A stretch of 51,721 nucleotides of DNA from Candidatus Delongbacteria bacterium. Lineage in GTDB: Bacteria; UBA4055. A program made the translations under genes and the position numbers. Location of the stretch: contig JAFGVM010000063.1 of NCBI GenBank assembly GCA_016937995.1, positions 1-51,721 of the forward strand. The letters are read 5' to 3'. The notes under the pieces are model-generated. The model did no database searches and was not told the DNA's origin. It worked only from the letters and a program-made list of their open reading frames with translations. Positions 1 to 51,721 of this stretch are shown piece by piece. Position 1 is the stretch's first letter. Each line of letters starts with the position of its first letter.

Positions 1-1061
1 TCACAAAGCTCTTCTAATCTGAGTTCATCATTATCTTCCTTGCCGAAAAGAAGCACATCATCACCATTAAAAGCTTCGCCATCCGGTCCGACATCGACCA
101 TCATCTGATCCATGCATACATTCCCGACAACAGGATATCTTTTACCTCTGATGATCACTTCACCTCTGTTGGAAAGGAGTCTGTTATAACCGTCTCCATA
201 GCCTATAGGAAGTGTAACTATCCTTGTCTGCTTATCGCTGGTATAAGTGTGATTATAGCTCACACCTGTTCCTTCTGCAATAACCTTGAAGTATGAAACC
301 TTTGTCAAAAGAGTCATCACCGGTTTAAGCTCTCCTTCGAACCCTTTTGGAAGGTCACTGTATCCGTAAAGCATCAGTCCCGGTCTTACCATATTATAAT
401 GAGAATCTTTGAAATTTATAATTCCCGCTGAATTTGCACAGTGAACGAATTTTGTAGGCAGATGATGCATTGCCATCATATTTAAAATATTATCAAATCT
501 CTTTATCTGTTTCTCAGTGAATTCTTTATCATTATCTGACTTTGCAAAATGAGTGAAAACACCTTCAACAATGATATTCTCTGAGTTATATGTTTCCTCA
601 ATAAATCTCTCTGAATTATACCAGTGAACTCCAAGTCTTTCCATACCTGTGTCTATCTTGATATGAACTTTAGCTTTTTTACCGAGAGATACTGCCGTCT
701 GGCTAATTGCAGTAGTCTTATCCATAGATGAAGTTGTAATATCGATATCATATTTTATAAATTCAGGGATCTGTTCAATATTGATTCCACCCATGACAAG
801 AATAGGGGTATCAATACCGTTCTCTCTGAGAAATATACCTTCCTCTAAGAATGCCACACCAAAATAATCCACACCGAGTTTTATAAGTTGTTTGGCTATA
901 GTAAGCATACCATGACCATAAGCATTTGCTTTAATAATACCCATCACCTTAACATTATCACCGATAAAGGTTTTTACGATCTGATAATTATTCCTCAGAT
1001 TCGCAAGATCGATAATCGCTCTTGTCGGTCTGTTCTGATATGCCTGAATTTGTTTGTTCAT
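1..1061 (-). CDS. alr: Alanine racemase (3' end off window)
   Basis: PLP-dependent racemase that makes D-alanine for peptidoglycan. I translated the minus strand from the ATG at 1061; 353 residues are visible and the frame is still open at base 1, so only the last few residues should be missing (family about 360-380). The PLP-lysine motif KANAYGHG is near residue 40. The second catalytic segment VSYNHTY, followed by LPIGYGDG, is near residue 270, and the C-terminal stretch VGNVCMDQ is present. An AGGA about 9 nt upstream of the ATG is the likely ribosome site. It lies 90 bp downstream of mnmE on the same strand, separated by a hairpin and heptamer repeat. Identity is secure. Confidence 0.95.
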   Translation of the reverse strand, partial: MNKQIQAYQNRPTRAIIDLANLRNNYQIVKTFIGDNVKVMGIIKANAYGHGMLTIAKQLIKLGVDYFGVAFLEEGIFLRENGIDTPILVMGGINIEQIPEFIKYDIDITTSSMDKTTAISQTAVSLGKKAKVHIKIDTGMERLGVHWYNSERFIEETYNSENIIVEGVFTHFAKSDNDKEFTEKQIKRFDNILNMMAMHHLPTKFVHCANSAGIINFKDSHYNMVRPGLMLYGYSDLPKGFEGELKPVMTLLTKVSYFKVIAEGTGVSYNHTYTSDKQTRIVTLPIGYGDGYNRLLSNRGEVIIRGKRYPVVGNVCMDQMMVDVGPDGEAFNGDDVLLFGKEDNDELRLEELC

Positions 1062-1089
1062 TGTGTTTGTCCTATTTTAAATCCCTTCC

Positions 1090-1111
1090 GGACGAACACA
1101 TGGGTTCGTCC
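1090..1111. repeat. Hairpin of composite repeat element (copy A)
   Basis: Perfect inverted repeat GGACGAAC / GTTCGTCC (8 bp) around a six-base loop. It is joined through CCCTACA to the heptamer array at 1117-1147. A hairpin of different sequence but the same form and the same CCCTACA junction occurs at 5947-5971. On the mnmE sense strand the order is stop codon, heptamers, TGTAGGG, hairpin. No T-run follows on the minus strand, so it is not a classical intrinsic terminator. Confidence 0.8.
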
Positions 1112-1116
1112 CTACA

Positions 1117-1147
1117 ACTTATCACTTATAACTTACCACTTATCACT
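1117..1147 (-). repeat. Heptamer tandem array, 4 units (copy A)
   Basis: Four 7-bp units read on the plus strand as ACTTATC, ACTTATA, ACTTACC, ACTTATC, then a partial ACT. It begins 4 bases after the mnmE stop codon. On the mnmE sense strand the units read GATAAGT-like and carry TGA and TAA. Because 7 is not a multiple of 3, a repeated stop-bearing heptamer presents stops in every frame within three units. Confidence 0.85.
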
Positions 1148-1151
1148 ATCT

Positions 1152-2462
1152 TTATTTCCCTATGCAAAAACTCCCGAAGATATTATTAATGATATCCATA
1201 CTCGTCGTCTCACCTGTGATCTCACCAAGAGTATCAAGAGCCTGTCTCATATCAACTATTACCACCTCATTATTCTGTCCCTGCTGAATAGACATCTTCG
1301 CCTGTTCAAGCTGAGAAACAGTCTCTTTTAAGATATTCAGATGGCGCACATTCGAAATATAATACGGTCTATATGTTAGTTCTTCGTCGATAACATTTTT
1401 CACTATTTTGTGTTTTAACTCTTCAATTCCTGATCCTGTTTTACAGCTGATCTTCACTGAATTTTCATCAATTATAACATCCTCTAGGTCGGTTTTATTA
1501 TAAACTTTTATTACGTTCCCAGCGTATTCATCCTCTGATGGATCGGTAGAATCGATCACATGTAGAACAATATCAGCTTCTTCGATTATCCTCCGAGACC
1601 TGCTGATACCTTCATTTTCAATGATATCCTCTGTCTCTCTGATACCTGCTGTGTCAAATATCCTTAAAAGATAACCGTTCACTTCTATCTTTTCTTCAAT
1701 AACATCTCTCGTGGTTCCTGCAATATCAGTTACGATAACCCTATCAGATTTCAAAAATGCGTTCATCAGAGAAGATTTACCCACATTAACATCACCGACT
1801 AAAGCAACTTTGATCCCATCCCTGAAAATTCTACCTTTCTGATATCCCTGAATAAATTTATTTATAACTTCAACAGCAATATCTATCTTACCTGTAATCT
1901 CATCGTTAGGAGTAAAATCAAGATCTTCATCTGCAAAATCAAGCTCAAGTTCCAAGATTGACATAAGCTCTATCAGCATTGCATTTATTTTCTTCAATTC
2001 CTCCGACAGTCCGCCTTTAAGCTGCTCTGTTGATGAAATATATGCAGCATCACTTTCAGAGTTTATCAGATCGATCACAGCCTCAGCCTGAACAAGATCC
2101 ATTTTTCCGTTCATGAACCGTTTCTCTGTAAATTCTCCAGGTTTAGCTTCTCTGATATTCTTTTCCAGGTATAAAGCTTCAAGTATCTTTCTGACAATTA
2201 TCGGAGATCCATGACAGAATATCTCTGCTGATTCCTCTCCTGTATAGGAATGTCCTTCTTTGAAAAAAGCAACTGTAACCTGATCAATAAACTCTCCTTC
2301 ATTAAGAAAGTCTGTCAGATAAAGTTTGTTGTATACTATCTCATGCAATTTTTCTTCAATGGACAAATATTCTTTCACTGTTTTTATTGTATCATTACCG
2401 GAAAGTCTTATTACGGAAATACCTGCTTTTCCCGGAGCTGATGCCAAAGCTGCTATGATCAT
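1152..2462 (-). CDS. mnmE: tRNA uridine-5-carboxymethylaminomethyl modification GTPase MnmE
   Basis: GTPase that works with MnmG to modify wobble uridine 34 of certain tRNAs. 436 residues, slightly short of the usual 450. The N-terminal tetrahydrofolate-binding domain opens with APGKAGISVIRLSG. The inserted G domain has G1 GDVNVGKSSL (about 223-232), G3 DTAGI and G4 NKTDL. The C-terminus CIGK is the family signature, with the conserved cysteine. The ATG at 2462 follows an AGCAGGT site. A sigma70-like promoter lies at 2497-2525, so it is probably transcribed separately from hypD upstream. mnmG is not in the window. Confidence 0.97.
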   Translation of the reverse strand: MIIAALASAPGKAGISVIRLSGNDTIKTVKEYLSIEEKLHEIVYNKLYLTDFLNEGEFIDQVTVAFFKEGHSYTGEESAEIFCHGSPIIVRKILEALYLEKNIREAKPGEFTEKRFMNGKMDLVQAEAVIDLINSESDAAYISSTEQLKGGLSEELKKINAMLIELMSILELELDFADEDLDFTPNDEITGKIDIAVEVINKFIQGYQKGRIFRDGIKVALVGDVNVGKSSLMNAFLKSDRVIVTDIAGTTRDVIEEKIEVNGYLLRIFDTAGIRETEDIIENEGISRSRRIIEEADIVLHVIDSTDPSEDEYAGNVIKVYNKTDLEDVIIDENSVKISCKTGSGIEELKHKIVKNVIDEELTYRPYYISNVRHLNILKETVSQLEQAKMSIQQGQNNEVVIVDMRQALDTLGEITGETTSMDIINNIFGSFCIGK

Positions 2463-2496
2463 AATTACCTGCTATTTATATATCGCATTTTGAGAT

Positions 2497-2525
2497 AATA
2501 TAAGATATTAACATTGTTCTTACAA
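2497..2525 (-). promoter_or_regulatory. Putative sigma70-type promoter of mnmE
   Basis: On the minus strand, TTGTAA (2520-2525) and TATATT (2497-2502) are separated by exactly 17 nt, about 35 bp upstream of the mnmE start. Inferred from consensus only; the region is AT-rich, so chance matches are possible. Confidence 0.5.
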
Positions 2526-2603
2526 TTGTAATATTATTTTTGCATTAATTTGTATATGTCATTGGGAAGGTAATTGACCTGTGGCAATCTATATTAGTGT
2601 TTT

Positions 2604-2671
2604 GGATTCAAGATATTGAATCCTTACGAACTTGATAATTGGACATTCCTACCTGTCCCGATTTATCGGGA
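2604..2671. repeat. Two hairpins downstream of hypD
   Basis: Perfect inverted repeats GGATTCAA-GATA-TTGAATCC (2604-2623) and TCCCGAT-TT-ATCGGGA (2656-2671). They lie in the 218-bp gap between the hypD stop and the mnmE promoter. Neither is followed by a T-tract on the minus strand. They may stabilise or attenuate the hypD mRNA, or be dispersed palindromic repeats; the second is much more GC-rich than its surroundings. Confidence 0.6.
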
Positions 2672-2680
2672 TGTTGGATA

Positions 2681-5047
2681 TTACAATGCAACGCATTGCT
2701 CTGTTCGTTCAATGATCTCATCCTGTAGATCCTTTCCAAGATTATTAAAATAGTCACTATATCCAGCAACTCTAACGATTAGATCACCGTAATTCTGAGG
2801 ATGAAGCTGAGCATCTCTTAACGTATCTGCATTCACAACATTGAACTGCAGATGATGTCCGTTCATATTAAAATAAGTTCGCACTATATCTTTAATAGCA
2901 GTAATGCCTTTTGGATCGTTGAATATCTCAGGTGTGAATTTCTGATTCAGAAGAGTACCTCCTGTCTTCAAATGATCCATTTTTGAAGCTGATTTCAATA
3001 CTGCCGTAGGACCTTTCACATCAGCTCCCTGTACGGGTGAAATACCTTCAGAAAGTGGCTTGCCTGCTTTTCTACCATCTGCAGTAGCACCGATCACAGA
3101 ACCGAAATATACATGACTGGTCGTAGGCAGCATATTTATCCTGTATTTACCTCCAATAGCATTAGGTCTTCCGTTCACCGAATCATGAAAAGTATTGAAT
3201 ACTTCCTGCATCAGTGAGTCAGGATAATCATCATCATTACCATATTTCCGGGTTTTATTTTTTACGATACTATGAAGAATTTCATATCCGTCAAAATTAT
3301 CATCAATAGCTCTGATCATGGATTGCATAGTGAATCTTTGATCATCAAAAACATGCTGCTTTATACTGGAAAGACTGTCTGTAATAGTTCCTGTACCAAC
3401 TCCCTGAATGTAAGATGAATTATACCTTGCTCCTCCTGCATTGTAATCTTTACCTGTAGAGATACAATCATCTATAATGACTGACAGAAATGGAGCAGGC
3501 ATTGTTTCTGCGTAAAGTTCTGCGATTTTGTTACTTCCTTCGATCTTGATATCTATGAAATATTTTAACTGTTCTTTGAAAGCTGTCATCAGCTCTTCGA
3601 ATGAACCGAAGAACATAGCATCACCGGTACCTATTCCGATCAGCTTCTGAGTATAATTATCGTATCCGTTATGCAAAGTAAGATCAAGTATCTTTGTAAG
3701 ATTGAAATAACCATGAAGAATATATGCTTCCTTTCCGAATGCTCCGGTCTCAACACAGCCGCTTGTACCACCGTCTCTGGCATCTTCGATAGATTTACCC
3801 ATGTTGAGCATTTCCTGTATCACTGCATCCGCATTAAATATTGAAGGCTGTCCTGCACCTTTCTTGAGGATATGTAAAGCTCTCTCAATGAATTTGTCAG
3901 GATTTTTCTCACTGAGCTGAATATTTGAACTTGGTTGAAGTAATCTCATCTCATCTATACAATCAAGTACCATATAAGACATATCATTCACAGCATCAGA
4001 ACCGTCAGTTTTTAAACCACCTGAATTGATATTTGCAAAATCGGTATATGTTGCACTTTCCAGTAGAGTAAATCCTACCTTGGGAGGTGCAGGCTGATTA
4101 TTGAATTTTATCCAGAAGAGATTAAGGAGTTCGTAGGCAGATTCTTTTGTCAGACTTCCGTCCTTTAATCCTTCCTCGTAGAACGGTTGCAGATGCTGAT
4201 CCAGTCTTCCAGGATTAAAAGCATCCCAGGTGTTCAGCTCTGTTGTTACACCAAGATGAATGAACCAGTAAGCCTGTAAAGCTTCATGGAAATTTCTTGG
4301 AGCATTTGCAGGAACATGCTTACATACTTCAGCTATATTTTCAAGTTCTATTTTTCTCTGAGGATCATTCTCTGTCGAGGCTAATTCCATAGCTTTTTCT
4401 GAATGACGTTCTGCAAATCTGATAATTGCATCACAAGTGATATACATAGCTTTAAGCTGCTCTATTCTATCTAACTTATCAGGATCACTACCGGCCTGGA
4501 ATTTTTCTATAGAATATTTTATCTCTGATTTGAACTGATTGAAACCCTTTATGAAAATTTTCTTATCAGCTACAGTGTGACCGGGTGCTCTCTGTTCCAT
4601 AAATTCAGTAAAAACTCCTGCTTGGTAAGCATCCATCCACTCTTCAGACATACTTTCTAATATCCGATGTCGGATAGATCTCTTTTCCCAGTATGGCTTT
4701 ATTTTTTTATTATGGATCTTATAAGCGTTTTTATCAACTTTAAAACTGATCTTTTCCCTGTGATTCATTACATCAAAATCTTTCTTCGTATGACAACAGA
4801 GTTCAGGAAATGTTGGTGCTCCGGCCGGGCTGTCACCTTTTTCGCCTACTATGAGTTCACCATCATTGATGCAGACAGGTTTTTTCTCTAAAATATCTTT
4901 AAAAGTTAATGCTCTTAAAACAGGAGTTGAAACTTTCCCTTCGTTCTTAATATACGTATCAGTTACGATCTCGCCCCGACCGATCCAAATATGCGGTATA
5001 GCTTCTAAACTTTGTTTTCTTAATTTTTCAACTCTTTCCGTAAGCAA
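2681..5047 (-). CDS. hypD: trans-4-hydroxy-L-proline dehydratase (glycyl radical enzyme)
   Basis: Dehydrates trans-4-hydroxy-L-proline to pyrroline-5-carboxylate using a glycyl radical; the product can be reduced to proline. 788 residues, matching the roughly 789 of HypD. The active-site loop GTSGCVETGAFGKEAY gives the thiyl Cys431 and base Glu433. The C-terminal radical motif RVAGYSDYF places the radical at Gly762. These are offset by three from clostridial HypD (434/436/765, from memory). A longer frame opens at an ATG at 5086, but the start is better placed at TTG 5047: GGAGG ends 5 nt before it, and it begins one base after the hypE stop. The activase gene is immediately upstream. No proC is visible. 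Confidence 0.9.
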   Translation of the reverse strand: MLTERVEKLRKQSLEAIPHIWIGRGEIVTDTYIKNEGKVSTPVLRALTFKDILEKKPVCINDGELIVGEKGDSPAGAPTFPELCCHTKKDFDVMNHREKISFKVDKNAYKIHNKKIKPYWEKRSIRHRILESMSEEWMDAYQAGVFTEFMEQRAPGHTVADKKIFIKGFNQFKSEIKYSIEKFQAGSDPDKLDRIEQLKAMYITCDAIIRFAERHSEKAMELASTENDPQRKIELENIAEVCKHVPANAPRNFHEALQAYWFIHLGVTTELNTWDAFNPGRLDQHLQPFYEEGLKDGSLTKESAYELLNLFWIKFNNQPAPPKVGFTLLESATYTDFANINSGGLKTDGSDAVNDMSYMVLDCIDEMRLLQPSSNIQLSEKNPDKFIERALHILKKGAGQPSIFNADAVIQEMLNMGKSIEDARDGGTSGCVETGAFGKEAYILHGYFNLTKILDLTLHNGYDNYTQKLIGIGTGDAMFFGSFEELMTAFKEQLKYFIDIKIEGSNKIAELYAETMPAPFLSVIIDDCISTGKDYNAGGARYNSSYIQGVGTGTITDSLSSIKQHVFDDQRFTMQSMIRAIDDNFDGYEILHSIVKNKTRKYGNDDDYPDSLMQEVFNTFHDSVNGRPNAIGGKYRINMLPTTSHVYFGSVIGATADGRKAGKPLSEGISPVQGADVKGPTAVLKSASKMDHLKTGGTLLNQKFTPEIFNDPKGITAIKDIVRTYFNMNGHHLQFNVVNADTLRDAQLHPQNYGDLIVRVAGYSDYFNNLGKDLQDEIIERTEQCVAL

Positions 5048-5048
5048 T

Positions 5049-5885
5049 TTATCCTCCAACAACAGTCTTGAATCCTGCTGATACAAAAATGTTCTTTATC
5101 TCATTTATTCTTTCATCACTAAGCTTGATCCTCGTATCCATTTTATGATGTAAACCAAGTTTAATATATTTATTTTTTTCATAACCGTGATATGATAAAA
5201 GATTTATCTGTTCAAAATTAATTCCATTGAGAAATTCTATAATTTCTGAAATATTTTTCTCAGTATCGTTGATACCGGGTATCAGAGGAAACCTTATAAA
5301 GATCCTTGTATTTTTCTCAGAAAGATATTTGAGATTAGCAAGTATACTTTCGTTGCTTGAACTGGTGTGCTTTTTATGAATATCATTATCAATGAATTTC
5401 AGGTCATAAAGATACAGGTCAACAAATTCATTTATTTTTTCAAAACTTTCAATCTTTGCATAACCGCAGGTGTCTATAACGGTATGAATACTATTCTCTT
5501 TGCATTTCTTTAGGATCTCAAGCAGAAATTCACTTTGCATTAATGGTTCACCACCTGAGAAAGTCACTCCCCCGTTCGAAGTTTCGAAATAATCCATGTC
5601 TTTATATATCTCTGTAAAAAGTTCATCTACAGACATGTCCTGACCGATCACTTCAATTGCATTTGCAGGACATTTTTCTGCAGTGGAAATATCTCTGACA
5701 CCTTTGCAGATCAAACATTCCAGACATTTTTCTTTATCAAATGTAACTTGAATACTTTTATCGAAACTTTCAGGATTATGACACCAGATACATCTCAACG
5801 GACATCCTTTAAGGAAGACTGTAGTCCTTATTCCCGGACCGTCATGTAACGAAAATCTCTGTATGTTAAATATTGTGCCTTTCAT
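5049..5885 (-). CDS. hypE: Glycyl-radical-enzyme activating protein (radical SAM), HypD activase
   Basis: Radical-SAM enzyme that installs the glycyl radical on HypD. The radical-SAM cluster motif CPLRCIWC (CxxxCxxC) follows RFSLHDGPGIRTTVFLKG near the N-terminus. A ferredoxin-like insert CLECLIC...CP supplies an auxiliary cluster, with one set of cysteines rather than the two sets seen in some activases. GGV-FSGGEPL is the SAM-binding GGE region. I place the start at ATG 5885 (278 residues) because AAAGGAT precedes it and family members begin here. The 17 extra upstream codons are encoded by the GC-rich hairpin at 5904-5932 and look accidental. One base separates its stop from the hypD TTG. 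Confidence 0.9.
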   Translation of the reverse strand: MKGTIFNIQRFSLHDGPGIRTTVFLKGCPLRCIWCHNPESFDKSIQVTFDKEKCLECLICKGVRDISTAEKCPANAIEVIGQDMSVDELFTEIYKDMDYFETSNGGVTFSGGEPLMQSEFLLEILKKCKENSIHTVIDTCGYAKIESFEKINEFVDLYLYDLKFIDNDIHKKHTSSSNESILANLKYLSEKNTRIFIRFPLIPGINDTEKNISEIIEFLNGINFEQINLLSYHGYEKNKYIKLGLHHKMDTRIKLSDERINEIKNIFVSAGFKTVVGG

Positions 5886-5903
5886 ATATCCTTTTTTATT
5901 GTC

Positions 5904-5932
5904 ATCCTCGGGCTGCTCGCAGAACCGGGGAT
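5904..5932. repeat. GC-rich REP-like hairpin upstream of hypE
   Basis: ATCCTCGG (5904-5911) pairs with CCGGGGAT (5925-5932) with one T-G pair. Inside it CTG (5913-5915) pairs with CAG (5920-5922) around a CTCG loop. The GC content is far above the flanks. It sits 19 bp before the hypE start, within the likely aminotransferase-hypE transcript, so it may shape translation or mRNA decay. It resembles a dispersed palindromic repeat; copy number cannot be judged from this window. Confidence 0.65.
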
Positions 5933-5946
5933 CCATTTGTTACAAG

Positions 5947-5971
5947 AGGGGTCGAATGGAAATCGACCCCT
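5947..5971. repeat. Hairpin of composite repeat element (copy B)
   Basis: Perfect 9-bp inverted repeat AGGGGTCGA / TCGACCCCT with a seven-base loop. It is joined through CCCTACA to the heptamer array at 5974-6001, exactly as in copy A at 1090-1147, although stem and loop sequences differ. Confidence 0.8.
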
Positions 5972-5973
5972 AC

Positions 5974-6001
5974 ATTGTCAATTGTCAATTGTCAATTGTA
6001 A
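5974..6001 (-). repeat. Heptamer tandem array, 4 units (copy B), containing a stop codon
   Basis: Plus-strand units ATTGTCA x3 then ATTGTAA. The aminotransferase stop codon (TGA on the minus strand, 5985-5987) lies inside the second unit, so the last residues of that protein are repeat-encoded. On the sense strand each of the three perfect units holds a TGA. The opposite strand of a perfect array has no stop. Confidence 0.85.
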
Positions 6002-7097
6002 ATTCTTTTATCCGCTTCCCCGCCTCAACAATCTCTTCCTCATATCTGGCTATATTGAATCTTACATATTTCTTCCCATTATCCGAGAAATGAATTCCCG
6101 GAACTGTTGCAACTTTCTTCTTCTCGTAAAGGTCCATAGAGAACTTTAATCCGTCATCATATTTCTCCGGTAACTTTGCCCATATAAAATATCCACCGTC
6201 GATATTTGTAAAAGTAAAACCACAATCAATTAATATATCACTCAGAAGAAGAAAAGAAGTCTTTATCTTTTTTCTTAGATCTGACACATATACTTTTCCG
6301 AAATCATATTTTTCTAAATATAAAGCAATCGCTTCCTGCAAAACAGACGGAGCACATAATCCTGTATAATCATGGATCAGCCTTATCTTTTCCATATGTT
6401 CTTTTGAACAGATAAAATATCCTACTCTCCAACCTGTGATCGAAAGTAGCTTTGAAAAACTGTTAACATAAAAGAAATTCTCACTTTGAAAAGTAGGCAT
6501 AAATGGCGATTCTGAGAAATAAAGTTCACTGTAAACCGAATCAGCTATAACAAATACTCCATACTTCTCAGCAATTTCTTTCAATTTTAAAATTTCTACT
6601 TCTGACCAGATCGTTCCTAAAGGATTTCCCGGTGAATTAAAGAAAATCACGCCTACATTCTCTTCTTCTATGAATTTTTCTAATTTATCAAAATTAATTG
6701 ATCCATCCTCACACATTGGAAACACTTTGAATTCCCTTTCAAATATCCCTGGAAGTCTACTGTAGCTTTCATACACTGGATCGAAACCCATAGCTGTTTT
6801 TCCTTTATCTATAATTCCGTTGAGGTATGTAAAAATAAGTGAGACAGCTTCAGTTGCACCGTTCACTACCATTATATTGTCTTCAGTGAAACCACTATAT
6901 TTTTGCTTTAACAAGTTAATAAGTTTATGGTTACCGTTTCCAGGAGCATATTGATGAAGATTCTCTGTTGCAATATCTCTGAGTATATCTAAAAGTTCTT
7001 TAGGTGGTGGAAAACCTGGAATTCCCTGGGCTAAATTTATACCACCGTATTTTTTCACTTTGTTACTCATCAAGCTTATATATGATATTTTTTCCAT
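5985..7097 (-). CDS. PLP-dependent aminotransferase, class I/II (methionine/kynurenine type)
   Basis: Fold-type I aminotransferase of 370 residues, slightly short for the family. It opens with INLAQGIPGFPPP, typical of the YbdL/kynurenine-oxoglutarate branch. The PLP lysine is in NSFSKLLSITGWRVGYF, the substrate-binding asparagine in FNSPGNPLGTI, and the C-terminal arginine in YVRFNIAR. Substrate cannot be fixed from sequence; methionine, glutamine or aromatic amino acids are likely. AGGGG lies about 9 nt upstream of the ATG. The last four or five codons and the stop are in heptamer repeat DNA, so the C-terminus may have been reset by the repeat. hypE and hypD follow on the same strand. Confidence 0.9.
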   Translation of the reverse strand: MEKISYISLMSNKVKKYGGINLAQGIPGFPPPKELLDILRDIATENLHQYAPGNGNHKLINLLKQKYSGFTEDNIMVVNGATEAVSLIFTYLNGIIDKGKTAMGFDPVYESYSRLPGIFEREFKVFPMCEDGSINFDKLEKFIEEENVGVIFFNSPGNPLGTIWSEVEILKLKEIAEKYGVFVIADSVYSELYFSESPFMPTFQSENFFYVNSFSKLLSITGWRVGYFICSKEHMEKIRLIHDYTGLCAPSVLQEAIALYLEKYDFGKVYVSDLRKKIKTSFLLLSDILIDCGFTFTNIDGGYFIWAKLPEKYDDGLKFSMDLYEKKKVATVPGIHFSDNGKKYVRFNIARYEEEIVEAGKRIKEFTIDN

Positions 7098-7129
7098 TTA
7101 TAGTTTCCCCTTTGTTGTTGATACCCTCT

Positions 7130-7158
7130 AAATTAATGATTTAAACTGCATTATCCAA
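7130..7158 (-). promoter_or_regulatory. Putative promoter of the aminotransferase gene
   Basis: Minus strand TTGGAT (7153-7158), 17 nt, TAATTT (7130-7135). The -35 hexamer overlaps the palindrome at 7156-7169. Consensus match only. Confidence 0.35.
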
Positions 7159-7169
7159 GTAATTACTTG
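7156..7169. promoter_or_regulatory. 14-bp perfect palindrome, possible operator
   Basis: CAAGTAATTACTTG reads identically on both strands. It lies in the 170-bp divergent intergenic region, touches the putative -35 of the aminotransferase promoter, and is 25 bp from the putative holB promoter. It could bind a dimeric repressor; no regulator gene is adjacent. Confidence 0.4.
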
Positions 7170-7193
7170 TTCTTTAACAATGCTTTTTTTAAC

Positions 7194-7222
7194 TTTACTA
7201 TTAGATAATAATAAATTATATT
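7194..7222 (+). promoter_or_regulatory. Putative promoter of the holB operon
   Basis: TTTACT (7194-7199), 17 nt, TATATT (7217-7222), 45 bp before the holB ATG. Consensus match only. Confidence 0.4.
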
Positions 7223-7267
7223 CTTTACCTTGTAAAACTAAAGTTAAATACAGCAGTATAACCTTGC

Positions 7268-8350
7268 ATGAATATATTTAAGAACATATTCGGTCAAAAA
7301 ACGATAACTGAGAATTTTTCATCCGCGATCATGAACAGTAAACTTCATCATGCTTATTTATTCTCAGGACCGGCAGGAGTAGGTAAAGAAGCAGTTGTCA
7401 TGGAAATAATTAAAATAATGAATTGTTTGGACAATACTGATAAAAGTGCTTGCGGAGTTTGCTCGTCATGTAGTGAGTTCGGGGAATTAAGGTCAGATGA
7501 TCTGATGTATATCTTTCCCAAATCAATTAAAAAGAGCGACAGTGAAAAGACCGTTAGAGAAATGAACAAAATGATCTCTGACAATTTAAAACTCAAAGGA
7601 TTAAAGAACGGTTATTTTAAGCTTCCATTCAAACTCGGCAGATTCATTACTTTGGATCAGATAAATGAGATAAAGTATTTTTCTCAATTCAATTCACTTT
7701 CAAAATACAGTAAATTTGTTGTCATCTCAAATGCTGATAAAATGAACAAAGAGGCTCAGAACGCCTTATTGAAAATACTGGAAGAACCTCCCAAAAATAT
7801 GTACTTTTTTTTAATCACAGAAAACCCTGCTGTTATTCTGGATACGATCATATCCAGATGTCAAAACATATCATTCCCTTTACTGAATGAGAAAGACATT
7901 CTGAATTACAGCAAAAAATTCTTTCCGGATATCGATGAAGAAACCTCAAAGGAACTGGCTTCATTATCTCTGGGCTCGATCGATAAATTCAATATGCTAC
8001 TCACAGAACAGGGAAACAATCTGATAAATTATCAAAGTGAGATCGTAAGATTGTTTTTAACAACTACTCCACCTGAGACTTTACAATTGATAGATACATT
8101 CATTGAAGATGCAAAGTCAATGTCTGATGATGATATAGATTTTGTAATATACGGTGCAGTTGAAAAATTAATTATTGATTCATTTAAAGCTGACAAGGAA
8201 ACTTCGTCAGAATATATCAGCAATATAATTACTCATTTTCAAAGATTCAATTACATGTACAGAAGGAACATCAATCCAAAACTATTGATGATAAATTTAT
8301 ATTTTAACTACAGGGAAGAAATAAAGAAATGGAAAACAAATCTGAAATAG
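7268..8350 (+). CDS. holB: DNA polymerase III delta' subunit
   Basis: Clamp-loader AAA+ subunit of the replisome, 360 residues. The P-loop GPAGVGKE is at about 34-41. A zinc module C53-x8-C62-x2-C65-x2-C68 follows, as in clamp-loader subunits. The switch helix is KEAQNALLKILEEPP, and ISRC marks the SRC motif. It ends in a TAG stop and overlaps ricT by 22 bp, so the two are translationally linked. The pairing of holB and ricT is conserved in other phyla (for example around yaaT in Bacillus), which supports both calls. Confidence 0.93.
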   Translation: MNIFKNIFGQKTITENFSSAIMNSKLHHAYLFSGPAGVGKEAVVMEIIKIMNCLDNTDKSACGVCSSCSEFGELRSDDLMYIFPKSIKKSDSEKTVREMNKMISDNLKLKGLKNGYFKLPFKLGRFITLDQINEIKYFSQFNSLSKYSKFVVISNADKMNKEAQNALLKILEEPPKNMYFFLITENPAVILDTIISRCQNISFPLLNEKDILNYSKKFFPDIDEETSKELASLSLGSIDKFNMLLTEQGNNLINYQSEIVRLFLTTTPPETLQLIDTFIEDAKSMSDDDIDFVIYGAVEKLIIDSFKADKETSSEYISNIITHFQRFNYMYRRNINPKLLMINLYFNYREEIKKWKTNLK

Positions 8351-9327
8351 ATATGACTCAAAATATTCTTTCACCAACAAGTGATATAGCTGACCTTGAT
8401 ACAAATGAAAGAAAAGAATTTTTGATCGAGACAAATTTTAAAGGTATTAGAAAAGCTTATTTTTTAAACCCCAAAGCTATTCCGTTAAAAGTCGGAGAAT
8501 TCATCATTGTAGATTTTGAAAATGGTGAGGATATGGGTATAGTAAGTGCTATAGTAAACCGACAGTTCAAAAGAGAAAATATTGAAGTTGAAGGCAATAT
8601 AATCAGAAAAAGCAACCAGATCGATATCAGAAGATTGAACGAGAACCGTAATATTGAAAACAGCATTTTAATTAATGCCAGAAAACAGGCAAAAGCTCAT
8701 GGTCTTGAAATGAAATTCATTGATATTGAGTATAAATTTGACAGGAAAAAGTTGGTGTTCTTTTTCACAGCTGATGGAAGAGTTGATTTCAGGGAACTTG
8801 TTAAAACATTCGCTGCAGAATATAAGACAAGGATCGAGCTCCGCCAGATCGGAGTTCGAGATGAAGCTCAGAAAATAGGCGGTATCGGTATATGCGGAAG
8901 AGAACTCTGCTGTTCTCAATTCCTGACTAACTTTGTTTCAATAAATGTTTCTATGGCAAGAGAACAAAATCTATTTGTAAAACCGGAAAAGTTTTCTGGA
9001 CCATGCGGAAAACTGATATGCTGTTTAAAGTATGAGCATGATTATTATTTGGATGAGAAAAAAGGATTACCGGAAATAGGATCAGAGATAAAAACAAAGC
9101 ATGGTAAAGCAACGATTTCATTCATTGATGTTTTCAACAGCACTGTAACTATAGACTACCACTCAGGTGAAACAGAAATTATCACCAAAGAAATATTTAT
9201 CAAAAAACTGAACAAAGAATTTAAGATCATAAAAAATGCTTCTCAACATCCAAATCATTCAAATGGAGAATGTGCTGACTGCCCGAAGAACTCAACTAAC
9301 AAAGATGTTGAAAAAAGCAGCAAATAA
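8329..9327 (+). CDS. ricT: PSP1-domain protein RicT (YaaT)
   Basis: PSP1 C-terminal domain protein. In Bacillus, RicT forms an Fe-S-containing complex with RicA and RicF that affects mRNA processing and development. The two cysteine blocks GICGRELCC and GPCGKLICCLKYEHD are both intact near residues 190-240, giving the ligands proposed to hold a cluster. The length of 332 residues includes an acidic N-terminal extension and a polar tail with CADC. The start at 8329 follows AGGGAAG within holB. ricA and ricF are not nearby, so whether the same complex forms here is unknown. Confidence 0.9.
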   Translation: MENKSEIDMTQNILSPTSDIADLDTNERKEFLIETNFKGIRKAYFLNPKAIPLKVGEFIIVDFENGEDMGIVSAIVNRQFKRENIEVEGNIIRKSNQIDIRRLNENRNIENSILINARKQAKAHGLEMKFIDIEYKFDRKKLVFFFTADGRVDFRELVKTFAAEYKTRIELRQIGVRDEAQKIGGIGICGRELCCSQFLTNFVSINVSMAREQNLFVKPEKFSGPCGKLICCLKYEHDYYLDEKKGLPEIGSEIKTKHGKATISFIDVFNSTVTIDYHSGETEIITKEIFIKKLNKEFKIIKNASQHPNHSNGECADCPKNSTNKDVEKSSK

Positions 9328-9367
9328 ATTGTCTCAAAATTCGCAGTAATTAAATACTGGAGCTAAA

Positions 9368-10921
9368 GTGTCAAAAAGAACAGAAATACAAAAATATTCA
9401 AAAATAGTAAACAATCAGGATAAGATCAATTACCTGATAAAATCCAACCGTATAATCTATGGTGAACTGATGAATACCGTTATCTATTATGAAAGTAACA
9501 CTCTGTTACCCAAAACAGGTATTTTGATACAAGAAGATGATTCTTTAGTTTTTTACGGTTCGAAATCTATACTTGAGAAAGAATATCTTATAAAATTTGA
9601 TTACGAGAACATTATTCTCGCTAAAAATACAGGTTTTACTATTAATTTCGTTAACGCAGAATTTGACAAAAAAAAGGATAAGTGCAAGTTCAGTATTGCC
9701 TGGGAAGATTATGTAACAAAAAACATAAAACCTGACTTCATTTTTCGACTCAGTATGAAGATAAAAGACAAGCTGATCAGAAAAGCAATTAATCTTCTGA
9801 AGAATTTTGATACTTCGAACGAGGCTTATGTTTATTATCACAGAATATTAAATGAAAAAATATATGACATTAACTTCTTGATCGAGTTCATGAACCTCAT
9901 ACAAATAGAAGCTGAATCAGAATCTGAAGGTATTAGTGATCTGTATACGAAGTATATCGAAAAGAAGAAAAGGTTTCTGATAAATACATATCCCGAGCAT
10001 CAAAATACAATTGAAAAACATTTGAGAACTGATTCTGAAACAAAGCAGCAGGTTCAAAGATCAGAAATTCTTGCGAATTTCAAAGTTGATCAGGAAGAAT
10101 TATTTACTGAGAACGAGACTGAAAAAGTAAAAGTGGAAAAACTTCTTCAGATACCTGGGATCCAAAAAATGATAGATGATAAGATCGAGGAAAAGGTTGA
10201 AAATACAAAAAAGCAGCTGTTAAAAGATTATCATGAAAAGGTGGATGCATATTCATCAAGGCTTTCAATTGAAAAAGATATTTATAGAGAGATAATAAAA
10301 GATAACATTTCTATAATCAAATACCTTGATCAGGCTAAAATTGACACTGATAAATTGATAGACAACATTATGGATTTTTATTTCAGATACAAAATCCTGA
10401 ATGAAAAATTACCAGATTCTTTTACGATAGACCAAAAAAGACCTGATCAGGGGAAAAATACTCTGCTTAATATTCTTGAAACTCTCTCAATGGACTATTT
10501 AAAAATTATCGATCCTTACTTTTTCCCATCAGAACTTGAACTTTTAAACGACATACCATCAGATATAGAAATAAAGATTATTACTTACGCAGTATCCCAA
10601 AAAAGTTATGCAGACAAATTAAATCTCTTTAAAGAGAAACTCGATTATTTAAGAAGAGAAAGAATGGGAGATATTTCAGTAAAACTTATAAAGTTTCAAA
10701 ACAGGGATCAGACACCTCTACATGATAGGGCCATTTTTTCAAAAGACTGGGGTATAAGTCTTTCTAATTCCTTGTCTCAGATAGGATTGAATCACGATAT
10801 TCTTGTCAGAAGAATTTTCAACACTGATCAGGAGGTACAGGATTTTGATGACTTCTGGTATATCGTAAATGAAATGAAAAGAGGTGGTAAGACCCTTAAA
10901 GTGAAAGTTATAGATCTGTAA
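9368..10921 (+). CDS. Unknown protein with coiled coil and PLD-like C-terminal domain
   Basis: I do not recognise this 517-residue protein as a whole. It starts at GTG 9368 with GGAG five nt upstream. Residues 1-150 look like a beta-rich domain. A charged helical region, probably coiled coil, spans about 240-310. The last 130 residues alternate strands and helices and contain LHDRAIFSKDWGISLSNSL (His452-Asp453-Arg454). This resembles half of a phospholipase-D-like fold in which HxK is replaced by HDR, as in some PLD-like and MIT_C domains. Only one such motif is seen. No signal peptide or membrane segment, so cytoplasmic. It lies between ricT and alaS with short gaps, implying co-expression with replication and translation genes. 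The domain call is tentative. Confidence 0.75.
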   Translation: MSKRTEIQKYSKIVNNQDKINYLIKSNRIIYGELMNTVIYYESNTLLPKTGILIQEDDSLVFYGSKSILEKEYLIKFDYENIILAKNTGFTINFVNAEFDKKKDKCKFSIAWEDYVTKNIKPDFIFRLSMKIKDKLIRKAINLLKNFDTSNEAYVYYHRILNEKIYDINFLIEFMNLIQIEAESESEGISDLYTKYIEKKKRFLINTYPEHQNTIEKHLRTDSETKQQVQRSEILANFKVDQEELFTENETEKVKVEKLLQIPGIQKMIDDKIEEKVENTKKQLLKDYHEKVDAYSSRLSIEKDIYREIIKDNISIIKYLDQAKIDTDKLIDNIMDFYFRYKILNEKLPDSFTIDQKRPDQGKNTLLNILETLSMDYLKIIDPYFFPSELELLNDIPSDIEIKIITYAVSQKSYADKLNLFKEKLDYLRRERMGDISVKLIKFQNRDQTPLHDRAIFSKDWGISLSNSLSQIGLNHDILVRRIFNTDQEVQDFDDFWYIVNEMKRGGKTLKVKVIDL

Positions 10922-10945
10922 ATTAAATTCAAGGTAACAAAATAC

Positions 10946-13555
10946 ATGAAATCAGCAAATCAGATTAGACAGGAATTCATTGACTATTTCGTCAGTAAAG
11001 GACACACGAAAGTTCTTTCTTCACCCGTAATCCCTCTGGACGACCCGACATTATTATTTACAAATGCAGGTATGAACCAGTTTAAAGATATATTCCTCGG
11101 AACAGGTAAAAGAGAGTATACCAGAGCTGTCAACAGTCAGAAAGTTATCAGAGCAGGTGGAAAACACAATGATCTTGATGAGGTCGGAAAAGATTCCTAC
11201 CATCATTCATTCTTTGAAATGCTCGGGAACTGGTCATTCGGGGATTATTACAAAAAAGAAGCTATCGAATGGGCATGGGATCTCTTAACTAATGTTTGGA
11301 AATTACCAATTGATAAGCTATTCGCAACAGTTTACACTACTGATGATGAAGCTTTTGAACTTTGGAAATCAATAACCAGTATTGACAATTCCAGAATTTC
11401 CAGACATGGAGAAAAGGATAATTTCTGGTCAATGGGAGACACTGGACCATGCGGTCCATGTAGTGAAATTCACTATGACCGTGGTGAAGAATATTGTAAT
11501 TTAAAAAATGTGCCGGGTCATGTATGTGCTGTGAATGGTGATTGTGACAGAATAATTGAGATCTGGAACCTTGTCTTCATTCAATTTAATCGTGATCAGG
11601 ACGGCAAACTTATCGACCTTCCAGCAAAACATGTTGATACAGGAATGGGATTTGAGAGGATCTGTCAGATCCTGCAGGGTCAGGACTCAAACTATCACAT
11701 TGATATTTTCAAAGATATTATTTCATTCATTGAAAAAATCTCATCTGTAAAATATTCTGCTGATGAAAACGGAACTCCTCACAGAGTGATCGCAGACCAT
11801 GCCAGAGCATTGTTATTTTCAATTTCTGATGGAGGTATGCCGTCAAATGAAGGAAGAGGTTATGTTATCAGACGTATACTCAGAAGAGCTTCGAGATTCG
11901 GTAATAAGCTGGGACTTAATGAACCGTTTATATATAAGGTGGTTGAAAAAGTTGCAGAAGTTATGGGTGGAGAATTTTCTGAAATTAAAACTCATTTGAC
12001 TCACGCCCAAAAAATTATAAAAGCAGAGGAAGTATCATTTCTGAAAACTCTCTCAAAAGGTATTGAACTTTTCAATAAAATAGCTCTGGATATGACTGAA
12101 AAAAAGATCTCAGTTGTTGATGGTGAAACAGTTTTTAAACTTTATGATACTTTTGGTTTTCCTGTAGACCTTACTGAGCAAATGGCAGAAGAGATCGGTT
12201 ACACAATTGACTCACAAGGGTTTGAAATTGCAATGAATAAGCAAAAAGATCAATCCAGAAGTAATCAAAAGTTCAAAAATACTGAGGAAACTAACTGGAT
12301 AGAACTCAATGACAGTATTTTTACTGAATTCATTGGTTATACAACTTTAGAATGCACTTCAGAGATTGTTAAATATTCTATTGATGATAAATTTTTACGA
12401 ATAATCCCGGCTGTCTCATGTTTATATGCTGAATCAGGAGGGCAGGTTGCAGATAAAGGATCTATTGAATTAAACGGAACAAAACTTATTGTTCGTGATG
12501 TTCAGAAGGATGGTGAATATTTCGTCATAAAAACTGATCTAAGCAAAGAACCGATCAATATCATTAAAGATACTCAGTTAAAAATGACAGTTGATAAAAT
12601 TTTCAGAAAAAATGTAAGAGCTAATCACAGTTCAGCCCATCTTTTACAATCAGCTATCAAACAGGTTCTTGGTGATCATATTGCACAGGCTGGTTCTTAT
12701 GTGGATGACCAGGGATTCAGGTTCGATTATTCTCATTATGATAAACTTTCTGATGAACAGTTAAGAGATATCGAGGTCATAGTGAACGGGTATGTTAAAG
12801 ACAACTATGTAATAAATACAGAGGTTTTACCTTTCGATGTTGCAAAAAAACAAAATATAACAGCTTTATTCGGAGAGAAATACGGAGACATGGTAAGGGT
12901 AATTAGAATGGGTGATGCTTCAGCTGAATTATGTGGGGGAACTCATGCTGAAAGAACCGGGGATATAGGTTATTTCAAGATACTTACAGAATCAAGTATA
13001 GCAGCAGGAATAAGAAGGATCGAGGCAGCAACAGGCCAAAAAGCGGTTGAGAAAGCTTTATTCCATAAGTCAATTGTAGAGTCAATAAAAGATTCTATGT
13101 CTGTTAAGGAACATCAGATCATTGAGAGAATTGATAAATTGAATGATGACAAAAGAGAGCTTGAGCGTAACATTAATGATCTGAATGAACAGATCGCCTT
13201 ATCCCAGGTAGCAGAATTGATAAATAAAAAGATATCTATTAATGGTATAAATGTGATATCAGCTTTAGTTAAAGTTAACGATAACCGTATATTGAAAACT
13301 GTAGCAGAAAACATTAGATCAACTATGTCAATGGGAATAATCTTACTTGGAGCGGATATAGGTGGTAAAGCTGCTTTGGTTTGTGCAGTAACAGATGATC
13401 TTAAAGATAAAATTAAAGCTGGTCAAATAATCGGCCAGATCGCTAAAATGGTCGGTGGCGGTGGCGGTGGTGCTCCTCATCTTGCAACTGCAGGCGGAAA
13501 AGATGTTTCAAAATTAAAGGAAGCTATAGAAAGTGTGAAAGGAATGTTATCATAA
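10946..13555 (+). CDS. alaS: Alanine--tRNA ligase
   Basis: Charges tRNA-Ala and edits mischarged Ser/Gly. 869 residues, normal length. The class II catalytic core opens with IRQEFIDYFVSKGHTKVLSS and includes FTNAGMNQFKD. The editing domain has HSSAH and, further on, CGGTHAERTGDIG, giving the zinc-site His/His and Cys/His residues. The C-Ala domain ends in a run of six glycines followed by APHLATAGG. AAGGT precedes the ATG. It is 24 bp after the PLD-like gene and 18 bp before the first glycosyltransferase, so the glycan cluster may be transcribed by read-through. Confidence 0.98.
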   Translation: MKSANQIRQEFIDYFVSKGHTKVLSSPVIPLDDPTLLFTNAGMNQFKDIFLGTGKREYTRAVNSQKVIRAGGKHNDLDEVGKDSYHHSFFEMLGNWSFGDYYKKEAIEWAWDLLTNVWKLPIDKLFATVYTTDDEAFELWKSITSIDNSRISRHGEKDNFWSMGDTGPCGPCSEIHYDRGEEYCNLKNVPGHVCAVNGDCDRIIEIWNLVFIQFNRDQDGKLIDLPAKHVDTGMGFERICQILQGQDSNYHIDIFKDIISFIEKISSVKYSADENGTPHRVIADHARALLFSISDGGMPSNEGRGYVIRRILRRASRFGNKLGLNEPFIYKVVEKVAEVMGGEFSEIKTHLTHAQKIIKAEEVSFLKTLSKGIELFNKIALDMTEKKISVVDGETVFKLYDTFGFPVDLTEQMAEEIGYTIDSQGFEIAMNKQKDQSRSNQKFKNTEETNWIELNDSIFTEFIGYTTLECTSEIVKYSIDDKFLRIIPAVSCLYAESGGQVADKGSIELNGTKLIVRDVQKDGEYFVIKTDLSKEPINIIKDTQLKMTVDKIFRKNVRANHSSAHLLQSAIKQVLGDHIAQAGSYVDDQGFRFDYSHYDKLSDEQLRDIEVIVNGYVKDNYVINTEVLPFDVAKKQNITALFGEKYGDMVRVIRMGDASAELCGGTHAERTGDIGYFKILTESSIAAGIRRIEAATGQKAVEKALFHKSIVESIKDSMSVKEHQIIERIDKLNDDKRELERNINDLNEQIALSQVAELINKKISINGINVISALVKVNDNRILKTVAENIRSTMSMGIILLGADIGGKAALVCAVTDDLKDKIKAGQIIGQIAKMVGGGGGGAPHLATAGGKDVSKLKEAIESVKGMLS

Positions 13556-13573
13556 ATCAACTCAGGGAATTTT

Positions 13574-14524
13574 ATGTATAATGATAAAACGATTTCTGTC
13601 GTTGTACCATGTCATAACGAGGAAACTCAGATCGGGACAGTAATAAAAACTATGCCGGATTTTGTCGATAAAATAGTGATCATAGATGACTTGAGTAGAG
13701 ATAAGACAGTTGAAGTTATAAAAGAATATTTATCAAAGGATAAAAGAATTATTCTTATAGAGCATGAGAAGAATCAGGGTGTTGGTGGTGCTATTGCTTC
13801 GGGATATAAATGGTCACGGGATAATGACATCGATGTTGCAGTAGTATTTGCAGGCGATGCTCAAATGGATCCCAATGACCTTCCAAATATCCTTGATCCG
13901 GTCGTTTCTGGAGAAGTTGATTATTCTAAAGGCAATAGATTATTCACAGGTGAAGCTTTTAGCAAAATACCAAAAGTAAGATATTTTGGGAATTCAGTAC
14001 TGTCACTGCTGACAAAGATAGCTTCCGGTTATTGGCATGTTGCTGACTCTCAATCAGGTTATACTGCAATTAATAAAAAAGCTCTTAAAACAATTGATTG
14101 GGATAAATTGTACAGGCGATACGGCCAACCAAATGATCTATTGGTTAAACTAAACATCTACAATTTTAAAGTTAGAGATGTGCTAATAAATCCTGTCTAT
14201 GATGTTGGAGAAAAATCTGGTATTAAAGTAAGAAAAGTTCTTTTTACACTATCCTGGTTGTTATTAAAATTATTTATTTATAGAATGAAAGAAAAATACA
14301 TAATCAGAGATTTTCATCCTTTAGTTCTATTCTATTCTTTTGGGATTAGTTTATTTGCATTATCAATTCCACTGCTTATACGTATGCTTTACTATGCGTT
14401 TGTAATTGGCGGTAATATTCCTAAGATCAACTTTTTGACCTGGATGTTAACAGTAATAATGGGAGTTCAGTTCGTTCTGTTCGCAATGTGGTTCGATATG
14501 GAGAGTAATAAGGAATTGAAATAA
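13574..14524 (+). CDS. Family 2 glycosyltransferase, polyprenyl-phosphate type
   Basis: GT-A glycosyltransferase of the dolichol-phosphate mannosyltransferase/ArnC type, which loads a sugar onto a polyprenyl carrier at the inner membrane. SVVVPCHNEE opens the nucleotide-binding fold, DDLSRDKT and AGDAQMDP give the acidic metal-binding residues, and DSQSGYTAI is the QSG acceptor motif. Two membrane segments lie in the last 80 residues. CAGGGA precedes the ATG. First gene of the surface-glycan cluster; it may supply the lipid-linked sugar used by the GT39-like enzyme at 20129-21910. Confidence 0.88.
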   Translation: MYNDKTISVVVPCHNEETQIGTVIKTMPDFVDKIVIIDDLSRDKTVEVIKEYLSKDKRIILIEHEKNQGVGGAIASGYKWSRDNDIDVAVVFAGDAQMDPNDLPNILDPVVSGEVDYSKGNRLFTGEAFSKIPKVRYFGNSVLSLLTKIASGYWHVADSQSGYTAINKKALKTIDWDKLYRRYGQPNDLLVKLNIYNFKVRDVLINPVYDVGEKSGIKVRKVLFTLSWLLLKLFIYRMKEKYIIRDFHPLVLFYSFGISLFALSIPLLIRMLYYAFVIGGNIPKINFLTWMLTVIMGVQFVLFAMWFDMESNKELK

Positions 14525-14548
14525 TTGGTTTTTAATCTTGGTAAAACT

Positions 14549-15340
14549 ATGAAAAAAATTATATCTTTGGGAATTTTGATAATAGTAATTATTTTATTGC
14601 TTTTAGCAAAATACTCTAATATTGATCCCGATAATATTACAAACCACAAAAACTCTTATCATTCCATAAATTCATTATTTGACGATATGAATTATGATCA
14701 AACAAGCAGTGATATCATTCTTTTTGATAATTTTTATGATAAAGACATTTCTGACTGGGATATCAATTATCAAAATTCAAAAGGGTGGGCTTATGATTTT
14801 AAGGACAGCACAGGAATTATAGTTAAGGATATAATTAACGAATCTTTTAGTAAAGACCTATATGGTCCTTGGGCAAATGTTATTTTAAATAAAATGATCC
14901 CTGAAAAAGACAGCCTAACATTTGTTTCAAAAATTTCTTGGGATTCGTTTTCAGAAGAAACCGCTATGCAGCATATTTATTTTTCCTTTAAGGATGAAAA
15001 AAATAAAGAAATATTTTTCTTTGGTTATAATGATCCTTACATTAGCTATAAGGGAGGTATTTTAACAAAATTTTGTGACACTGATTATTATTGGCATAAA
15101 AAAAGAGAGCTTAATCTTAAAGGTAATTGTTTATTAAAAATGATTAAACAAGGAAATCGTATAAAATTATTTTATAATGATGAATTATTAAATGCATCTA
15201 CTATCAAAAGCAGTATTAAATATGTTAATATAATTTTTGGTTTTTTCCCTTCTATCAATTACAAAGATTCAGATCTAAAATCAACTTTTGGAACACTATG
15301 TGTAGAGTATATAAACATTTCAGAATATATGAATCATTAA
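14549..15340 (+). CDS. Exported lectin-like protein of unknown function
   Basis: 263 residues from ATG 14549 (the frame can be opened eight codons earlier at a TTG, but MKKIISLGILI is a standard export start). The N-terminus is a signal peptide or membrane anchor of about 20 hydrophobic residues. The rest is beta-rich with FDNFYDKDISDWD, resembling the start of concanavalin-like jelly-roll (DUF1080/LamG-like) domains; no catalytic motif is seen. The base composition is extremely AT-rich: bases 15121-15180 have 10 G+C in 60. It sits between a GT2 and a NodB-like gene, so it may bind the glycan made here. That role is inference. Confidence 0.7.
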   Translation: MKKIISLGILIIVIILLLLAKYSNIDPDNITNHKNSYHSINSLFDDMNYDQTSSDIILFDNFYDKDISDWDINYQNSKGWAYDFKDSTGIIVKDIINESFSKDLYGPWANVILNKMIPEKDSLTFVSKISWDSFSEETAMQHIYFSFKDEKNKEIFFFGYNDPYISYKGGILTKFCDTDYYWHKKRELNLKGNCLLKMIKQGNRIKLFYNDELLNASTIKSSIKYVNIIFGFFPSINYKDSDLKSTFGTLCVEYINISEYMNH

Positions 15341-15347
15341 ATTAACT

Positions 15348-16127
15348 ATGGTGAAAGTATTTATCGATTTTACAATTAAGGCATATAAAAGGTACTTATT
15401 GATTTTATTGGACAAAAAAATTAATTTTTATACTTTTTCAGAATTTGTTAATTCGCAAATTGCTATTGATGAATTCATACTTATCAGACACGATGTTGAC
15501 CGGAAACCTTATAATGCTCTTATAATGGCTCAGATGGAAAATAGAATGGGAATTAAGTCAACTTATTATTTTAGACATAAAAAACATACTTTCATTCCCG
15601 AAATTATTAAAAGTATTCAAAGTTTAGGTCATGAGATAGGTTATCACTATGAAAATTTATCAGATTCTAACGGAAATTTATCTATAGCATTAGATGATTT
15701 TAAATCAAAATTGAAAACTTTTAGAAATATTGTACCTATAAAAACAATATCTATGCATGGCAAACCATTGAAGAAATTCGACAATAGGGATATGTGGAAA
15801 AATAATAAAGAATTCTTGAATGATTGTGGAATTGTTGGTGAGATATATCTTGACATCAACTACAATCAAATTGCATACATCAGTGATACTGGAAGAAATT
15901 GGTCTCAGAATAAATCAAATCTCAGAGATAAAGTTAATTCAAGTGTTATAACAGATTTCCACTCCAAATTAGAACTAATAGAATTTCTAAAAAATAACAA
16001 GAATAAGAAGATCGTTTTTCAAACTCATCCTGAAAGATGGACAGATAATTGTTTTGAATGGACAGGGCAATTGTTAAAAGATAAAGTGATAAACATTATT
16101 AAATCAATAATACAATATGAGAAATAA
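15348..16127 (+). CDS. NodB-like polysaccharide deacetylase family protein
   Basis: Carbohydrate-esterase-4 fold, about 259 residues. LIRHDVDRKP carries the paired aspartates of the metal site, GHEIGYHYE the conserved histidines, and SMHGKP and QTHPERW the later histidine motifs. There is no signal peptide, so it would act in the cytoplasm or at the inner membrane face, removing acetyl groups from a glycan precursor, or it may be a non-catalytic relative. Very AT-rich like its neighbours. It overlaps the next gene by 11 bp, which suggests coupling. Confidence 0.8.
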   Translation: MVKVFIDFTIKAYKRYLLILLDKKINFYTFSEFVNSQIAIDEFILIRHDVDRKPYNALIMAQMENRMGIKSTYYFRHKKHTFIPEIIKSIQSLGHEIGYHYENLSDSNGNLSIALDDFKSKLKTFRNIVPIKTISMHGKPLKKFDNRDMWKNNKEFLNDCGIVGEIYLDINYNQIAYISDTGRNWSQNKSNLRDKVNSSVITDFHSKLELIEFLKNNKNKKIVFQTHPERWTDNCFEWTGQLLKDKVINIIKSIIQYEK

Positions 16128-17112
16128 AGAACTATATATCGATTTTTGCAAATCTGAAAAGAACATACCCATTTTCAATCAATATTGGTGGCTAGATGCA
16201 GTATGTGGAAGTTCAAATTGGAATGTTATACTGGTTGAAAATGATAATTCTATTATTGCAGCTCTTCCCTATTATCTTAACAAGACTTTGTTTTTCAAAT
16301 TTATAATTCAACCAATACTTACTCCATTTTGTGGTGTCTTTATTAAATATCCTAACAATCAAAAATATTCAAAAAAATTATCCTACGAAAAATCTATAAT
16401 TAATAATATAATTAAGGATCTTAACTCTCTTGAAATATCGTATTTTGACCAATATTTTCATTATGATTTCACTAACTGGTTACCTTTTTTTTGGAAAGGT
16501 TTTCAAGAAACTACAAGATACACTTATGTTATTGATGATATAAGAGATCATGAAAAAGTATATTCAGATTTTTCAAATGGTAAAAAGAAAAATATCAATA
16601 AAGCTAAAAACGAAATTGAAGTTAAATTTGATCTAGATCCGGAAATATTTTATCAAAATCATAAATCGACATTAGGCAAACAAAGTGAAGAGATCATTTA
16701 CTCGCTGGATACTTTCTTGAAAATTTATAAAATAACAGTAGAAAATGATTGTGGAAAGATAATATATGCAATTGACAAAAACGGTAATATTCATAGCGCA
16801 ATATTCTTTGTTTGGGATGCACAAAGTGGTTATGATCTAATCAGTACTATTGATCCAGATCTCAGAAATAGTGGGTCAGCATCTCTACTCATATATAAAA
16901 TCATTGAATATCTATCTGATAAAACGATTAAATTCGACTTTGAGGGTAGTATGATCGAAAATGTTGAACATTCTTTCAGGCAATTTGGAGCAGTTCAAAA
17001 GAAGTATTTTAATATTTATAAAGGTAATCCTTTGTTAAGAACTGCAAAGGAATTTCTTAGAAACAATAAAAAGTTATTCAATAAAGTAGAGAAATTTTTA
17101 ATTAAAAGGTAA
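16117..17112 (+). CDS. FemAB/GNAT-type acyl- or aminoacyltransferase
   Basis: 331 residues. The start IFNQYWWLDAVCG...WNVI and the middle motif YSDFSNGKKKNINKAKNE are typical of the GNAT-fold 'BioF2-like/FemAB' proteins that sit in exopolysaccharide loci. The DLRNSGSASLLIY segment resembles the acyl-donor loop, and KFDFEGSM the C-terminal strand of the fold. Expected role: transfer of an acyl or aminoacyl group to a glycan or peptidoglycan precursor. Donor and acceptor are unknown. The pairing with a NodB-like protein recalls PEP-CTERM/exosortase glycan loci, but no exosortase is visible. Confidence 0.75.
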   Translation: MRNKELYIDFCKSEKNIPIFNQYWWLDAVCGSSNWNVILVENDNSIIAALPYYLNKTLFFKFIIQPILTPFCGVFIKYPNNQKYSKKLSYEKSIINNIIKDLNSLEISYFDQYFHYDFTNWLPFFWKGFQETTRYTYVIDDIRDHEKVYSDFSNGKKKNINKAKNEIEVKFDLDPEIFYQNHKSTLGKQSEEIIYSLDTFLKIYKITVENDCGKIIYAIDKNGNIHSAIFFVWDAQSGYDLISTIDPDLRNSGSASLLIYKIIEYLSDKTIKFDFEGSMIENVEHSFRQFGAVQKKYFNIYKGNPLLRTAKEFLRNNKKLFNKVEKFLIKR

Positions 17113-17118
17113 TACATT

Positions 17119-17562
17119 ATGAAATATTTTAGATTTATTCTCAGAGTTTTAGGAAAGAATTTTTTCATACATAAAATCAGAATTATTTTACTGAGATTCA
17201 GCGGTATAACAATTGGTAACGATTCTTACGTAAACATGAATGTGCATTTTATAGACAATTACAGAGGAAATGCTATTAAGATCGGTAATCGAGTTGCTAT
17301 CGCTCCAGGAGCTACTTTTATTGCAGACTCTGATCCAAACAATTCCAAACTAAATTTAATTAAAAAGTATCTTGTTAAAGGTGAAATAATAGTTAAAGAT
17401 GATGCCTGGATCGGCTCCAATGTTATTATTATGCCTAATATTATTATCGGAGAAAAATCTATAGTAGGAGCAGGTTCTGTAGTTACAAAAAATGTCGAAG
17501 ACAACACAATAGTTGCTGGAAATCCTGCTAAAGTAATAGGAAATGTTGACCTTGAAAGATAA
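17119..17562 (+). CDS. Hexapeptide-repeat acyltransferase
   Basis: Left-handed beta-helix acyltransferase of 147 residues, related to WcaF/Maa O-acetyltransferases. Imperfect hexapeptide repeats such as IGNDSY, IGNRVAIAPGA, IGSNVIIMPNI and VGAGSVVTKNV run through the protein, ending in the typical AGNPAKVIG. It should transfer an acetyl group from acetyl-CoA to a sugar hydroxyl. It is shorter than WcaF and seems to lack an N-terminal helical cap. It overlaps the next gene by 20 bp. Confidence 0.85.
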   Translation: MKYFRFILRVLGKNFFIHKIRIILLRFSGITIGNDSYVNMNVHFIDNYRGNAIKIGNRVAIAPGATFIADSDPNNSKLNLIKKYLVKGEIIVKDDAWIGSNVIIMPNIIIGEKSIVGAGSVVTKNVEDNTIVAGNPAKVIGNVDLER

Positions 17563-18601
17563 AACTATAAAAAATATTTTAATTGATGTTGGACACCCGG
17601 CTCATGTTCATTTATTTAAGAATTTTCTGTTTTATCTACAAAATTCTGATTTGTATAATGTTAAAATTTCTGCAAGAAATAAAGATATTGTATCAGCACT
17701 TTTGAATAACCTTAATATAGAATATATCTCTTTATCAACACCTAAGAAAGGATTTTTCGGAATTATAAGTGAAATATGCAGTCGATTCTTCTATGTACAA
17801 AAATTGATCAAGAAACATAAAATTGATATTGTTTTTACTTCTACTGAAGTTTCTGCTATATTTGCTATGCGTGGCATTCCAAATTATTTCTTTGCTGAAG
17901 ATGATGATGATCTTATGAAAGTGTATACATCTCTTATATATTTTTTTACGTCGAACATAGTAAATCCAACTTGTTTAAGATTTTCTAAATGGAAAAAGAA
18001 AAGAATTTTACATAATTCATACCATGAATTAGCATATTTGCATCCTAATAACTTTATTCCTGATGTAAATATTTTAGATAAATATGATCTTAAGCCATAC
18101 AAATTTATAGTGATTAGACATTCTGCTCTTGATGCTCATCATGATAAAGGAGCTAAAGGTTTGCAGGGTAAACTCTGGAGTGACATTGAGGAAATAATTA
18201 AAGATCATCCTCAAGTTGTTACAAAAGAAAATTCCAAAAGTCATCAGATCGATCCCTGGGATATGCATCATGTTTTAGCTTATGCAAAACTTGTAATTTC
18301 TGATTCTCAAACCATGACAGCTGAAGCGGCAGTATTGGGAGTACCTTCGATAAGATATAATACTTTTGTTGGCAGAATCAGTTACCTGGAAGAATTAGAA
18401 CATAAATATGATCTAACTTACGGTTTCTTACCTGAAAGAGATGAAGATAAATTACTTGATACATTAAAGGATATGTTGGAACAAACCGATCTGAAAGAAC
18501 TATGGCAAAAGAAAAAAAATAAAATGCTAAGTGAAAAAATTGATCTTAATAATTGGATGATAGATCTTTTTGAAAATGAGATCACAAAAGCGAGGAAATG
18601 A
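17543..18601 (+). CDS. DUF354 family GT-B-like protein
   Basis: 352 residues. ILIDVGHPAHVHLFKNFLFYL at the start, with DSQTMTAEAAVLGVPSIRYN near residue 255, are the marks of the DUF354 family. These share the GT-B fold with UDP-GlcNAc 2-epimerase and MurG-like transferases. The reaction has not been fixed for the family; a sugar-nucleotide-dependent step in surface-glycan synthesis is the natural guess. The ATG at 17543 lies within the preceding gene. The stop TGA is one base from the ATG of the methyltransferase. Confidence 0.8.
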   Translation: MLTLKDKTIKNILIDVGHPAHVHLFKNFLFYLQNSDLYNVKISARNKDIVSALLNNLNIEYISLSTPKKGFFGIISEICSRFFYVQKLIKKHKIDIVFTSTEVSAIFAMRGIPNYFFAEDDDDLMKVYTSLIYFFTSNIVNPTCLRFSKWKKKRILHNSYHELAYLHPNNFIPDVNILDKYDLKPYKFIVIRHSALDAHHDKGAKGLQGKLWSDIEEIIKDHPQVVTKENSKSHQIDPWDMHHVLAYAKLVISDSQTMTAEAAVLGVPSIRYNTFVGRISYLEELEHKYDLTYGFLPERDEDKLLDTLKDMLEQTDLKELWQKKKNKMLSEKIDLNNWMIDLFENEITKARK

Positions 18602-18602
18602 G

Positions 18603-19160
18603 ATGGCTGAAGAGCTCAGGCTAAAAAAGTTAGCTAAACTTATATCCGGTAAAAATAAAATCCTCGATCTTGGTTGTAGCGCAATTCCCAATATTTATCT
18701 TAAGAATAGAGAAGTAATCGGAGTTGATCTGGTTGATAAAGATCTACCAGATAATTATACTGACCTTAAGATCTGCAATGTACTTGATTTACATAAAACA
18801 TTTTCGAATGATAATATCGATGGTATCGTAGCCGGAGAGATTTTAGAACATGTTGAAGATCCTATCGCTTTTCTTAGAGAATGTTATAACACTTTGGAGG
18901 ATAGTGGAATGATCGTTCTATCTACTCCAAATCCAAATTCGTTCATTGAAAGACTATTAACCCTTAACTTATCGAGGAATTATTTTTATACTAAGGATCA
19001 TATAATGCTTTATCCTCAGAGATGGCTTATAAGGATGATGGAAATTGCCGGTTTTACAGAAATCAAACTGTATTCCGGTGGTATGATATTTCCATTTTTC
19101 TCTTTAATCCCATTCCCAAGACCTTGGTGTTACCAAACTATTGCAACTGGGAAAAAATAA
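18603..19160 (+). CDS. Class I SAM-dependent methyltransferase
   Basis: 185 residues from ATG 18603, chosen because GAGG lies 7 nt upstream; the frame opens 33 bases earlier inside the preceding gene. The SAM-binding motif ILDLGCSAIPN, then the acidic end of strand 2 in VIGVDLVD, and VAGEILEHVEDP with STPNPNSF are typical of Methyltransf_11-type enzymes acting on sugars or lipids in glycan clusters. The acceptor is unknown. The flippase-like gene starts 4 bp after its stop. Confidence 0.83.
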   Translation: MAEELRLKKLAKLISGKNKILDLGCSAIPNIYLKNREVIGVDLVDKDLPDNYTDLKICNVLDLHKTFSNDNIDGIVAGEILEHVEDPIAFLRECYNTLEDSGMIVLSTPNPNSFIERLLTLNLSRNYFYTKDHIMLYPQRWLIRMMEIAGFTEIKLYSGGMIFPFFSLIPFPRPWCYQTIATGKK

Positions 19161-19164
19161 TCTG

Positions 19165-20145
19165 ATGAAAAATTTACTGATATATATTGTCACTGCTCTA
19201 TTGATCTACTTTGTAATATCTCATTATATTACATCTGAGCAAATAGAATTATTGCAAAATGTTTCTTTGTTTCAAATAGCTATCTCAATACTGATAGCTT
19301 TAATGATCTTCACTGTTAGCGGTAATCAGTTTTCGTATATTTTGTTCAAAAGTACTAAAACTAAGTTAAGTATTCCAGACAGAATAGGATTTCCTACAGC
19401 AAGGAATTTGTGGAGTTATATTATCCCTTTCCAGGGATCTTTTGCATATTCTTTGGCTTTTATAAAATTCAAATACAAAGTAAATTTAAAAGATGGACTA
19501 TCAATTAATATTTACCTTTTACTTTTCAACTTCTTCTTTACAGGATTAGTAGGAATCTACTATTCTCTACAGTCAAATTCATTACCGGTGTTATTTCTAA
19601 TTATATCCATATCACTATTGTCTATTCCGCTACTTCTATTACTTTTCGACAGAGTTCTTAAGAATATTAAAACCCCTGAATTTAAAATATTAAAGTTCTT
19701 GATCGATAACCTATCAAAAGTATCAACAGGTATAACAATACTATGGAAAGATCTAAAATTTACAGCATATGTTTTTTTATTTAATGTTATCCATACAATA
19801 GTTACAATTATTTGGTTTTACTGGACAGTTCATATTTTCAATCTGGATATTGATATTATTTCAGTAATTTTCTTAGCACTGATTTTAAAGATTTCATTAA
19901 TATTCAGACTAACACCCGGTAATCTGGGTGTAGAGCAATTGATTTATGGAGGGATATTCGCTCTTATGAACTATGATCCTAAGATCGGTGTACTTATATC
20001 ATTGTTTCATAAGTCGATTACGATTATTATATCATTGACTGTGGGATCTTTGTTCACTTTTATAAACTTCAAATATTTTAGTTTCAGCACAATATTAAAC
20101 TTCTTAAAACAACAAGATCAGAGGAAAAATGAACCTGCTAAATAA
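19165..20145 (+). CDS. Flippase-like membrane protein (LPG synthase TM / UPF0104 family)
   Basis: 326 residues with about eight hydrophobic segments. RLTPGNLGVEQLIYGG near residue 245 corresponds to the PGGLGVxE motif of the lysylphosphatidylglycerol-synthase membrane domain family, whose members are often proposed to move lipid-linked substrates across the inner membrane. The start ATG 19165 follows GGGA; the frame can be extended 8 codons to a TTG. It overlaps the GT39-like gene by 17 bp. Likely role: supply or flip of the lipid-linked sugar. That is inference. Confidence 0.78.
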   Translation: MKNLLIYIVTALLIYFVISHYITSEQIELLQNVSLFQIAISILIALMIFTVSGNQFSYILFKSTKTKLSIPDRIGFPTARNLWSYIIPFQGSFAYSLAFIKFKYKVNLKDGLSINIYLLLFNFFFTGLVGIYYSLQSNSLPVLFLIISISLLSIPLLLLLFDRVLKNIKTPEFKILKFLIDNLSKVSTGITILWKDLKFTAYVFLFNVIHTIVTIIWFYWTVHIFNLDIDIISVIFLALILKISLIFRLTPGNLGVEQLIYGGIFALMNYDPKIGVLISLFHKSITIIISLTVGSLFTFINFKYFSFSTILNFLKQQDQRKNEPAK

Positions 20146-21910
20146 CAGACCACTATTAGTATTTATACTTTTTTTATCCATATTTCTATTATTTTCAAAC
20201 GGAAAAGTAACATCTTCAATGGATGTTGACGTACTGCGCTATTCACAGAATCTGATCGATACCGGATCTATCGGATCAGAATCCAAACTGTCAAACGGTA
20301 CGGTCTATAGTCCAAAAACACATTTGTTCTATCCACTTGAAGGTATAGGAATAATTTTACCTGTCGCATTTATTTCAAAATTATCTCAATTTTTCAATAT
20401 TGACTCTACCTTCCTGATCTTTTCTTCTGGGAGTATCCTTTTTGCCCTGGCAATGATGTTCATGTATAAATTATTCTCACTATTGGTTTCCAACCGGAAA
20501 TCTCTATTATTTGTTCTTGCAATAGGTTTAGCTACTCCAGTTTTTGTTTTATCAAAGATGCTTTTCCCGGAACCTTTTGTTATGTTTGCTATATCAGGTT
20601 CACTATATTACTATTTTAAGTTCAGCATAAAGAGATCTGAAATTTCTTTATTATACTGTGGCTTACTCACAGGTTTGACATTGATCATGCGACCGGATTC
20701 TCCGATCTTTTATTCATTGATGATCATTCTTGTTTTAGTTAAACTCTTTAATTATAAAGCAAGTACAAAAAAATATTTGTATTTCTTTGCAGGTATTGTT
20801 GTATTTACAACTGTTTTCTTTTTTAACAATTACTTAAAATTCGGATCTTTCATTGAAACAGGCTATACAGTAAACAAATACCACCGTAATGAAGTTATAA
20901 CTGCACTTCAATCCGACATTATTGAACTCCCAGATAGAATACAGTCAAAGTTAATAACTGCTCAGGAAGCAGTTAAGGCTGATAAAAATTCTAATATTTC
21001 AAAACAACTTGTAAGTGAATACTATTCCTTGGATAAATCTCTCAAAGATAAAAATTCATATCTGCTAGATCTTAAAGAAAATGAAAAATTCAGGATAAAT
21101 GATGTACTTGCTGCAAAGGGGGATGAAGGTTTTGCTCGTTTATTAAAAGATTATTTTTACGGTTTATACCTAATATTAATTTTCCCTAACCGGGCAATAT
21201 TCTTCCTGTCTCCCATTTTCCTATTTGTCGTCTTTGGGATTAAAGGTTTTTATGAACGCTTCAAACTTGAAAGTATATTTTATTCACTGATCTTTTTTGC
21301 ATACCTTTCATTATATGCTCTTAGAGCTCCTTATGGATATAGTGGTACTGCAGCTTGGGGGATCAGGTATATGTTACCTATGTTTTTGATCTTATCCCTA
21401 TTCTTAACTGGGGTTGATAAATTTTTAAACCCAGATCATCCGAAGTATAAATTGTTTAAATACAGTTTCCTCAGTCTATTGGTCTTATCAGCTCTTTTCC
21501 AGATTATCGGTAGTGCAATAAATTATCAGCATGTTCAAATGCCACTTGAGAATGTTATTACACAAGTTTACGGAAAAGAAAACATCAGAATGTCACGTAT
21601 CCAGCTTATGACAAAAGCAAACTCATCACTTTTACTGAATAATGCTCAAATATTAACCGGAAATGTACCAGAAGTTATCAAACCGCATTTGTCAGAAGAT
21701 GTGATAAAATATAATATCAAACCACAATATACTAATAATTCAGGTCCAAACGACTGGTTCTTCTATGATCTAGTTATAGCCGAACAAAAGCAATTGACCG
21801 GGAATTTGAAGAATCCTTCAAACTATAAGTTATTGTTCTTTGTTCTTATTATGCTTGCGATTGGTAGCTCCTACTATGTAATTAGGGGGAAAAAAATTAT
21901 TAAGACTTGA
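20129..21910 (+). CDS. Integral-membrane glycosyltransferase, GT39/ArnT-like
   Basis: 593 residues with roughly ten membrane segments. An early acidic pair in SMDVDVLRYSQ after the first segment matches the catalytic aspartate position of GT-C (PMT/ArnT-like) enzymes, which move a sugar from a polyprenyl-phosphate donor to an acceptor on the outer face of the inner membrane. A long soluble insert with many Lys/Asp (about 255-335) is unusual. It is the last gene of the run; the promoter of the next gene overlaps its stop codon. Acceptor unknown. Confidence 0.78.
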   Translation: MNLLNNRPLLVFILFLSIFLLFSNGKVTSSMDVDVLRYSQNLIDTGSIGSESKLSNGTVYSPKTHLFYPLEGIGIILPVAFISKLSQFFNIDSTFLIFSSGSILFALAMMFMYKLFSLLVSNRKSLLFVLAIGLATPVFVLSKMLFPEPFVMFAISGSLYYYFKFSIKRSEISLLYCGLLTGLTLIMRPDSPIFYSLMIILVLVKLFNYKASTKKYLYFFAGIVVFTTVFFFNNYLKFGSFIETGYTVNKYHRNEVITALQSDIIELPDRIQSKLITAQEAVKADKNSNISKQLVSEYYSLDKSLKDKNSYLLDLKENEKFRINDVLAAKGDEGFARLLKDYFYGLYLILIFPNRAIFFLSPIFLFVVFGIKGFYERFKLESIFYSLIFFAYLSLYALRAPYGYSGTAAWGIRYMLPMFLILSLFLTGVDKFLNPDHPKYKLFKYSFLSLLVLSALFQIIGSAINYQHVQMPLENVITQVYGKENIRMSRIQLMTKANSSLLLNNAQILTGNVPEVIKPHLSEDVIKYNIKPQYTNNSGPNDWFFYDLVIAEQKQLTGNLKNPSNYKLLFFVLIMLAIGSSYYVIRGKKIIKT

Positions 21911-21935
21911 CAATAAAATAGTATTATGCTATTAT
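21907..21935 (+). promoter_or_regulatory. Strong sigma70-type promoter
   Basis: TTGACA (21907-21912), 17 nt, TATTAT (21930-21935), with a TATAAT three bases further on. The -35 overlaps the TGA stop of the upstream gene. It would drive the beta-helix gene, about 58 bp downstream. One of the two best promoter matches in the window. Confidence 0.7.
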
Positions 21936-21993
21936 AATTCTATATCAACGCAATTAAAAAGTACCTGTCATACTCAAACTCACAGGGGAAGCT

Positions 21994-23523
21994 ATGAAAA
22001 ATACTATTCTAATCGCACTAATTTTAATTTCGATCTCTATTTCTCATGCGACTATAATTGACACTCCGACAGTATCAGGTAGTTGGGATATCACCTCTTC
22101 TCCTTATGAGATATATTGTGATATCGAAATACCTAACGGAGAAACATTATCAATAGAACCGGGAGTAGAAGTAATTTTTTTTGGACATTATAGATTAAAT
22201 GTTCAAGGTAAAATTATTGCAACTGGGACTGAAGATCATAACATATTTTTCAAGGCAAATAATACTGAAGATGGTTAGATGGGTATTAGATTTGTAAAAA
22301 CTCCTCTAACAAATGATACTTCAGAAATTTCATTCTGTACAATTACTGATGGGAACGCTAATATCTGGGACGACATCTATTCTTTCCTTGGCGGCGGTAT
22401 ATTCATGTGGGATTATTCAAAATTACATATAAAAAATAATTTATTTATAAGTAATCGGGCCGGTGCAGGATCAGCAGTTGCTTTATGGAATTCCAGCCCA
22501 GAAATTTCTAATAACATTTTCAGAGCAAATTGTTCTGGATATGAAGGACTTGAAGGTTCTTCCGGGTCTGCTACAATTGATTGCTTATTTGGAAGTAGTC
22601 CTATAATAAAAAACAACCTGATAGAGCAAAACTGGCTGGTTGGAGAAGATTGGGCTCAAGGTGCAGCAATAAGACTTAAAGCAGAAAGTAATGCAAGAAT
22701 TCAAAACAACATCATCCGAGAGAACTATATTATTTCAAACGGAAATGAAGCTGAAGGAATTGCAATGTACATTCATTCTTCAGATCCGGTCATATTGAAA
22801 AATTTGATATATGACAATTATGTCTATCCAACTTTTTCACTTGGTGACGGAGGCGCTCTCTGGTTTTATGATTCTAACGCAAAAGTAATTAATAACACCA
22901 TTAAGACAAATATTGCAAGTGATGGTGGAGCTTTATACTTTTACAGTTCTTCACCTGATTTTCATAATAACATTATACGAGGAAATGAAGCGACTGTAGG
23001 AGATCAAATTTACTTAAAAGATTCTAATTGTGATCCAAACTTTTACCACAACAATATTGAAGGCGGTTATGATTGCTTGTACGGTCCCGGTATGAGTTCT
23101 TTTACAGGTGCATGGATAAACAATATAGACGAAGATCCCAAATATGAAGATCAGGGAAATGGGATCACTTTCGATCTTGCTACTGACTCACCTTGTATTG
23201 ATTCAGGAACTTTAGAATATATTTCAGATGTTATTTTGGAGGAAATTGATCTTTTAGGAAATGATAGAATATCAGGTCAGAATATTGATATGGGTGCTGT
23301 CGAATCATTTGTAAAAGCGCCAACAAATCTTTATTTTGAAAATAATGGAACTTCAGTTACTTTAAACTGGGATCTTGATCCGTTGGTATCATCTTACAAT
23401 ATTTATTATTCAGATTCACCTTTCGGTGAATTTATACTTCTTGATACTATTACTACAAATTCTTACCAAATTCCAGTAAACGAAAGTATAAAATTCTTTT
23501 ATGTTATTTCGAATAGAAATTAA
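21994..23523 (+). pseudogene. Exported beta-helix/Fn3 protein interrupted by an amber codon
   Basis: One reading frame broken by TAG at 22276-22278. Upstream: 94 residues with a signal peptide (MKNTILIALILISISISHA) and the first beta-helix strands. Downstream, in the same frame: 414 residues of right-handed parallel beta-helix (repeated NNIFR/NNIIR rungs, as in NosD-like and polymorphic-outer-membrane-like proteins) and a C-terminal Fn3-like domain (APTNLYFENNGTSVTLNW). Related proteins have GW-GI-F at the break, so TGG to TAG is the likely single change. No ribosome site precedes the ATG after the stop. No sorting domain is seen at the end. It keeps its own promoter and terminator. A sequencing error or a recent nonsense mutation are both possible. 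Confidence 0.82.
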
Positions 23524-23547
23524 ATCTACAACAATATTTGAATTTGT

Positions 23548-23574
23548 AAAAAGCAGCTGATTTAGCTGCTTTTT
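23548..23574. terminator. Bidirectional intrinsic terminator
   Basis: AAAAAGCAGCT (23548-23558) and AGCTGCTTTTT (23564-23574) form an 11-bp perfect stem with a GATTT loop, A-run on one side and T-run on the other. It serves the beta-helix gene on plus and the glycosyltransferase operon on minus. The minus-strand stop codon (23562-23564) lies inside it. Confidence 0.9.
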
Positions 23575-24500
23575 CTTTTTGATGATATCGAAATTATAGT
23601 CCCGATATAAAATCTTATTATCGCACCTGGTGCTGCTCTCAAAATTATACCGAAATCCTTTTTATTTTGAGAAATATAAATAATGAACATTATATAAAAA
23701 AACAGTAGTACTCCAATCGCATAGTTCGGATATAGGTAAACAAGAACTAATATGAAAATATGTACCAAATAGTAAAAAATCGAAAACAAATTAAATTTCG
23801 ATAAATGAAAATTGGCCCACTCTTTACCAACTTTTATTAATTTCAATTTTGGATTTCTGTCTAATTTCGAAACATAATTTATATCGATCTTAGTATGAGC
23901 AAGTAATTTTGTTTTTCTTTCATATACGATCTTTTTATATATGAACTCTTCACTATGCTCTATAGGAATACCTTCTTCAGCTATAGATAGGAACATTTCT
24001 TTATTGATACCAAAAAATTTAGTCGTTTTATATATTTTCTTGAAGTTCTTTTTTGTTATCCATAATTCTTCACCATGCTTTTTTTGCGGATAATACGGAT
24101 TGTACAATTTTTCTCTAAAAATATAGATCAGAGCATCCTGATTTGAACGGTATTTATCAATATTCAATTCACCTGCAATGATCGGGAGATAACCAATAGC
24201 ATTTATATTCTTTAATAAATCTTTTTTAACTACTGTTCTCTGATTAATGAAAATAAGATTATCGTATGTCGCATTTTTTGCTCCGACAATAGCGGATTCA
24301 ATAAAACCGATCCTTTTTCTGAGTCCTATTACCCGAATGTCATAACCTGCGACTATCCTGAAAGTTCTATCAGTAGAAGCATCATTTACAACGATAACTT
24401 CATACTTATCTTCAGGATAATCAATATTCCTAATCGCATCCAAACACCTGAACAATGTTTCTTCACCGTTAAATACAGGTATGATAATAGAAATTTGCAT
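23562..24500 (-). CDS. Family 2 glycosyltransferase with C-terminal membrane segments
   Basis: 312 residues from ATG 24500. ISIIIPVFNGEETLFRCL and VVNDASTDRT are the GT2 nucleotide-binding motifs. The FINQRT segment sits where the usual DxD would be, so the metal site looks altered. Two or three hydrophobic segments fill residues 220-275. The frame opens six codons earlier at 24518, inside surE, but GT2 proteins begin at MQISIIIP, and GGAGAG lies upstream. Last gene of the operon that starts at 30559. Acceptor unknown. Confidence 0.82.
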   Translation of the reverse strand: MQISIIIPVFNGEETLFRCLDAIRNIDYPEDKYEVIVVNDASTDRTFRIVAGYDIRVIGLRKRIGFIESAIVGAKNATYDNLIFINQRTVVKKDLLKNINAIGYLPIIAGELNIDKYRSNQDALIYIFREKLYNPYYPQKKHGEELWITKKNFKKIYKTTKFFGINKEMFLSIAEEGIPIEHSEEFIYKKIVYERKTKLLAHTKIDINYVSKLDRNPKLKLIKVGKEWANFHLSKFNLFSIFYYLVHIFILVLVYLYPNYAIGVLLFFYIMFIIYISQNKKDFGIILRAAPGAIIRFYIGTIISISSKRKSS

Positions 24501-24502
24501 TC

Positions 24503-25246
24503 TTACTTTTCTCTCCATTTTTTTAGATCTTCATAATCCGTAAGATCGATCTTCAATGGTGTTATCGTGATCTCATTTTCAAGGATATATCTGTCATCAT
24601 CATCTCTTTCATAGTCCAGTTCTTTTTCTGGTCCACCGGCAAAAAAATAATTTTTACCTAAGTGGTTGTGTTCTGCGTATAATTGGAAAAAATTACCTAA
24701 TCCCTGTCTACAATATATAGGCGGTTTACTATAATCAGGTTCAGTAGGAATATTAATGTTCAAAATTGAACTGTTCTCCTTCATAAATTCAAAGTTCTTC
24801 TTTATAAAATCCTTTACAAATACAGCTGCATCTTTAAATTTATTATCCTGATAAGAATAAAGTGAAACTGCTATACCCGGGATATTAAAAAATGCACCTT
24901 CAATTATTGCTGCCACTGTACCGCTATAATGCACACTGATACCGTTATTTGATCCTTTGTTTATTCCTGAAACTACCAGATCAATTTTACCATTGTAAAG
25001 ATTTTGCAATGCCAGCTTTACACAATCTACGGGAGTTCCGTTCACACTAATTCCCTTCAAATCCTTATCAGCCACTTTATGTATCAGCAAGGGTTGATTA
25101 ATAGTTATTTTGTGTGAAGTTCCACTATGCTCTTCACTGGGCGCAACTATAAATATATTAAATTCATCCTTTAATGCATAGTATAATTCTTTAATACCGT
25201 CAAAAAAGATTCCGTCATCATTGGTCAGTAAGATATTAAGCTTCAA
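24503..25246 (-). CDS. surE: 5'/3'-nucleotidase SurE
   Basis: Divalent-metal nucleoside monophosphate phosphatase of 247 residues. The N-terminal ILLTNDDGI gives Asn9-Asp10-Asp11, two aspartates of the metal site. SEEHSGTSHKIT holds the conserved serine and SGINKGSNNG the distal asparagine. NGTPVDCV is also conserved. It overlaps folP by 11 bp upstream, and its last bases include the ribosome site of the glycosyltransferase downstream. A house-cleaning role in nucleotide metabolism fits the operon, which also carries hpt. Confidence 0.95.
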   Translation of the reverse strand: MKLNILLTNDDGIFFDGIKELYYALKDEFNIFIVAPSEEHSGTSHKITINQPLLIHKVADKDLKGISVNGTPVDCVKLALQNLYNGKIDLVVSGINKGSNNGISVHYSGTVAAIIEGAFFNIPGIAVSLYSYQDNKFKDAAVFVKDFIKKNFEFMKENSSILNINIPTEPDYSKPPIYCRQGLGNFFQLYAEHNHLGKNYFFAGGPEKELDYERDDDDRYILENEITITPLKIDLTDYEDLKKWREK

Positions 25247-26087
25247 CTTTTACTCCCGAATTCAGTATTTCACTGGCAACAAATAGAGAATCTTTATTTT
25301 CCTGCACATCATGAACTCTGAATATTCTTGCACCGTTAATATAAGCTATCACATTAGAAGCTAAAGTGCCATTCAGTCTGTTATTTACATCTTTCCCGTT
25401 TATCTCACCTATAAAGCTCTTTCTTGATGTACCAATCAGCAAAGGACATCCCAGATCCATAAAAGAACGAAGTTGACTTAATATGGTTTTATTCCCAATA
25501 ATATCTTTACCGAATCCAATTCCGGGATCCAGTATTAAAGCCTCTTTTTTCATGCCAGCATTCATTGCCTTAAGGATCGAATTTTTGAGAAAATCTTTTA
25601 TTTCAACAATTATATCATCGTATTCTGTGTAAGATTGCATTATTTTCGGATCTCTCTTCATATGCATTAGACACAAACCGGCACCATATTCATTTGTTAA
25701 CCTGGCAATATCATCAGATACTGAAAGTCCGGTAATATCATTTATAATATCTGCACCTGATTTGAGTACTTCCAATGCTACTTTAGGTTTATAAGTATCT
25801 ACACTTAGGCAAATTTGAAATCTGGAATTGATCTTTTCAACAATTTTTAATATTCTCTCGATCTCTTCTTCTGCTGAAACTCTATCTGAACCCGGCCTTG
25901 ATGATTCCCCTCCGACATCAATAATATCCGCTCCCTCATTGATCATTCTTTCACAGTGAAATAAAGCAGAATCCTCAGAACTGAATTTTCCTCCGTCAGA
26001 AAAAGAGTCGGGTGTAATATTCAGGATTCCCATGATAACAGGGGATCGTTGCAGATCAAATTGATATTTTCCGGCTTTAAATATCAC
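25236..26087 (-). CDS. folP: Dihydropteroate synthase
   Basis: Condenses p-aminobenzoate with dihydropterin pyrophosphate in folate synthesis. 283 residues, normal length. GILNITPDSFSDGG is the N-terminal signature, DIIDVGGESSRPGS the second, and LDPGIGFGKD holds pterin-contacting residues; GTSRKSFIG contains the sulfonamide-contact serine/lysine region. The TIM-barrel enzyme has no added domains here. It overlaps ftsH by 11 bp and surE by 11 bp, pointing to translational coupling. folK and folB are not in view. Confidence 0.97.
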   Translation of the reverse strand: MIFKAGKYQFDLQRSPVIMGILNITPDSFSDGGKFSSEDSALFHCERMINEGADIIDVGGESSRPGSDRVSAEEEIERILKIVEKINSRFQICLSVDTYKPKVALEVLKSGADIINDITGLSVSDDIARLTNEYGAGLCLMHMKRDPKIMQSYTEYDDIIVEIKDFLKNSILKAMNAGMKKEALILDPGIGFGKDIIGNKTILSQLRSFMDLGCPLLIGTSRKSFIGEINGKDVNNRLNGTLASNVIAYINGARIFRVHDVQENKDSLFVASEILNSGVKVEA

Positions 26088-28146
26088 TTTTCAGATCCGC
26101 TCCGTACATTTTAATACCAGAAGATTCAAGGTTCAGTAACTCATCTATCTCACTACCTGATAAAGTTTCTTTTTCCAGCAAAGCTTCTGCAAGCTTATCA
26201 AGCAATTCTCTATTTTCACCTATTACTTTCTTTGTTCTCTCCATTGCACTGAAAATTATTTTTTGTACGGCTGTATCTATCTTCTTTCCTATCTCTTCAG
26301 ATATAGTTGAAGTTCTTGTCAATTCTTTTCCAAGGAATGGATTATCGTTCTTCACCCCGTAATGAATAGGTCCTATCTCCTCTGACATTCCCCACTCGCA
26401 CACCATTTTACGTGCAATGTCTGTAGCTCTCTCAATATCATTGCTCGCACCTGTAGTTATATCGTTGAATACGATCTCCTCAGCGACTCTTCCTCCGAAC
26501 AGATGCAACAGCTTACTGTAAATATAAGTTTTAGAGTAACTATGCTTTTCTTCGATCGGAAGATAATGAGTCAATCCCATTGCCCTTCCTCTAGGGATTA
26601 TAGTAACTTTATGAACAGGATCACTTCCTTCTGTTAGTTTAGCTATCAGAACATGACCAGCTTCGTGATATGCTGTTATTTTCTTTTCTTCTGGATTTAT
26701 GACAGCTGATTTCCTCTCAACACCCATCATGACTTTGTCTTTAGCATCCTCAATGTCAAGAAGCTCAACTTTTTTCTTACCTCTTCTAGCAGCAAAAAGA
26801 GCAGCCTCATTAATTATACTTGCCAGATCCGCTCCTGATAAACCTGGAGTTCCTTTTGCAATAACATTAAGGTCAATATCATCCGCTGCTTTTATCTTTT
26901 TTGAATGAACGATCAGGATCTCTTCCCTTGCTTTAACATCCGGTCTGTCTACAACTACATGCCTGTCAAATCTACCAGGTCTCAAAAGTGCAGGATCAAG
27001 CACATCCGGCCTGTTAGTTGCAGCAATTACGATCACGTTATCCTCTGTATCAAATCCATCCATCTCAACAAGTAACTGATTTAAAGTCTGTTCACGCTCA
27101 TCATTACCACCACCTATACCTGTACCTCTGTGTCTTCCCACCGCATCTAGCTCGTCAATAAAAAGTATGCAGGGTGAACTTTTCTTGCTTTGTATAAATA
27201 GATCTCTCACCCTTGATGCACCAACACCAACGAACATTTCCACAAAATCCGCACCGGATATTGTAAAAAATGGTACTCCAGCTTCTCCTGCTACTGCTTT
27301 TGCCATGAGTGTTTTACCTGTTCCCGGAGGACCTGTTAATAAAACACCTTTAGGGATTTTAGCACCTATATTAATGAATTTTTCTGGTTTCTTTAAAAAT
27401 TCTATTACTTCTGAAAGCTCCTCCTTTGCTTCTTCTGATCCAGCTACATCTTTGAATGTAATTTTATTTTTTTCCTGATCGACCAGTCTTGCTTTACTTT
27501 TTCCAAAAGTAAATATTCCTTTACCTCCCTGTGCTCCACCACCCTGCATTCTTTTCATCAGATAAATCCACAGGAAAATAAATAATACCCACGGAAGCAT
27601 TGTTATAAGAAAATCAGATACACCATATTCTTCTTTGACCAATTCAACCTTAATACCTTTTGTAGTCAACAGATCAGCAGTTTCTTTTGTTACTGAAGGA
27701 ACGATAAGTTTAAATTTTGTATATTTTTTGCTACTGCCTTTAGGAATTTCAATTTCAGATACAAAGTCTCCTGTCACCTCTGCATTTGAACCGACATTTG
27801 TAATTTTAACAGATTTTATATTGTCAAGCAACCCGTTAAACTCATTGTAAGAAAGCTCTTTTAACTTGGAATCCTTATCCATAAAATTCATTGCAATTAA
27901 AGCAATTGCGATCACAACCATCCAGATAATAAATGTCTTTGAACCTTTTTTCCAGAATTTGCCATCATCTTCGATCTTAAATCCTCTTTTGCCGTCAGGT
28001 CTGTTGGATAATTTTTCGTTTTCTTTGATCTTTTTGAACTCTTCAAGGATCTTTTCTTCACGATCCTTATTTATCTGATCAGACTCTTCTTTTTTAGGTT
28101 TATCTGATGATTTTTCTTCTTTCATTTTTTTATCTTCTTCTTCCAT
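26077..28146 (-). CDS. ftsH: ATP-dependent zinc metalloprotease FtsH
   Basis: Inner-membrane AAA+ protease for quality control, 689 residues. A Lys/Glu-rich N-terminal tail of about 65 residues is longer than usual. Membrane segments lie near 70-88 and 183-200 with a periplasmic domain between. Walker A GPPGTGKT is at 272-279, followed by Walker B FIDELDA and the second region [20 protein letters not shown]. The zinc site HEAGH is at 494-498. The FVGVG pore loop is present. Common bacterial order hpt-ftsH-folP is preserved, which supports all three calls. Confidence 0.98.
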
Positions 28147-28158
28147 TTATCTGTCCGT

Positions 28159-28692
28159 TTATTTTGCTAGTTTGAGGATTCTGTTTATATTTCGTCCTTT
28201 TTGTGCATAGTCCAACCCATACCCGATGATAAAATCATTCCCGATCTTAATTCCCGAGTAATCAGGTCTTTCTAGTGATGAGTCTTCTTTGTAAAAAAGA
28301 AAACAGGATCTTATACTCCTAGGATTTTTTTTCGTGAAATGATCTTTTAAAAAACTTAATGTTAAACCGGTGTCCAGGATATCATCTATTAAGATCACAT
28401 CCTTATCTTCAATATTGATCCCGGTATCCAAGGTAAGTTTTACCTCACCTGTAGATTTTAAACTATCCCCGTAGCTGGTTACTTTCACATAATCTATTGT
28501 AATATTTTCTGGTAATTTGAAAACGATATCGTTCATAAAAGGTATTGCACCATTTAATACACCGATAATAACTAAATTAGAATAATCCGAATAATCATTG
28601 ATTATTTCTGAAGATATCCTGTTTACTGCGACCTTAAGTTCTTTTTCTGAAATATATTCGTCAAAATATTTATCGTTTAAAATCACCACCAT
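28159..28692 (-). CDS. hpt: Hypoxanthine phosphoribosyltransferase
   Basis: Purine salvage enzyme converting hypoxanthine and guanine with PRPP to IMP and GMP. 177 residues, typical. VILIDDILDTGLTL is the PRPP-binding loop with its acidic pair, VIGVLNGAIPFMNDI the first substrate loop, and DFIIGYGLDYAQKGRN the C-terminal signature. It lies 12 bp upstream of ftsH and 117 bp downstream of moxR, where a weak extra promoter may sit. Confidence 0.95.
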   Translation of the reverse strand: MVVILNDKYFDEYISEKELKVAVNRISSEIINDYSDYSNLVIIGVLNGAIPFMNDIVFKLPENITIDYVKVTSYGDSLKSTGEVKLTLDTGINIEDKDVILIDDILDTGLTLSFLKDHFTKKNPRSIRSCFLFYKEDSSLERPDYSGIKIGNDFIIGYGLDYAQKGRNINRILKLAK

Positions 28693-28740
28693 ATGACCTC
28701 ATTGATCCAGTTGACTTATGTATATTAATATAAGCTTTAG

Positions 28741-28769
28741 AAGTTATTAAAGGGAGCATCAAAAGTCAA
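28741..28769 (-). promoter_or_regulatory. Possible internal promoter upstream of hpt
   Basis: Minus strand TTGACT (28764-28769), 17 nt, TAACTT (28741-28746), in the 117-bp moxR-hpt gap. The -35 is good and the -10 weak. Confidence 0.35.
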
Positions 28770-28809
28770 GATATAAAACAAAACGTAATCTTTATTAAAA
28801 AAAAGAGTT

Positions 28810-29790
28810 TTAGTTGAGTGACCTGATAATTTCTTCTATAATTTTATCCGGAGTTATTCCTTCAGCTTCAGCTCTGAAATTAGGAATGATCCTGTGTCTG
28901 AGTACAGGTTTCGCAACTTTAAGAATATCAGATTTTTCTGGAGTTTTTCTTCCATTAAAAACAGCATTTATCTTAGCAGCGATCACAAGGAACTGCCCTG
29001 CTCTTGGTCCTGCACCCCAACTAACAGTTTCTTTAGTAAATTTAGGTGAATTTTCCTGATCTGGTCTTGTTCTTCGAACTATATCAACTGCGAACTCAAC
29101 AATTGTATCAGTAACCGGAATTCGTTTTACAAGATCCTGGATCTCAACAATGTCAGATTTACTTAATACTTTCTCAACATCAACTTCAACCCCTGAAGTA
29201 GTATCCTTAACGATATTCACTTCACTGATATGATCAGGATAATCAATAACAAGATTAAATAAAAATCTATCTAACTGAGCTTCCGGCAAAGGATAAGTTC
29301 CTTCCTGTTCAATTGGATTTCTTGTTGCCATAACAAAAAAAGGCTCATCTAACTTATACGTAACATTTCCCGCGCTTACTTCTTTTTCCTGCATTGACTG
29401 CAATAAAGCCGACTGAGTTTTTGGGGGTGTTCTATTTATTTCATCTGCAAGAATGATGTTACTGAATATAGGACCTTTTATAAAGCGGAATTCTTTTTCA
29501 CCTGTTGAGATGTTTTGCTCTAATATTTCAGTTCCTATAATGTCTGACGGCATCAGATCAGGTGTAAATTGTATCCTTTTAAAATCAAGGTCCAGTGTTT
29601 TAGCTATAGTTGTTATCATTAAGGTTTTTGCTAAACCTGGAACACCGGTAAGCATAACATGTCCACCTGCAAAAATCGCAATCAGAAGACCATCAATAAT
29701 GTCCTTCTGTCCAATGATTTTCTTCTCTATATTTTGAAGTATTTTGTTCCTTGAATCAATTAGGTTCTCTATTCTCTCAAGATCATTCAT
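28810..29790 (-). CDS. MoxR-family AAA+ ATPase (first copy)
   Basis: 326 residues. Walker A GVPGLAKT at 49-56, Walker B ILADEINRTPPKTQSALLQSM with the sensor that follows, ATRNPIEQEGTYPLPEAQLDRF, and the lid region are all typical of MoxR (MRP subfamily) ATPases. These act as chaperones that mature or regulate metalloprotein and VWA/DUF58 partners. The usual DUF58/VWA partner is not adjacent; a lone DUF58 gene is 6.5 kb away at 36267-37172. It lies 4 bp after the MORN/TPR gene and 117 bp before hpt. A second MoxR gene is at 50691-51641. Confidence 0.93.
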   Translation of the reverse strand: MNDLERIENLIDSRNKILQNIEKKIIGQKDIIDGLLIAIFAGGHVMLTGVPGLAKTLMITTIAKTLDLDFKRIQFTPDLMPSDIIGTEILEQNISTGEKEFRFIKGPIFSNIILADEINRTPPKTQSALLQSMQEKEVSAGNVTYKLDEPFFVMATRNPIEQEGTYPLPEAQLDRFLFNLVIDYPDHISEVNIVKDTTSGVEVDVEKVLSKSDIVEIQDLVKRIPVTDTIVEFAVDIVRRTRPDQENSPKFTKETVSWGAGPRAGQFLVIAAKINAVFNGRKTPEKSDILKVAKPVLRHRIIPNFRAEAEGITPDKIIEEIIRSLN

Positions 29791-29794
29791 AAAA

Positions 29795-30559
29795 TTATAA
29801 GTCCTTGAACATTTCGATTTCTTCTATTGTTTTACCAATGTTCTTCAATTCGAATTCTGCAGAAACCTTCAATGGACTATCAGGATATTGTTTTATAAAT
29901 TCCAAATACTCTCTTTTGGCATTTTCAAGATCTTCCAGATTATTATGGTAAGTAAAAGCTATCAAAAATTTAACATTAGATACTTTTTCATTATTTGGAA
30001 ACAGCTTTAAAAACAAGTTGTAGTCCTCAATTGCATGTGCATACATTCCGATATAAGCATATTCCTGAGCCTCAGTGAATAATTCTTCAGGTGTTCTTTC
30101 ATACTTTTTATCTTTGATATCATGATTCAGCTTGCTGACATAAATTTGCTCGTTATTCTTATATAATCGCTCTCTTTTTTTCATGCCGTTTTTATGATAT
30201 TCTATTCCCAGCCCTGTTCCGTTGGCATCAAGATTTCTTTCAAATTCAAGCTCACCTGTTTCATAGTATTCTTTTCCGTTCCCTGTCCTTATTCCATTAG
30301 ACATATTATATTCAGCTTTAATTTTGCCTGTACGGAAATATTCCTTTTGAATACCATCCTGCTTACCTGCAACATAGTTGTATTCACCCAACACTGTTGT
30401 ACTGTCATAATATGCTTTCACTGCACCATTGACCTTTTCTGCTGATATTTTATCCCCGTTATCAAAAAATACAAAATTATCCTTTCTTCCCTTTCTAACT
30501 ATCTCTGCATTAAGGATCATCACAGATACCAATACTAAAATAAGTAATCTTCCAAACAT
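29795..30559 (-). CDS. Exported MORN-variant and TPR protein
   Basis: 254 residues. A signal peptide (MFGRLLILVLVSVMILNA) is followed by four or five MORN_2-type units, such as GKQDGIQKEYFRTGKIKAEY, YETGELEFER and YHKNGMKKRERLY (about 55-140). The C-terminal 100 residues form TPR-like helices with EAQEYAYIGMYAHAIEDYNLFLKLFPN, like YbgF/BamD-type periplasmic repeats. No catalytic residues are seen; probably a periplasmic scaffold. It heads a seven-gene operon under the strong promoter at 30608-30636 and ends 4 bp from moxR, so the two products may work together. Function unknown. Confidence 0.85.
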   Translation of the reverse strand: MFGRLLILVLVSVMILNAEIVRKGRKDNFVFFDNGDKISAEKVNGAVKAYYDSTTVLGEYNYVAGKQDGIQKEYFRTGKIKAEYNMSNGIRTGNGKEYYETGELEFERNLDANGTGLGIEYHKNGMKKRERLYKNNEQIYVSKLNHDIKDKKYERTPEELFTEAQEYAYIGMYAHAIEDYNLFLKLFPNNEKVSNVKFLIAFTYHNNLEDLENAKREYLEFIKQYPDSPLKVSAEFELKNIGKTIEEIEMFKDL

Positions 30560-30607
30560 TTTAAAACCCCGCTCATTTTTAATTTTCAGCTTAATTAAAG
30601 ACTAATA

Positions 30608-30636
30608 AATATAATTACACAACCTATATTAGTCAA
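30608..30636 (-). promoter_or_regulatory. Strong sigma70-type promoter of the MORN-moxR-hpt-ftsH operon
   Basis: Minus strand TTGACT (30631-30636), 17 nt, TATATT (30608-30613), 48 bp upstream of the first gene. Spacing and hexamers match the promoter at 21907-21935. Confidence 0.65.
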
Positions 30637-30714
30637 TGAATTTATTAAACTTAAAACAGGCTGAATTGTTCAGAGATGAATAATAATATTTAAATATGGT
30701 AACTTGTGAATAAT

Positions 30715-31986
30715 TTACTGTAGAACATTTACGACATAATTCCTTAGAAGCTTAAGTCGTCCTTTATCAGGATGCTCTTCCAAGATATTCTCATAATCGT
30801 TTTTCAACATTTCAAAAATGCGTTCAGCTATATCATATCTTTTTAGGATCACAGCTGTTCTCAGGTACAAGATCATAAGTTCATTGCTTTTATCTTCACT
30901 GTAAGAACCTAATACTTCCTCATAATATCCGTGATCAAAAAGAATATTCAATGTAACTTTTTTATCATTATCGTTTTTTGTAATATCCTGAATATCTCTG
31001 AAGTTAAGTTCTTCAAACCTGTAAACTATTTCCTTTCTTCTGTCTAGTGATAATTTCCATTTTTTAAGTTCCTCAAGAAGATATCCTTCATGGATTTGCT
31101 TTGCATAATTTATAACTTCTTCTGCGAGATAGCCTTTATCCAGCAACAAAAGACATTTGATCTCGTAGATAAGAGATGAATACTCGAATGGATAATATTG
31201 ATCTGAAAGTTCACTGTTAACCTGGGAAAAATACTCGTACGATCCTTTTATCTTACCGGTATGGTATAGGTCCACAGCGTATAAATACCTGATATATTTG
31301 CTTTTTGGATAAGATAATATAAGTTTGGAAGTATACCTGAGAGAAGATATATGATCTAATAGGATATTAGAATAAAATTTTGACAGGAAAAGACTGGATT
31401 CATCTTTGAAAAGATCTCCATGATCAGATATATAATCCAGCATTTTCAAGCTGTTCTTCACATCACCTTTATAGCCCAATATATTTTTTATCCAGAAACT
31501 GTCCTGAAAGAAAAGAACAGAAACTAGACTAGACAACATATAGGTAAATCCGGAATCTACTGTTCCATATTTTTCTTCTATATTTTTTGAAAGTCTGAAA
31601 TTACTTCTGAACCTTGAAAAATCTCCAATGGAAGTTTCAGAAGAATTGACATATAAAATCATGGAATTAAGTATTGAAACTAATATGTCTTTTTCATAGG
31701 TGTTCAGTCCTGTGATAAAATCATTCTCGATATCATCGATCGTTCTCTCTACATTTTCGTTGAAAATATCGGTATCTATCTCTTCTCCCATTCTAAATCT
31801 CTGAAGATCAAAATAAATATCTGATATTATATACCATTTATTCTCAATGGACACTGGTGTAACCAGTTCTTTTTCTTCATTTAAAATTTTATGATTATTT
31901 TTTAAAAAGAATTCTGTAAAACTGTCCGATTTGACATTATTGGATAGGAGCAGGGTCAGGAAAAATAGAATTTTGATCGAATTCAC
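30715..31986 (-). CDS. Exported helical-repeat protein of unknown function
   Basis: I do not recognise this 423-residue protein. It begins at GTG 31986, whose G is the last base of the TAG stop of the gene before it (TAGTG), so it must be translationally coupled. The N-terminus is a signal peptide (MNSIKILFFLTLLLSNNVKS). The rest is mostly helical with TPR-like spacing, for example YSSLIYEIKCLLLLDKGYLAEEVINYA and YLRTAVILKRYDIAERIFEML. There is no lipobox and no cysteine pair. Probably periplasmic. The coupling suggests it works with the membrane protein at 31986-32603. Confidence 0.75.
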   Translation of the reverse strand: MNSIKILFFLTLLLSNNVKSDSFTEFFLKNNHKILNEEKELVTPVSIENKWYIISDIYFDLQRFRMGEEIDTDIFNENVERTIDDIENDFITGLNTYEKDILVSILNSMILYVNSSETSIGDFSRFRSNFRLSKNIEEKYGTVDSGFTYMLSSLVSVLFFQDSFWIKNILGYKGDVKNSLKMLDYISDHGDLFKDESSLFLSKFYSNILLDHISSLRYTSKLILSYPKSKYIRYLYAVDLYHTGKIKGSYEYFSQVNSELSDQYYPFEYSSLIYEIKCLLLLDKGYLAEEVINYAKQIHEGYLLEELKKWKLSLDRRKEIVYRFEELNFRDIQDITKNDNDKKVTLNILFDHGYYEEVLGSYSEDKSNELMILYLRTAVILKRYDIAERIFEMLKNDYENILEEHPDKGRLKLLRNYVVNVLQ

Positions 31987-32603
31987 TAATCTGGGTTCTT
32001 TGATAATTTATCTTTTCTCTTTTGAACTACTTTCGGATATAACTTTTCCATACAAGACGGACAAATACTGTGACTAAAACTTGCATCAGAGTGATCTTTT
32101 AGATAATCTTCGATCTGCTCCCAGTAGCCTTTATCATTCCTGATATTCTTGCATGAAGCACAAATATGCATTAACCCGCTTAATTGTTTTACTTCGTTCA
32201 ATGCTTTTGTAAGCTTCAAATTCATTTCTTTTTCCTTATCAAAATTTATTCTGAAGTTGGAGAATAGTATTCCAACTAATGAGAATGAAAGAAGCCTGAT
32301 AAAACTGTTCCAGTATCTGAAAAATTCTGAATAATATGACTGAGCCGCAATACTGTCTGCATAAAACCATATTAATGTAGCTAGTAATGAAAACAGGATC
32401 GCGTAATTTCTTCCCATATACCAGCCGGCAAAAAGTATCGGTAGATAATAGAAAACAAAAAATCCAAATTGAGGACCTGTGGCATAATCGAGGATACCGA
32501 TCAGAATTAAAGCTATTATTGCGGAAAAAATACTTTTATTTTTATCTTTTGATATCTCAAAATAATGGAACTTAATTTTACTGTAAAATTCTGTTGTGTT
32601 CAT
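31986..32603 (-). CDS. Four-helix membrane protein with C-terminal CxxC...CxxC module
   Basis: 205 residues. About four membrane segments fill residues 25-115, resembling the sensor-type integral-membrane domains in front of histidine kinases. A short coiled coil (120-142) leads to a module with C148-x2-C151 and C181-x2-C184, containing CKNIRNDKGYWEQIEDYL and FSHSICPSCMEKLYP. The same module is found at the C-termini of many response regulators and PAS proteins; the cysteines likely bind zinc. Here no kinase, receiver or cyclase is present, so it may be a stripped-down sensor. It ends in TAG overlapping the next start. Confidence 0.8.
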   Translation of the reverse strand: MNTTEFYSKIKFHYFEISKDKNKSIFSAIIALILIGILDYATGPQFGFFVFYYLPILFAGWYMGRNYAILFSLLATLIWFYADSIAAQSYYSEFFRYWNSFIRLLSFSLVGILFSNFRINFDKEKEMNLKLTKALNEVKQLSGLMHICASCKNIRNDKGYWEQIEDYLKDHSDASFSHSICPSCMEKLYPKVVQKRKDKLSKNPD

Positions 32604-32635
32604 AACTGTCGTCCCTTTGATTGAGATAAGTTTAT

Positions 32636-34024
32636 TTAGTAAGAAACATCGATCAGCTCTATAGGGTAATTTCCATCAAAGCATGCAAAACAGAAATTAT
32701 CATCAGTATTATTTACACATTTAGAAAGATTATCCTGCTTCATATATTTTAGTGAATCCACCCTGAAAAAATCAACCATTTCCTCAACATTCATCTTGTT
32801 CGCAAGAAGCTCTTCTTTAGTATTTGTGTCAAGTCCATAAAAACAAGGATATTTTACTTGAGGAGAAGCTATTCTAAGATGTATCTCTTTCACACCGGCA
32901 TTCTTAAGCATTCCCACAATCTTCCTCATTGTAGTACCCCTTACTATAGAATCATCAACCAGAACAATCCTCTTATCTTTTAATCTTGATACAACAGGAT
33001 TGAACTTCTGCTTTACACTTTCATCTCTACCGTGCTGACTTGGTTTTATGAAAGTTCTACCAACATAGTGATTTCTTATCAAAGCCATCTCAAAGGGAAT
33101 ATTCTTAGACTGGGCATATCCTAATGCCTGAATATTTGATGAATCAGGAACTGCTACAACTACATCTATTTCCAGATCTTTATCTCTTTCAGCCAAAGAT
33201 CTACCCATAGCCTTTCTAGCTTCATAAACTGAAAGTCCGTATTGATTACTATCGGGCATTGAAAAATATACAGGTTCAAAAACACAATGAGCACAACCTT
33301 TTCTACCACCTCTTAATTCTACGACATCAAGCTGGAATCTTTCGATCTTATTATCTCCGAAAACATGAATTATCTCACCCGGTTTTACCTCTTCAATATC
33401 TGTTGCTCTTAAAATATCTAAACCTTTAGATTCTGAAGCGAATGCATATCCAGTTTCAGTTTTACCGAAGGAAAATGGTCTAACACCGTATGGGTCTCTG
33501 AAGACCCACATTTCATTTCTTCCAATAAGAACTGTTGAGAAAGCACCTTTGAATTTCTCCATCACCATTTTAATGCTGTCAACAACAGAATTTCCTTTAA
33601 CAATATGATTCCATACGATGAACCTTAGTATCAACTCCCCATCATTCCCACTGTTAAAATTAACGCTCTTAGCTTGTAATTCTTCAGTTAGAGTTTTATA
33701 ATTTGTTATATCACCGTTACTTGCCAATGCAAATATCGTACCTTCTAAAGTCTCAATAACGTGAGGTTGTGAGTTATTAACGTCACAAGTACCTCTGGTC
33801 GGGTATCTTACATGACCTACAGCTATCTTACCCGGGAAATCTTTTAATTTTTCCTCTGTAAAATTATCTTTTACTAATCCAAGCCCTCTGGTCAGCTTGA
33901 TCTGATTACCGTTACTAACAGCAAGTCCACAACTTTCCTGTCCCCTGTTCTGTATTGCAAATAATCCAAGCATTGTATCAAAAGCTGCTTCTTCCGAGTT
34001 AAAAACACCTACTACACCACACAT
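32636..34024 (-). CDS. purF: Amidophosphoribosyltransferase
   Basis: First committed step of purine synthesis, making phosphoribosylamine from PRPP and glutamine. 462 residues. Cys2 of MCGVVGVFN is the glutaminase nucleophile and is exposed by Met removal, with no propeptide. RYPTRG and the GNDGELIL-like segment complete the glutaminase site. The PRPP loop is VLVDDSIVRGTT. Cysteines in CAHC, KYPCFYG and FCFACFDGNYP match the [4Fe-4S]-type PurF of Bacillus, fitting an anaerobe. AAGGA lies 7 nt before the ATG. Other pur genes are not in view. Confidence 0.97.
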   Translation of the reverse strand: MCGVVGVFNSEEAAFDTMLGLFAIQNRGQESCGLAVSNGNQIKLTRGLGLVKDNFTEEKLKDFPGKIAVGHVRYPTRGTCDVNNSQPHVIETLEGTIFALASNGDITNYKTLTEELQAKSVNFNSGNDGELILRFIVWNHIVKGNSVVDSIKMVMEKFKGAFSTVLIGRNEMWVFRDPYGVRPFSFGKTETGYAFASESKGLDILRATDIEEVKPGEIIHVFGDNKIERFQLDVVELRGGRKGCAHCVFEPVYFSMPDSNQYGLSVYEARKAMGRSLAERDKDLEIDVVVAVPDSSNIQALGYAQSKNIPFEMALIRNHYVGRTFIKPSQHGRDESVKQKFNPVVSRLKDKRIVLVDDSIVRGTTMRKIVGMLKNAGVKEIHLRIASPQVKYPCFYGLDTNTKEELLANKMNVEEMVDFFRVDSLKYMKQDNLSKCVNNTDDNFCFACFDGNYPIELIDVSY

Positions 34025-34063
34025 TTTTTATCCTTTTGGTTAAAGGTTATTTATTTCGTAAAG

Positions 34064-34092
34064 AAGATAAATTTTATAGAGAACAATATCAA
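34064..34092 (-). promoter_or_regulatory. Putative promoter of purF
   Basis: Minus strand TTGATA (34087-34092), 17 nt, TATCTT (34064-34069), 39 bp upstream of purF. No purine riboswitch-like fold was noticed in the 82-bp leader region. Confidence 0.4.
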
Positions 34093-34106
34093 GCAAAGAT
34101 ATATTT

Positions 34107-34709
34107 TTATTTTAATTCTTTTACTACGTAATTCAGTGACTTTTTAAGAGGCCCTTCACTTATTTTCTTAGGATATCCTACAGGTATAACTGCCATGAAC
34201 TCACCTTTTTCTTCTCCTAAAAATGACAATACCTTGTTTTTTACCAGGAACATGATCCCAAGCCATACACTTCCTAAACCTAACGAAGTGGCTGCTAAAA
34301 GCAGATTCTCAGTTGCTGCTGCTGAACTTTGGATCTCCATGGTTCTAAAAAAATCATTTGAAAGGTCTTTTTCTACTTTGAATAGGTCATTTCCGTGTTC
34401 TATCAGAGATCCGGTATTAACAACGGCTATAACGACCGGTGCACTTTCAATACTTCTGGCAGCCATCCTTAGTATTGATGAAGAAGGTTTAATGAAGTTT
34501 GATGAGCTGTCAGCCACGAGTTGGGCAAGGTCATGCTTTTTTTTCTCTTTTATGACAATGAATTTCCAGGATTGTTTGTTATGGGCAGATGGTGCCTGAT
34601 TCGCCGCATCAAGAATATTCTTGATCAATTCATCATTAACATTTTCATCTGTAAACTGCCTGACACTATGTCTTTGATAAATATTGTTAATAATTTCGTT
34701 TTGTTTCAT
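34107..34709 (-). CDS. Nitroreductase family flavoprotein
   Basis: FMN-dependent NAD(P)H oxidoreductase fold of 200 residues. RHSVRQFTDENV near the N-terminus is the FMN-phosphate binding motif, AANQAPSAHNKQSWKFIVI the second, and LAATSLGLGSVWLGIM the third. The natural substrate is not predictable. It is the last gene of a four-gene operon and follows a flavodoxin by 21 bp, so the two may form an electron-transfer pair. Confidence 0.92.
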   Translation of the reverse strand: MKQNEIINNIYQRHSVRQFTDENVNDELIKNILDAANQAPSAHNKQSWKFIVIKEKKKHDLAQLVADSSSNFIKPSSSILRMAARSIESAPVVIAVVNTGSLIEHGNDLFKVEKDLSNDFFRTMEIQSSAAATENLLLAATSLGLGSVWLGIMFLVKNKVLSFLGEEKGEFMAVIPVGYPKKISEGPLKKSLNYVVKELK

Positions 34710-34730
34710 TACTTTTCCACATTTTCCGAA

Positions 34731-35222
34731 TTATTGTGATAAACTGTCAATTATTTCTCTTGCCCATTTCTTAGCTTCAGAAGCATCTTTTTCTTTCTCA
34801 TGTTTCAAAGGATCTTTAAAACCTATTTTCCCAAGGATCGTATTTCCCTCTAATTTCTTTTCCATTTTTTCAAATATTTTCCCCGGTCCACCTCCATGAC
34901 AACAAAAAATACCTATCTGTTTATTTTTTAGTTCAATTTTTGAAAAAAAAGTCCTTAATGCAGGTGCGAACGTCCATGCCCAGACGGGTGTTCCTATTAT
35001 TATCGTGTCATAAGAAGATGGGTCTAAATCGAAGGGTTGTATTTCAGGCTCAGCTTTCATCATTGACTGCTTTCCGCCAGAAAATATTTTCATGAAATTA
35101 TTCCTTGTAATTTCTTTTACCGGTTTTAATTCTAGAATGTCAGCACTTATCTCTTGTGCAATATTTTCCGATATAAATTTGGTATTTCCGTCCAATGAGT
35201 AGTAAACAACTAATTTCCTCAT
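34731..35222 (-). CDS. Flavodoxin
   Basis: 163-residue flavodoxin-fold protein. YYSLDGNTKFIS is the FMN-phosphate loop (T/S-rich, N-T-K), IIGTPVWAWTFAPALRTFF the isoalloxazine-contact segment, and FCCHGGGPGK the third loop. Such long-chain-like flavodoxins carry low-potential electrons, here possibly to the nitroreductase 21 bp downstream. No membrane segments. Confidence 0.92.
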   Translation of the reverse strand: MRKLVVYYSLDGNTKFISENIAQEISADILELKPVKEITRNNFMKIFSGGKQSMMKAEPEIQPFDLDPSSYDTIIIGTPVWAWTFAPALRTFFSKIELKNKQIGIFCCHGGGPGKIFEKMEKKLEGNTILGKIGFKDPLKHEKEKDASEAKKWAREIIDSLSQ

Positions 35223-35239
35223 ACTATTCTCCCGATCTT

Positions 35240-35827
35240 TTATTTACCAATGTAAGTGATCTTGATCAATATTGAATCTGTGGATTTCAGGATCAATTTT
35301 TCAGTTCCACTATCAATCAAGTGGAATAAATTTTGTTTAGGCAGTGTCAACTCGTTATTTCCAATTAATATTATTGAGTCTTTCTCATGATTATAGACAA
35401 ATAATTCATCACTGTCTTTTTCAATTTCACTTTCTCCACTTAGAATTTCAACTGATGTTCTGCATTTCTCTCTGAGTGACATTACATTAAAATCTTTGAT
35501 CTCACCATTGATCAGTGTTGCATTTGTTCTGAGCTCTCCGGAAAAATTTGCCACATCAAGTATATCCCGAAGCTCTCTTCTGCTTCCGTCTGAGTGAACA
35601 AGATCAAGCCCGTTACCTTCAAGCATCAACAGATACCTTTCATAACCTGAGAATTCAGAGAAAGGACCATCAGTCTTAACACCTGCAATACTTATCCTCC
35701 AGATAAAGTTCCCGTAGCCCTGAATATATTTAATGATAAGTTCGTTTGTCGTTCCAAGACCATTCCTCCACGGAACGCTTTTGAAAAGATTAGGCGGTAT
35801 TATTTTATAGAATATACCTTTATTCAT
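35240..35827 (-). CDS. HutD/Ves family cupin protein
   Basis: 195 residues of the HutD/Ves bicupin family. VPWRNGLGTTNELI and FIWRISIAGVKTDGPFSEF with the YERYLLMLEG stretch are family hallmarks. HutD is linked to histidine utilisation and Ves to cold response in other bacteria, but the biochemical role is not known. No hut genes are visible. Its start overlaps the stop of the TfoX-like gene in ATGA. Confidence 0.87.
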   Translation of the reverse strand: MNKGIFYKIIPPNLFKSVPWRNGLGTTNELIIKYIQGYGNFIWRISIAGVKTDGPFSEFSGYERYLLMLEGNGLDLVHSDGSRRELRDILDVANFSGELRTNATLINGEIKDFNVMSLREKCRTSVEILSGESEIEKDSDELFVYNHEKDSIILIGNNELTLPKQNLFHLIDSGTEKLILKSTDSILIKITYIGK

Positions 35828-36153
35828 TTTTTCTTCTTTTTTTTAGGTTTCGGCTCAGGTAACTGGTTGTATGAAATTTTCAGAAGTCTAGACAACCACT
35901 CTCTGTCCTCAATTTGTTCCCCGATCAGAAAACTGTTTTTTGCACCAGGATACGGAGGAACTTCATCAGGTACCCCAATGAACTTTCTCCCGTTATCTGT
36001 GGGTTTTATGAACAAATTGTTGTCACAGATCAATCCTACGATCTTCTTGTTAATATAAATACCATATTCACCGAACATTTTTTTATAACTAATCTCATGC
36101 TCAGAATCTATCTGACCAATTACATAATCAACAAATTCCTGATCTGAAGCCAT
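35824..36153 (-). CDS. TfoX/Sxy N-terminal domain protein
   Basis: 109 residues covering only the TfoX N-terminal domain: ISYKKMFGEYGIYINKKIVGLI and NLFIKPTDNGR, then a lysine-rich tail (PKPKKKKKK). In gamma-proteobacteria TfoX/Sxy regulates competence with CRP, but single-domain versions are widespread and of unknown role. First gene of a tight operon with HutD, flavodoxin and nitroreductase. The basic tail might bind nucleic acid. Confidence 0.88.
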   Translation of the reverse strand: MASDQEFVDYVIGQIDSEHEISYKKMFGEYGIYINKKIVGLICDNNLFIKPTDNGRKFIGVPDEVPPYPGAKNSFLIGEQIEDREWLSRLLKISYNQLPEPKPKKKKKK

Positions 36154-36188
36154 ACATTTTCCCTATTCCAAAATTATTAACAATCCAA

Positions 36189-36216
36189 TGTATAGAATTT
36201 AGGTAGTATTTTGCAA
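36189..36216 (-). promoter_or_regulatory. Putative promoter of the TfoX-HutD-flavodoxin-nitroreductase operon
   Basis: Minus strand TTGCAA (36211-36216), 16 nt, TATACA (36189-36194), 36 bp upstream of the first gene, in the 113-bp divergent gap before the DUF58 gene. Confidence 0.4.
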
Positions 36217-36266
36217 TATTAAAATACATTGAAAAAATCTATTTTTTTTCGTATTTTCCAAATCCA

Positions 36267-37172
36267 ATGGAAAAAGAAAGTTATAAAAAATATTTAGATC
36301 CTACATTCATCTCAAATTATTCGAACCTGAAGCTTACAACAGATATGGTTTTAGAAGGATTTATCCTTGGGATTCATTCAAGTCCTATGAAAGGTTTCAG
36401 TGCTGAATTTTCACAGCATAAGCAATACAATCCGGGTGATCCAACAAGATTCATTGACTGGAAAATATTTGGCAAAACGGAGAAGTATTACATAAAACAA
36501 TACGAAGATGAGACAAATCTTTATGCTAATATTTTTCTGGACAAGACTCTTTCAATGTCTTACAAAGCTGAAGGTTCTAAATATTCCAAATTAGATTATG
36601 GTAAACAACTTGCTGCAGCGATCTCAGGGATATTTATAAACCAGAAAGATTCTGTGGGATACGGAACTATTGCCAATAAACTGAAAATATACATACCGCC
36701 GAAATCTTCAAGACAACAGCTAAAAACTCTATTGGTTAATATCGATAAAAATGATACTTACGATTCTGACAGAACTGTAGATTCATATGAAGAAATAAGT
36801 TTGAAACTGATAAAATCAGGAATAACGGTAATTATTTCAGATTTTTTAGAGGAACCTGATAGAATTATTTCCAACATTCTTCTTCTGAAAAAAAGAAAAC
36901 AGGATATAATTATTTTTATGATAGCCGATGATTATGAGTACAATCTTGAATTTAAAAATAACTCAACCTTCATTGATTCGGAAACGGGAGAAAAATTAGT
37001 AGTTAAACCTTCCCAGTTGAAAATAAATTACAAAGGAATTTACGATGAACTTATCCATAAATATAAAAAGACCTTTTCCGAAAACAAAATTTACTTTAAA
37101 TTTGTTACAACTAAAACCCCATTTGATATTCCTTTGAGGGAGATAGTGTTAATAAGATCGAAAAGAATGTAA
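36267..37172 (+). CDS. DUF58 domain protein
   Basis: 301 residues. [35 protein letters not shown] is the DUF58 signature region, quoted here in part by its elements [13 protein letters not shown] and YEDE, followed by [10 protein letters not shown], the start of a VWA-like fold with a metal-binding DxxxS pattern. DUF58 proteins normally pair with a MoxR ATPase next door; here the nearest MoxR genes are at 28810 and 50691. No clear ribosome site precedes the ATG. No membrane segments, so cytoplasmic. ahcY begins 20 bp downstream, an unusual partner. Confidence 0.88.
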
Positions 37173-37192
37173 AATTAACTATTGGAGATATA

Positions 37193-38617
37193 ATGACAAA
37201 TTACATTAATGAGAACTTACCTTATAAAGTTAAAGATATATCTTTGGCGGATTTTGGAAGAAAGGAAATTAACATTGCAGAGCATGAAATGCCCGGACTT
37301 ATGTCTATCAGAAAGAAATTCTCTGCAACAAAACCATTAAGGGATGTAAGAATTACAGGATCGTTGCACATGACCATACAGACTGCTGTTCTTATTGAAA
37401 CACTAGTGGACCTTGGGGCAGAAGTAAGATGGGCAAGTTGTAATATATTTTCAACTCAGGACCATGCAGCTGCCGCAATTGCCGAAAGAAATATACCTGT
37501 ATTTGCATGGAAAGGTGAAACTTTGGAAGAATTCTGGTGGTGTACTGCCCAGTCTTTATCCTTTCCGGGTGGCAAAGGACCTCAGCTGATAGTTGATGAC
37601 GGTGGTGATGCAACATTGATGATCCATAAGGGTTATTATGCTGAGAAAGATCCTTCGAAGTTAGTTATTTCTGAAAATATGGCAATGGATGAGAAAGAAC
37701 TGTTAAAAGCTTTGAAGCTAATGTTAGATGAAACTCCTCAAAAATGGCATGAAGTTGTAAAAGATCTTAAAGGTGTTTCAGAAGAAACTACCACTGGTGT
37801 TCACAGATTGTATAAAATGCACGAGAATAAAGAATTACTTATACCTACGATCAATGTGAACGACTCTGTCACAAAATCTAAATTTGATAATCTTTATGGT
37901 TGTAGAGAATCTTTACCTGACGGTATTAAACGTGCTACTGATGTAATGCTTGCAGGTAAAGTGGCAGTTGTTTGCGGTTATGGTGATGTAGGAAAGGGTT
38001 CAGCCCGTTCTTTGAAAAATTATGGATCAAGGGTTATAGTTACCGAGATAGATCCTATATGTGCTTTACAGGCGGCAATGGAAGGTTACGAAGTGTCAAC
38101 AGTTGAGGATACATTGGGAGAAGGTGATATTTATGTCACAACTACCGGAAATAAAGATGTTATTACTCTTAACCATATGTTGAAGATGAAAGATCAGGCC
38201 ATAGTTTGCAATATAGGACATTTTGATAATGAGATACAGGTTGATCCACTTGAAAATTCCCCCGAATTATTAGAGAAGATAAATATAAAACCGCAAGTTG
38301 ATAAGTATAAGTTCAAGAATGGGAATGAAATATTTTTACTTGCTGAAGGAAGACTGGTAAATCTTGGTTGTGCGACCGGACATCCGTCTTTTGTCATGAG
38401 TAACTCATTTACAAATCAGGTTCTTGCTCAAATAGATCTTTGGGAAAATAATTATGAAGTAGGAGTATATAGATTATCTAAACAAGCAGATGAAGAAGTT
38501 GCTAGATTACATTTGGAAAAGATCGGTGTTAAGTTAACAAAATTATCTAAGGAACAGGCTGATTATATCGGGGTTGATCCTGAGGGTCCTTACAAACCTG
38601 ACCATTATAGATATTAA
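37193..38617 (+). CDS. ahcY: Adenosylhomocysteinase
   Basis: Hydrolyses S-adenosylhomocysteine to adenosine and homocysteine, relieving product inhibition of methyltransferases. 474 residues, the long form. [15 protein letters not shown] and [11 protein letters not shown] are substrate motifs, [13 protein letters not shown] is the NAD loop, and the canonical C-terminal KPDHYRY carries the lysine and tyrosine that reach the partner subunit. GGAG precedes the ATG. A strong terminator follows. SAM-dependent enzymes in the window include the methyltransferase at 18603. Confidence 0.98.
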
Positions 38618-38624
38618 ATGATCC

Positions 38625-38650
38625 AAAAAGTGCAGATAACTGCACTTTTT
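38625..38650. terminator. Bidirectional intrinsic terminator between ahcY and the sensor kinase
   Basis: AAAAAGTGCAG (38625-38635), loop ATAA, CTGCACTTTTT (38640-38650): a perfect 11-bp stem with A- and T-runs on both sides, placed between convergent genes. Its last base is shared with the stop codon of the kinase gene. Confidence 0.92.
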
Positions 38651-41151
38651 TATTTTAAGATATTTTTAACCTTGATTGAAAGATCGGTAATATTAAACGG
38701 CTTTTGAATAAAACCACTCCCTCCATTTTCGAGGATCTTGGTTATTTTATTTGTAACACTATAACCGCTTGAAACCAGTACTTTTACTTTCGGATCGATC
38801 TTTTTCAATTCTCTGAATATTTCTTCACCATCCATTTTCGGCATTATCATATCAAGTATAACAAGCTTGATGTTCTCATGCTCTTTTTTAAATATATCCA
38901 ATCCATCCGTACCGCTCATCGCCAAAATAGGTAAATAATTTAAACTTTTCAAAACTTCTGAAGTTGTTTCCAAAACCAATTTTTCATCATCGATTATTAA
39001 AACTTTCTGATTATCACCATAAATTAACTCCTTAGGATCAAAATCATTTTCATCCAGATCTTTTTGAGTGACAGGAAGAAAAATATCAAATATAGTTCCG
39101 ATACCTTTCGTACTGTGCAGAGTTATGATCCCGTTATGGTTTTTAACGATGCCGAATACCGAAGAAAGACCTAGACCGGTTCCTTTTTCTCTATGCTTTG
39201 TCGTAAAGAATGGATCAAACACTCTTTTCTGTGTCTCTTTGTCCATACCTATACCATTATCTTTGATCGATATCTTGATATATTCTCCTGTTGGTAGATT
39301 GTAAGGTTCAACAAAGTCAGAATTCAGAATTACATTTTTTGTTTCAACATATATCTCACCTTTGGAAACAATTGCCTGTGATGCGTTAACCATGATGTTC
39401 AAAATGATCTGATGCATCTGAGTTTTATCAGCCTCTATATTCTTTAGATCCTTATCAAGATTCTCTACAGTTGTTATATCTTTATTTGTGCGAATAAAGA
39501 ATTTCAGTACTGAATTGATTATTTCATTCATATTCAAAGATATAAGATCATACTTGCCACCTTTAGCGATACCAAGCATTTGTTTAGCTAAATTGGATGC
39601 GCTGTCTATATAATTTTCGATCTTTCCCAACTTTTCCGAGCTTTTTTCATCTTCATTGAGTTTTAATTTTAATATGGAGATATTTCCCTGAATACCCATA
39701 AGAATATTATTGAAATCATGTGCAATTCCGGCTGCGAGGTTACCCAAGGCTTCCATTTTTTCAGAATGTTGCATTTTCTCCTGAAATAATCTTTCTCTAA
39801 CTTCAGCTTTCTTATACTCATTAATGTCGGTGCCTATGATCTGAAATTCTGTAATAATACTTTCTGAATTAAATATTGCCCTGACTGTCCAATAGCACCA
39901 AAATTCGTCTATTCCTTTTTTAATCGAATGTTCAAAATTAGTTATCGGATTTTCCAGTGTTAATTTATCCACAAGTCTGACTATTTTGTTCTTATCATCC
40001 TTAAAAAACAGATCATAAATATTGTTGTTCTTAAGTTTTATTTTATCAGTCTTAAAAATATTTACTGCTGTTCTGTTAAAGAACAATATTCTGCCATCTT
40101 TATCAAATCTGCAAATTATTGATGTAATATCTTTTATGATGGCTCTGCAAAGCCTTCTGCTTTCTCTGAGAGATTTTTCTGTTAACTTTCTTTGTTCCCG
40201 GTCATGGATCAAATTATTGTAAGAAGTTATTTTATTTATAGTGTAAAATATCCCTGCTATCAACAGAATTACGATCAATACAGCTTTATAGATAAACTCA
40301 TGCATTTCAGCAATTATTGAACCCTCGTCAATAGAATAAAATATTTTCCAGTAGTTTCCGTATGGCAAATTAAGCTTTATATGAAATCCTATCTTTTTCT
40401 TTGAATCTATCTTGTATTCAATATCCCCTTCATCTTCAGACAGAACTCTTTTTACAACATCAGAAAAATCATCATTTCTCATATTTATTTCATACATACT
40501 ATTTCCATTCTCGGAAATATAATTACTGTTCAGGATTATACCTTTAGCACTTACAACCCGTCTCTCAACTTCACGTTTTTGCAATAATATTTTATCCACA
40601 TACTTATTCAACAGTTCATCAAAGGAAATTAAATACGCGATCGAACCGTTATATTTATCATCAACAAATATTGGATAGTGGATAACTATCGATCTATAAC
40701 CCTGAACTGCATCAAAGACGTCACTTATAACTGGTTCATGAGTGGACAATATTTTTTTCATATGGTCCTGATAGGCGATATTGACACCTAATGCTTTTTC
40801 ATTGTAAGGATAGGTGTATATTATGTTCGCATTGGAATCTGTTCTTGTGATCGCTCTGACAAAACCACCATTTACTTCTATATACATCTTGCTTAACCAG
40901 TCAAGGTCCCCTACCTGTTTAAAATATTTGATAGATTTTCTTTCAGACTTCATCTGGAGATCTTTAGCTATCATATCAAGCTGGGTTTCTATTCCGACAG
41001 AAGTTTGATATGCCAGCATTTTATATTCAGCAAGTTCCTGCTCTATTGACTTATTCTTCATGTCAGTATAGTGTGAATAGAAAACATATGAAAAAGAGAT
41101 CACGAACAATATTGCAATTATTACAGATATACTTACCCTTTTATCACTCAT
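38650..41151 (-). CDS. Hybrid sensor histidine kinase (Cache-PAS-HisKA-HATPase-REC)
   Basis: 833 residues. Membrane segment near 8-26, a periplasmic Cache-type sensor region (about 30-280, with YPYNEKALGVNIAYQDHMK and VIHYPIFVDDKYNGSIAYL), a second membrane segment near 285-305, a PAS domain (330-450), the phospho-histidine box AGIAHDFNNILMG, the ATPase boxes DNGIGMD and GTGLGLSSVFGIV, and a receiver domain in the last 120 residues with LVILDMIMPKMDG. Cache domains usually sense small organic ligands outside the cell. No output regulator is adjacent. It diverges from the barrel gene at 41303. Confidence 0.94.
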   Translation of the reverse strand: MSDKRVSISVIIAILFVISFSYVFYSHYTDMKNKSIEQELAEYKMLAYQTSVGIETQLDMIAKDLQMKSERKSIKYFKQVGDLDWLSKMYIEVNGGFVRAITRTDSNANIIYTYPYNEKALGVNIAYQDHMKKILSTHEPVISDVFDAVQGYRSIVIHYPIFVDDKYNGSIAYLISFDELLNKYVDKILLQKREVERRVVSAKGIILNSNYISENGNSMYEINMRNDDFSDVVKRVLSEDEGDIEYKIDSKKKIGFHIKLNLPYGNYWKIFYSIDEGSIIAEMHEFIYKAVLIVILLIAGIFYTINKITSYNNLIHDREQRKLTEKSLRESRRLCRAIIKDITSIICRFDKDGRILFFNRTAVNIFKTDKIKLKNNNIYDLFFKDDKNKIVRLVDKLTLENPITNFEHSIKKGIDEFWCYWTVRAIFNSESIITEFQIIGTDINEYKKAEVRERLFQEKMQHSEKMEALGNLAAGIAHDFNNILMGIQGNISILKLKLNEDEKSSEKLGKIENYIDSASNLAKQMLGIAKGGKYDLISLNMNEIINSVLKFFIRTNKDITTVENLDKDLKNIEADKTQMHQIILNIMVNASQAIVSKGEIYVETKNVILNSDFVEPYNLPTGEYIKISIKDNGIGMDKETQKRVFDPFFTTKHREKGTGLGLSSVFGIVKNHNGIITLHSTKGIGTIFDIFLPVTQKDLDENDFDPKELIYGDNQKVLIIDDEKLVLETTSEVLKSLNYLPILAMSGTDGLDIFKKEHENIKLVILDMIMPKMDGEEIFRELKKIDPKVKVLVSSGYSVTNKITKILENGGSGFIQKPFNITDLSIKVKNILK

Positions 41152-41189
41152 AGAATTTTTCTCGTTAAATATTCCCCCTACATGTCAAT

Positions 41190-41218
41190 AATATATAGTT
41201 TAAAGATTGTAAAAACAA
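41190..41218 (-). promoter_or_regulatory. Putative promoter of the hybrid kinase gene
   Basis: Minus strand TTGTTT (41213-41218), 17 nt, TATATT (41190-41195), 39 bp upstream of the kinase ATG. It overlaps the divergent promoter at 41207-41236. Confidence 0.45.
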
Positions 41219-41236
41219 TATGCGAATTATTATAAT
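41207..41236 (+). promoter_or_regulatory. Putative promoter of the outer-membrane barrel gene
   Basis: TTGTAA (41207-41212), 18 nt, TATAAT (41231-41236), a perfect -10. The two divergent -35 elements overlap within 41207-41218, so polymerase could serve only one direction at a time. Confidence 0.45.
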
Positions 41237-41302
41237 TTGATTTTATCCGGATTTTAGCTTAAATTATCTATTCACTTAAATAATTATCTCCCGGAATAGA
41301 AC

Positions 41303-42364
41303 ATGATAAAGTATTTTTTGATCTTTTTTCTTCTCACTTTTTCTGCTGGATCATTACTTTACTCAGAGGATCAAAAAATATCTAAAAAAAATAATAAGAC
41401 TGAATATTTGGTCCTACCGTTCGGGTATTATAATCCAACCACCAATTTTGGCTTTGGACTATATTCAATTTTTTTATTTAAAGAAAACTCCAACAGTGAA
41501 AGATCTAGATTGAGAACTGAAATCTCCTACACGCTAAATGATCAGATAATTTTTAGGTATAAATCTTTTTTCTATTTGCAGAATTCCAGACTTTTAATGA
41601 AAGCAAATGTGAAAAAATTCATTTCCAACTATTATGGATTGTCGAACAATTCTGACAATGACAAAGAATCTTATTCCTACTTCAGTACGGATTTTATTCT
41701 TGACTTTAACCGGGATTTACATAAACATTTTTCCTACTCACTTCTATATGACCTTGATCTGTTTCATATAACTAAGTACGATGAAGGAGGAATGCTGGAA
41801 TATGACGGTTTCAATTATGATAAGATAAAATTTAATAATTGCCTAGGGTTTGGTTTTAATTATGAAAATGTCTCAAATAAATTCTTCCGGAACGGAATTT
41901 CTGCTGATATACAATATTTAACATCTTCAAGGATAATCGGCAGTGATAATAATTTTTCTGTATTTAACACTGATGTTAAGTATTTCCTTGCATATAAACA
42001 GAGCTCCATAAATCTTCAATCAGCCTCGAGATTCACCTTTGGAAATGTGCCTTTTACCAAATTATCATCTCTGGGAGGTACTGATAATTTAAGAGGTTAT
42101 CCAGATAAAAGATTTACTGACATGAATATGATATTATTTCAGAGCGAATTCGATTTCAGGATCTATAAAAAAGTATCCGGTTCATTATTCTATTCATTCG
42201 GAGATGTTTTTGATCCTTTCTCAGACTTAAGATTCAATAAATTGAAACAGGGTTACGGTATTGGTTTACTTTATGATCTTTTAGGTACAGCTATCAGAGT
42301 TGATGTAGCCACATCCCCTGAAAATGATATCCAGATCATAGCTACCGGAAATAGAGCTTTTTAA
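41303..42364 (+). CDS. Omp85-type outer-membrane barrel without POTRA domains
   Basis: 353 residues with a signal peptide (MIKYFLIFFLLTFSAGSLLY). The remainder is a series of amphipathic strands with the bacterial-surface-antigen signature GGTDNLRGYPDKRF (the RGY/RGF loop motif of Omp85 barrels near residue 265), FGDVF, and a last strand ending in aromatic Phe (GNRAF). The 40 residues between signal and barrel are too few for a POTRA domain, so it is unlikely to be BamA or TamA; it resembles short patatin-less or lipid-transport barrels. Exact role unknown. Confidence 0.85.
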   Translation: MIKYFLIFFLLTFSAGSLLYSEDQKISKKNNKTEYLVLPFGYYNPTTNFGFGLYSIFLFKENSNSERSRLRTEISYTLNDQIIFRYKSFFYLQNSRLLMKANVKKFISNYYGLSNNSDNDKESYSYFSTDFILDFNRDLHKHFSYSLLYDLDLFHITKYDEGGMLEYDGFNYDKIKFNNCLGFGFNYENVSNKFFRNGISADIQYLTSSRIIGSDNNFSVFNTDVKYFLAYKQSSINLQSASRFTFGNVPFTKLSSLGGTDNLRGYPDKRFTDMNMILFQSEFDFRIYKKVSGSLFYSFGDVFDPFSDLRFNKLKQGYGIGLLYDLLGTAIRVDVATSPENDIQIIATGNRAF

Positions 42365-42372
42365 AATAAAAT

Positions 42373-42391
42373 AACCCCGTCGAACGGAGTT
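42373..42391 (-). terminator. Intrinsic terminator of the kinase-pepP-acc-oadA operon
   Basis: On the minus strand AACTCCGT-TCG-ACGGGGTT forms an 8-bp stem with one G-U pair, followed by ATTTTATTTT. It lies 28 bp after the oadA stop. On the plus strand the same stem has a C-A mismatch and no T-tract, so it is mainly for the minus strand. Confidence 0.8.
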
Positions 42392-42418
42392 ACATCAAAA
42401 GATTACATTACATATCAA

Positions 42419-44386
42419 TTATTTCTTATAAGCTATCAATGGCTGATCTTTTACCACACTGTCACCATCTTTACAAAGTACTGCAGTGATCTCACAATCA
42501 AATGGTGCTTCAATACCATTGAACAGTTTCATAGCTTCCACAATACATATTTTTTGCCCTGCAGTCACCTTATCACCCGTTTTGACCAGCTCAGGTTTTC
42601 CAGGACCGTCCGCTATGTAAAAAGTCCCGACCAAAGGTGAATTAATTGTATTGGTATGTTCACTTTTTTCAACAATATTTTCTTCAATGATATCTTCTTC
42701 AACAATAGTTTCTTCAGGAGTTTGAGGAGTTTCAACTTTTTTTGCAGCTTGAGGAACGACAATACCATCAGCTCCTATAGATATTGCAAAATCCCCTTTG
42801 GAAATTGTTAAACCGTCAGCATTCATCCCTGCCGCTGCACTGATTATTGAACTGAGTCCTTTATAATCATCTTTATGTAGTAATTTAGCAGGTTTCTTTT
42901 TTTCAGATTCATTTTTTTTAATTTCTTTAACCACATGCTTGTCAGATCTTTCAATTTCCTGCAATTCAATATCGGCTGGTACTGGATCACGTTCATCTTC
43001 AGGTTGAGAACGCCATTTAAAATATGCCATAGCAGTTTCAGGGAAAATACAATAGGAAATAATATCTTCCTCGCCGTGAATTAATTCAGGGTCCAGTTCA
43101 TCAGCTATCGTTGGAAGCATGGGCTTTATATCATCTGCAGGACGATGATCGATCGGTTTCTCTTTTCCCAATATCATTTTTACAAATTTGTTATCTAAAG
43201 GAACAGGTGACCGACCGTACTTACCACGAACATAATCCTTTACTTCGTTAGGAACTATTTTATATCTTTCCCCGGATAATACGTTCATAACTGCTTGTGT
43301 TCCTACTATCTGGCTTGTAGGTGTAACTAAGGGACAATATCCCAGATCAGCTCTGACCTTTATAACCTCGTCTAAAACAGCAGGTAATTTATGGAGTGAA
43401 TTCTGAATTTCCAATTGGGATTTAAAATTAGATATCATCCCTCCTGGTATTTGATGTATCAAAATCCCAGGATCAACCGTTTCAATTGCCTGGGCATTTT
43501 TCATAATTCTTTTTGGTTTTAGATCCTCGAAATATTTTGCTACCTTTAACAAAGCATCGAAATCGAGATTTGCTGAATAGCTGGTCTCATTAAATATAGC
43601 TGCCAAAGTTTCAACAGGTGGTTGAGCATTTATTCCGGCCATAGATGATATAGCACAATCGATAGCTCCCGCTCCTGCTCTAACACCTTCCACGTAAGCA
43701 GGTATGGCCATTCCGCTTGTACCGTGACAATGAAGTTGGATCGGGATTCCAATTTCTTTATTCAACGCGGTAACTAATTTTTCAGCTGTTAAAGGTGATA
43801 ATATTCCTGCCATATCCTTAATACAAATTGAATCTATTCCCAGGTCCATCTGGTCTTTTGCATCTTTAACATATTTTTCAATAGTATGAACAGGAGAGAT
43901 CGTATATGCGAGGGTTCCCTGTGCATGTCCACCGTATTTTTTAACTGCTTTTATTGCAGCTTCAAGGTTTCTTACATCGTTCAAAGCATCAAATATTCTG
44001 AAAATATCAATTCCATTTTTACAGGCGAGTTCTACAAATTTATCCACGACATCATCAGAATAATTCTTATAACCCACTATATTCTGTCCCCTAAGCAACA
44101 TTTGTAAGGGTGTGTTTTTTGCGTGTTTTTTAATTTCTCTTAATCTCTCCCATGGGTTTTCTCTTAGGAACCTCAGACATACATCAAAAGTAGCTCCACC
44201 CCACATTTCAAGAGAATAATACCCGACATTATCTATAACATCGATAATATCCAGCATATCTTTTGTTCTCATCCTGGTAGCCCAAATGGACTGATGTGCA
44301 TCTCTAAGTGTTGTATCAGTTATTCTTAGAGGAATATCATGCAGTGAATTTGTTTTACTTTTTTCAGTTTTAGATCTTATAGTCAT
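42419..44386 (-). CDS. oadA: OadA-type carboxyltransferase fused to AccB-type biotin carrier domain
   Basis: 655 residues from ATG 44386, after AAGGTGA; the frame extends ten codons into accA. Residues about 15-300 are the HMG-lyase-like carboxyltransferase barrel (LRITDTTLRDAHQS, RIFDALND, QLHCHGTSG), then the PYC/OADA conserved domain to about 500, a Pro/Glu linker, and a biotin domain (585-655) with biotinyl Lys620 in CIVEAMKLFN. The reaction is pyruvate carboxylation or oxaloacetate decarboxylation. The biotin domain begins SPLVGTFY and matches acetyl-CoA carboxylase BCCP rather than the usual OadA carrier. It follows accD and accA in one operon; no accB, accC, oadB or oadG is in view. 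Confidence 0.92.
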   Translation of the reverse strand: MTIRSKTEKSKTNSLHDIPLRITDTTLRDAHQSIWATRMRTKDMLDIIDVIDNVGYYSLEMWGGATFDVCLRFLRENPWERLREIKKHAKNTPLQMLLRGQNIVGYKNYSDDVVDKFVELACKNGIDIFRIFDALNDVRNLEAAIKAVKKYGGHAQGTLAYTISPVHTIEKYVKDAKDQMDLGIDSICIKDMAGILSPLTAEKLVTALNKEIGIPIQLHCHGTSGMAIPAYVEGVRAGAGAIDCAISSMAGINAQPPVETLAAIFNETSYSANLDFDALLKVAKYFEDLKPKRIMKNAQAIETVDPGILIHQIPGGMISNFKSQLEIQNSLHKLPAVLDEVIKVRADLGYCPLVTPTSQIVGTQAVMNVLSGERYKIVPNEVKDYVRGKYGRSPVPLDNKFVKMILGKEKPIDHRPADDIKPMLPTIADELDPELIHGEEDIISYCIFPETAMAYFKWRSQPEDERDPVPADIELQEIERSDKHVVKEIKKNESEKKKPAKLLHKDDYKGLSSIISAAAGMNADGLTISKGDFAISIGADGIVVPQAAKKVETPQTPEETIVEEDIIEENIVEKSEHTNTINSPLVGTFYIADGPGKPELVKTGDKVTAGQKICIVEAMKLFNGIEAPFDCEITAVLCKDGDSVVKDQPLIAYKK

Positions 44387-44396
44387 TTTAGTCACC

Positions 44397-45341
44397 TTAT
44401 TTGTTGAAAACACCAATTTTGGAATATTTTTCGAATCTTTGTTTGATTATCTTTGATTCAGAGTAACCTTTGTACTTTTTTAAATACTTTATCAGAATTT
44501 TTTGTACTGATCGGGAAATCGCTGCATAATCGTTATGAGCACCACCTGTAGGTTCTTCAATTATTTCGTCAACAATTCCAAGTTCTTTTAATGGACCTGC
44601 TGTTATCTTCAATGCTTCAGCAGCTTTTTCGGCCATTGCGCCGTCTCGCCAGATTATTGAAGCACAACCTTCAGGAGAGATCACTGAATAGATGGAATGT
44701 GAAAGCATCAGTATTGAATCCCCGACCCCGATACCCAGTGCTCCACCGCTTCCACCTTCTCCAGAAACAACACAGATAATAGGAACTTTTATCTGGGCCA
44801 TCTCTACAAGGTTTCTGGCTATAGCTTCAGCCTGACCTCTTTCTTCTGCTTCCAATCCGGGAAAAGCTCCGGGAGTGTCGATAAAACTTATGATCGGTAC
44901 GTTATATTTTTCAGCCAGTTTCATTAACCTCAGCGCTTTTCTATAGCCTTCAGGTTTTGCCATTCCGAAATTACGTTCAACATTCTCGGATACATTTTTA
45001 CCCTTATTATGACCGATCAACATTACTGGAGCTCCATCAATCCTTGCAAATCCACCTATTAATCCTCGGTCATCCGCGAATCGACGGTCTCCGTGAAGTT
45101 CTATAAAATCGGTGAAGACCAATGTAATATAATCAGCGAAAACCGGTCTTTGATGATGTCTGGCGATCTGAACTGTTTCCCAAGGTGTGAGATTTGAAAA
45201 TTCAATCTCTTTTCTCGAATCTATCATTTTTTCTAGTTTTGATATTTGATCAGAAAACTCTTCATCCTGTGCTTCGGTCATATTTCTTAATTTTTCCAGC
45301 ATCTTTTCCATTTCAGATACTGAGGTCTCTTTTTTTGGCAT
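44397..45341 (-). CDS. accA: Acetyl-CoA carboxylase carboxyltransferase subunit alpha
   Basis: 314 residues. With AccD it transfers CO2 from carboxybiotin to acetyl-CoA, starting fatty-acid synthesis. ELHGDRRFADDRGLIGG, FGMAKPEGYRKALRLM, FIDTPGAFPGLEAEERGQAEAIARN in its elements DTPGAFPG and EERGQ, and SGEGGSGGALGIGVGD give the crotonase-fold oxyanion loops. It starts 11 bp after accD and ends 10 bp before oadA. Confidence 0.97.
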   Translation of the reverse strand: MPKKETSVSEMEKMLEKLRNMTEAQDEEFSDQISKLEKMIDSRKEIEFSNLTPWETVQIARHHQRPVFADYITLVFTDFIELHGDRRFADDRGLIGGFARIDGAPVMLIGHNKGKNVSENVERNFGMAKPEGYRKALRLMKLAEKYNVPIISFIDTPGAFPGLEAEERGQAEAIARNLVEMAQIKVPIICVVSGEGGSGGALGIGVGDSILMLSHSIYSVISPEGCASIIWRDGAMAEKAAEALKITAGPLKELGIVDEIIEEPTGGAHNDYAAISRSVQKILIKYLKKYKGYSESKIIKQRFEKYSKIGVFNK

Positions 45342-45352
45342 TTACTTCCTCT

Positions 45353-46180
45353 CTATCTGTTATAGAATGATAATACCTGATACAAGGTATTTTTCATACT
45401 GGATCTGTTTGCGATCAAGTCGACAAATCCATGCTCCAGTAAATACTCAGAGGTCTGAAAATCATCAGGTAATTTCTGCTTGATCGTATTTTCAATAACT
45501 CTTCTTCCGGCAAATCCGATAACAGCTCCCGGTTCTGCAATATTAATATCACCAACAGTCGCGAAAGACGCTGAAACTCCACCGGTGGTAGGATCTGTTA
45601 ATACAGAAATAAATGGAACTTTACGCTCATCAAGTCTTGATATGCCTGCACAGGTTTTTGCCATTTGCATCAAAGAAAGTATCCCTTCATGCATCCTGGC
45701 TCCACCGGAGGCTGAGAATATTATTAACGGTATTTTCTTTTCATAGGAATAGTTAGAAGCCAATAATATCTTTTCACCCGTTCCGGAACCCAGGCTTCCA
45801 CCCATGAATCTGAAATCCATGACAGCTACAACTACTTTTAAACCATTTATCTTACCTGTACCTGTTACAATAGCCTCGTTCAGACCTGTTTTTTTTCGAG
45901 TATTTTCCACCTTAACAGCATAACTCTCTTTTGCATCTGTGAACTTTAAAGGATCAGCAGGATAAATTGAGATATTCAATTCCTCAAAAGTACCTGAATC
46001 CAGTATCAATCCTATCCTTTCGTATGAAGTTATTTTGGAATGATAATTACATTTAGGACAAACATTAAGATTATTATGCCAGTCTTCCCTGAATATATGA
46101 TTACCGCACCTTGGACACTTGATCCATATATCTGCGGATCTATTCTCAGTTCTTTTTTTTGATTTACTAAACCAAGCCAT
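45353..46180 (-). CDS. accD: Acetyl-CoA carboxylase carboxyltransferase subunit beta
   Basis: 275 residues. The N-terminal zinc ribbon is C22-x2-C25 and C41-x2-C44 (KCPRCGNHIF, VCPKCNYH). The crotonase core has VAVMDFRFMGGSLGSGTGEK, FSASGGARMHEG and LTDPTTGGVSASFA, which form the carboxybiotin and CoA sites. It is followed directly by accA, as in few genomes (accA and accD are often apart), and preceded by a DUF1858 gene 41 bp upstream. Confidence 0.97.
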   Translation of the reverse strand: MAWFSKSKKRTENRSADIWIKCPRCGNHIFREDWHNNLNVCPKCNYHSKITSYERIGLILDSGTFEELNISIYPADPLKFTDAKESYAVKVENTRKKTGLNEAIVTGTGKINGLKVVVAVMDFRFMGGSLGSGTGEKILLASNYSYEKKIPLIIFSASGGARMHEGILSLMQMAKTCAGISRLDERKVPFISVLTDPTTGGVSASFATVGDINIAEPGAVIGFAGRRVIENTIKQKLPDDFQTSEYLLEHGFVDLIANRSSMKNTLYQVLSFYNR

Positions 46181-46221
46181 TAGTTTTACCTGCTTTATTA
46201 TTTTTTAAAAGAAGATTAAAA

Positions 46222-46419
46222 CTAGTTTTCAACAACTCCGTTTATCTCGGTCATAAAATCTTCAACTTTGATTCCGTGTGCGATCAATCCGTCCTCTAAA
46301 CTCTCAAAGCTTGCAGCCATACAGCCTATACATCCTAAGTTGTACTTTACAAATACCGGGTGTGTCTGTGGATATTCTTTTAAAATATCTGTTATTGACA
46401 TTTCTTTTTTGATCTTCAT
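46222..46419 (-). CDS. DUF1858 domain protein (redox-disulfide type)
   Basis: 65 residues, a single DUF1858 domain: MSITDILKEYPQTHPVFVKY, then C30-x2-C33 in GCIGCMAAS. Such domains occur beside hybrid-cluster and Fe-S repair proteins and are proposed to use the cysteine pair as a redox disulfide or ligand site. It sits 18 bp after the NifU-like gene, which suggests a shared job in Fe-S handling, and 41 bp before accD. Confidence 0.88.
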   Translation of the reverse strand: MKIKKEMSITDILKEYPQTHPVFVKYNLGCIGCMAASFESLEDGLIAHGIKVEDFMTEINGVVEN

Positions 46420-46437
46420 TTTTATCTCCTTATAATT

Positions 46438-46794
46438 TTAATTGTTCAAAAGTTTATCTCTTGCTTCAAGGGCCAGTCTCAGGCTGTGTGATTTCTTTTC
46501 AGGAATTCCTCCAAGAAGTTCATCCATTTGTTCAAATGTTATACTCTTCGCATCCTGAATAGTTTTACCTATCAACATTGTACTTAATAATGAAAATGCA
46601 GTAATGGTTCCACTGCATGCTTTAAGCTTATACTTAAAGTCAATTATAATACCGTTATCTATTTTTGCAAAAGCCTGAACAGTATCGAAACATCCACCCT
46701 CTTCATTTTTTACTGAACATTTTGAATCTGCTCCTTCAATAACTCCAATATTTTTTGGAGCTGCAAAATGCTCCATATAAGTTTTTGAATACAT
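46438..46794 (-). CDS. NifU/IscU-like scaffold protein missing one cysteine
   Basis: 118 residues from ATG 46794, after AGGGA; the frame opens 12 codons earlier inside pepP. MYSKTYMEHFAAPKNIG is the IscU/NifU-type start. The first two scaffold cysteines are present (Cys35 in EGGCFD, Cys60 in KACSGT). The third, normally in a KxHCS context, is replaced: KKSHS gives His103-Ser104. An extra Cys26 is present. The loss suggests a changed cluster site or a non-scaffold role. No IscS or SufBCD gene is nearby. Confidence 0.85.
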   Translation of the reverse strand: MYSKTYMEHFAAPKNIGVIEGADSKCSVKNEEGGCFDTVQAFAKIDNGIIIDFKYKLKACSGTITAFSLLSTMLIGKTIQDAKSITFEQMDELLGGIPEKKSHSLRLALEARDKLLNN

Positions 46795-46798
46795 GTGA

Positions 46799-48061
46799 TT
46801 ATTTTCCCTGCATGATTTTTTCGATCTCATTAATTTCTACCGGTATCGATCTTGAAAGATTCTCATGTCCGGTCGAAGTAACTAAAATATCATTTTCCAA
46901 TCTTATACCGATACCTTTTTCCGCTATATATATACCTGGTTCTACAGTAATAACATTGTTTTTTACCAGTGGTTTATTTCTGTCGCCCACATCGTGAGTA
47001 TCAAGACCGAGAAAATGGCTAACACCATGGTAATAATAAGAGGATAATTCCTCTTTCTTTTTAAGTATCTTAAGCTTCTTTAATCCTTTGAACAGAACAT
47101 CTTTGGATATTTCCTGCAGTTCCATCAATGTAACTCCGGGTTTTACTGCCTTAGTAACTTCTTTCAGAGCAGTAAGGACAACATCATAATATTTTTTTTG
47201 ATTTTCACTGAACTTCCCCTTTACTGGGAAAGTCCTTGAAATATCCGCTGCGTAATTTTTATATTCAGCACCGGTATCTATAAGTATCAGATCGTTCTTT
47301 TGTGTTTTCTTATCATTTTGTTCATAATGTAAAATAGTTGCATCTTTCCCTGAAACTGCGATTGTTTGAAATGCAGGTTGTTTTGAGCCATTTTTAACGT
47401 AATTATAAAGCAAAATAGCCTCACATTCATTTTCAGTAATCCCGGTCCTAGTCTTAGACAGCAGATCTCTTATAGCAATTTCAGTAATCTCAACAGCTCT
47501 TTTCATCATTTTTATTTCATATGGGCTTTTTATACTCCTCATTTCATCTATTATCTTATTAACAGCTGATATCTTAATAAAGTTGAATCTTCTTCTTAAG
47601 TTTGAAGCGAATACTTGGGTGTATGACGGTATTATCTCATCAACTGTACTTTCGTTATACATGTATACATTTTCAATTCCGTAGCCACTGAAAAGCAATG
47701 TATAAATATCCCCCAGTTCCTTGATACTGTTTATACTCTTTATTCCTGAAATTTTAATTATCTCTTCATCTGTAAAATCTTTACCTATCCACTTTTCCAA
47801 ATTTTTATCCAGTATATTTCTGTAGATCCTGGAGGTTGTAACTCCCCCGATCTTTGTCATTACAAGAACTGCTCGGTTAAGTTCCAAACCAGTAAAATAG
47901 AAGAAATTACTGTCCTGCCTGAATTTGTAGAAAGTATCAGCGTTCTTTATTTTGTTTACGGAAGACATAATGAATACTACAGAATTATCATCTACTTTAT
48001 TGAACAGCTTTTTTCTGTTTGAAATAAAAAATGTTTTCGGGAATTCTAGGTTCTTCAGCAT
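46799..48061 (-). CDS. pepP: Aminopeptidase P family protein (Xaa-Pro aminopeptidase)
   Basis: 420 residues. The N-terminal creatinase-like domain has FRQDSNFFYFTGLE. The C-terminal pita-bread domain has metal ligands in LIDTGAEYKNYAADISRTF (two Asp), YYHGVSHFLGLDTHDVG (His), VEPGIYI (Glu) and RLENDILV (Glu). It cleaves the N-terminal residue from peptides with proline at position 2, which fits an organism also able to use hydroxyproline. It lies 17 bp after the TPR kinase and 4 bp before the NifU-like start. Confidence 0.94.
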   Translation of the reverse strand: MLKNLEFPKTFFISNRKKLFNKVDDNSVVFIMSSVNKIKNADTFYKFRQDSNFFYFTGLELNRAVLVMTKIGGVTTSRIYRNILDKNLEKWIGKDFTDEEIIKISGIKSINSIKELGDIYTLLFSGYGIENVYMYNESTVDEIIPSYTQVFASNLRRRFNFIKISAVNKIIDEMRSIKSPYEIKMMKRAVEITEIAIRDLLSKTRTGITENECEAILLYNYVKNGSKQPAFQTIAVSGKDATILHYEQNDKKTQKNDLILIDTGAEYKNYAADISRTFPVKGKFSENQKKYYDVVLTALKEVTKAVKPGVTLMELQEISKDVLFKGLKKLKILKKKEELSSYYYHGVSHFLGLDTHDVGDRNKPLVKNNVITVEPGIYIAEKGIGIRLENDILVTSTGHENLSRSIPVEINEIEKIMQGK

Positions 48062-48078
48062 TTTTGATCCTTATTGAT

Positions 48079-50466
48079 TTATTTGTAAATATCATCGTCA
48101 TCAAAGAAATTTTCGTCTGGGTAATCTTCCCTTTCTATTTCAAATTTCTTTGCACCCTTGTTGAAACCATACTCACTCTCTTCATTCTGACCTTCATGAT
48201 CATCTTCATCAGTGTTAGAAGAATCTTCAGTCAGGAATTCCTCATTGTTAAATGTATTACTGTCTCTTTCTATCACGACATCTTCGACAGTTGGGAATGA
48301 AATTCTAAAAATAGTTCCCTCGTTCATTTTAGACCTTACATCTATAGCACCTTTATAATCCTCTACAATGCTTTTAACAATGCTCAATCCCAGTCCCAGT
48401 CCTTTTCCCATTTCTTTGGTAGTGTAAAACGAATCGAAAATCCTGCCTATGTCAGATTCATTAATTCCATAACCGTTGTCTTCTATTTCGAGAATTATAT
48501 TCTTATTCTCGAATTTTGTGGATATCCTGATAACTCCCTGATCAGAATGAAGACCTTTTTGAGATATAGCATCTTTAGCATTTGACAGTAGATTAAAAAG
48601 TATCTGTGCGATCTCCTGATAGTTACATCTTAACAAAGGAAGCCTTGGATGAAGATCAAGATCGACAGTTGCATTATATTTAATATTATTCTTGACAAGT
48701 ATCAGTACGTCCTTAATGATCTCATTAACCGAATTAGGAGTATATTCTCTGCTGAAGTAGCTCATTTTCGAAGTACTGTTGACTATCTGCTCAATAATAC
48801 CGATAGATTTCTTATTACTGTTAACGAGACTTTTAAGATCATTAAATACTCTGCTGATCTCATGTTTTTTAACTAACTTTTTAATTTCAAGGGCAACTTT
48901 TTTATCTGTGGTTTTAACTTTAATTAGATCATAAATGAACAAAGTTAGATCGTTAAGACTAAGCCTGATATTATCCAATGATAGTTTTATTACCTGACTG
49001 GGATTTCTTATTTCATGGGTTATCCCGGCTAATAGTGTGCCTAGAGATACCATTTTGTCCAATCTTGAAGCATCTTTTTCAGAGTGAAGTAATTTTTCAT
49101 TGGACTCATTCAATTTATCAGTTGTGATCTTTATCTCTTCGTTCAATTTTTTATTCAATGCTTCGATCTCAAGTGAATATTTGTTCAGCAGTTCCTGTCT
49201 GGTAGACTTGAGCTTGTAAGATCTGTAAACAAAGTACAGAACCAGAACGGACAGCAAGAATATTATGAGAAAAAAATTGTTGATGCTTTTTTGTTTTTCA
49301 AGATTGGATAATGCATACTGATTATCTCTGATCTGGGAATAAAGCTGTTTTTCTTTCTGTTCCAGATTGTATTTTTTTTCAAGCTCAGCTATTTTATGTT
49401 CTTTTTCTGAATCAAGTATCTCGCTGTTTACTCTGTTATATTCCTGAAGATTGGAGAAAGCATTTTTAAAATTATTTGAAGCTGAATCAGCTTTAATAAT
49501 AAATTGAAGATTATTCCTAACCATCACTTTGACGCCCATCTCTTCAAATGCTTTTTTACTCTTATTTAAATATTTTTTTGCCGTAACGAATTTTTTTGTA
49601 ATAAAGTATGCTTTGCCATAATTGTGATCAGTTAATCCTAATCCGTAATTATCATTAACTTTTTTGAAAATGGCAGAAGCTGATCTTAAATTTTTTACCG
49701 CTTCATTAAATTTACCCAGCTCAATATAAATATCTGACATATTGTTCATTATGATAGCCTGATAATGCTCGAGCTTCTCATTTTCATAGATCTTCAGAAC
49801 CTTTTTTAAGTTATTTAAAGCTTCGTCTAGTTTCCCTTGATGACTGTAAACTACAGATATGTTATTCAGAACTTTAGCTACATCCATTATATTCAGTAAG
49901 GATCGGTAGATGTCCAGGGCTTCGTTAAGATTCTCCAGCGCTTTATCATAATCTTTCATTTCATCAAAAACCAGTCCAATATCATTTAAGGCTTCAGCTC
50001 TGGAAAAATTATCGCTGATGTTATCGGCATACTTAAGTGACTTATAGAAGAATATCAGAGCATTATTATAGTCCGACAATTGATAGTATGACTGACCTAT
50101 TTCCTTGGTCAGTGTTATTATCATAGGTTTGTCTAACAGTTCCTCATAAATTTTAAGAGAGGATCTGTATTCGTCAACTGATTCGACATATTTACTTTGA
50201 TCAAAAAGCAGATTCCCTTTTTCATAGTGGATCTTTGCTTTCATATCGATCTTGCCGTACTCGACTGCCAGACCTTGAGCCTCTTCAAGAAGCTCAATAG
50301 CTCTAACTGAATTATCGGTAGATATTTTCTCAGCTAACTGGATCAGCAATCCTATCTTCTGATCACCTGAAGCTGTGTTTATAAGATTTTCCAGAGAATC
50401 TTTCTCTTGAGCATATATTAAAACTATTGCAAATAAAAGTATAATTCCAATTAACGATCGCTTCAT
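48079..50466 (-). CDS. TPR-containing sensor histidine kinase
   Basis: 795 residues. A signal peptide, then about seven tetratricopeptide repeats in the periplasm (about 30-370, for example YVESVDEYRSSLKIYEELL, YDKALENLNEALDIYRSLL), one membrane segment (about 400-418), a coiled coil, the phospho-His box AGITHEIRNPSQVI, and ATPase boxes DNGYGINESD and GKGLGLGLSIV. The last 65 residues are an acidic tail rich in Asp and Glu, ending DDDDIYK. No receiver domain and no adjacent regulator. It heads the operon with pepP and the acc genes, 17 bp before pepP. Confidence 0.93.
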   Translation of the reverse strand: MKRSLIGIILLFAIVLIYAQEKDSLENLINTASGDQKIGLLIQLAEKISTDNSVRAIELLEEAQGLAVEYGKIDMKAKIHYEKGNLLFDQSKYVESVDEYRSSLKIYEELLDKPMIITLTKEIGQSYYQLSDYNNALIFFYKSLKYADNISDNFSRAEALNDIGLVFDEMKDYDKALENLNEALDIYRSLLNIMDVAKVLNNISVVYSHQGKLDEALNNLKKVLKIYENEKLEHYQAIIMNNMSDIYIELGKFNEAVKNLRSASAIFKKVNDNYGLGLTDHNYGKAYFITKKFVTAKKYLNKSKKAFEEMGVKVMVRNNLQFIIKADSASNNFKNAFSNLQEYNRVNSEILDSEKEHKIAELEKKYNLEQKEKQLYSQIRDNQYALSNLEKQKSINNFFLIIFLLSVLVLYFVYRSYKLKSTRQELLNKYSLEIEALNKKLNEEIKITTDKLNESNEKLLHSEKDASRLDKMVSLGTLLAGITHEIRNPSQVIKLSLDNIRLSLNDLTLFIYDLIKVKTTDKKVALEIKKLVKKHEISRVFNDLKSLVNSNKKSIGIIEQIVNSTSKMSYFSREYTPNSVNEIIKDVLILVKNNIKYNATVDLDLHPRLPLLRCNYQEIAQILFNLLSNAKDAISQKGLHSDQGVIRISTKFENKNIILEIEDNGYGINESDIGRIFDSFYTTKEMGKGLGLGLSIVKSIVEDYKGAIDVRSKMNEGTIFRISFPTVEDVVIERDSNTFNNEEFLTEDSSNTDEDDHEGQNEESEYGFNKGAKKFEIEREDYPDENFFDDDDIYK

Positions 50467-50480
50467 TTTAAAGTCTCCCT

Positions 50481-50494
50481 CGCATACGTGTGCG
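50481..50494. promoter_or_regulatory. GC-rich near-palindrome in the leader of the TPR kinase
   Basis: CGCATACGTGTGCG is a 14-bp inverted repeat with one mismatched pair, centred on ACGT and 14 bp upstream of the kinase ATG. It stands out against the AT-rich flanks and could be an operator or leader hairpin. The rest of the 50495-50690 gap shows no confident signal apart from the AAGGAG site of the next gene. Confidence 0.35.
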
Positions 50495-50690
50495 TTAAGA
50501 ATAAGATGTTAATTTATGTTTTTTATACAAAATTCACAAGTTAATAAATGTAAAAAATCCCGGACATATTATTTTAAACAGAACGATCATTTTGATATTA
50601 AAGCATTATCCAACTCAATATATTTTTTAATCTTGCAAAACGGAATAATAATTCTCATTATTAATAGTCAAGAAATTAAAGGAGTTGATT

Positions 50691-51641
50691 ATGCGCAGCG
50701 AGGATTTCAATAAAGCTTTCGAAACATATTCAAAGATCAAGAAAAATATACTGACAGTGTTCAAAGGTGATCCGTTCAATATAGATCTATTGCTTAGCGG
50801 TTATTTCACTAACGGTCATATTTTGCTTGAAGATTATCCCGGTACAGGTAAAACAACTTTGGCAAAAGCTCTGGCACTGTCTATTCAAACAGATTTTAAG
50901 AGAATTCAGTTCACACCGGATCTTTTACCAACAGATATAACCGGAGTTAATGTTTTTAATGTAAAGGATCAAAATTTTTATCTACAGAAAGGTCCTGTAT
51001 TTACTAACATACTTTTAGCGGATGAGATCAACAGAACAACTTCCAGAACTCAATCAGCCTTACTTGAAGCAATGGAGGAAAAGCAGGTCACTATAGACGG
51101 AACAATATATCCATTAAGTGATGATTTTTTTGTTGTTTCAACACTGAATCCAGCGGAACTTCAGGGAACCTATCCACTACCTGAATCACAGATAGACAGG
51201 TTTGCACTTCGATTCTCACTTGGATATCTATCTAAAAAAGAAGAAGTAGAAATGCTTGAAATGAAAAATCCATCAAAACCATTAGCAGAACTTTCATCAT
51301 GTTCCACAAGAGATGAAATTCTTCAAGTCAGAGCAGTTCTGGATGAAATAACAGTTCATGATGATATAAAGGATTTTATAGTTGAGCTTGTAAGAAGAAC
51401 AAGATCATACGATGGAATTCTTATAGGTGCAAGCCCGAGAGCATCAATTGCCCTACAGAAATTATCCAAAGTACTGGCATTATCCGAAAATAAACAGTTC
51501 GTCACCCCGGACCATGTTATAAAACTGGCACCTTTTGTTCTTGGTCATAGATTAATATTCGATCAATTCGTTAATGATGAAGAGACAAAACAGATAGATA
51601 TTATCGACAACATTATCAAAGAAACCCCTGTTCCGAAGTAA
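50691..51641 (+). CDS. MoxR-family AAA+ ATPase (second copy)
   Basis: 316 residues from ATG 50691, six nt after AAAGGAG; a TTG six bases earlier is in frame but lacks the spacing. Walker A DYPGTGKT at 48-55 (the loop begins with Asp-Tyr, unlike the Gly-Val-Pro of copy one), Walker B ILLADEINRTTSRTQSALLEAM, then STLNPAELQGTYPLPESQIDRF. MoxR chaperones normally precede a DUF58/VWA gene; that would lie beyond the window. The stop codon lies in the first unit of a heptamer array, so the final residues (PVPK) abut repeat DNA. Confidence 0.93.
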   Translation: MRSEDFNKAFETYSKIKKNILTVFKGDPFNIDLLLSGYFTNGHILLEDYPGTGKTTLAKALALSIQTDFKRIQFTPDLLPTDITGVNVFNVKDQNFYLQKGPVFTNILLADEINRTTSRTQSALLEAMEEKQVTIDGTIYPLSDDFFVVSTLNPAELQGTYPLPESQIDRFALRFSLGYLSKKEEVEMLEMKNPSKPLAELSSCSTRDEILQVRAVLDEITVHDDIKDFIVELVRRTRSYDGILIGASPRASIALQKLSKVLALSENKQFVTPDHVIKLAPFVLGHRLIFDQFVNDEETKQIDIIDNIIKETPVPK

Positions 51642-51721
51642 GAAGTAAGAAGTAAGAAGTAAGAAGTAAGAAGTAAGAAGTAAGAAGTAAGAAGTAAGAA
51701 GTAAGAAGTAAGAAGTAAGAA
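51635..51721 (+). repeat. Perfect heptamer tandem array, at least 12 units (copy C)
   Basis: GAAGTAA repeated without error from 51635 to 51718, then GAA at the window edge, so it continues. The moxR stop TAA is the end of unit one. Each unit carries TAA on the gene's sense strand, giving stops in all frames every 21 bases; the opposite strand (TTACTTC) has none. Longer and more uniform than copies A and B. Confidence 0.95.

Follow-up and report, generated by a model that had tools for sequence, protein, structure and literature searches.

Introduction

The STRR sequences of cyanobacteria are heptameric tandem repeats. Other bacterial heptamer repeats are TAACTGA in Beggiatoaceae and cyanobacteria (PMC4679880), and GGGAATC in Xanthomonas and GGGGA(T/C)T in Nostoc (PMC4692102). 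As far as the accessible text of these two papers goes, such repeats consist of a few degenerate 7-base units in tandem between genes, and in Xanthomonas they also lie near the upstream stop codon; they have one unit sequence per genome, and no terminal hairpin is reported in that text. The accessible part of PMC4679880 cites heptameric repeats as the most abundant longer simple repeats in many bacterial genomes, and the only proposal it offers for their origin and constant 7-base size is polymerase slippage.

The GTAG REP superfamily, which is linked to RAYT transposases, is defined by a small palindrome with the tetranucleotide GTAG immediately on its 5′ side (Di Nocera et al. 2013, PMC3733652). 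The palindromes are perfect, several families share a genome, copies lie near the 3′ end of the upstream gene, and RAYT-like genes stand between inverted copies (PMC3733652; PMC8266576). For the group-3 TnpA-REP (RAYT) enzymes, the tag, the loop and perfect pairing are important, whereas changes at many stem bases are tolerated; how REPs spread is poorly understood (PMC8266576). REPs mostly occur without association to other repeats, and the exceptions named are palindromic, not heptameric (PMC3733652). IS200/IS605 elements likewise end in hairpins whose palindrome is preceded on its 5′ side by a guide tetranucleotide (PMC8266576).

Here, we describe elements of a Candidatus Delongbacteria genome in which these known components, mobile REP hairpins and heptamer repeats, combine at gene ends into a directional composite. 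With GTAG REP families, the elements share the tag 5′ of a small perfect palindrome, the several families in one genome, the position near the 3′ end of the upstream gene and RAYT-like genes between inverted copies; they differ by a heptamer array on the GTAG side. They share the intergenic arrays of few degenerate units with the known heptamer repeats, but the unit varies by site, and an array may stop at a REP tag. The initial annotation of this DNA knew of no account of a heptamer-junction-hairpin unit. The junction and hairpin turn out to be the known GTAG-tagged REP, while for an array fixed to the GTAG side and anchored at a stop codon we found no description in the literature searched, most subscription papers being outside that search.

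Results

Two composites share one layout

The window (the whole stretch of 51,721 nucleotides) is contig 8 of a 99-contig, 2.75 Mb (2,745 kb) assembly, labeled G000. Both copies lie on its minus strand, each downstream of a co-oriented gene at whose stop codon the array begins. Copy A follows mnmE (1152-2462, minus strand; PF12631, PF10396), whose stop codon (1152-1154) abuts a heptamer array of the AAGTGRT type. This array (1117-1151) spans the distance from the stop codon to the GTAG tag (1112-1115), which lies inside TGTAGGG (1110-1116; CCCTACA on the plus strand). The hairpin at 1090-1111 has a perfect 8-bp stem and a loop of 6. On the minus strand, the element reads AGATAGT GATAAGT GGTAAGT TATAAGT GATAAGT T-GTAG-GGACGAAC-CCATGT-GTTCGTCC; in plus-strand reading, 4.4 ACTTATC units make up the array at 1117-1147.

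Copy B follows a class I/II aminotransferase gene (5985-7097, minus strand; PF00155). Here, the stop codon (5985-5987) lies within the AATTGAC array (5974-6004), which holds 4.4 units of ATTGTCA in plus-strand reading. The tag is at 5970-5973 (CTAC on plus), and the hairpin at 5947-5971 has a perfect 9-bp stem and a loop of 7 (AGGGGTCGA-TTTCCAT-TCGACCCCT), so that the minus strand reads TTTACAATTGACAATTGACAATTGACAAT-GTAG-GGGTCGA-TTTCCAT-TCGACCCC. Performing single-strand DNA folding, we obtained z values of -2.9 for copy A and -5.6 for copy B against shuffled DNA. The coordinates, unit numbers and perfect stems first recorded for both copies were reproduced. The heptamers and stems had also been called unrelated, which is too strong for the stems: both fit GGG(G)-A/T-CGA and are members of a series of GTAG-REP subfamilies present in G000.

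Directly beyond copy B, at 5900-5934, a stretch reading GGATCCCCGG...CCGAGGATGACA resembles an element found between genes at several further places in these genomes. The ORF call of the neighboring activase gene begins inside it; the true start is probably at 5885 (MKGTIF).

A third array, a perfect (GAAGTAA)12, occupies 51632-51721 on the plus strand. It lies behind CCGAAGTAA and begins at the stop codon of a putative AAA/MoxR-like ATPase gene (50685-51641, named from its sequence), which ends CCG AAG TAA and is followed by GAAGTAA units up to the contig end, about twelve altogether. The ortholog in the congener G002 ends CCA AAA TAA, encoding the same residues, and has no array. No REP is visible after the array because the contig stops there. 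Contigs C12 and C48 begin inside heptamer arrays. Since the window ends in an array and these two contigs begin in arrays, long arrays seem to break the assembly.

The arrays are coupled to tagged hairpins on one side only

We sampled 818 kb of the 2,745 kb of G000, picked around TGTAGGG matches, and 624 kb of G002 (1.44 Mb together). This choice biases the density of elements but not the 5′/3′ comparison, and genome-wide pattern counts were added. Near arrays, genes were delimited with a simple ORF rule instead of a gene finder.

On its own, TGTAGGG shows no enrichment in the genome (145 sites versus 182 for the reversed control), and its enrichment alone was dropped as a signal of the class; only the coupling to a hairpin is enriched. 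A perfect hairpin of at least 7 bp follows TGTAGGG at 39 of 110 sites, compared with 68 of 9092 sites for 104 other letter orders (1.44 Mb, G000 and G002). Among 67 tagged hairpins, a three-unit heptamer array lies immediately 5′ of GTAG in 12 and 3′ in none (Fisher p = 0.0003), whereas the flanks of untagged hairpins hold one in 3 of 94 cases (p = 0.002 against the 12 of 67). Read in the direction of the tag, all adjoining arrays have their purine-rich strand forward. Period 7 dominates the tandem repeats, with 45 arrays versus 16 of period 6 and 0-2 of periods 8-12.

The search suggested in the initial annotation, for TGTAGGG followed by a perfect inverted repeat, thus gave more than two cases, and 7-bp arrays adjoin tagged hairpins more often than expected by chance. 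Because of the hairpin coupling, the period-7 excess and the one-sided arrays, the proposed class, with constant layout and junction, changing sequence and spread in the genome, passes the test set for it and is borne out. The heptamers are linked with the REP without being a component of it: 55 of the 67 REPs have no array, and about 50 of 68 arrays (about three quarters) have no intact REP.

One may ask whether the hairpins are intrinsic terminators or mRNA-stabilising stem-loops, with the arrays as chance low-complexity spacers. Their sense orientation just behind genes would suit such a function, and some other copies are followed by CTCTTTT. Yet a GC-rich hairpin directly followed by a T-run is found at neither copy (GGAAGGGATTT follows A and CTTGTAAC follows B), copy A lacking a T-run altogether. 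The GTAG tag, the occurrence in both orientations, the presence or absence between sister species and the RAYT-like genes with the same hairpins (see below) point to a mobile repeat, and chance arrays are excluded by the period-7 excess, the 5′/3′ counts and the hairpin coupling. We therefore consider this explanation highly improbable, although the hairpins may have a secondary role in RNA.

The hairpin is a GTAG-tagged REP

TGTAGGG resolves into T, the GTAG tag and the first stem bases of a REP. In both copies, GTAG stands directly 5′ of a palindrome of 20-40 nt, as in the GTAG REP superfamily. The GTAG stem families of G000 include GGGGACGA, GGGCGTWAT, GGGAAGGC, GAGACGTTGC and GGWCGAAC. Two subfamilies counted genome-wide are repeated beyond chance, with 19 and 15 copies against 0 in reversed controls. 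Both are present in congeners; among seven other family members searched, one of the two was found, in G007 only. In other genomes, GTAG followed by the exact stem of copy A occurs in 86 stretches; these belong to Cyanobacteria, Sumerlaeota, Acidobacteria, Chloroflexi, Bacteroidetes and other groups. One REP of G002, with its surroundings, is identical over at least 90 nt to record JAQIDB010000049 (Candidatus Delongbacteria bacterium GH31).

The genus also has genes of the RAYT kind. We term them RAYT-like because all those of the genus score below the curated RAYT cut-off of 80 bits (best 57). At L297 in the congener G001, such a gene has inverted copies of GTAGGGAACGCAGGAATGCGTTCC on both flanks. 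Some RAYT-like ORFs also contain REPs of these hairpin families in frame, placed where the HuH half gives way to the tyrosine half (L270:447-1151, L310:1483-2100, L311:1492-2031, L305:1444-2058 and L299:1492-1782, the last at a contig end of G000). At these five loci, the RAYT-like gene appears to carry the hairpin families of its own genome as coding sequence. The stem of copy A itself was not seen at any RAYT-like gene. The initial annotation had left the mechanism of spread unknown; the junction and hairpin are in fact a GTAG-tagged REP, a described RAYT substrate, in a genus with RAYT-like genes that have such hairpins. The layout would stay constant while the stem changes because several GTAG families coexist and group-3 enzymes read tag, loop and pairing more than the stem.

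A Y1 transposase at L031, the single full Y1 gene that a Pfam search of G000 revealed, was rejected as the cognate enzyme. NF033573 identifies it as an IS200/IS605 TnpA, its ends are different, and its RAYT score is 30, against a cut-off of 80. The gene (L031:1411-1860) is flanked by inverted TAGGTCGTCCC-NN-GGGAC hairpins, a family other than that of copies A and B.

Arrays start at stop codons and change their unit from site to site

The arrays are mostly intergenic, only 4 of 68 lying inside genes. Where both neighbors were called, 25 of 53 intergenic arrays begin at most 30 nt, usually 10, from the stop codon of a co-oriented gene. Averaged over 24 loci, lag-7 identity is 0.1-0.5 in coding sequence and about 0.8 from the stop codon onward. 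Selection may account for part of this anchoring, because compact operons tolerate insertions only between a stop codon and the next start.

Among the 68 arrays, we find 39 different consensus units rather than one fixed unit per genome. In some loci, the first unit equals the last seven bases of the upstream gene itself. Comparing gene ends with arrays in phase, we find that the last seven bases of a gene match the units of its own array better than those of other genes do (p = 0.0024), a signal carried by about a third of the loci. The ATPase-like gene before the third array of the window is the clearest example. At copy B, the aminotransferase stop codon falls within the unit ATTGACA; the ortholog in G003, which has no array, ends AAAATTGACAGG. 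Selection of heptamers for stop codons in all frames was rejected, as 52 of 68 units contain a stop triplet and shuffled units give 52.4.

Orthologous gene ends of G000 and G002 hold arrays with different units in two pairs (L069:10923-10974 and L268:715-784; L064:17107-17138 and L228:10314-10383), suggesting that the same gene ends have been hit or rewritten repeatedly. Arrays without a REP in L218, L228, L042 and L045 have a common AGTTCGC suffix at the end, often followed by a GTTGG-like sequence; this suffix may represent a second type of element attached to arrays. An obligatory junction with dispersed repeats was tried as well. Such junctions are common without being a rule: repeated DNA lies after 25 of 61 arrays and before 7 of 61, and at 87 of 398 other gene ends.

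Sister genomes show empty and filled sites

In six family relatives (G005, G006 and G009-G012), mnmE lies 1-2 nt from the next, alanine-racemase-like gene; in G000, the space between the two holds the array and the REP. Copy B likewise separates the aminotransferase from the activase gene, which abut in G012, and the aminotransferase orthologs of G003 and G012 have no array. At L070:10053 and L068:16638, an array or array-like stretch with a REP or decayed REP is present in G000, and nothing in G002. From these empty and filled sites, the elements are best read as insertions of array and REP behind stop codons. Array and REP are absent together from the empty sites.

The congeners differ at mnmE. 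In G001, there is no array but a different stretch and another REP, which is preceded (L160) by ACCACAGAGATCACAGAGGACACAGAG, a dispersed-repeat-like sequence, instead of heptamers. In G002, an array identical to that of G000 is followed by a different REP and a different next gene, with the assembly caveat that the G002 contig ends about 200 nt beyond. In the adjacent coding sequence, identity between G000 and G002 is 79-95% per 100 bases; thus, the array is better conserved than its surroundings.

These comparisons bear on the main alternative, a sequence of events in which polymerase slippage builds arrays at gene ends, in the way that long simple-sequence repeats arise elsewhere, and REPs land later at the far end, two independent things meeting there. 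We hold this to be unlikely but give it a real chance, because the identical mnmE array ends in different REPs in two species and so many arrays have no REP. Heptamer arrays without REPs are, moreover, described in other bacteria, as far as the accessible text of PMC4679880 and PMC4692102 goes. Independent landing, however, leaves unexplained why none of the 67 REPs has an array on its 3′ side and why the arrays end within a few bases of GTAG; in addition, the two parts are missing together at empty sites.

The joint gain could also mean that array and REP are copied from place to place as one mobile unit, and some heptamer classes do recur in the genome (for example AAGTGGT and AAGTTAG). Joint travel is nevertheless very unlikely, because the same REP subfamily has different heptamers at different sites. 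Most REPs, moreover, have none, the units resemble the local gene end, and the mnmE locus has the same array with different REPs.

The composite occurs as single cases in other phyla

An Omnitrophota locus (L133:5310) shows the same plan with another stem, its array running from the TAG stop codon of a 141-aa ORF through four units to GTAGGGGCAGGTTCCGAACCTGCCCC. Heptamers also precede GTAG hairpins in Cyanobacteria (L141, two sites) and Sumerlaeota (L080); those in L141 are not behind a stop codon. These cases were selected after the fact and carry no statistics. The flanks of all 88 copy-A-type REPs gave no 7-base signal. The composite is, therefore, scattered and not general, and it was rejected as a rule for the REP of copy A across phyla, where it stands as single cases (L080 and L141, and L133 with its other stem).

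Discussion

We consider it likely that these elements arise when a GTAG-tagged REP, moved by a RAYT enzyme, inserts behind the stop codon of an upstream gene, the 7-base array filling the distance from stop codon to GTAG. The REP is a small hairpin of the type recognised by RAYT transposases, which cleave it in single-stranded form, and its insertion between two genes was probably catalyzed by enzymes of the RAYT type. The array may have been made in place by repeated 7-base misaligned DNA synthesis between the end of the target and the hairpin. Its first unit would be copied from the end of the gene, which would give every site its own heptamer. The differing stems would represent coexisting REP subfamilies, read by enzymes through tag, loop and pairing rather than stem sequence. 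Against this explanation stand the RAYT scores of the genus, all below the cut-off, the L031 gene as an IS200/IS605 TnpA with other ends, the majorities of REPs without array and of arrays without intact REP, the gene-end signal being confined to about a third of the loci, and the share that selection may have in the stop-codon anchoring. The two REPs behind one mnmE array also fit REP turnover at an older array.

In a bolder form of the idea, the arrays are scars of REP insertion: a RAYT-type enzyme joins the GTAG hairpin behind the stop codon, and the free 3′ end of the target is self-copied in 7-base steps before sealing. We regard this as rather unlikely. If true, it would explain at once why units keep one length but change in sequence and why arrays lie on one side only and are anchored at gene ends, and it could give the heptameric repeats of several phyla a common origin.

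A composite with one side, one strand and a datable insertion point makes both the origin of heptamers and the spread of REPs testable. The sister genomes supply the states before and after, and the junctions predict what a reaction of the RAYT type should leave behind. Elements with different-looking stems can, in addition, be one enzymatic class.
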